Shown: positions 1 through 43,945 of the stretch, in pieces
Numbering within the stretch: position 1 is the first letter of the stretch
Layout: every line of letters starts with the position of its first letter
Source: Ectocarpus siliculosus
Lineage: Eukaryota > Sar > Phaeophyceae > Ectocarpales > Ectocarpaceae
DNA length: 43,945 nt
Direction: 5' to 3'
NCBI GenBank assembly: GCA_000310025.1
Contig: FN648446.1
Span: forward strand, 180,638-224,582
The notes under the pieces: generated by a model
What the model saw: the letters and a program-made list of their open reading frames with translations, nothing else
Databases searched by the model: none
What the model was told of the DNA's origin: nothing
Program-made: the position numbers and the translations under genes

Positions 1-420
1 CCCCCAATTTTTCCGGGGGAGGCCCCCTTTTTTTGGATTTTCGTTTGGGGAAAAAAAAATTTCAGGTTCATAACATTGTATTCCCATTGTTAAAAGGTCC
101 CATGTGGCGGCCCCCCCGTTTTTATTTATTTTTTTCGCCCCCTGGGGAGGTTTTTTCCTTTCCCGGGGGGGAAAAATGGGGGACAAAAAGGACGGGGCCC
201 CCCCCAGAAATTTTCAGGGGCCCCCCCCGGATGGCCCCGCCCCTGGGGCGGCAAGGGTTTCCCCCCAACAGGAAAAGAGCCTTTTTCCTGGGTGGGCCGG
301 GGGAAATTTCCCCGTACAGCCCTTTTTTCCCCCCCCAATTTTGTTCCCAAAATGGTCCCTTCCTTTTGAAAGGAAAAGCCGGGTTTAGAAATTTTGGCCC
401 CCCCCCCCCCCCCCCCCACA
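1..420. other. Low-quality contig end
   Basis: Long runs of C, G, T and A interrupt almost every word of sequence, and both strands read as stretched homopolymers. The same pattern occurs beside the N gap at 19.1-19.5 kb, where it can be shown to be a poor reading of good sequence found elsewhere. Open frames here are artefacts of homopolymer stretching, and no gene is called. Confidence 0.8.
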
Positions 421-945
421 TGTTCCGGGAGGACCAATTGATGTTGATTGGTCAACATCACCGCCGTACGCGCGCTTGTGTTTGCAGCAATCCGCCGGGG
501 TTTTCTTCTTCTCTCCTTGTCATCAAAATATGTTGTTGTGGTACGCGACTTCTCGCAAAGGTCCATGTACACCACGACCGAGCCCCATGTGTGAGCAATC
601 CGCCCGAATCTCTTCGTCCCTGTTCCTCCCCGCCTTGCCTGCCAACACAACACAGCAGTAGCCTCACTTCTTCCGAAGCGTTGCGCAGCCGAACGGGCTT
701 GATGCTACTGTTCGCCACCGGCGTTGTCGTCAACGTCAACGCTGCAGCATGCACGACGTATACAACCATTCTCAAGTTTTGCTACTTCAGTCGGAACGCT
801 TCCGAGCTACCCTTAGGAAACCCAACACCGAGCCTCTCTTTTCTCGATGAGCTCTTGAGCTGTATCGATTCCCATGCACCACAAGCAATGACTCTTGTTA
901 AGCGTTGACGTGTCGAGGTGCCTCCACGTCTAGTTCGCACTTCAG
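421..945. other. No recognisable gene; probable intron or upstream exon area
   Basis: Quality improves after about position 420. I see no domain, RNA gene or clear exon. Upstream exons of the membrane-protein gene that ends at 1613 may lie here or beyond the left edge. Confidence 0.4.
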
Positions 946-1613
946 GTGTTGCCCTGCTTGGCAACGACGATAGCACAGGTCATCCTCCCGTCGTCCACGT
1001 ACATCGTCATCGAATTGACGCTGGTCACCAGCAGAGCAACCAAGCACACGGAAACAACTCGCAGCGACCCACGCGATCTTGCGACCCGTGCAGCCCGTGG
1101 CCCTCCTCTTCGTCGTTTGCGTGGGGACTAACACTACCGTCAACTACCCCTACTTCGCCCTCCCTGCGTTTGCAGTCGCCACGCGACGTGTCTCCTCACG
1201 CTTAGCTCGTGCATCTGTATAGACCAGTCACGCCTGTGAACCTCCCCCTCCCCCCCTCCCCCCCCGCGTGACACACACACACACATACACCCTCCCGACA
1301 GATTGAATCCGTCAAGGTCTGGCAGACGAACGCCGACTACTTCATGGACGCCCGCGCCGCCGCCGGTGCCGGCGCCATCGCCTCCTCCGGGGACAACTCG
1401 GGGTCTCCCCCTCCTTCGTTCGTGGCAGAGGATGACGCGGGGTCATCTGGAGGCGGCGGTGGTGCGGCAATGCTGTACGTCGGGTGTTCGCTCTTGGGAG
1501 GCGTGCTGGGAGGAGTGGCGGTGGGGTGGTGGCTGGGCAACAGGGACTCGCGGAACCGGTCCAGGGTGTACGAGAGGATCAACGGCAGCGGCACCGCGCC
1601 GCCGGCGCTGTAG
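946..1613 (+). CDS. C-terminal exons of an unrecognised multi-pass membrane protein (5' partial)
   Basis: Two exons are proposed. Exon a runs from the acceptor before 946 (cttcag) to 1189, and exon b from 1302 (after ccgacag) to the TAG ending at 1613. The intron is only about 112 nt, and the donor choice after CGT keeps phase 0. Exon a opens with VLPCLATTIAQVILPSS followed by a hydrophobic stretch, and later in another frame reads ALLFVVCVGTNTTVNYPYFA, a second hydrophobic segment. The two halves are in frames that differ by one base near 1051-1057 (gaaac), so a one-base sequencing error or a true frameshift lies there. Exon b starts IESVKVWQTNADYFMDAR, then a Ser/Gly-rich linker, then a glycine-rich transmembrane helix (MLYVGCSLLGGVLGG) and a short basic tail. 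Orientation and membrane character are fairly clear. I do not recognise the family, and upstream exons are missing. Confidence 0.45.
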
Positions 1614-4147
1614 AAGCAGCGTGAAGTCTTACTTTACCGCACGGAACAGATTTTAGCGGCGGCAGCAGCAGCAGCAGGTGTTTGGTTCTACATCAAAATG
1701 CAGCAGCGTGTCTATCTTACTATTCCATAGACGGACCAGATTTTAGTGATGATGCACCCGGAATGGTCGCAGTATTGGTGAGTGACGAAAGCGACGCCCT
1801 CCCTATGGAAGAGGCCGCAGCTAGAGCAGCTGCAGGAGGCGGTGTGTGTTTTTGGCTGGGACAGGGAAAAGGGTACGGGAGTTGCACGTGCTCACTCGTG
1901 TTGAGTTAGAACTTGTTTTTCAGCAACTACAATCAGATTTGTTCACAAGCAGTGCTGTTGCTCTTGAGAGAGATAGGGGCACCGCGAGAGTGGGTAGAAG
2001 CGAGTGTTTGTGTAAGTACGGAGGGTGGTGGTGTGACTTGACCGGTTCTGTGGGGTTTTGGTGCGCCCTCCTCCTCCTTCCCGTTCCCACCCTCTGAATG
2101 GACAGGGACGCCACGAAGCGCCTAGATAGCTTGCTAGAGCGATAGTTGGTAAGTTAGAGGAGTTGCATTGAGACCACAACAAAGGATATGTTCTTCAAGC
2201 CTACGACGACGATTCATTGCCCCGGGGTGTGTGACGAACGTAGGGGGGGGCACTTGTGGGGTAGGGTAAGGGATTATGGCGGGCGCGCGTGTGCTTCCTC
2301 CTTTCTGCGTGGTAGCTTTTTGCGAAGGAGATTTGTGGACTAAACTATCTCGTGTATGCTGTCAGTCTGTTGTTGAAAATTCATGGTTTTGGGAGAAGAC
2401 GGGGGAAGGACAGTGAACGAGGTCCCGGGGAAAGATGCAGAGAGAAAAATCTCGGTTTCGAAAAATAGCAAAGTACTTGTAGCGAAAACTACTTCCAGAT
2501 ATATCGGATACACGTAGGCCCAAATCCCTTTCACGAAAAGATCACGTTGCTGTTTTGGGGCGATATTTCCTCTGTAAAACTGCTGGTCTCTTGGGTTGGT
2601 GTTGACACGTGCTAGCCTCTCGCTTGCTTTTGCCTTGCGGGTTGACAGCTGTGCACACGGGCGTATCCACGTGAGGTTAGTCATGGAGTTGCAGGAGGGG
2701 GGCGGGGCTCGTTGTGGTAAAGGGTGCCGGGGGTGTACCTCTTCCCCCCCCCTGGAAAACGGGCTGGCTTGCACTCCTCGTGGTACATAGTTGTAGGTCG
2801 GTAACGGTAACCTAGAACTCGGCAGGGGGTCTTAGTGTGGTCGAGTGCCGTGATACCGATGACATCCGTGGATAGTTTTGAGGTCGAACGCATGAGGGAG
2901 TACAATAGAACGGTGTATGCGTTCGTTGTTTCAGGCATTCGTTCATCCCAGCGGTCGGTGGCGTTGGTGATGTCTCCTGCCACCGCGCGCGCTTGCCGAG
3001 CGGTATGGACGATTTGGTAGTGTGGTGACTGACGTCGCCCTGCTCTGTGAAAGAAATCTTAAACCACAAGAAGTCGACTTGGTTTTTGGAAACGAAGCAT
3101 ACATACACTAGAAGAACAACGGAGATGAAGACCACAGCCAACAATATTAAGAATCCGGGCTGGCCTCAATGCGTACAAAAATGCACACCTTCGAGGACGC
3201 AAGGTGCATATAGCCTAACACTTAGGCTGCATTTGAACTCGCTGCGCGGGTCCTTCTTAACTGCTATCAAGCGTGTTACAGATACAGAAAATAGTTGCTG
3301 TCTTGAGCGGATAATTCATACACCAAAATAGCCGCCCTTCGTACCATACTTGACGAGTAATAACACACGTACGTACAGTCAGTGCTCACAGTTTTGCACA
3401 GTACAAGCCCAAAATTGTTTATCGGCAGACGCCGAGAAAAACGTGTCAAGTGTTCGTGTTGTCCACAAGGAAAACCCGGCACGGCCATGGTATCAGCCGT
3501 GCAAAACGGTGGAAACAGAACCTTAACCTTCACGAGAGGCAACTCTCCCGGCTAAAGCAGGTCCCTAAATACATTTGCGTGTAGCACCCTACACGAAATG
3601 CCAAAAACCATCAGCACCAAGTTTGCGAGAAAAAATACACGTAGTTTCACACCACACTTAGTTATGGTTCACACCAAAGCCAAACAGAGGCGAAGGTGCA
3701 CCCTAAACTACAACGCCTCGGGGAAGGCAGCATGTTCATTTGTCCATCCGCTTTTTCGTCATACATCCTTTGTTGCAGTCGCTCGCGTTGCGGTTTCTAC
3801 ACGTCCCACGGTCTTTGTTCCGTGCTCGCCTGAAATACGTCTGGAACTACAACGTGTATGTATGCGAAACACACAGAAAGCACGGTGAAGTGAGCCCGAA
3901 CAACTTGGTTCCCCGGAAACAGGCGGTTCTTCTGTGTTCACGGCGTAGACCACTTCTTGTGTAGTTCTCTGTGTGCTACAGGAGGATTGAAATGACGGAC
4001 CCGTCGTCCACGTTGGCAGAGTGACAGGGAGTTCTACGCCCGTTGTATTGGCAATTCGGTCTTCCCTGTCTCAGTCGGGCTCCTTCTCCCTCTCTTCTCT
4101 CTCTCATGGCGCACAACTAAAACAACCCATCGGACACCCTACACGCG
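1614..4147. other. Convergent intergenic region, 3' flanks only
   Basis: This lies between the ends of a plus-strand gene (1613) and a minus-strand gene (4148), so it should hold two 3' UTRs. A run of CAG triplets follows the upstream stop at about 1665-1678. Open frames up to 144 codons (for example minus 2340-2774) show no domain, no supporting splice neighbours and no consistent codon bias. I see no RNA gene, inverted repeat or mobile-element end. Confidence 0.5.
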
Positions 4148-5498
4148 TCACCCAGGCACCCTGCCCCGCACCTGCCCCTTCCCAGCACCAGACCGTTGCT
4201 TGGGAGGGTCCCACCCAGCCGGTACCATCAGCTTGAACCCCTCGGAGGATTGGTTGTGGGCGTGCGTTTTGTCGACCCCGGTCCTGCTCGTCGCCGTACG
4301 GGGTGCCGTAATCCCTGTTCGGCTTCCCCAGGGCCTTTCCACCATCCCCTCCTGGCTCTGGCTCGAGTACGCCGCCGACATGTGGAGGGACGAGTGGAAT
4401 CCCTCAGGGATCGGCGGCGAAGCGTCGATGTTGACCGCTAAGCTTGTCGCGGCCGCCTTTGTTGCAGGTATCGTCGTCCCCCGTGCCCAGGAATACCGCC
4501 GTTCCATTTTCTCCCTCAAAGCTCGAAGCCTAGAAGCCTGCATTGTGCTGATATTCCCGATGGAGACTTCGGGGTCAGCTTCGGCCGCCACCGACGGGAT
4601 CACCACCGTCGCCGTCGGCTCACCTTTCGTTTCCGGCGGTGTTGAACTTTCGAACTTTCTCGTCCCTCCACCGGAGCCAGCGGATCCGCGGTTGCTGACG
4701 CGCAGCTTGTCATCGAGGGAAGCCCTACCCTCTCTCGTCTGTTCGAACAACGGCCACGGCCCAACACCCGGAGGCCTCTCCTTCCACGCGTCCTCCACGC
4801 TGCCGCTGCCGCCGCCGCCGCCGCCGCCACGGAACGAAGCGGCAACGTCATCTTGGTGGGACGCCAACGAACGTTTGGAGTCGGGGAGTTCTTGTCTCGT
4901 TGATGTTCCGCCTCCGCCACCGCCTCCACCACCAAAGCTGCCGTAGCGCACCTTGACCCCGTCCCGTCCCGCCACGTCTCGTGTTCCTGCTGCTAGTGAT
5001 GCTCCCTCGATGCGATCATCCTCGGGCACGAGGTTCGGACCGGAAACGGCAGCAGCAGGGGCATGATATTCTGAAACCGATGGCTGCTGCAGTCGTACGG
5101 ATTTCTGCCTGAGGGCGGTCCCGCTCCAAAACGGGGACGAGGCCGCCGCAGATCCCGAACTTTCTGTGGCTGCAAATGTAGGTTGCAAATCTGCGGGGTG
5201 CGAAGCGGTCGCGCGAGACGCTAGCGTCGGCGCCGTTGGCGGCAGACGCGATGCTAGTGCCGCCGGCGCCGCCCCCGCTGTCTCTAGAATCACGGAGGCC
5301 ATCGAAGAGGACGAAGCGGATACGGCCTTGGCATGCGCGGGCGACAGGGAAGGGGGTCCCGATGGACTGTACTTGACCGCCGGTGACCAAGACCGCGAGG
5401 TTTCCAAACGGAAAGAAGTAGCACCAGCGCCAGAAGAGAGGGAAACGTCGCCGCCGGCACCGTCGCCACCGGTCGCGGGCCTAGCGGTTCCACGCCCC

Positions 5499-5557
<59 letters not shown>

Positions 5558-8092
5558 TCTGGGCTGGTCCGTCCCTGAGCCTATGCCTACATCGCTTCTC
5601 ACACCGGGCCGCCCCCCTTCTGGAAGATCAACTTTCGACGGAAGCACGGAGACGGAAGATTCGCGAGGGGTCCCCGTTGCGCCTTGGCAGCGGCCGCCGG
5701 GCCATCCCTGCCAGAACCCGGATCGTACGGACAGCAGCACGTCCGAACCCCCGAACTCCTCGTCTTCGAGCTTGCCACCACCGTCTGGAGCGACAGCTCT
5801 CGCTCGCCTCCCCATCTCCGCGATCGGCTTCGGAAAGGACGGGGGCGATTCGAGTTGGGGCGAAAACGGCGCCGAAAAAGATTGCGGCGAAGGCACCCAC
5901 GATGAAGTCGACGACGCTGACGACAGCCTTGCGGGACTGCCGGGCGTAGTCCTAAACCTGTCTGCGGTGCTGCACGGGGACGGCGCCGGCGGGGAGGGCG
6001 CAGCGGCGGCGGTGCCACGGTGGTGGCGTGAACGCGGTGGCGTGAACGGCGCGGTGGACGGGGACGACGCCGCGGAAGAAGAGAGCAAGACCGGCGTTAC
6101 CGAGGCGGCCGACGACCGGGAGCCAGACGAACGGCAGGGTCGCCCCTTGCCCCGGCAGGGTGAGGCTCCGGTTGCCGCCACCGCCACCGGTGCCGAAATA
6201 CGCTTTGCCGAGGTTTTGCTGCGTTTAAGGTTCTGGCGGGCGGCCTCCACGGCGGCCGGAGAAAACGCCGCAATGGTGGGTGGTGTGCAAGACCCTGCCG
6301 GCTGCAGCGACGACTGGGGCGGCGAGGGCGTCGTGCGGGGGTCTACTTTCCCCACCGCAACGGACCAAGGCAACGCAACGGCCCCCGGGGGCGCCGGAAC
6401 GGAGTTGTTGGAGGAGAACACGGCACGACGTTCCTTGAAAGTCAGCTGCTGAGGCGGGCTGTTGTTGCCGCTGTCTTTGGTGTCGTTGTTATGGTTATTG
6501 CTGTCGATAGCGGCCGCCACGCCAACCGGTGTGCTCCGCGGAGAACGCTTGTTGGTGGATGCGTGATCAACCACAGCAATGTCGACGCCGCCGCCACCGC
6601 GACTGTGTAGCATCGGTTCCTTTCCTCGTGCACCCTCGATCGTTGTTGTCCTTAGTGAAATCGGCACCCCGTCGCCATGCCATTCGTCAATCATACCGCT
6701 GGCAGCCTTTTCTCTCGCCTCGTCAACACCACCGCACCCGCGGTTTCGGGCACTATCGGTCTCAAGGGACGTGCCCGCGTCACCCACATCAGCTGGAGTA
6801 ACCACCCGCGGCGTTGCCTCCGTTGTTTCTGTCGCGCGTTCACCTCTGTGGGGCGAGAAACACGACGGCTGTCCGGGACACGAGCCGGCAGCTGGTGCCG
6901 ATGACCCCTGCCCAGTGGCTATAGCATCCGCCTCCGGAGGCACGCGTGCAGTCTCACCGTTGAGGCTGCCGCCGCTGTAGACGCTGCGGCCACCGTCGCC
7001 GCCAGGTCGTCGGCTGTGCTTCGTCATCGCCGTCAACAGGTTGGTTAGTTTGCGGTCGACAAGCGCGTGCTGGGCTTGCCAGTGGCGCGACTCTTTCTCT
7101 GCCTGGGAACGGGCGGAACAAGAAAAGAACAACGACGCCCGGTTCGAGAAACTTTAGCAGTGCCGGTACATGTAGCAACCATAACTCCAACCGAGAGACA
7201 GAGAGAGGTGGCTAGGACCGGTTTCTGAAGAGTGTTTGCCTGTGTTTCGAAAAATCATACGTCCGCCGGCGTGCATAGGGCTCGAAAGTTTCCGCACTGT
7301 CTTTTGCCTGTGGTCCTTGATACAGCTGGTGAAACCCAAGACCTGTATTTTTTCCTCCGCCTTTCTGTTGTACAGAAACGTCCTCACCTGGAGCACCCTA
7401 GCAACCAGCTCATCTGGGGTGAGGCCGCGGAGACCTAGCATGGAGTCGTCCCACGGCGGGCTCATACGCCGCTCGGAGTTCTGGTTCTCCGATGAGGCCT
7501 TCATCGTACCCCCTGCCTTCCCCGCTTCCTCGTCCGCTTCTTCGATCGAAAACCTGTGACTGCTGACGCTACCAGAACGATCTCCGCCGGTCCTCGCTGA
7601 ATCATGTCCCCCACAGGTCGCCAGATCGCCTAGGTTCTGCAGCGCGAGGTTGCCACCGACAGCCTGGGCAGTGCTGCCGCTGCCATTGCCAAACGGCGTA
7701 CTGCTGTTCCCGACGCCGCACACCACGTCTTCCTCGGTCGTGAGGGAAGTTGCCCCGCTCGATGGAAAGGTTGGAGGGCAAAAACCACCATCGGCAGCAC
7801 CGCTAGACACGATAACGTCCCCGCCGGCACCAATGGCCGCGGCGGTAGCAGTAGCAGCAGTAGCGGCTGCTTCACTGCTGGACAAGGAACACGACGCCGA
7901 GCGTGAGAACGCGGAGCTTGACCTCGCCACCGACGCCTCTTCTGAGGAAGAGGCCGGCGGAGCGGAGGGAACAGCGGCCGCCGACGCCGCTGTCGAGCCG
8001 TATGCCACCGCCACCGCAGCAGCAGCCGCTGCCGCCGTGCCAGCAGGACCCGTAGGCGAAGAGCGCCATGAGAAGCTCGGCATCGACACCAT
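4148..8092 (-). CDS. Large low-complexity protein with coiled coil and polyQ tract
   Basis: Two exons are called: 8092-7388 and 7102-4148, with a 285-nt intron. The donor is CAG/gtgagg, the acceptor ends in cccag, and phase is 0 on both sides. From the ATG at 8092 this gives 1219 residues. The splice joins the halves of one helix: TPDELVARVLQ continues as AEKESRHWQAQHALVDRK, with heptad-like hydrophobic spacing (about residues 220-265). The rest is Ser/Ala/Gly/Pro-rich and probably disordered, with an Ala-rich N-terminus, an 18-Gln tract at about residue 752 and two long Gly runs near residues 955-1005. A second short helix (ASRLRALREKMERRYSW) lies near the C-terminus. The ATG at 8092 sits three bases after a good acceptor (tcttcttgacgacag), so it may be internal to a longer gene (see exons 9210-12708). 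No family is recognised. A scaffold or cytoskeletal role would be a guess. The opposite strand is also open for 428 codons (5166-6452), which I treat as a shadow. Confidence 0.6.
5501..5554. repeat. (CTG)18 microsatellite encoding polyQ on the minus strand
   Basis: Eighteen perfect CTG triplets. On the minus strand they are pure CAG codons in the frame of the large exon 7102-4148 and encode 18 glutamines without interruption. Pure tracts of this length are usually length-polymorphic. Confidence 0.9.
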
Positions 8093-8095
8093 TAT

Positions 8096-9209
8096 CTGTC
8101 GTCAAGAAGACGAGGGATCGAGACACAATAGGCACGTTAACAATGTGCTTTCGGTATTAACGCAAGCCTGACGTCCGGTGATCAAATCCTGGCTTGCTGT
8201 CGCTTGAATCTGTGCGTGCCAAAACGATGGCTGCAAGACGTTTCTCCAACAAAGTAAACGAGAGGAACGGTGGGTTTGTTTTGATATTTAGTAGGTCATC
8301 GGTGTGGGGTACTCCAATCAGCGGGGGTTGCCTGCCAGCATCATATACCTCCCTGTTAATCACTTCATCGTTTTCCACCGAGGCACCTTGCCTTCTGAAC
8401 GACGCCTCAAATTTCACAAGACAAGCATCCTGTACTGCCTCCGAAGTTGCTTTAGTACCGCGGACGGCGGGGACAGGAATCTCTTCAGCAGAGGGAAGCA
8501 GACAGCGCCAAAATGGAACCAGAAATGAATGAGCCTCACCCGGCTTAGTGGTCGACGTCTCCATGAAACTGTCCCATTTCGACAAGGCTTTGCCAGCACC
8601 TTTCAAGGTTTCCCATGCACCGATAGGAGCCGATGCGCGCCCCGGCGGTCGAGAAGGTAACAACAGGACCAGTAGACCAAACGAGAACCAGATTCGGGGT
8701 TGGTCACGGAGCAGAGAGGGGCGGATGAAGGATTCTGAAGAGTTTGTCTTTTTTTTTCAGGTGAAGATTCCTAGCGGCTGGGTACCTCGTAGATGCTGAA
8801 GAATGTATGAAGTGCACAAATTGCGGAAACGACGATATAGGTATCTTCCTAGGGGTAGTGACGCCCATGCGGCCAGTAAAGATCTGAAGACTACGAACAA
8901 TGTTCTACCGGTCCGAACATGTTTACCAAGAAAGATTCACCGAATACAGCGACCATTCACGTGAATCTCGAAGATATGGAGATGCCCACGAAGGTCCTCT
9001 CTCTCTCACTTCCACCTTTCTTGAAACTAGCACGTCCGAGTAACCTCGGCCACTCTTCGCTTTTCCTCCCCACATATCAAGAGAGAAAAATTCCTCCGCT
9101 GGCGAACGGTTGATCACCACTCCAGGGACTCTGCTCGGTATCTACAGAGACTTGTTATCATTGGCATGGACGAAGAAATCCTTACTTTCTGTTTCTTTAA
9201 CTCTCTCAC
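8096..9209 (-). other. Probable intron with one open frame of doubtful coding value
   Basis: If the upstream exons are right, this is the intron between exons ending at 9210 and starting at 8095. It holds a 168-codon minus-strand frame (8663-8157) with no ATG start, containing phrases such as LLNIKTNPPFLSFTLLEKRL that look protein-like. No acceptor with the right phase precedes it, so it does not fit as an exon of the large gene. It might be a decayed mobile-element fragment. On the plus strand a strong acceptor (poly-T then cag at 8757-8760) precedes a 13-codon open stretch. Confidence 0.25.
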
Positions 9210-12200
9210 CTGGAGCAAGGCCTTCTCTTCCTGAAAGCGGCCATCTCCCGAGCGCAGCGTGGCCATGACAGACACTACCAGCGGGCCCCTCCCCACCGCC
9301 GCTCCCCTCGCCGCCCCCCCCTCCCCTGCCCTTGGCCCCCTCATGGTACCCGTTATAGCTACCTCTCTGGGAGAATGCGGTGTTGATGGCCGCAAGTCAG
9401 CTCTACCGCCTCCTTCGTCTGTAACCGTCATGGGACTCCTCAAATGGGTGTCCGCCCCCCCTGTTCCGGCCTGGGCGAACGCGCTCAAGAGCGCCCACAA
9501 CGGATCATGGCGGAGACCGCCGCCGCCATCGCGAACGTTGTTACCGCCACTCTGCTCACTCAGCGGCGGCGACACGCCTGCTGCCTTCTTGGTGGTCGCT
9601 AGTCGTGATGATCTAGGCGCTCGGGGGTCCACTCCTCCTAGACCATGGTTTCCGACCTGTTGTTGCCGCCGTAGGAGTGCGCGTCGTTTGTTGTTTCAAC
9701 CAAACGGGAGGTGTGCGTACGGCGGGACACGGTTTCGGCAGAGGGAGGGCGGGTGGCTGTAAACACTGGCGCCTCTCACACACGTACTACTCGGGATTCT
9801 TGACGCTTGGCGGCCGGTGACGGAAGGAGTGGGTGGGGGAGGGCAGGTGCACAAAATGGTACAACAGCAACGGGTCGGTAGCATGCGGGATTTGTTCGCG
9901 TACCTTGAGGTGTGCCAGTGCAGTCCGGAGCGTCTGGGGAAGATCACCGTTTGGGCAATCGCCAAGCTCGACGAACACCAGCTCCCCCGTTTCCTGATGC
10001 GAAGGGGAAGAGAGGGCGGGTGATCGGTTTATGACCAGCATCCTGAAGTGCAACTCGAGTGCTGCCCTGCGTGTATATTTGCCATTCAACTTTTCTCCCC
10101 CGACATGAGGCACCTAGTCATGTTTCTTCTTGGAATTGTTTACTTCAACACTCACCGAAGCAACCACGAGCGACAAATTGGCCGCACCTGTGGATACCGG
10201 CTGATACCTAACCCCCTTGCCCGCACAAGCCGCCCCCGAGTCCGAAAAAGCAAAATGGACAGGCAGAACCCCTCACCTACACACGTGCAATAAAACCAGA
10301 GCCAACGTCAACACAACAGAGCACGAATCTCACCAACGCACTATCCAGCACCCGTTTCTTGTCGACACGCTTGTCACTGCCGCCCACCGAGACTAGTCTC
10401 GCGGAGATGACAACATGACCTTCCTTGCGGCGGTTCCGCAGGCCCTACATCGAAGAGGGTACAGCAAGGGGCGGGCCGCAAGGTGTCGGACAGGTACGGG
10501 CGTGCAGCGGCGTCAGCGACAGAAGTTCCACACATTTCAGTCCGTTCAGACGCATCCTTGCCAATATTGGTGCATTCTTGCGGTCATTGGTGCTAGCGTA
10601 TCGAGAGATGTGCGGCCACCGAGTTCGAAAACCGAAAGAGGGTGACCGTGAAGTGCGTTCTTCGCAAGACAGCTCAGAAGGCAAGCACGAGAAAAACGGT
10701 ACCACATACGACTCGCCCCTTCAAACCCCACCGCTTATTCTCACCCGCCGGAACAACGCGAGAGCTGCCTCAACCCCATCCGCGTGGACCTCGGTCACTC
10801 CAGCGAGCACACGCGACGCCAACAACACCCCGTCCGCGGCGGCCACCGCTCCTTTTCCTGGTCGTCCTCCTCCCACTGAGTTTCGGCGCCCGAAACCTCC
10901 GCCGCCGCTTCCGACAGAGAACCGTAAGGGGCGAGGAGGTGAAGGAGACGACGTCAAACCTGTCAGCAAGTCCCTCGCCGATGTCGCCCACGTGCTCGGA
11001 GAGCGCGGCGACTGCGCCGCCTTCCTTCCTCTGCCATCGCCGCCAGGATTCCAAGAAGAAGGCGGCGATCGCAGCAGGTCACGCGTGGTTGCCTCTGCCA
11101 CTGTCGTCGTCTCCAACCCCCCGCCGCTGCCCTTCGAAAGTCCACCTGGCAATACCTCGGCAGCACAGACCCAAAAGGCCAAAGGGGGCGAAAATGGGCA
11201 GGAAGGAGAAGCACTAGAAGAATTTCCTGTTACCGCTGTCGACGACCAGAATGGGCTGCCGTTGCCGCACCGCCAACGTCGGGCGAGGTCCGCGAGCGCA
11301 AGAGGCACGACACCCGGCTCTCCTACCGGCGCTTCGGCCACCGCGCTGGGGGGAACAGGACCCTGTTGCCTTGACAGGGACCCCCAGAGTGTGTGTGAGC
11401 GGCCGGAGCCGGGCGTGCCCGCTACCAGTAAGAGTGCGCCACCCCCGGTGACGGCACGGTCGACTAGGCGTGAGGCGGCGGTAGCGTATACCTGCCGACA
11501 ATTCGAACACGTTTGTTATGTCCCGGTCAGCCCAATATGTTGCTGGAGTGGTTTTGGCTTGGAGGCCATCTGCCTTGGTTCGTACTCGTATGTACCACGG
11601 AGTCTTGCTATGGGAAACGTGTTCCATTCTCGAGTGATAATTCAATAAGCTGAAATCCAAAGGAGAGGGGTTCATCTGCCGTGAGGTGACTATTGTGGGA
11701 TACGGTGATATCGTTACCCGTCGAATGGGCTCTCCCAGGCGCATTCATTCATGTACCAGGGAGCGGATAGTCAATGTGAAAACCCGTCATGGTGGAATAT
11801 TGAATTTACAAAGGATGAACTTGAAGAACATCCATGCATGGTGCTGCTTAGAAAGTACACATCTCCTCTCGGGTCTCTGTAGCAAAGGCTTGATGCCAGT
11901 CAGGAGACGAGGGCAATTATTTGTTCCAACGCATCATGAACGTTGCCTTGTTTATTTGTGTGCTTTGCTTTCTTTGTGGTCCGTCTATTTGGGCCCCAGT
12001 GTACTGAACATGTTTGACCCACCAACCAGCATCTGGGATCTCTCCATCTCATCGTACTTACGTGTGCTAGTGAACCAAGGCGACAACTGTGCAAATGGCG
12101 CGGCGTGATGTATTGTACTGACTCTGAAGAAGAAAATCAAACCCGTCCCGTCTTGCCTCCGAGGTACTACAGTCTGGTCCACAGACGCTGTCAACTTGCA

Positions 12201-12708
12201 GCACCGCCGGCGGCTCCTCGCGCTCGTGCCGGTGGTGGGTGCGTGCGCTTCGGTAGTTCTTTGTTCTCAAAAGCTTCACCTTCACCTCACCTCTGAAACA
12301 CAGCAGTGGCACCGGCAGTGAGATAGCGGGTGAGCGTTCATCATGATCGAGGATCCATGGGGTGTTTCAGAACAGAAAGATTTGCTCCCATTAGCTTGCT
12401 GCCGTGCCAACGTACAGCAGCAGCAGCAGAGGCAGCAGGATCGGCTCCTCACTCAACGCAAGACGAACCCTAAGACAAGGGCATGTGCCCCACCACTCTT
12501 CCAACCAAGAAAAACACGCCACCACTGACCCGCGCGTTGTTGCCGATGCGCTCTGTGTTTCTCCGTCCGCGACTTCTTGCGGGAGCACCGGCCTCAATCG
12601 AACGATGATTTTCCCGCATGCCGCTGCTGCTGCAGCCTCTCGTGCTCGATGTTGCTCACTCTTTGCTTGGTCGTCCGTACCTACCCGAACTTTGTGACTC
12701 CTCACCAT
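9210..12708 (-). CDS. Predicted upstream exons of the large low-complexity protein
   Basis: Four candidate exons fit together in phase. Z is 12708-12530, starting ATG (MVRSHKVRV) and ending in phase 2 at a gtcagt donor. A is 11345-10745, after a strong acceptor (gttccccccag), ending CGG/gtgaga in phase 0. B is 9993-9904, encoding ETGELVFVELGDCPNGD.. and 30 codons in all, with donor AAG/gtacgc. C is 9656-9210, ending FQEEKALLQ at CAG/gtgaga. C can join directly in phase 0 to the exon beginning at 8095. Exon B is the most protein-like piece; the others are Gly/Ser/Pro-rich. Together they would lengthen the downstream protein to about 1.66 thousand residues. Exon A overlaps a long plus-strand open frame (10425-11648) that has no ATG start and no matching splice partners. 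No family is recognised, and exon Z is the weakest. Confidence 0.33.
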
Positions 12709-14445
12709 GCTTCAGACAGCGGACGGGTAGAGCCTTGGTTCGGATGCAAGTTGAAGGGTGGTATCACGCACCCGCTGGTGGAGGTGACAGTGACACCAAA
12801 CCTCTCTGCTGTCTCGCTTCTCACTGGGCTCTGGGCTCTGTGAAAATTGAAAATTGATGGGATATGAGCCTCGAATCGGCGTCGATTGCGCCGCATCTCC
12901 GCGCTCCGAAGATCCCTCGCTCCCTCGCTGATATAGACCAAACTCTGCACCTACTACTGTGTGCGGGTCACCAGTGCCCAAGATGCTCTGGACTCGGGAA
13001 TCCCCTAGTCTAGCGACTACCCATATGGGAGATGAGAGACGGGATGTGAAGTGTCACGCTTGCACGACACGGCGGGTGTTAGCGTAAGATACCACACCCC
13101 CTCTGACTGCCGGCTATCTATGTAGTCTTTCTTTCAACACACAAGGGGTCGATAAATTTACCTCTCGACAGAGAGCACCAGATGGTACACAAGGCGATAC
13201 ATCTTTGATCTGGAGCCTGTGCAGCGTACCATGTCTGGCCAACACTGTAATTGTGCTAGTGTAGTTAAATTCAACGACCCAATGACCCGGAACCTCGTGA
13301 AGATTTCCGATGCTGACTCCACCTTCGGCGCGTAGCCGCTCTCGCGATACTACTGCTGCATATTGCGGATTTCGTCGGTTAGTTCCACAAGTCATTACCA
13401 GTAACAATCTATTTCTCCAAAGTTGATTTGGTTTGCGTGCGCACACAGGCATTTTTCACGTACTAGACTTCCGTAGTTGCAGGCCTTCCCTGTCGACAGT
13501 TTCAATGATATAATCGAATACGACAGGCCTCCGCCTGAAACCAAACCTGATACCTGCCACAGAGAAGTTGGGCTCGACTATGTACACGTAATCAAAACCC
13601 AGACGTCAGTTTCTGGCAATCGACAGCAAGCAGCAGTATGCATACGTCATTTCAGTCGGTGATGGTACACGAACACGGTGAAACCTCCAATACCGCCAAC
13701 ACGCCACCCGGAGAGTTGGCATCAGCTTCTTCAACACGGCAGGCGGTAGATTACCAGACAAGGAACGGCACATACATATCATTGTCCAATGTCACCATCC
13801 TCTTTCATCTTACATAGATATTTTACCAAAATTCTCGGAAGTCCCACGGGAATCCGCCAAGACGCTACAACTTTGTACGTCAGAGTACGCTACAACCACA
13901 CACGACGGAAGCACAAGTAAATAACTATGAGAAGGGAATTCCACCGAAACTGTGGCAAAGCCTCCAACTAAAAGTCACTCCAATAGACTACAGTAGAGTT
14001 ACTACCACGGAGGTGGCGCATGAATTCCTCCTGTCCGAAATATCAAATCTAGCAGGACTCGTATCACAGCAATCAACGCACTGCTTGTTCACTCACCCGC
14101 ACAAAAAATATAGATATCCAACAAAACACCACAAACCTCCTGCGCGTGCATATGGCTGTACGCGTCGAGGGGAGGGCTCCATTTCATTTACTCACATGGC
14201 TATTGTGATGCTCCTATCTACCTACTGCTTCCGGGATGGCCAGGGTGAAATCAGGAAAAGCAAAAACACACGATTGCGTGCGAGCTGAAAACAACGAGGC
14301 CTCACTACGCACTCTCTTTGCCAGCAACATGATCCTAGACGGCGGGGACAAAGAGACGGAAGAGAGGTGTGCATACCAGAAAGAAAGGTATGCAAGCCCA
14401 GCAACACTAGTAGCTCCGTCCCCGCGCACGAGGGCATCACAGCCC
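12709..14445. other. Intergenic region between two minus-strand genes
   Basis: This would hold the 3' flank of the LPMO-like gene and the upstream flank of the predicted ATG at 12708. A 112-codon ATG-initiated minus-strand frame lies at 13452-13114 but shows no recognisable motif. I see no RNA gene or mobile-element signature. A 16-base word starting at 12872 recurs upstream of the CEP19-like gene (see findings). Confidence 0.45.
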
Positions 14446-14980
14446 TTAGCAGCCGGTGTTCGCCACTGCCTCATCCACGCTGAGGTCTTCCCCGAACACG
14501 AGGATCTGATCGATCTGCAGCCCGTGGGAGCGGCCGGAGATCTCCATGGCGTACTCGCCGGCCTCCTCGAACTCGACGGCGATCTGGGTGTGGCCGTGAG
14601 AGTCCTCCCCGGTCCCCGAGTACTCGAAGTCTCCGTTCGTGGCCCTGCCGTAGACCTTGATGAACGTGCCGTAGCTCTCCTGCGTGCCCGCCGGCCCGTA
14701 CCGCTTGGCGTCGGGGAAGTTCAGCCAGGCGTCGTTGCCCTTGTCGCTCTCGACGCCGTCGGGCTGGCGCATCAGCCACTTGAACGAGTAGGTGCCCGCG
14801 GTCGGGACCTGGATGGAGGCGGACATGATGTCCCCGTCCGCGGGGTCCCCGTTGTTCTGCCCCTCGGACAAGCCTTCCCAGGTGATGTACTTCCCGCCGC
14901 TCGCGTCGGCGTCGTTCACGACGCGCCAGTCGCCTAGAACCGGGAGGTCTTCGGCCTCCATGCGTACGACCATGCAGCCG
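14446..14980 (-). other. C-terminal CBM6/CBM35-like module (exon 13)
   Basis: After the acceptor tttcag the exon reads SGCMVVRMEAEDLPVLGDW, then ITWEG, a GTYSFKWLM strand and finally RSHGLQIDQILVFGED before the stop (TAA). The MEAED opening and the late GLxIDxIxv strand are typical of CBM6/CBM35/malectin-like beta sandwiches, which bind polysaccharides. The exact family is not decided by eye. Confidence 0.6.
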
Positions 14981-17900
14981 CTGAAACGGAAGGGCGGGGG
15001 AGAGCAAGAAACGGGCGGGGAGATTAGGCAGGGTTGCTCATTTGGTGCGTACACTTTGACTGGGGGAGGGGGGTCGGGTTTGTTCGTGCGGGAATGTTTG
15101 CCCCGGGGGAGGCTGACTACAGTACTGGCGTTTGTGTGCTGTTTTAGGTGCTCACACTAAATTACCTGACACACTGCATTATTGGCATCATCTTCGCTGC
15201 GGTAGAAGCGTTGAGTGAGTAACGTTCTTACCTCGTTGGTTCGGAGACCGGGGCAGGTGTGGCCACAGGGGAAGGGGCAACGGGTGCCATGGTAGCGGGA
15301 TCGACGGGCGCCGAGGTGGAGAGGGCGACGGGCGGGCGCGTGGTGCTGACGGGTGAAGGGGTGATCGGCTCGACGGTGACCGATGGACGGCACTGGGTGT
15401 TGTGGGCGCACGGGTAGGGGGGGGGCGGCGGAGGGGTTGTTGGTTGGGGTTGTCAAGAGCTGCGGCAAAAAATCAACGTTTGTTCGATGTAGCTCCTGCT
15501 TGATTGAGGCTAAACTGCTGCTACTACTGCTACCCGTGTGCAGAACCCTTCTATTCTAGTAGAGTGTAAAAGGTATGTTGAGTCACAGCGAGTCGTTTCT
15601 CGATAAAATACAACTATCAAAGAAGCCTTTCATGTCCTAGACATGCACCTACTCAGAGTCACGGAAACCTCCAAAGTGGAGCAGATGCGCAGCGGGATCA
15701 CTGGGTACTGCTGTGTCTGCCGGTGTACGATACGTCCGCCTCTTGCTCCCGGTTCGTGCCCAAAAGGATCGTGTGCACTCCCAACCGTCAACAACTTCAA
15801 GAGCTTTCCAGCGGACCAAGCCGATTGGATGTTTTCTGTCTTCTGTGCTGACCTGAGCATAGCAGCCATCTTCGACCATCTGGGTGCAGTCGTAACCGTC
15901 CATGCAGCACGTCGACCCGGTCCAGTCCTTGCCCCCGCACTAGGTTAACGAATATCACGTGTTGCGGTAGCGAGAATCGACAAAACACGGGGTGGGTTAG
16001 ATTGAGCCGCATCTCAGTCAAGCTGTATTTCTTGCTCACTGCCCCGCGGCGGTAGCAACCACGGGAACCAAATAGCAACCTGTCTAGATATTGAAGCGCC
16101 ACAAGCATCATCGGGTACGTACATGGGTGGGTGGCACTCACTATAGCAAACAGTCAACCGTGACTAAATAGCTGCGACTTGCGACCCACCTGCTCGTAGG
16201 CCTCGACCGGAGTGCCCGAGCACAACACCGTCGACGTCGTCTGGAGTTTGTAGAGATCGAACGAGTTGAACCCTCCGCAAGGCTGGGTCTGTGTGGAGAA
16301 GGGCGGCGAAAGACGTGTTCGATGTTCACAACGAGGTTTAGACCACATTGGGTGTAGTATCGATGGGTTGTTTGGTGGCTCGATGACGGTATCGACAGAG
16401 CGGTCTGGCCACGCTCGGATTTGAGTTCGGGGGTTGGGAGTTCTCTTCGACTGGGACGGGCAGCAGAACCAGCCGCTCTCGGGACAACGAGCAACACCGC
16501 AATCAAGTTTAGGCTATAATACGTACCACCACCATGTCGCAGGGATTGCCCGTTCCCTCCGTTCGGATCTGGGCACACCCGTCCGTGTCATCAGATATGC
16601 CAAAGACGCTCACCTAGACCTACGCTTGTGCTGGTGTCCGTAATCGATGCTGCCATAAAAAGAGTTAAACATTGAAGTTTTCCGCACCGCGACTGCCACG
16701 TCAAACTACCACTTGGCACTCTTGCTGCTGCTGTACCTTATCGCCCCGGCAGGACATGTCGCACACAGCGTCGGCGTCGTTCATTTGGTAGTGGCGCTCG
16801 TAGTCGAGGAGCTCATCGGCGGAGCACCAGCACTCGAAGCCGAACTGGGTTGCCATGAACGCAGCGCCTAGCTCCGTGCAGTGCGCCAGGCAAACCTGAA
16901 CGCCAGTGGCCGAAACAAAGGTAGAGACGGAGTGACCTTGGTGCTTGCCTCAGGTACAAATTCATGGTAGCGACGAAGCACGCAATTCTACCCGTCTATA
17001 TCGAGGGCTTCTCCTCCCAACAGGGGTGTGTCTCCCAAGGGCCAAAGGCGTGCCGCGGGCGGGAGGGGGGCGATGGCCGACGTTCATCGACGAAACAAGG
17101 CAATTTACATGATAAACAGTCCACTTGTATACGACGGCAATATAGATGCTATCTCCACGTTCCTGCTGTTGGTCCCGTTGTCTAGCCAGCAAGACGAACC
17201 AATCTGGTCCGAGAACTCAATGGTTGTACACAGCAGAGTCGCGTACACAAAAATGCCCCCGTCTTCATCATCACCTCGGTAGTCATGTCCACGGAGTCGA
17301 GCTTGTCCCCCAGGATGCGGTCCTCCTTGTTGTCATGGAAGCAGCCGACGTACTCAGCCTCTTCCCCGTCGCCGACGTCACCGTCCGTGGGGGGGGGCGT
17401 GGTTTCAATGGGTTCGGGGGTCATCGTGGTCCCAGCAGTGGTGGGCTCCGCGGTCTCTTCCACGGGAGCCGGTGTGGGTTCCGGGGTGGCAGCAGCGGTA
17501 GGCTCCGCCGTCTCTTCGATGGGAGCTGGGGTCGGATGCAGGGGTTCGGCGGTAGCTGCAGCGGTGGGCTCCGCCGTCGCGTCGACGGGGGCGTCGGTTG
17601 CGGTAGGGCGGCTTCGGGGCTGGGCGTCGGGGTCTCTGCAGGCGACGATCCATCTGCAGATTCGATGAAAAAAGGGGCAAGGGAGACACCAGTTTGTTTC
17701 TGGTTGTGTCGAGCAACATGTTGCAGAGAGAGGAAATGAGGAGAGGGGTAAACTTCACGCAACACGCTTTTCGTGTATGACCAAAGTTGAGCTTTGGGAT
17801 GAGGAGTACTATATATGAGATAAGTATTTCTCTCTCTCTCTCTCTCTCGTTTCTGCGGTCAATAAATGCTTTCACGCACCGGCCGTGATCGCGATGTCGG

Positions 17901-20900
17901 AGCACGCCCAGAACTCTTCAGCGAGGTTCCACTCATTGTCGCCGCAGTAGTCGATGCTCAGGTCAATCCAGTCAGACTTGTTGGGCGCGCACTCGCTCCC
18001 CCAGGAGGCGGGGTTGAACTCTTCATATCCAGGGTGGTAGCACTTGTGTCCGGTGTCTGTGTGTCGTGTCGCACCAACACGGAGAGTGGGTGGGGGGGGG
18101 GTAGAGGGGCGTGAGCGATGTACCCGGCGACGCAAACACAACACCGTCGCTATGCATGAGCAATCTTTTTCCCGCGCAAGATACCCGGATTGGATTCGGA
18201 GGGGAGGCATGCGAATCGTCGGCATTCGACTAAGACCCAAGATCTAAGGGAAACGCCTCCAGCGGGGGGCACGCTACTGCCTGCCGGTGGCGGGGGGTCG
18301 TGTGCGAAGGTTTCGCTTTCTACCTTGGAGAATCCCAGACCAACTGGGCGCGAGAAAACTGTTCACAACTTTGGGAGAGAAGTGTCCCCGCCCGCCTGCT
18401 CGCCACACGCGCAAACACGCACAAATGAACAGGTGGGCAACAGAACGAGTCGCGACCGGCCTACGCAGAACGCATTACCACTACTTCCACAGCTGACCGG
18501 CCTATACGAAGCGCCACTCACAGTACCACATCTGGAGGACGCAGTGTTCGCAGACGAGGTTCTCGGGCAGGTCGTAGTTCATGGTCATGACGTAGCCGCC
18601 ACCGGCCCGCCAGTCGTAGTCCTGCTCCGTCTCGTTCTCACGGCAGGGGGGGTCCGCGTAGTAGCGCCCGGGGTAGTTGGGGTCGATGGGGCTGTTGACG
18701 CCGTCGCCTTCCGAACGTGTCAGCGGGTACTTGTTGAAGCACTCCTGCGGGCAGCGGGCAGCGTCGTCGTGGTATCGGGGGGGGGGGGTCAGCAGGAGCA
18801 ACAACCGTCAGCCAAATGGATAATTACTGTAGAAACGGTGAAGCAGAAGCAACACAGGGTGGCGGGGACGAGCACGGGAGGCAGCTGCTGTAGGTCAACG
18901 CGCCGCCAACGATGTTCCTCTGCTGCTCGGATACTTTCATGCACGCATGCATGTCTCAAGTGTCTGGTTTTTGATGATGCGGTTGTGTCGTGTACATATG
19001 TACCTGGGTGGCGACGTCATCGGGATCATCGAGGTCTTGAGTGTCGCAGATGAAGAACTCCAAGTGCCCCTGCGTCACGAGGGAGAAAGGGTGCGGGGGG
19101 GGGGGGGGGGGTACCCCAATTTTTTTCATGCCTTAACGGTTAAACCATTTACCCCCCCTCCCCCAAAAGAAGGAACTTTTTTCCCCCAGGACCCAACCCC
19201 CATGGCCAATCTTTTCTTCCTACTTTTCCAAAGGGGGCTCAAAAATATTTTCCCTAATTTTTTTTTCCTAAAAAATTCCCTTCCCCCCTTTTTAAACCCC
19301 TTCCTACTCCCCAATAAACCTACCCTCCCCTCCTCTTTTTTCCATGCCCCAAAAATTTCCCTTTACTTCCCTTTTTTTTTTCCCCCCTCAATCATCATGT
19401 AAACTTCCCTCTCCCCTTCTTACCCCGGAAATTTCCCAAATACTTTAAAACGGTTTTCCCATTCGGGGGGGGGGGATTTTTTTCTTTTTTTTTTTTGGTT
19501 TCAAAAACCTCCGGGGTTTTCGCTTTTTTCCATTTTTNNNNNNNNNNNNNNNNNNNNNNNNNNNNNNNNNNNNNNNNNNNNNNNNNNNNNNNNNNNNNNN
19601 NNNNNNNNNNNNNNNNNNNNNNNNNNNNNNNNNNNNNCCAAGGGCCCTTGGGTCACGGGGGAAAAGGGGGGGGGGGGGGGGGGGGGGCGTACTCGAATGT
19701 TTTGCATGCCTTAGCGGTTAGACCATTGACCACGCGTCCTCGAGAGGACGGAGCTTTGTTCCCACAGGACCGATCACCGATGGCCAATCGTTCCTTCCTA
19801 CTTTACCAAAGGTGGCTCAAAAATATCTTCCCTAGTCTGTCTATCCTAACGATATCCCTTCCCGCCTTTTCAAACCACTTCCTACTCCCCAGTACAGCTA
19901 CCGTCCTCTCCTCTCTATTCCATGCCTCAAACATCTCCCTGTACGTCCCTTGTATTTTTCCCAGCTCAGTCATCATGTACACTTCCCTCTCCTCTTCGTA
20001 CCACGGACATTCCACGACTACATGAACACGGTCTTCGCATTCGGGGGGGGGGGATTCGTTCCTTTGTTTGTTGTGGTTCGAAAACCGTCGGGTGTTTCGG
20101 CTCTAGTCCATCTTAAACGGTCGACACGACCAAAAACGAACTCAAGGGTATAATGCCGTTTTATTACAAAACTGCCCCGTACGGTTATGATGAACACTGT
20201 TGCAAAGAGACCCAAACTGCCGTGTATAGGTGCAGTTTTAAGCTACAATGTGGTCGGCGGTTTCCTCCCTCGCCCTTTCGTCACGATCGGTTGGCAGGAG
20301 GTGTCTTTCACGACACGACGATTCACGTACAGGTGTGTATTTTTCTCAAGTTTCCCCCTCTTCCGCATAATATATCGCATGTGAAACAACACAGTTTGTG
20401 GTTCGTTCCCCTTCTTCCACAATATATCATGTGGAACAGCACAGGAAGTACATACGCACATAGTGCCACGCCTTCATGACGGCCTTGATCTCCATAGACT
20501 GGCCCTGCTTGAACTCTTGGAGGACCGGCCAGTCCTTGTTGGGCGTGCTGTAAGTGTTCTCGCCGTCCTGTCCACCCTGATCACCCTGACAAAACGAGGC
20601 AGCAGCAAGCGCGACCACGAGGAGTACATATGCGGGAGGAAAGAAAGGCGGGGGGCAAACCGAGGACAGAAATTTCAGCTGGGTGTCCTTGATCGGCAGT
20701 GTACAGGCCTTGAAGGGGTCTTTTTGAGAGGGCGGGGGGGGTACACAAAAGAAGGTGACGCCGGAAAAAACATCAAAACCGGGTTGGACTCCTTGGGACT
20801 TTCTCCCCGACGGTTTCAGCCAATAACTTTGCATCGTTCGCCATCGGTAGAATCAACGCGGAAGATAACAAGTCCATAATACAACACATCAGCAGCATAG

Positions 20901-23770
20901 CAGCAGTACAGCGGTGTTGCTGGTAGTTTTTCTTCTGCATACGCGTCCCTGCCTTGGCCGATGGGGGCACCACGACCGCTGATGATTGGACTGGCACAAG
21001 AAGAGCTGTTCAACAGCTCTCCAACGAAACGTCAAAACTTAACACACGTGTGCTTCTACGAGGTTGCCTGTTCGAATTATGTACCTCGTACAGCAGTGGT
21101 ACAGGTAGAGCATGAATTAGCGAACTCGTGGGTCACTATAGCGTGAAGACCCCAAACGCTTGGAAGCACGAAACTTGGTACTGAAATTTGTGCTGACAAC
21201 CAGGGAAGAGCACAAACTACAGCAGTGAGAACAGACAGTGGGTCACAACGACGTGCGTTTAGGTTGAAGTAGGTGGTCGTGAGAGTGCGTTTAGGTTGAA
21301 GTAGGCGGTCGTGAGAAACGTACCGATTTCGGGTCGCCGCACACCCCGTGCCGGACGGAGATTCCCTGAGGCTCGATGTAGTTTCCGTTGGGAGCCATCT
21401 CACCTGGGTGAAGAAATGAGTATGGGGGGTACGTGCAGGAGTGAGGGGGGGGGGGGGCACATTCACGCACCACACCATTGAAGTTCTCCGGTCGAATCAC
21501 ACTTTGCACTTGAGGGTCCAACTATTATGCATTTGTTTCATCTCGGACAACGGCGTACAACATAGCACCGCCTGCACGGGGGTAGCGAGACGTCGAAGAA
21601 TGTCTCGAATCCAAGCCATTTTAAACTCGTCATCCACGGCAACCCAAAAAAAATACTTGTGGTGCTAGAGAGACGCAAAGACAAGGACGAACGAGCAGGG
21701 GGGGGGGCGTTGCCGCCGTATTTATACATTCTTACATACGAATCGTTGCCCCCGGTTGGTAGCATGCCCCGCCATCCATCAAGTGTTGATACTGCGGTGG
21801 TAGATGACGGCTACCTTATGCTGGCAGAAGAGGGTGATCGTGAACACCAAACCAAAACGACCACCAAACAAAGTGAGAGAATGCACGCGTGTACGCGCGT
21901 TTGCAACAACAACGTCGGCATCATAAAAAGGCAACCAAGTCAGGCCACACGCCGCGCCACCTTTATCGTACACCCAGCGGAGAGGGTACCATCCGTCGCC
22001 GTACTCGGCGAGGATGGCAGGGTCGGTGAGCCTGCGGGCGCGGTCCTGGACTTCCACTTGCCCTCCCGCGTTGTAGGCCCCGGCATTTTTCTCGAGCAGA
22101 GGGAAGTTGCTGTTCGTGGTTCGTGACGGAGGACGCCGCCCACGTGCAGGGAACAATACACGACGGTGTGGTTTATAACGAAGGAAGGGGGGGGGTGCGA
22201 TGAGGTAAGAATGTGGTCTGAATACTTGGACAGCAACATCGGTATAAACGGCGTTGTATGTGTTGGCCGGGCCACGTCCTGCTTCGAGTGGTAGAGGCGG
22301 GATATCGGGGGGTACAATTGAGGGAAACGACGTGATTGTTCAATAGTTGTTCAATAGTTCGTGTTGTTAGAATTGAACGGCTACATAGCGTTACAACGTG
22401 TGCATCGATACATGCATCGGGGGGTTGAAACTAAAAGGTATTGTTCACCGTCGCCCTGCTCTTGTGACAGGCTCTAGCGCCAACTGCTGCCAGCCTTGAC
22501 AGCCACCATATACCCCATCTGTTTAGGAATAAGAACACATACATGGTCCGTTCACTTTGAATACGCGTGTACAGTGGCAGCTAGCTGTGAAAACAACCGT
22601 TTAAACTTCGGAAAACGAAAACAAACATGACTCGCCCCCTTGGCAGGGAGGAACAGCCCCAGCATGTGCACACACACACGTAATGGCAGGAAACACGCCG
22701 GAGGCCTGCGCCACGTGAAAATCAACACTTTGCTGACGACTCTTCAAACGCTGCCCCATTTGTGCAGGCGACTGGGGTTTGAGCCGGAGTTTCGCCGCCA
22801 AACCCCGCTAATCCATTCATAGTCAGGGGATTCAGTTGAGTTAGACTGGATGGGGGAGCAGTTAGGGAGTTTCCCAGAGATGTTGCTTTCGCGGTCAGGA
22901 CGAAGATTGTCCCAGCGTGTTCATTGAACCTATTTCAAAAGGCGTTCTTCGCCCTAGACGATGGACTCACGCATAACACCGTTGGTATTGGTGCACATTT
23001 ACTTCATCTCTTTTTGGTTGGGATATTTTTACGTTGCGCATCTACAGTAGTACATGAGGGACACGACGCATATATACGGAGTAGCCTATATTGGCTGACT
23101 CAAAGCGCCATACTCGAATCAGTCAGTCTTGCTGAGTACGAAACGTTTCCGGTTTGACAAGAAAGCTCGCATTGCCACTCTCTAAATAGAGGTCGCACAG
23201 CAGTATGTACCGAATCGGTGTCTGACGTTGAAAACAAAGCGCGTTGTATGGGCGTCCTAGGGTAGACCGTTGGGCTTACACTACAAGTAGCCTAATCAAT
23301 ATAAGGTGGTACTGAAGTAGGAAAATAGAGGGGGGTTGTATGCCAAAGAAACGCGAGTCAACGACGTCAAACAACAAAGCCACTCACTCTTCTTGGTAGA
23401 CCGCAGACATGTAGTATCTGGAACGGAGGGCCAGAGCACGCGACAAGACAGAACAGCGCGCGGCGGGTTTGGGGCGCGTGAGCGGAGCTTTAATTTGAAG
23501 AGAACTACGGAACGACGTTGGAGAATATATTCTCCCGGATGTGTAACACCGTTATGGACACATGGATGCGGAGGCGGCGCGTAGCACGAAGGATCGACGC
23601 ATTACGCAGGGAGGGGTCTCGTGACAACTCTGCTGTACGTACGGTAAATATACTTACTGCCGGCTTTCGACGATGTAGATATGAGCGTCTACCGCTGGAG
23701 TGATGAACAAGGCAGCCAAGCCGCCTGCCATGACTCCTGCCGCAACGGCCCAGGAGCGTTGCTGCGGCAT
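14446..23770 (-). CDS. Secreted LPMO-like protein with WSC, CBM1 and CBM6/35-like modules
   Basis: Thirteen exons: 23770-23658, 22109-21961, 21403-21324, 20585-20460, 19069-19004, 18744-18522, 18056-17880, 17555-17275, 16895-16737, 16288-16190, 15939-15853, 15459-15232 and 14980-14446. Predicted length is about 773 residues. Residues 1-29 are a signal peptide (hydrophobic AGVMAGGLAALFI, cleavage after VDA), leaving His30 (HIYIVESR) as the mature N-terminus. The catalytic part then shows ISVRHGVCGDP, the second brace histidine in KAWHYGHLEFFIC (His155), ENLVCEHCVLQMWY and EEFWACSDIAI (Phe301, possible axial residue). These are hallmarks of the AA10/AA15-type LPMO fold, copper enzymes that oxidatively cut glycosidic bonds. 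A Thr/Pro/Glu linker, the WSC domain (380-473), a CBM1 (489-520), a second Pro/Thr linker and a beta-sandwich-like C-terminal module follow. All junction phases agree except for a one-base excess at the G run 15417-15425. The exact AA family is unassigned, and the acceptor of exon 8 is chosen by phase. Confidence 0.75.
15417..15425. repeat. Nine-base G run that breaks the reading frame of exon 12
   Basis: On the minus strand this is C9. Upstream of it exon 12 is read in phase 0 (LLTTPTNNPSAAP). Downstream, the Thr/Pro-rich linker (VEPITPSPVSTTRPP) and the phase-2 join to exon 13 lie in another frame. One base fewer, or two more, in the run would restore a continuous frame. Confidence 0.7.
15853..16198 (-). 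other. CBM1-like cellulose-binding module (exons 10-11)
   Basis: YEQ at the end of exon 10 joins CGGKDWTGSTCC in exon 11, then DGYDCTQ and ending GCYAQ at residue 520. This is the fungal-type CBM1 pattern (YxQCGGxxWxGxTxC...C...Y.Q). A cysteine lies directly before the terminal Tyr, whereas the usual last Cys follows the final Gln; here the next exon supplies Leu, so disulfide pairing may differ. CBM1 typically binds crystalline cellulose through a flat aromatic face. Here a Trp and Tyr residues are present. Confidence 0.82.
16244..17352 (-). other. WSC domain (exons 8-10)
   Basis: The domain opens YVGCFHDNKEDRIL, continues MTTE/VCLAHC across the exon 8/9 splice, then GFECWCSADEL and CDMSCRGD, and closes CGGFNSFDLYKL across exon 9/10. 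This matches the WSC pattern: YxGCF start, MTxExC, the C.C core and the terminal CGGxNxxxLY. WSC domains occur in yeast wall-stress sensors and in many wall-associated or carbohydrate-active proteins, and probably bind wall glycans. Confidence 0.88.
17829..17848. repeat. (TC)n microsatellite in LPMO-like gene intron 7
   Basis: About ten TC units lie roughly 30 bases inside the donor side of the intron following exon 7. Confidence 0.85.
19061..19537. other. Low-quality duplicate of the right flank of the gap
   Basis: From about 19095 the sequence degenerates into stretched homopolymers, but line by line it is a distorted version of 19638-20113: for example catgcctta.cggtta, tggccaatc, cctactccc and tcatcatgta recur in order with the same spacing. 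The segment should be merged with the right flank, not counted twice. Confidence 0.85.
19538..19637. other. Assembly gap of exactly 100 N
   Basis: One hundred N characters, the customary placeholder for a gap of unknown size. It lies in the intron between exons 4 and 5 of the LPMO-like gene. The flanks overlap, so the gap is probably not real missing sequence. Confidence 0.95.
19803..20060 (-). mobile_element. 3' tail of a LINE-type reverse transcriptase ORF (fragment)
   Basis: Minus-strand translation gives a phrase beginning CEDRVHVVVECPWYEEERE, then further Lys/Glu-rich sequence ending FLSHLW before a stop. The Cys..His...Cys arrangement followed by CPxYEEERE is typical of the C-terminal end of non-LTR retrotransposon reverse-transcriptase ORFs. 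Only about 80 codons remain. It is in the same orientation as the host gene and lies within intron 4. A distorted second copy at 19.1-19.5 kb is an assembly artefact. Confidence 0.65.
21253..21316. repeat. Tandem duplication, 2 x 32 bp
   Basis: Two adjacent 32-base units (21253-21284 and 21285-21316) beginning gtgcgtttaggttgaag differ at a single base (t/c). They lie inside intron 3 of the LPMO-like gene, just beyond the exon 3 donor at 21323. Confidence 0.92.
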
Positions 23771-24676
23771 GATGATGGCGTTGGAGCAAACTCGAGCAAG
23801 AAGATATGGCGGCTTGCCCAAGGGCGACGGAGGGAGATCAGCGTTGAAGGTTAAGAGATCGGGTCGAATGTGGGAATGGACGGGCTGTGGGGTGTGAAGA
23901 TGGGCGTGGGGTGCACATCTTGTCAAACGTGCTTGGGGTGGGAGTACCGTTGTATGGGAGCCGGATCATTAAATAGAACTGTTGCTGACGAAAATAATGT
24001 TCTCTTCACTCAGTCTCGCCGTCGGACTCTGTTCACTGCCTCATAAAGATCTCTCGCATGCGGGCAGACATCTCACTGTCTATGCATCACAACATCGCAC
24101 CCCGCATCCACAACAACCCTCCTTTGTCTATAATTCATCCCCCATCTCGCGCACCCACAAACTGCTGCAACAGGGCTCGGCGTTTCAATGCCCACGAGCT
24201 GTGCTACAACAATGGCAGTGCCTTTGTTGTTTCGGAGCGGTGTCCTCTCGCCGGATTTATCTTATTCTTCCTTGATTGACAAACTGCACCCGTTCCGTCC
24301 ATTCATTTTTCGCTCTGTGTACAAGTGGCGTGCTGTGGCTCAGTTGAGGCAGAAGGCCCCAAGCCTTGGTCCGGGTGTGACTTGGACGTGGTATGAAACC
24401 CGTTTGAAATGAAAGCCAACCCCTGTTTTGCTCAGCGCGCGAACTCTCTTGCGGAAAAGTCATCCGTCATCCGTCTGCGAAGAAGTCGGAAGTCTAGACT
24501 ACACTACGTCCGAGATCCATCATCACCGAATCGGCGTCGATTCCACCGCATTTTTGTACGACACCCCTACATATATATACTGCTGTTGGTATCTCCGCCG
24601 GTCTTTGCCACCAGACCAAAAGCACTGCGCACACACCACAGCCCACACGCACTGCGGTGTGAGATCTAGAGCAAAC
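23771..24676. promoter_or_regulatory. Divergent promoter region between LPMO-like and CEP19-like genes
   Basis: About 0.9 kb separates the two start codons, transcribed away from each other. No gene is seen inside. A TATA-like stretch lies on the CEP19 side. On the other side an AT-rich word (attaaatag) lies near 23967, about 200 bases before the LPMO-like ATG. Start sites cannot be fixed from sequence. Confidence 0.4.
24571..24579 (+). promoter_or_regulatory. TATA-like element
   Basis: The AT-rich word atatatata stands out in otherwise GC-rich sequence about 100 bases upstream of the CEP19-like ATG. The position fits a core promoter but is not proof. Confidence 0.3.
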
Positions 24677-27600
24677 ATGAGCGGGCAGATCGTGCCCAAG
24701 CGCTTCGGCCTCAAGTACTCCCCGAAGCCAGCGATTGCCCTTGAGTATCAAAAGCCTGATGCCGGTGAGAGAGAAGGTTTCATCTCAGAATGTCGCGATC
24801 CAAAAATACATGATGCGAGCTTCGATGGATATACCGGATGGATTTTGGATATGTAGCATACTTACTCACGCACCGGAGAGCACGGCATGCATTACACTGG
24901 ATATCTCGCGTACAGTATCATAGTTGTGGCAACCTTGTTCGAATTCCAGTCTACATGCGAAATGTAGACGTTCACCTTCCACACAGCTCCTGCTGTGCTC
25001 ATTACGACCGCGGGTATGATTACCGCGTAGAGAAAGTCCGACCAAGGGCGCTCTCTTGGCACTGATTCTCTTTAGAAGGGCATGGTACCGGGGGCATAAA
25101 CGCGTCACACTGTACCTACCTGCTCTTTTCGCACCTTTCCCAGGCATCGCAATTGTGGAGGTGCAAATCGAGCAGCTATCGCCGAAGACATTTGATGTGT
25201 CAGGCGTAGTGGATGCCCTTCAGAAGAAACACCCTTGCCACCTTGGCCCGGACATGGTGTCGGTAAACCAGGTATGCCTTAGATAGTCTATGCCACCACT
25301 CACAGCATGCAGTTCACAAACTCGTTGTTCTGCAAACACTCATAAAGTCGAGTTTGGCGTGGACAGAAACCGACGAACATTCCCCTCTTCATTTTTTCGT
25401 GAGAGGGGGTGCGGGGATATGCGTTCGTAGTGTTATATCGCCAGGGTGCGTGTTTTATTGTGGACTGTACTTTTTTGCTGATGTCGATGCTGAGCGTGTG
25501 GCCACAGATTTTAACCGCAAACGTTTACGTAATTAAGCACACATGCCCAAAAAATCAAGGGAGAGAAAACGAGCCACTGCTGTTGTTACTCTCGCACGAG
25601 GATCAGCGTTACAATTAGTACGTGCTACAGTAAGCCCGCACGCATTCTTGCGTTATCGAGAGCATATTTCTTCAACCATGAAAACGATGATGGCCTGAAC
25701 CAACCCCCACCCACCCCCCCGCGCACGGGGGCCGTCTCTTCTCGCATTCAGTTGGAGCGTTTGGTATGGCGCCTGCTCTCTGAGGGTCGGGCCCACCTGC
25801 CTGGAGAATACCCCATCACACCTGAACAGATGGTCGTCAACGAATCCCAACACCAGCCCTCGTCAACGACACCCCAAAAGCACGGGCATCCCATGCAGCC
25901 TTTGCTTTTGCCAAAATCCGAGGACTACGACTCAGACAACTCCGGCCGCCTGTCAACCGGGCCGACCCCAGCCCCCACCCCGGAAGTGCCGCGTGTAACT
26001 CGCGACCGTTCGGAAGACGATGGGATCATAACGAGCTTTGCGCCCCTAAGTGCGCAAGGGGACGGTTTTCACGGAATAAGGAGCGAAGAAGGAAAACACG
26101 ATTGTGATGTCGCTACGGCAAAGCAGCAACAACCAAGCGGCGAAATTGGTGGAGGGGACAAGCAGGTATCAGCGGCGATGGTCAGGAGCACTGCCGCCGC
26201 CGCCGCCGCTGCGGCTACCGGTTCTTCGGTCGAGGAGGCAAAGACCGGTCGAGTTCGCGAAGACGAGGAGAAGCGGGACGAGGACAGTTTGTCTCCGCGA
26301 TGCGGTCACGATGAACAAAGGAGAGTGGAACGAGAGCTGAACAAAGACAACGGCGAGAGAGGGGTCGATGTTCAAGTCGTCTCTCGGGTTGAGGCTTCGA
26401 AAGAAGAAGAAAAAAAAATCGCCGGTGAGACCGACACCAAGCTCGTTGAACCACGTGAAGATCCGGAGGAAGGAGATGACGTCATCAACGATTACGCCGA
26501 CCACGAACGTGCAGGCCAACACCGAGTTAGCGAGGATAACATTGAGGGCCGTTCATCCCCGCACACGAACGACGACGCTCACGTTGCCACCGCCGCCGCC
26601 GCCTCGACATCCCTCGAAGACAAAACCGAACAAAAAAGCTTGCTGGTAGAGCTCGGTCCGGTGGGGAGCGGCAGCGAACAAAACGAGGTCGAGGAGAAAG
26701 AGGAGGATATTCCCGAGATAGAAGAGGAGCTTGTGGACGGTATCGAAATCGAGGAATTCGAAGAAGGAGCAGGCGACAGCAATCGAGTGTATGTCCGCGA
26801 CGGGGAGGAGAGCGGGAACAGACTCATCAACCGGACGAAGAGCAACTCGGAGGACAACGAGCGAGCGGACGACACCGGAGACACTGCTGATCCGGCCGTC
26901 GCCGCAGTTGCATCCGTCCGAGACATTGAGACCGCACCGGAAAGGATAGAAACGGGCGACGCTAGTGGTGATGCCGTGGTCTCCACTAACGCAAAGAACG
27001 TGGCCGAAGATTTCGACGATGGCGATGACTCCGTGGACGATACCCCCCCCGGCCAGGACACCCGCAGCGCCATCAACTCTCTGTTCAAGAGACAAACGGA
27101 TGCTTCTGCCGGTAGGACTACAACGCCAGGGTACTCGGAGAACGAGCACCTCATCGTTGAGGAACGTCGGCACGAGGACCAAAACTCCAGCAGCGAGGAC
27201 GACGTAGTCTCTGCCTCCAAGACCACCGAACGGGAACCCGGGGAGATGGGCGCCGCCAAGCCCCCGGGAGCGCCTCCACCGCCGTCCCTCCCACTCCCGT
27301 CAGCGTCGAACGAAAGGGGCTCCTTGTCGTCTCTGTCCTCGCCTCTCGCGTCGCCTCGCGGCTTGGCGCCGCTGTCTTCCCTGGCGGGGCTGCCGCCGCC
27401 ACCGATGGGCGGTGCCCGGCAGAGGCTCGGTCTCCTCGGAGCCTTGCCCCCGGTTGGGGGAAGGGGTCTTCCCTCCCTGGCGCTACCGGGAGGGCTAAAG
27501 GCGAGGAACGCACCGGGACAAGAGCGCGAGGATGTTGAGACAAAGCCAGGGGAAGGTGGCGACGGTGAGAGTGCCACTGGGGGGACAATGGAGGCCGGAG

Positions 27601-28202
27601 GTTTGTCGAGTAAGACAAGCACTCCCCCGTCGCCACCGTCATCTGGAAAATACCAATCCGTATCGGCGGCGGCGATTTCCTCCGCCACGAAGGAGGGCTT
27701 GGCATCCAGCGTGGGTTCCCCAACTCACGCTCCCGCGGGCAAAGGAGATGACGACAGGGATGGCGAGAATGGTGGCTCTGGTCGATTCTCGACCGCCGGA
27801 GGCGTCAAAGAGCAGGGGGAGACCAAGGACAACGAGGCCACCCTTAGAGCCCGACTGGGGCTCGGAGGCGATGACGACGGCAGCGGCGGCGGCGGTGGCT
27901 GCAGCGGCGACAACAGCTCGTTGTCACCTCCCGGTAGCCCGAAGCAACACCAGGGGCAGGAAGAGGAGGACGCTGGGCGGGCCTTGCTGGAAGGCCTCGG
28001 TGGCAAGATAGGCGGGGGTACAGCAACAAAGGTAACACCTGCCGCGCCCATTGGAGGTCGTGAAGTTGGAGGCTACTTTGGGGGATCGGACGAGGGGGTC
28101 TCCGAGGCAGAGATAGACGGGGAGGTCAGCAGCGTCGGCGAGGACATATCGTTCGAGCAGGAGAGCGTTGAAAGCGGTGGCGACGATGATTACTTCTCGT
28201 GA
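24677..28202 (+). CDS. CEP19-like ciliary/centrosomal protein with long disordered extension
   Basis: Three exons: 24677-24764, 25144-25271 and 25752-28202, with phases 1 then 0 matching exactly, giving 888 residues. The first ~90 residues fit CEP19: KRFGLKYSPKPAIALEYQ at the N-terminus, SPKTFDVSGVVDALQKKHP in the middle, then VSVNQLERLVWRLL. Human CEP19 shares the pattern of an FxPP/IxLxYE start, a helix and a SLRQLEKLF-like motif. CEP19 acts at the mother centriole and cilium base, recruiting the RABL2 GTPase for intraflagellar transport. Known CEP19 proteins are about 160-170 residues; here exon 3 adds about 800 residues of acidic, Ser/Gly/Pro-rich sequence including an Ala run, an acidic block (EEKEEDIPEIEEELVDG), a Pro/Leu/Gly block near residue 620 and an acidic C-terminus (FEQESVESGGDDDYFS). 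The start is the first ATG and opens directly into the domain. Flagellated zoospores or gametes would explain the gene. Confidence 0.75.
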
Positions 28203-28983
28203 ATTAACTTGTTGCCCCGCGTTTCTCAATAAGTACATGGCCTCGATTCCGTCACACGTCGGGCGTAGTTACTGCTGTAACCATGTAGATGCTGTAGTTC
28301 GACACAACGTGTTTTGCGCTGATTGTTGGCGGAGAAATCGTGCCGGTGGCACCATCATTATGGCGCGCGCCCGTGGCGACGACGTATGCCTAAGGGCGGC
28401 TGCTGTGTTTCGTGCTTGTGGTTTCAGAGTGTCTCCCGGGTGTAAATGAAACGTTGGCGGCGCGCCGATACTTGGTGCGCCGGGTCAGTCCTTTTGCCGA
28501 GGGTGATTTGCAAAAAATAACGAAAACAACCCGCTCGTCGGTGCTGTGAAACGTCCGATCCTTGCTCCTGGAAAGCAAACGCTGGCGCCCAAACAACAAG
28601 GACATGTAGCCAGGCCATGTAAGACATATAGTCAAAGCCATGTCGGCTAAACGGAATGTGTCTGCAGTTGTGCGAATTCCCGAGATAAGCGTGGACAGCA
28701 AGCAGGCTTGGCGCGTCGCGACGAGCGAAAAGACAGAAGACCCTCGAAGACAAGTTAACCTGGTTGATCTCATTTCAACGCAGATCCATGTTGTCAACGG
28801 AGAAAGTGGTTCTCGCCCCACAGCAAGCGAGCTGCCCAAACAACAGCGGTGAAAGGTCTTGAAATCGTCTCAGCTACACAGAACTGCTGCTGGTAGTTCT
28901 CCGAGATTCGCAGTGTGGGCTGAGGTGGGCTTTGAGACCCTATCGGTCGAGGGGAGTGCTGTGCGAATAAAGATGGCAGACAC

Positions 28984-28984
<1 letters not shown>

Positions 28985-29020
<36 letters not shown>
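28985..29020. repeat. (CAGA)9 microsatellite
   Basis: Nine perfect tetranucleotide units followed by an A run. Confidence 0.95.
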
Positions 29021-30241
29021 AAAAAAAGAGTAATGGCCGACAGTAGCGACCCAAACTCTACCGAGCTTGGGAATTTGCTGGCTGAGAAGTCCCAACACAA
29101 CAAATACCAAAAACACGCGCAGTCATTTATGCCGTTCGTTGCAGCATAGGCTTCGGGAAAAAACAACAGCTGGCGGTCGTCGGAAACGATCGACCGGTTC
29201 GGGTACAACCAAGAGCAGTGGCGCTTGGCGCTCCCACCATTATACCCCACACTAGAAACCGATTCAACTAGCACAGAGCTTCGTTTGGTTTCACCTTCTC
29301 CTTGCAAGGAAACATCCCTGTGTTCGCATTTTGCAGTGGGAAAGGCCCTTCAAACTTGCTCTCCAGTGGCCAGTTTTGCGCTCTGACCTGGCCCAGGTGC
29401 TGCCGTCATGCTTCTGCAATAAATATTAACAAGGAGGAGCCGTCAAAAGGAGTCACCACACCCAAGCTACACGGGCCAATGGAGGAGAGCGGACGGCGAT
29501 GTCGGCGGAACGTGCCCGAATCCAAAGAAAATACTCCGTTTTAGGCAGGTCCTGCAGACACAGCCTCGCGCTGGGCCTATCGCTCAAACTCGTCACCTAT
29601 CAAAAGCTTTCAATGTAGCATCTATTTAGGAAGCCCTACAATATACGCGTCCGCCCCGGGGGAGAGGGGTGAGGGTGGCATCGCAGCGATGCTTGCGAGG
29701 GGTGTTGGCCTTTCCCGCCAAGGACAAGCGGCCACGGCCGGTGCGGCACGAACTACAACTCCTCCAGCACGCGGCAATGAAAAAAGGTATCCCGGAAATG
29801 GAAGCAACCAGTCCGGAGACTCTCCACGCTTTTTCAGGGCCGTTTCCTCTTCAATCCAATTTTACACATGCTTACTCCACCGCCAGCACTTGTCACCACC
29901 AGGCTCAACCCCCCAACCACTCTTCCTCCAAAACGGAGCTCTCCTTTTTAGTACAATATCGCGCACATGGATCCGCAGCAAATATCAACACCAGCGAGCA
30001 CATATGCGAAATCGGTCCGAACATCTCACTCACCCCCTAACAAAAACACCTGCCCACACAACCGCTGCGCTCCGAAGTCAGGCTCAGCCGCCAGTGTGTC
30101 TGCTCCACGGGCCTCACCTCTACAAAACACAAAAAAAAAAAAAGAAGGATGCCGCCGGAGAACATATTTAGCATTTTTTTCATCCCCGCACAACTTGTCC
30201 CCGAAATTAACACCAAAGCCACCAAAATAGCCACCAAAGCC

Positions 30242-30337
30242 CTTGTGCGGAGTGGTGAACTCTAGCCATGTCCTCGTGCGGAGTGGTGAACTCAAACCAT
30301 ATTCTTCCCGCATGCCCTTGTGCGGAACGGTGCACTC
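30242..30337. repeat. Three spaced copies of a ~21-bp unit
   Basis: Copies of ttgtgcggagtggtgaactc or close variants start at about 30243, 30273 and 30317, separated by unrelated spacers. The third is more diverged. A purine-rich word (accaaagcc) repeats just upstream at 30210-30240. Confidence 0.7.
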
Positions 30338-30437
30338 TTCCCCCCCATCCTGGAAGAAAGGTGGCACTCCTTGTCCCGTGCGTTCTCGCCCGCCGGGGGA
30401 TATTACGCGAGGAAATAAGAACACGACGATAGGTAGA

Positions 30438-31976
30438 TCAGCTCAGCCGACCCGGAAAGCACTCGGCCGGGGTCTTCTTCTTGTTATGCTTGGCGGTCAC
30501 GTGGTCTGCGAGCATGGCGTCGTTCGACACGGACATGAACGACTGGCGGCAGACCTGGAGGGAGGGGTCGAAATCATGTAGTTTGATTTTAGAGAGACGG
30601 AGAGGAGGGAGAAAGAGAAATGCTGCTGTAAATGTTGCTTCTTAGGGGACGCCTTACGATATAAACGACAGCCGCGGGGAATTTTAAGTGGCGCTTTGGG
30701 TAGGAGATGCTGGATGCTGCTTGCTGTAGAACGGAACGAACTTCAGGACAAAAATACGTGCATCAAGACGCATTGAGATCGGAAATGACTGCCTCCCTGA
30801 GCCGGCTGAACTGTCCAAAGAGACACTTACAGAACGCCGCCGAGCGGAGAAAGCTTTAAGGCTTGCCAGCATTGGCAATTGATCCATGTCAAGACTCCAT
30901 CCCCAACGAGGGGCTGATTACCTAATAACATGTGACACACCATTGACCAACGTCCACACACCACAAGTCAAACACCCGTTTACCACACACGGGGAGAAAA
31001 ACAGCAGTTCACAAATTGTCAAAAACGGACGTTATCAAGGGCGGTGCGAGCGAAGATATTCGAGCCAAGTTGTTGAGAGGATTCTGACTGCCTCCGGTGA
31101 CGGGGCGTCCTTCGGATACACCCGATCGCTAAACCTACGACAAGACAGCCGACTCCTACCATGAAACAGTGGCGAGAGAGACTACTGGCTGTATCTCGTG
31201 TCTGAAGCAGAAGCCTGTACCATGGGGGTTCCGGAATAAGGCGGTATGAATCAAAGGCGGTCGCCCTTTAAAACAAGGCGGTGAAATTGGCTGGCATAAA
31301 CAGTATGTTGTCCTAAACATTGAACGAGAGTCCGTTACCCTAAAAGGCGGTCGTTATCAGCTATTGTACCCCACCACCCCCTGTATTCGGTTATTCGGGG
31401 ACACCCACTGCCGTGAAAGAAATAACGTCGAACCTCCAAGAGCCGAGCGGGCAACAGCAAGGGATCGAAAGTTACAGGCTGTTTCGTTCTTCTTGTAGCG
31501 AGTCCTTCCTTTTATTGCTTGCCGCCAGTCGGCAATGACATCTCCCGCGGGTTCTAACGCATGGTAGGCCTCTACTGCAGCGGTGCCGAATAACAGGCAG
31601 AAACGTCAAAGAGAAAAGAAACGATTCACATTTTCGGCGCTGCTGGTATGCGTGCAAAGCCCGCCTATGGCGAACAAACGTCCAAACTTTCTAAGTTGCG
31701 TATCGCAAGCTCTCCCCGTAAACGGCAGACGTGCCATCTGGATCTCATCTGCCATGAAAACAGAGGAAACACCCACACGCGCCTCATTTGGTGCGCGCGT
31801 GGATACATGACGGCTGAGATGTAACATTTTGTGTAAAATATTGTGTGACACACCTGGCAGACGATGCTCTGTGCGGCCTTGTTGACTGCAAGCTGAGACC
31901 CCTTTCCGGCCTTGGCCTTCTTCGCCTCGTTCCGCGCGCGGGCGGTGGCCGACTTCTGGGCGTTTCCTCCTCCCAT
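30438..31976 (-). CDS. ZNF706/At2g23090-like small zinc-finger protein
   Basis: Two exons, 31976-31854 and 30554-30438, joined in phase 0 (CAG/gtgtgt donor, ctccag acceptor) across a 1.3-kb intron, giving 79 residues. The N-terminus MGGGNAQKSATARARNEAKK, followed by KAGKGSQLAVNKAAQ, matches the basic Lys/Ala-rich 4F5/SERF-like head of this conserved family. The finger is C-x2-C-x15-H-x4-H (Cys40, Cys43, His59, His64), and the tail AECFPG resembles the plant members' ACFP ending. Family length is usually 70-80 residues, so the gene is complete. An upstream in-frame ATG (MLTGLKQA..) exists, but MGGG is the family start. Family members are small nuclear or cytosolic proteins of poorly defined role; human ZNF706 has been linked to translation and pluripotency control. 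The start lies 680 bases from RPL17, in divergent orientation. Confidence 0.9.
31238..31351. repeat. Four interspersed copies of AAGGCGGT
   Basis: The octamer occurs at 31238, 31254, 31275 and 31344 on the plus strand, within the single intron of the ZNF706-like gene. Spacing is irregular (16, 21 and 69 bases). An 8-mer repeated four times in about 115 bases is unlikely by chance. Confidence 0.75.
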
Positions 31977-32654
31977 GGCTTGTTTGAGTCCGGTTAACAA
32001 GACTGCGACGGGATCGTGGTTGCAGAGAGGCGAGGGTGGCCTTTAGAGAGATCCTCCGGGTGCTCCCTTGCTTACGTAGGCAACCACCTCGCTCTGTACT
32101 CTGTAGTAGATAAATATGGTAGGTTTTGGAACTACATAGCCCAAGACAAGCGATGCGACTAGACAAAGAGGGTGAAAGAGAGCAGCCGAAGCTCTCTCTT
32201 GATCTGAACAGCGTCAGCGATGGTCTGTAAGCACCGGGGCCACCATCAAACACTTCACACTTGCTGCTGTGGGTGATGGTTGTGTGTCGTTGACTGCAAA
32301 TACGCCGCGCTTTGGTGGACCAAAAAGTAAAGCAACACAGAACGAGAGGCGCCCACACAACAAGATACCAACGCCAACCCCTTTTTTCGGTCTTAGGCTA
32401 GCCGTTCGCGCCGGTTAGCTCACCTTGGGGGAGAGAGAAGAGGCAGGTTCAACACGTCCTTGCAGTTCAGTTGGCAAGAACCTGCGCAGCACAGCACAAC
32501 CTATGTGGGGGTTCCGTGTGATCGCCACACGTGAAAAATGTGTATGTACATTATGAAGTCTCTGTGTTGCGAACCCCCTTTCTTGTGGCCGAGGGGCGTG
32601 CAGCAGCAGCAGCACCGTCCAACGCCACCGTCGTGGGACTTGAGCGGCACCACC
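31977..32654. promoter_or_regulatory. Divergent promoter region between ZNF706-like and RPL17 genes
   Basis: 678 bases separate the two start codons. No convincing open frame, TATA box or RNA gene is visible. A shared promoter for two housekeeping genes is plausible, but that is inference from geometry. Confidence 0.4.
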
Positions 32655-33155
32655 ATGGTTCAGTACAGGTGACCGGTACACTCTCTTGCCTTTTTCTGAG
32701 AGCTTGCTCCCTTTGCAGTGCAGGGTGTGATGGGGGCGATGCGATGTGTTGTGGCGAAGGGTAAGATGGAGAGAGGCAAGGGCTAGAAATGCCCTACCCA
32801 CACCAAGAGAGGGTTTGTGTGTGTGTCGCTGCTAGGCTTTGAGAGCGGCAACCACGAAGCCAACCACCAGCACAACAACTGCCGTTACCTGTTCACGCTC
32901 CTCGATGGCATTCCAAGCCTGGGTGGTTGCACGATCCATCAAACACACCCCTTGTTCTAGCAGCACAGCTAGCCGCAGCAGCCCTGAAAACAAGGAGGGT
33001 GTTGTTGTGAAGGCGGCAACGCCTTTCGCCGCCACACCACACGCGTTCCTTCTGCTGCTGTCCGTGCTTCCCTCACCTCATCCGGGGCGAGGAGGCCCCG
33101 GCATACAGCTGGTTTTCAATTCCATCCCTTTCTCTCTATCTTCGTCGTCTTCACA

Positions 33156-33192
<37 letters not shown>

Positions 33193-36100
33193 CCCCCCTT
33201 ACGCGGCCTGCGCGGCGGAATCGGTGGCGACAACTCGCTCGCGATGCAATGATTCGGCGGAGCGCAGCAAGGAGATCGAAGGCACTAAGTGTGAGTCCCA
33301 AATGAATGCGGAAGTTCAAGCTGTATGTATCCTGCTGCTGTGTTGTTTTTCGCGTCTTGGCGTGCGTAACGGCGTATATCTGCACGGCGTGGTCAGGACA
33401 TGCTCCATTTATATATTGGTTCGAACCTCTGTTGTACGTACGTAACGTACCACAAAACATATGGTATGCCTAAGTGTACCTGTTCTGTGTTTCGGCTGTG
33501 GCGCGGCGGTGGTTGAAAGTTGACAAAGCCACCAGAAGGGCGTGTGTATGGGAGGCCGAGAACCCCTGTGTGTCATCAGCACATTCGCAGCCAGCGACCA
33601 TTTTTGTGGGACCGGCGAATCCCTGGAGAATTTACCTGTAGTTAAACAGTTACATCTGTGCTGTGATCCCTCTTTGCAGGTGGGAAGTTGAGAGTCTACA
33701 TGACTTACAAGAAGTAGACCTTGGGGGATGGGGCCGTTTGGCGACAACGAAGAGGATTAGTGGTATGCTTGACTTACGATGGCACAACAGGTTCAAGGAT
33801 TGACTTGGAGAGAAGGGAGGGGGGGCATCTCTGTGCTCTCTTTCTCACGCGCTGGGCCGGGGTGCATATCTCTTGGCGTCTGGATACAATCTGTCTCGTT
33901 GCATGTTTTCGTCCACGTCGTCCGTTCCATGCAGCTGCCTCGAAACTCGACAGAAGTAGTAGTTAACGGGCGTGGTACAGAGCAGTTGTAAGCGTCGTTT
34001 GATGCGCAAGCTCGAGCGAACTTTCCTTCACAGTTTCTTGTTCGCCACGTGCAGATGAACCAGAAAGTAGCTCACTGGCGAAACGTGAATTATTGTCCCC
34101 CCTCGCTGCCCTCCCCCCCCAAAAAAAAACTTGTGCTTGTTGGACCGAAGCACGAGATTTTCCGGTGTTCGTATTTTCCATGCCCCCTTAACAACCTAGG
34201 AGAGTTCCGTTGATGCTTGAAGCCACAACTGGAACGTGTTGATCCATCCGCGAACTTCCAAGCAAATCACTTCTCTGCTGTCGCAGATAGTGACCGCGCC
34301 AAGAGGCTTTTCCTTGCTCCAAAAACAGAGAAAGAAGGGCATTCCTCGTCGCACACCGTTATCTTCAGGGACAGCACCAAAAAACAATGTAGTTTTTTTC
34401 TTCTTGTACAACAGAAAACGGAGCCTAGGGGCTTGCTGCGTTGGAGGACCCCGCAACCACGTACGCTCATGTTTGTCCCTCCAATGTACTTCTAGCTTGT
34501 CCCTGTCTTCTCCTCATGCTGTGCCTCTTTCTCTCTCTCTCTTTCGATTCGTCTGTCGGCGCGTGTCTCTCGTCTGCCGGTCTGCAGCCGCAAAGGCCCG
34601 CGGGTCTAACCTGCGGGTCCACTTCAAGCACATGCGCGAGGTGGCGCACCTGATCAAGGGCATGAAGCTGTCCAAGGCCAAGGTGTACTTGCAGGTGAGA
34701 ATCGCGCAAGTGTGCCGGTCGATTCAACTCACAGCAGCCGAAACGTGGATGCCTTGCACCCTCATCTGTCTGCGTGGTCCTGTTTGTTGCACTGTCTGTC
34801 TGCCTGTTCCCCATTCACTTGAAGCAGTCGAACGTGGATGTCTTGCTGCACCCTCATCTGTCTTGACTGTCTGCGTGTTCCCCATCTGTTGTTGCATTTG
34901 CAACACCCGACCTTTTTTGTGTTGAACCTGGCACAACTGCTGTCCGGCGGGTGCTCCAGCTGTTCTACATTACCACTTTTTAGGCGTCATAACGTCGTTG
35001 TGGTCGTCGCCAGAGATCAACCTGCAGGAGAAGGGCACTGACTCCAGGCTTCTTTCCCAGACAAATTTAGTTTTTTGTTGAGCCCTTCTGTTTCCACCCC
35101 TGACCCAAACACACACTGTAAAGGGGGTGCCCCGTGTTCCTGGTTGATAATTCCTCACATCTAGTTGCAGCTTCCCGTCACCCCCCGCCCGCTGCAACCG
35201 CGTAGTACCTTGCTTCCGGTTACACGTTTTTGGCTGCTACGCTACGTGTTCACCGCCAGCTGACCGGTCTTCGTCCGTCGCTCTTGCTCGCCCTCGTTTT
35301 CTTTAGGACGTACTTGAGTACAAGCGCGCGGTGCCCTTCACCATGTTCACCGGCGGCGTCGGCAGGCACGCTCAGGGCAAGCTGCCTATCGCCAAGGACT
35401 ACATGGGGGACCCGTCCAGCAAGACGGTGAGAAGGAAACACGCCGGGAAGCGGGGGGGTGACGTGGGTAGGGGTGGGGTGGGGGCTGCCAGCGAGAGTGG
35501 TGCGGTGCCTTTCTTATAGTATCGTGGGGGTCCTGTCTTGATGTGATGTCACCGTGAGAGAAACCTGATGAACTATCTCGCTTTACGGTCCATGACTCCA
35601 GGTTTTTTCGTGTGCCTCTTCTTCGTCGATCAGTGTTTTAATTCCGTGGAAGCTTGCCTCGCAAACACTGGTCTGACGTTCCCATATTGAACCCAGCATT
35701 TTGCAACGTTTATGAAGGCCTAGTGTCTAACACGCACACCCCAGATGAGATTTGATCGAGGCGGGGGGTGTGTTGGCAAGAAACAAAACGCCAATAGTTG
35801 CCGAAAGCGCGTGGCGTTGTGTTTTCATGATCGCGAGAGACGCTAAGGTATGGATGTTCTCTGCGGAGGAACCGACCGTAGACGATCGTTGCGGCAGCAA
35901 GGTGTTATGTTTGGCATCGTGGAATTACACATGGTGTAGGTTTTCGTCGAAAGCGTTCGTGAACAGCAGACAGTACTTCCTGGTGTCTAATGAAGAGCAA
36001 GCACCGGAAGATTCTAACGTTTATCAGGAAGTCGTTCGAAGTATGTGTCACTGGTGTACTCTGTCGGTGCTTAAAAATCGTTTGGTCCTAGCCCCACCTC

Positions 36101-37815
36101 CCGTGTCTCGCTTTGTGTTTCCTCGATCATGCCTCATCAACAAGCGATAGAAGAAGTTTGCTGACCTGACACAATCTTGCTTTTGCCTGAGTTACTTCAG
36201 GTGCCGGGAAACAAGCACAAGCACACCTTCGTGTCTCCCGGAAGCAAGTGCCGCTGGCCTCAGAAGGCGACCCGCATCGTTCTCGACCTCGTCAAGAACG
36301 CCGAGTCTAACGCCGAGGTGAATGAACAGAACATGCTTCTTTTGTTTATGATTTGTTTTGCTGTTGCATGGGAAAAATGCAATAAGGATTGTGTTGAGAG
36401 CATGGAAAGTACTTCTTACAGAAATTTGTTTGGGCTTGTGCCGGATGCGGTTACGTTTTTGAGGCCGGAAGAGAGCTGACCTCATGCTACTCTCCCCTCT
36501 TCTTGTCCCCCCCCCCCCCGCCCCTATACTTTATAGAGCAAGGCATTGGACGTGGACAGTCTGTACATCGTACACGTACAATGCAACCGCGCGCCGAAGC
36601 AGAGGCGCCGCACCTACAGGGCCCACGGACGCATCAACCGTGAGTGTCTTGTCCGTGTTGTTCATGGAAGTACGTATTTTTTTTCATGTGTCGTATTTTT
36701 CTTGAATTTCATGCCTCATCTACGACCTCGCCCTCAAAGCAAGAGTTATTCTTCGATTACGCCGGTTGTGGGAAGCATGGACAGCACAGGCGGTGTTTGG
36801 TGGTAAACGGTGGGCGTATGTGCGACTCTTCTCTACGCGTTTGGCAGGAGGGTAGGAACCCCAAAGGAGTAAGAAGGCGAAGGCTAGTAAAGGCCGCCTC
36901 TCTCTTACAGTTGTTGCTGTCTTGGACGAAATCGGACAAGAACGCGTGGCTGCGGCGCTCGATGCCGTTAGAGATACGTACGGAGTGGATCTGCTAGTCG
37001 TGCTTATTCACTCCACGCATAGATGGATCTACTTTTGAGGTTCGGTGTTGAAACGCCCGCGCGGGTTCGCGGACTCCGTGTGTATGCGGCAGAGTCCTCG
37101 CCCCCCTCCCCCCTACGATTACGCTTTTTATTGATATCGCGTCGCCTCTGTTCTCCCTGTTTGACGCTTGCGCGTACTTTGACCGCAGCCTACATGTCCA
37201 GCCCCGCACACATCGAGCTCATCCTCTCGGAGAAGGAGGTTCAGGTAAGCGAGAAGCGAATGGGCTGGTCATGTGTTCGCGTTTTGTGTATGTTTCCATC
37301 AGGAAGCGGGGAGGCGCCGTGTGTGACAATTTGCCTGCTAGTGTGCATACGCCGACGACACGCGGTTTCTATTGTTCCTGTTCTTGTATTTAGTTGCTTG
37401 TGGAGGGTAGGGTACAGTCGCACTCGCCCTCACAGGGATCAATCCAGCTCCTAGCTATTCTCTTTTTTGCATGCTGTGTCAGTTTTGGTGTCGTTTTTTG
37501 GTTTTGCGACACGTGTGTATTCTGCCGGCATGTGCTCTCAATCAGCAGGAAGTGGATTGTCGCAACGATTTTCGCGCGGAGAGTCGACCCGTAGCGTGTA
37601 CACCAGGTACCATAAATTGTGCTCCTATTTTTTTCCCTGCAAGATACTTGAATGTTTCGTCGCGTCGTCCGTCGTGTAATCCATCTCTCGTGTTTCGCCG
37701 TTTTCGATGGATGGATGTTGCACAGGTGAAGAAGGGCGACGAGCCCAAGAAGCCTACCCGCAAGCAGGTGGCCAAGACCCGTTTCGTCAAGGCTGGTGGC
37801 GGCGTAGAGGTCTAA
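32655..37815 (+). CDS. RPL17: 60S ribosomal protein L17 (uL22)
   Basis: Eight exons: 32655-32668, 32979-32998, 34588-34694, 35307-35426, 36201-36317, 36537-36639, 37189-37244 and 37726-37815. The total is 627 nt, 208 residues, with every phase consistent. uL22 lines the ribosomal exit tunnel and binds 23S-like rRNA. The N-terminus [20 protein letters not shown] is assembled from three exons. Diagnostic blocks follow: [81 protein letters not shown] and [14 protein letters not shown], then a Lys-rich tail. The human protein is 184 residues; the excess is an insertion of about 25 residues between AQGK and RWPQ (exons 4-5) and a different tail. The coding parts of exons 1 and 2 are only 14 and 20 nt. 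All introns begin GT and end AG. Confidence 0.96.
33159..33190. repeat. (TC)16 microsatellite followed by C run in RPL17 intron 2
   Basis: Sixteen TC units are followed by about eight C, within the 1.6-kb second intron. Confidence 0.92.
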
Positions 37816-39256
37816 GCTGTAGCCCCTACTCTCGCTGCTGTTGGTTGCTCGCTGCCGCTGCCGCAACATGAGTGGACTACGCGTAGGTCCCGAAGAGGGT
37901 TTGGTTTTTCGTCGGGAGCGCGCGTGCGTTTCTCGGGGGAATTTCCGAAAGCCTTGCTTGCTTGTTCGAGCGAGCGGGTTGTTGCTGCTGCTGCTGCTCT
38001 TGCGTTGTGGCGGTTGCTCGCTTGCCCGAAAGCGCGCCACGCTTGGTGTCGCGTGGTGCGACTGGTGCCCGGACGGTTATTAAAAACATAAAAAAAATAT
38101 GTCTTGTGGAGTTTTCTGCACGTTTGTTGCTCGATTGCCGAGAACGGCGGCGGCAGTATTTTGTTTCTGTCGCAACCGGTTACCCTTGTCAGACCTCAAG
38201 CTGTCAAAGGATTTTGAATGGTGCGTGAATTGGTGTCGTTTGCCACCGCGCTACTCTGAGGTTGTTGTCGTTGTGTGGCGATCTCACGCGCGTGCGGCGG
38301 TTGGCGTTCATGCCCCCGGTACTTGGGCTGACCCCCATACCCCCATTGTCATGTGGTGTTGTTGCTGGTGATTCCGAAAGCTGCTGTCGCTCGCTCTCTC
38401 TTCGTGCGGGGGTCGGACTTGATGATGCTAGGGTAGCTAGGATGGCCACCTCATTTCTCACTTTCGGGTCGCGAGACACAGCAGCTCTGGTTGACACGCT
38501 ATCACCTCCGCCGCATGGCAAAAAAGTGTGTATGGGTATGTACCTGGGAGGCATCGTGGAGGTCAACGAGCCCATATGGTCGAGTCCTATGCAACATGGC
38601 TGTACGATTGCCCGAACAGGACTCTACGCGGTTCGTTCGAAAGTGCAAGATTTCAAGATTTCACCCCAGAAGTGCACCCTCCACCTTGTTTCACTCACAA
38701 AGTTGATCAGACCAGCGGCTGCTGGAGCAAATCGCTTGACAATGTGCTCTTTGCGGCGCCTCTCCGACGTAATAACGGCCGGGTACAAGCGTACAATCAC
38801 AGCGGTTGAAGCGTTGAAACTGCTGCTGATGATGGTGATGATGCACACATGTACAATGGGTGCCCATCGCACCCGCTTGCGTGCGCACGCAGCGTCTTGT
38901 AATATGTGGAGACGTGGATATTCTCGCACATCAAGTGCCTCTACCGCCGCCCCACTGCTGCTGTCCACCCAGCAGGCGGCGGGCGGGCCGGCGCACGGGT
39001 TCCAGGTTCCCAGGTTGCAGTTGGCTACCTTTTTTTTCAGGCTATTCGTGCCCGATCAGTAATTACGCCGCATCTTCGAAGCTTCGGGGATGACCTCCGA
39101 TACGTCCGTCCATCACAGCAAACATCTAGCAGTCTGTTCCAACAAGAGCTCCGCGCTACAGGCGGAGAGAGAGAGGGGGGCAGAGGGCAGAACTCACACA
39201 CGCAGCACCCCTTCCCTTTTTACCGGTTTTCCCTGGAGGGAGCCCAGGCAAACGGT
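37816..39256. other. RPL17 3' flank and intergenic region
   Basis: A possible poly(A) region lies about 265 bases after the RPL17 stop (attaaaaacataaaaaaaat near 38079-38098). A plus-strand frame of 266 codons (38262-39062) and its overlapping partners show no motif, and I do not call them. The remainder shows nothing recognisable. Confidence 0.45.
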
Positions 39257-41108
39257 ATGTCTGCGGAGCTGTACGAGAGGCAAATGGCGTGGAAACAGTT
39301 CATCTCCCAAAGGGTACGACTCGAGCAGTAGCGAGCAAGACTTTTTCTTCGTGTGTGTGTGTCAGGATCCGACGTCCTCCGCTCTGTCTCCTGCTTTGCG
39401 TCGGGAACAAAGAAGTTCCTCGAGGATTCACCACCGGTTTTTCTGCTCTACGCGCGCTGGTAGAGGCATTTGCCACCACGAGTCTGCAACATTGCTACAA
39501 CAACATACTTAGACTATGTGTACAGTGCGGGGTGATTGTATTCACGGCACTCGATCGTCCGTACTGCTGTACAAGTAAGTCTACACTCCCATCGACAGCA
39601 GTACCGCTGGCGAGCATTTGTTTTTTTTTGTTGATGGAGGTCGTTTTTGTCGCTCTGATGTGTCGGGCCAGCTGCACGATCTGATCTTCGTTTTGCTCTC
39701 CTCAACTATCCTTGTGAAAGATTGATCTGCTTGTTGTGTCTAGGAGGGGGGTGGAGACTAATACTATGTGTAGCGACTTGGCTTCTCCCATTCGTTCGCG
39801 TCTTAGACATTTGTATGAACGAACAGGATCCGTTAACGACCAGTCCTTTCCTCGCTGCTATACAATGTAACAATGCGACCGCTTATGTGTTCCCGCGCTT
39901 TTTTTGCCCAACTACTAAGAGCGACGAGCAAGGCCGAGCCATCGTCAGCGACGTCTACCGCAGCTCCATGCCGGATCGCTGGCAGGTGGATCCAGAGGAA
40001 AACCAGGGGACAACCACGCAGCAATTGCTCGCCAGCGGTACCAGCAGCAGGTTCGAGAACACATATCATTTATTTCCGCGCGTGTGATAGGCGACAGCGT
40101 ACACGATGCCTATGCTGCTGTAAGAAGTAACTACAAGAGGACTCGCGCGGGGGGGTAATGAAGGTCTCAGGTACAACTCTCTTCCAACGTCTGTTGTCTG
40201 TCCAAGAGGACGATCCGATCTGTTCACACGTACAAAGATTTCTCACGGCCTTCATGCACGCTCCTGCCTCACTCTGCGTTCTGCCAGCGATCAATCGTGC
40301 AAAGTGCATTGTTTCTTTTGTGAAGTCAATGTAGATATACTGCTGTATGTAGTGTAGTTCTCGAGGTCTTTATTTTGGGAAACGACACAACAGGGTCCAC
40401 CCTGCCTGGTCGAAAAAAGCGACACCTACATACATACATATTTTTTGGCAGCGTCAAATCAGCCGGCGTTTCGAGCTACATGTACGTGCTGCTGTGTAGC
40501 CATGTTTGCCTGTGCGACGGTAAAAAAATGGTACCACCGCAATAACAACCCGGATTTCTGGCGGCATGTAGTAGATGCAAGTGTGGATCTACTCGCAAGC
40601 AAACACGGTTTTCTTGGCGCTGACGCAGACCGCGTAGATAGACTACAGGCGTACTTCCGAACGGTATCTGCCCGAAGTGTCCGCTACAACAACATAACTA
40701 CAGTATGTGCCTCTAGGAGCGAGCGAATAGCACTAGAAATAAAATCGCGGTCACCCAGTACACAAACGTGTTATCTTCTCGACGCCAACGATATGTATGT
40801 ATGTATGTGTGCGCGGTAATCCTTTGTCTCGAAAAACGTCTCGCGGCCGCAGCTTGTTGGCGACAAGCCGTTCCAGCAGGAGCAGCAGCAGCGGCAAGAC
40901 GACCGGCATGCTGCAAAACAAGGCCCTCTCGTCGATGGATGGGTGTGGCGGGGCTCGAGAGCAGCACCAGCAGCAGCAGCGTCGGAAGCGTCAGGACGCA
41001 GCAAGCAGCCGCCATACTACCACCACCGCAACCCCGGCCCCCTCCTACAGCAGCATGCTGGCGGCACGACGAAGTAGTACGTCGGCCGTGGGAGTTCCAT
41101 CGCAAGAG
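39257..41108 (+). CDS. Possible 5' exons of a coiled-coil, Gln/Ser-rich protein
   Basis: Two pieces are suggested. The first, 39257-39313, starts ATG and reads MSAELYERQMAWKQFISQR before a gtacga donor; the helix is typical of the N-terminus of coiled-coil proteins. The second, 40853-41108, follows ggccgcag and ends GAG/gtgagc. In the frame that joins the first in phase 0 it reads LVGDKPFQQEQQQRQDDRH but stops before the donor. In the next frame it is open throughout (Ser-rich, then TPAPSYSSMLAARRSS). The two frames cannot both be right, so an extra exon or an indel in the CAG/AGC run is needed. A link to the exons starting at 42532 is possible but not proven. Confidence 0.28.
39314..40852 (+). 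other. Intronic or intergenic stretch with two protein-like open frames
   Basis: Plus-strand open stretches at about 39722-40087 and 40445-40819 lack ATG starts but contain sensible-looking peptide, such as KKWYHRNNNPDFWRHVVDAS and GFLGADADRVDRLQAYFR. The second is bounded by a T-rich acceptor (ttttttggcag) and a good donor (ACA/gtatgt at about 40700). They may be exons of an unrecognised gene or remnants. No family match by eye. Confidence 0.25.
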
Positions 41109-42531
41109 GTGAGCGCGGCGATCGATCGGAGGGCGGTTAAAAATGTTTTTTTTTTCTGTTCCTTAGATCGATGGTCATTTCTGCCTGTCCCCCCCGCTGG
41201 GTGTTGCCGTAGGAGACATGACGTATGATATCACAAACCCTGGACCGATTTCCTATTTTCAAAGCTCGATTACTCTTCAGGAAAAACAGGCAAGGTGCTG
41301 GAAATGGCGGCGTTGGAACCGTCTCGTCGAGAGCTTTCCGGAAACATGTCATCGTTTGAGACATCCATTTCGTCGTGGAGTAACCGAGCTGTGAAAAATC
41401 GGTCAAGGGGGTATGGTATCTTATGCGCAATATACGGTATCCAGTCGGGGGAGGTGTTGGCGGTGCGTTGTTAAAAGACAACCTTTTGGGGGGGCGAGTG
41501 ATCGTCGGAGAGAGCGAGAGAAGGCACGCAAAGGAGCAGAGATCAGGACAAACCGAGACGAGTAGAGAGTTAGTCTCAAACACCGTGTAGGGGCGGCGGC
41601 GGCGGGGGGGGCGGGGGGTAGAGAGCCGCACGCACGGGTGTTGAAGATAAGGAGTACATAGATTAGTCTGATATCCGCGTTGAACTTGCTTGCTGCACAT
41701 TCCATGAAGTGTAGCTGCGCTAATCTCTCGCGTACGTACCGCGCCGCATGTCTTCCCGCAAACAGACGCATGGCCTTTTTCGCGTGCTCTTGCCCCGCCT
41801 GCCGCGCGCGTCTAGTCTTTACGATTGCAGCACCCAGGGTCGAGTTCCGTCGAGAAGACGGGGGCGCTCAAGATTGCCAACTTTAGTTCTTCCAGGCGTG
41901 TCTCTTCTTCTTCGAAACACAGGTGAAACTTCCGCATGAAAGACTCGGACATAGTGCCGGTCGCCCCGGTGGTCTATTTGGTATCCTCGAAACCTTCTGG
42001 AGGTCAGGTCAGGGGTTCGAATCCCGGCGTAAGCGAGCTTTTCTTGCAAAGTGAGTTTTTCTCTCGCTTCCGCTTCTGGCCTAGTGGATAGCGCTAGTTC
42101 GTGTGTACACAGAGGGAAGAGAGTGCTGAACTCTTCTCGAATCAAAAATCGAAGGCAAAGTACCGCAGGAGGGGAGGGTAGAGAGGGGCTCTTCTGTGTG
42201 ACCACGGCACTAGTGTTGTGAGGGTTGATTTGAAGTGAAGAGAAAAAAAATAAATATAGCAGAATCACACCTCACAAGAGGTGAACGAGTACGCATGTTT
42301 GCAGCAATATCTGCATTTGGCGCAATTTTCGCCTGTCGAAATTCGCTTATTTTCCTAGAGGAAAACGTCGAATTTGAGTAAAAAGTGTACCACCCCGTCG
42401 TCTCACTACACACAAAAATGACGAAAATCACAACTACGTTACACCTACAACCTATCTATGTATTCTGTGTTACGTACACACAAGAGTATCCTTCCTGTCA
42501 TCCCACTACCGCCCCGGCTAACAAATCGTAG
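41109..42531. other. Probable intron or intergenic region holding a tRNA-derived repeat
   Basis: Apart from the tRNA-like segment at 41955-42102 I see no gene. A minus-strand open frame at 42268-41819 contains AGIRTPDL, which is how a tRNA T-arm reads when translated, so it is not a protein. Confidence 0.45.
41955..42102 (+). repeat. tRNA-derived SINE-like segment
   Basis: An A-box-like word (ggtggtctatttggtat, about 41968-41984) is followed 45 bases on by a canonical B box/T-arm (ggggttcgaatccc, 42012-42025). Short end pairing cgcc (41962-41965) with ggcg (42026-42029) imitates an acceptor stem, but the T-stem and anticodon stem are imperfect, so a functional tRNA is unlikely. A second A-box-like word (tggcctagtggatagcgc) starts at 42077. 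Two tRNA-like heads in 150 bases suggest a composite SINE. Confidence 0.5.
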
Positions 42532-43790
42532 GGTCGGTGATGACGTCAGTCGGCAATCAACCGCTCGAGTGAGGGCCCCCAGCATTACCCGCGGGCGGCG
42601 CACTACGCCACAGGCCGCCGCCGCCAGCGACAAAGGCGAGTCTGGAGCGATAGAAGAGACGGCGACGACGGTGACGACGAAAAAAACGGCAGCGGCGGCG
42701 GCGGCGGCGGCGGCGGCGACGGCGGATCCTCCCCTTGTCCTGCGGCGGGCGGTGTCAGCGCCGACGAAGAGTCGCGCCGGTAGCAGCAGCAGCAGCAGCA
42801 GCTGCTGCTGCGGAGGCGGGGATGACGGCAACGACGGCGAAGAACCCGCACGTTCGAGGGATATTAGTGCAGTGTCGACAGCGGGAGAGGCACAGGCCGC
42901 CCCGGGGGCGGCTACGGCCGTTGTTGCCGCCGAACGCCAGCGGGCAAGCAGGCAGCAGCAGCGGCAGGGTTCGTTGCCCCTTCACACGTCGAGCGGTCGG
43001 AAAAAGCCTTCAAGGGTGCTGGAGAACCGAGGCCGCCGCGCGTCTGGGAGCGTTACTATGGTCTCTGCCGGCGCTTCTACTGCCGCTTGTCCCGCGGCTG
43101 GTACAGCTGCCGCCGCGACCGCCGCTGCCGCTGCCGCGGGTTGGACCGAAGGAATTTCTATGCACAGCGATGACGGGGGCGCCGGCCGTTACCGACGCGT
43201 CGTGACGCGAAGGTCCTCAGACACGGCGCGCCCGGCGGTGGATCTGGGTCAGAAGGAGCAGGCATGGAAGAGGTGACACAATAAACGACGACCGACACAC
43301 TGTCTCTGTCCCCTAATCAGAGCAAGTATTTCTTTTTTGTCAAAGCAAGTTCAAATGTATGCCGCACACAATCACGTACTGCGTGATTGTTGTTCTCGGC
43401 GGCGAGGCGCTTTTGCCCCCCCCCGCTTGTGGGTATGGCCCGGGATGTCTTTCTGGGGGTCCGCCGTAACTGAACGGAACGTGCAAATACATGCGGCTCG
43501 CCAACCTCCCTCCGCCTCCACGCGCGCGCGCCTTTCAACGTAGCCAGCGCGCTGACTCGTCTCCCGCCCCCTCCCGCCGAATCGATTTCGCAGAGAAAGG
43601 GCGCAGCTCCTGACGGTGATAAAACTCCAGCACAGGCAGCTGATGATGCGGCCGTCCTCCTCGTCTTCCTGCAGCTGGGCCGACGCTTCCCCGTCAGGAG
43701 ACAGCGTCGGCACCGCCAGCACGGCGGCCACGACCGCCCCTCCCGCCGAGCCGGCGAGCCCCAGGTCCAGCCCCTGCGTATCGAGCGTAA

Positions 43791-43826
<36 letters not shown>

Positions 43827-43945
43827 TGCAGCCGCGACAGCGGCATCGCCCTTCACGCCCGTCGCAGTCGCTAACCCCGCCACCTGCCGCAAAAGAAGCT
43901 CCCATCATCGCCTCGAGGCCGCCACCTGTCACGAACGACTACGAC
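42532..43945 (+). CDS. Low-complexity protein with coiled-coil segment (3' partial)
   Basis: Two exons are proposed: one from about 42532 (or 42614) to 43272, and one from 43594 off the right edge. The join is in phase 2 (AAG AG/gtgaca with cag/A) and produces an uninterrupted helix, QKEQAWKR continuing ERAQLLTVIKLQHRQLM. That makes the splice more likely than the stop TGA directly after AGG at 43274. The first exon is Ala/Ser/Gly-rich with Ala, Ser and Cys runs from GCG and AGC/TGC repeats; the second continues Ser/Thr/Pro-rich with ten prolines near its middle. No domain is recognised. The 5' acceptor is uncertain: tcgtag before 42532 gives phase 2, and gccacag before 42614 gives phase 0, which would suit the candidate exon ending at 41108. 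AATAAA at 43280 would then lie in the intron. Confidence 0.45.
43791..43826. repeat. CGC/CCG triplet repeat encoding polyPro
   Basis: About twelve CGC-type triplets. In the proposed plus-strand exon frame they encode ten prolines; on the minus strand they read as polyGly or polyAla. Confidence 0.85.

Follow-up and report, generated by a model that had tools for sequence, protein, structure and literature searches.

Gene structure of the locus

The window, i.e. the whole stretch of 43,945 nucleotides analysed here, carries on its minus strand a gene of 14 exons that spans 9.3 kb, from a start at 23770 to a stop at 14446, and encodes a predicted product of 789 residues. All junctions of this 14-exon model are GT-AG and phase-compatible; an earlier reading made from the letters alone (the sequence-only reading) had proposed 13 phase-compatible exons, of which the phase was borne out and the count was one too low. 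The protein comprises, in this order, a signal peptide, His30, an LPMO_10/AA15 core, a linker, a WSC domain, a CBM1, a further linker and a C-terminal domain (CTD) of 178 residues, with long linkers between the modules. The features are as follows (evidence in brackets).

23658..23770, minus strand: exon 1, encoding the signal peptide as residues 1-29 and His30 as the first mature residue (exon model; similar arrangement in paralogs)
23388..23417, minus strand: exon 2, AA15 core (phase and GT-AG)
21961..22109, minus strand: exon 3, AA15 core, without CPxC motif (exon model, paralog comparison)
21324..21403, minus strand: exon 4, AA15 core, RHGVCGDP motif (exon model, paralog comparison)
20460..20585, minus strand: exon 5, AA15 core, second copper histidine His165 in KAWHY (5msz alignment, paralogs)
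19697..20043, minus strand: high-copy repeat in intron 5 (at least 39 other places at 96-97% identity, among the matches listed)
19538..19637, no strand: assembly gap of 100 N in intron 5 (the two flanks are copies of one sequence)
19004..19069, minus strand: exon 6, AA15 core, GHLEFFICD (exon model, paralog loci)
18522..18744, minus strand: exon 7, AA15 core, CEHCVLQMWY (exon model, paralog loci)
17876..18056, minus strand: exon 8, end of the AA15 core, putative axial Phe311 in EEFWACSDI (exon model, profile alignment)
17275..17635, minus strand: exon 9, linker rich in Thr/Pro/Glu, then the beginning of WSC (exon model, Pfam)
16737..16895, minus strand: exon 10, WSC (exon model, Pfam)
16527..16613, minus strand: optional in-phase exon within WSC, outside the model (WSC profile 1-82 of 82 without it)
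16190..16288, minus strand: exon 11, end of WSC and start of CBM1 (exon model, Pfam)
15853..15939, minus strand: exon 12, CBM1 (exon model, Pfam)
15232..15392, minus strand: exon 13, final Cys of CBM1, then the second linker, rich in Pro/Thr (exon model)
14446..14980, minus strand: exon 14, CTD, 178 amino acids, stop at 14446 (exon model, CTD comparisons)

The exon at 16613-16527 was rejected as a constitutive exon, since it would break up a WSC domain whose Pfam profile is fully covered in its absence. Likewise rejected was a frameshift in exon 9, the phase being kept by an alternative donor/acceptor pair. The flanks of the gap in intron 5 (19060-19536 and 19638-20114) represent the same sequence twice, with one copy degraded; neither this arrangement nor the high-copy repeat of the same intron was mentioned in the sequence-only reading. 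Ten further open frames in the window produced a single Pfam match, to ribosomal L22. In the assembly, EsV_1_7_cys, presumably a marker of brown algae, was matched by all 150 sequences scored among 880 candidates.

The AA15 core and its family in this genome

The core was recognised by Pfam as LPMO_10 (E 2.7e-15, residues 106-317, above cut-off), and it was matched by 5msz_A, the Thermobia AA15 LPMO, at E 6.5e-8 with the single sequence and at 8.5e-11 with a 7-row profile; no PDB relatives besides 5msz were found at E<=10 (single sequence) or E<=1 (profile). His30 lies directly after a signal-peptide-like stretch in exon 1, as judged by eye, and the proposal of a signal peptide ending directly before a histidine was thereby upheld. 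The genome contains 17 further loci that grouped with AA15, some of them partial and with varied tails; a histidine with an SRQ motif after a signal-peptide-like stretch was located in nine of these and not in the other eight. The second copper histidine is His165 (136 in the mature protein). It pairs with His91 in the alignment to Thermobia AA15 and is matched in all 11 paralog groups with the exon covered (L009-L013 and L019 lie outside this coverage). Here, too, the earlier reading was right about the core and about the second histidine motif and was off in position, the model having no His155. Ala163 aligns with Ala89 of Thermobia AA15, and both His91 and Ala89 are named at the copper site in PMC5823890. 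Phe311 stands opposite Tyr184 of the Thermobia enzyme TdAA15A by motif, that segment alone scoring 0.0 bits, and is probably located at the axial position. A two-histidine brace is favoured because both histidines are conserved. We are fairly confident that the core belongs to AA15 and that the gene encodes a secreted LPMO, and oxidative activity of the protein appears likely. The Pfam, 5msz and EsV_1_7_cys matches support the broader claim of an LPMO secreted by a probable brown alga and equipped with wall- or glycan-binding modules.

A search for LPMO_10 across the assembly found one place only (C16) and missed the window gene, because this search goes exon by exon. With about 18 AA15 genes in the family, the window gene is a distinctive variant and not a new type of system. 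CBM1 follows AA15 in 11 of the 18 loci (E<=0.1) and the CTD in two of 18; the architecture of L003 is AA15-WSC-CBM1, and that of L016 is AA15-WSC-WSC-CTD, in the order of the window gene. The genome appears to couple related catalytic heads to differing binding tails. A scan of viral contigs with L001's AA15 core, encoded by one exon, yielded no relative.

In its sequence, the window copy is divergent from the rest of the family. The spacing from the N-terminal histidine to SRQ is six, versus eight in all eight paralogs compared (for L005 assuming a cut before the second of two possible start histidines), a spacing of eight being a trait of the AA15 members of this genome and not a published family criterion; this shorter stretch behind His30 had also gone unmentioned in the sequence-only reading. 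The CPxC pair, present in five of eight paralogs examined, is absent from the window gene, whose end branch in the core tree is long (0.74). The LPMO_10 match begins at residue 17 in L001, at the mature histidine; in the window protein it begins at residue 106, and the profile therefore misses His30. The dN/dS of the core against three paralogs is 0.38-0.41, the range for these paralogs being 0.27-0.42.

The binding modules and the C-terminal domain

WSC (PF01822; E 1.8e-15, 57.3 bits, residues 418-502, profile 1-82 of 82) and CBM1 (PF00734; E 4.1e-9, 36.6 bits, residues 526-550, profile 1-25 of 29) both scored above cut-off. The domain search that had been recommended for the spliced protein thus recovered LPMO_10, WSC and CBM_1, and two of the three glycan-binding or wall modules named in advance; the third, described as CBM6/35-like, was matched by none of the Pfam models up to E 10. 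The CTD has an EAED opening, ASGGxY and a G-T-Y pattern, which we take to be CBM6/CBM35-like; this likeness stands on weak signals, and membership in CBM6/35 is unproven. A profile search of the PDB gave 2wz8 as the best row at E 0.083, which is not significant. The single-sequence model of the CTD is mostly beta and of low confidence (pLDDT 47.5), and Foldseek with this model gave a best E of 2.4e-3 and none at or below 1e-3; the top rows include CBM61, 27, 22, 6 and 35, and the list, which contains non-CBM proteins as well, e.g. toxin components and haemagglutinins, may serve only as a hint.

A plasmid search with the CTD revealed one relative, WP_268076856.1 of Catenovulum adriaticum (plasmid pCadTS8_2), in which residues about 77-253 share 26% identity over 91% (E 4e-7); a second search round starting from this protein found only itself. 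No relatives were found in prokaryote genome contigs (two scans) or viral contigs (one scan), for both of which the seeds were narrow (few short peptides from two to three sequences), nor in phages by tblastn.

Between the window gene and its one paralog with a CTD (L016), pN of the domain is 0.16 and pS 0.43. That the CTD passed recently from one to the other, after L016 and L017 had split, was rejected, since the CTD pS of 0.43 exceeds that of L016-L017 (0.12). For AA15 plus WSC the pS is 0.59, and the difference from the CTD was reached in 28 of 5000 shuffles, in a test in which WSC repeats are possibly mispaired and codons are not independent; a mosaic history of the window gene is suggested, not proven. 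The modules represent more than a chance assembly, because the junctions are GT-AG and in phase, the modules recur in paralogous loci, dN/dS is 0.38-0.41, and pN of the CTD is below pS.

Proposed role, alternative readings and known systems

After export, copper would be bound by the N-terminal amine, His30 and His165; CBM1 would anchor the enzyme to cellulose, and WSC and the CTD may attach it to further glycans of wall or matrix. Supplied with a reductant and either O2 or H2O2, the core would then nick glycosidic bonds of crystalline cellulose, which may loosen or remodel the alga's own wall. We regard cellulose of the own wall as substrate, with a role in that wall, as having an even chance of being correct; chitin, the other known AA15 substrate beside cellulose (PMC5823890), may also be attacked by the window enzyme. 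More tentatively, and with the balance tipped against it, the about 18 loci may form a combinatorial oxidative wall-remodelling kit, in which a shared copper head is aimed by WSC, CBM1 and an unclassified, putatively algal-wall-binding domain shuffled at exon boundaries; the window gene, shortened behind His1, would be a specialist for a new substrate, which may lie at the interface of cellulose and matrix (alginate or fucoidan). To our knowledge, little is known about cellulose loosening during brown-algal growth, and the AA15 loci with their diverse binding tails are direct candidates for it. A 2024 survey of brown-algal matrix enzymes counts Auxiliary Activities among all CAZymes, and LPMO, AA15 and lytic polysaccharide do not occur in its main text (PMC11468063).

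The divergence of the window copy, with two residues fewer straight after His30, no CPxC pair and a long end branch, would also fit an AA15 whose oxidative activity is lost or changed and which serves mainly as a multivalent wall-binding protein. His30, His165 and Ala163 are retained, however, Phe311 is probably axial, and the dN/dS of about 0.4 lies inside the range of the three paralogs, and we consider such a loss or change unlikely, though it is the strongest of the alternatives. A defence enzyme directed at the wall cellulose or wall chitin of oomycetes or other invaders appears slightly less probable still: AA15 enzymes act on chitin and cellulose (PMC5823890) or on chitin (PMC8393829), and WSC is also fused to brown-algal PR-1 proteins (PMC12879055), but Pfam detected neither a chitin-binding module nor a chitinase domain in the window protein, and its recognised CBM is of the cellulose type.

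That two or more adjacent genes were mistakenly merged in the model, as the 9.3-kb span, the assembly gap in intron 5 and the long linkers might suggest, is very improbable: phases are compatible throughout, AA15-WSC-CBM1 is repeated in L003, and no signal peptide was seen by eye in the open frame directly before the CTD of either copy. A single transcript is favoured because L016 has AA15-WSC-WSC-CTD in the same order.

Compared with known systems, the sequence-only reading went too far in proposing an undescribed system: AA15 in Phaeophyceae and AA15-CBM1 fusions have been published (Sabbadin et al. 2018, PMC5823890), as have AA15-WSC fusions (PMC8615602), and this genome has 17 further AA15 loci, among them L003 with AA15-WSC-CBM1. 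With TdAA15A (5msz) and the Phaeophyceae members of AA15 (PMC5823890) the window protein shares secretion, the histidine after the signal peptide, AxH-x-G-x-(F/L)EF and CxxCVLQ, and CBM1 fusions are known in that family; it differs from TdAA15A in the probable axial Phe in place of Tyr184, from the AA15 LPMOs of that paper in the added WSC and CTD, and from the other members compared in this genome in the shorter spacing after His1. The multimodular AA15-WSC LPMOs share AA15 and WSC, whereas no single protein with CBM1 plus a third module is named in the available part of that work (PMC8615602). The AA15-CBM1 LPMOs of Saprolegniales, among which enzymes of Aphanomyces astaci are linked to attack on crustacean chitin, share a stramenopile AA15 and a C-terminal CBM1; the available part of the source holds no mention of a CTD or, WSC not being among the terms searched, of WSC (PMC8393829). 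The Catenovulum protein is bacterial and has no LPMO_10 match; behind its CTD-like region come a Big_7-like stretch, which scored below cut-off, and a malectin domain. The domain order, which the sequence-only reading did not recognise as described, is therefore precedented in its parts (AA15-CBM1, AA15-WSC, AA15-WSC-CBM1) and unusual as a whole. New here are the four-part combination and a CTD for which one distant relative was found, and the CTD stands as a concrete candidate for a carbohydrate-binding family of its own.

Gene model and domain architecture

The minus-strand gene (23770-14446) comprises 14 exons with GT-AG borders and fitting phases, which encode a protein of 789 residues; the sequence-only reading had placed its start and stop correctly, and had counted 13 exons. 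Three Pfam domains were found above cut-off: LPMO_10 (residues 106-317; E 2.7e-15), WSC (residues 418-502; E 1.8e-15) and CBM_1 (residues 526-550; E 4.1e-9). The last 178 residues, encoded by exon 14 and here termed the C-terminal domain (CTD), gave no Pfam match at E up to 10, and the only NCBIfam hit of the protein was an LPMO-like family far below its cut-off (15.7 bits vs 75). By eye, His30 directly follows the end of the signal peptide. The gene is real and well-formed, coding, and under constraint.

Intron 1 (23418-23657) interrupts the SRQ...YQE stretch, which lies in one open frame in the paralogous locus L010 and others; by this comparison, the intron is likely specific to the window gene. 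Elsewhere in the window, an ORF (34236-34925) has a terminal match to ribosomal protein L22/L17e (E 1.9e-7).

Intron 5 contains the following feature:

19538-19637: assembly gap of 100 N

The same sequence stands on both flanks of this gap (19060-19536 and 19638-20114), and in one of the two copies it is badly degraded with homopolymer-like errors. The region 19060-20114 probably represents contig ends whose overlap was left unresolved and, since the flanks are duplicated, the true intron 5 is probably shorter. Exon 6 (19069-19004) was read from the sound flank copy. A high-copy repeat in intron 5 (19697-20043) is found in at least 39 other places with 96-97% identity (best 40 of 2367 candidates scored), and its reading frames are reminiscent of the end of a retroelement protein. 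Exon 1 and its surroundings matched the assembly once, at their own position.

AA15 paralogs and predicted copper site

When the catalytic core was searched against the assembly (189 Mb, 492 contigs), 67 matches were obtained at exon level, counting those of the window itself; the others were sorted by the author into 17 loci, and their sequences were retrieved. Of these, L006/L007 are one locus with long N runs and L019, at the end of a contig, is fragmentary; L004/L005 were counted as one gene, though kilobases separate the core from the WSC and CBM1 matches downstream of it. With the Pfam LPMO_10 model alone, an exon-by-exon search of the assembly found a single place, on contig C16.

CBM1 was detected at 11 of the 18 loci including the window gene (E<=0.1; weakly at L006 and L008), WSC at L003, L004/L005, L014-L017 and the window gene (weakly at L019), and the CTD nowhere but at the window gene and L016 (E<=0.01). 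The module orders of L003 (AA15-WSC-CBM1) and L016 (AA15-WSC-WSC-CTD) favour the modules at 23770-14446 being parts of one gene over their being neighbouring genes. Of 244 WSC candidates across the assembly 150 were scored, giving a count of at least 102 WSC pieces; of 880 EsV_1_7_cys candidates 150 were scored and all matched, giving at least 150. EsV-1-7 expansion is a mark of brown algae.

A His behind a stretch resembling a signal peptide, together with the SRQ motif, was found at nine of the 17 paralogous loci, L001 among them, exon 1 not being located in the other eight. A counterpart of His165 is present in all 11 paralog groups in which the exon was covered (L009-L013 and L019 were not). 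The sole PDB sequence matched by the core is the Thermobia AA15 LPMO (5msz; E 6.5e-8 as a single sequence, E 8.5e-11 with a seven-row profile), for whose copper site His1, His91, Ala89 and Tyr184 are named in excerpts of PMC5823890. The single-sequence alignment places His165 opposite His91 and Ala163 opposite Ala89; in the profile alignment Phe311 probably lies at the position of Tyr184, in a stretch that by itself scores 0.0 bits. Because 5msz is the only PDB match and the copper-site residues are aligned, the core is assigned by sequence to AA15, and homology shows its putative copper ligands.

At L001 (G000:C16:4492500-4496500; ORFs 1132-2241+, 2296-2781+ and 2840-4000+), an intronless AA15-CBM1 gene adjoins SNase-like and thaumatin-like ORFs; the SNase-like ORF also matches a phage endonuclease family, and the AA15-CBM1 gene could be of viral origin. 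L014-L017 (G000:C456:907500-957000) are four adjacent AA15 genes whose heads are very similar (pS 0.11-0.16; four pairs computed) and whose tails differ (WSC of L014 and L015 vs L016, pS 0.53 and 0.66; CTD in L016 only), a pattern for which gene conversion of the heads or wrongly paired WSC repeats are possible explanations.

The C-terminal domain

The two CTD copies in the assembly (window gene and L016) are 74% identical. Scans of phages and of viral and prokaryote contigs revealed no relatives within the limits of their sensitivity; among plasmids there was one, in a Catenovulum adriaticum protein (residues ~77-253, 26% identity, E 4e-7) with algae in its source field and a malectin domain in the same protein. 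The best PDB profile match, 2wz8, a clostridial cellulosomal module of CBM35, is non-significant (E 0.083) and has an unrelated-looking protein close behind it (0.094). The predicted model, mostly beta and of low confidence (pLDDT 47.5), resembles sandwiches of CBM61, 27, 22, 6 and 35 as well as other proteins, none at E<=1e-3. Membership in CBM6 or CBM35 was not confirmed for this module, called CBM6/35-like in the sequence-only reading; the CTD is likely a carbohydrate-binding beta-sandwich.

Silent-site divergence between the window gene and L016 is lower in the CTD (pS 0.43) than in AA15 plus WSC (0.59), a difference reached in 28 of 5000 shuffles, while the L016 core clusters with those of the adjacent loci L014, L015 and L017 (support 100/100, core tree), at which no CTD was found (E<=0.01). 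This suggests that tails were reassorted between AA15 genes, in one direction or the other.

Divergence, proposed function and comparison with known AA15 proteins

The spacing from His1 to SRQ is 6 in the window copy vs 8 in the eight paralogs compared (for L005 counted from the second of two candidate His, the first lying two residues earlier). The CPxC pair of L001, L002, L003, L005 and L010 is absent from the window copy; nor did it turn up in the frames printed for L014, L016 and L018, which may have lost it or may carry it on another exon. In the core tree, built from 17 rows without L019, the window copy has an end branch of 0.74 vs a median of 0.07; among end branches only that of L001 (1.16) exceeds it, and so does the C456 group's stem (1.23). 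Yet core dN/dS against L002, L003 and L005 (0.38-0.41; 258 codons) is inside the range among these three (0.27-0.42). For these reasons the gene is regarded, at sequence level, as constrained yet specialised, and its activity is not to be taken for granted; loss of activity in the window copy is a live alternative to the function proposed here.

The protein would be secreted and bind copper, CBM1 would anchor it to cellulose and WSC and CTD to other glycans, and cellulose of the alga's own wall would be nicked oxidatively. Cellulose and chitin are both substrates of AA15 enzymes, according to excerpts of PMC5823890; cellulose is favoured here because CBM1 is frequent and no recognised chitin-binding module is present in the window protein. 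A role in wall defence is likewise a live reading.

A term search of the main text of the 2024 survey of brown-algal matrix enzymes (PMC11468063) found no LPMO, AA15 or WSC, and the four-module protein is announced nowhere among the matches listed for LPMO with WSC, Ectocarpus or brown algae and for WSC with Ectocarpus, most subscription literature being outside this scope. Excerpts of the respective papers report an oomycete AA15 fused to CBM1 (PMC8393829) and WSC-PR-1 fusions in brown algae (PMC12879055). The idea of an undescribed system did not hold, as AA15 in Phaeophyceae and AA15-CBM1 fusions (PMC5823890) and AA15 combined with WSC (PMC8615602) are in print, as far as excerpts of these papers go. 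The window gene is a divergent variant within the AA15 family with its varied tails: it encodes an LPMO of four modules, the last of them unclassified.
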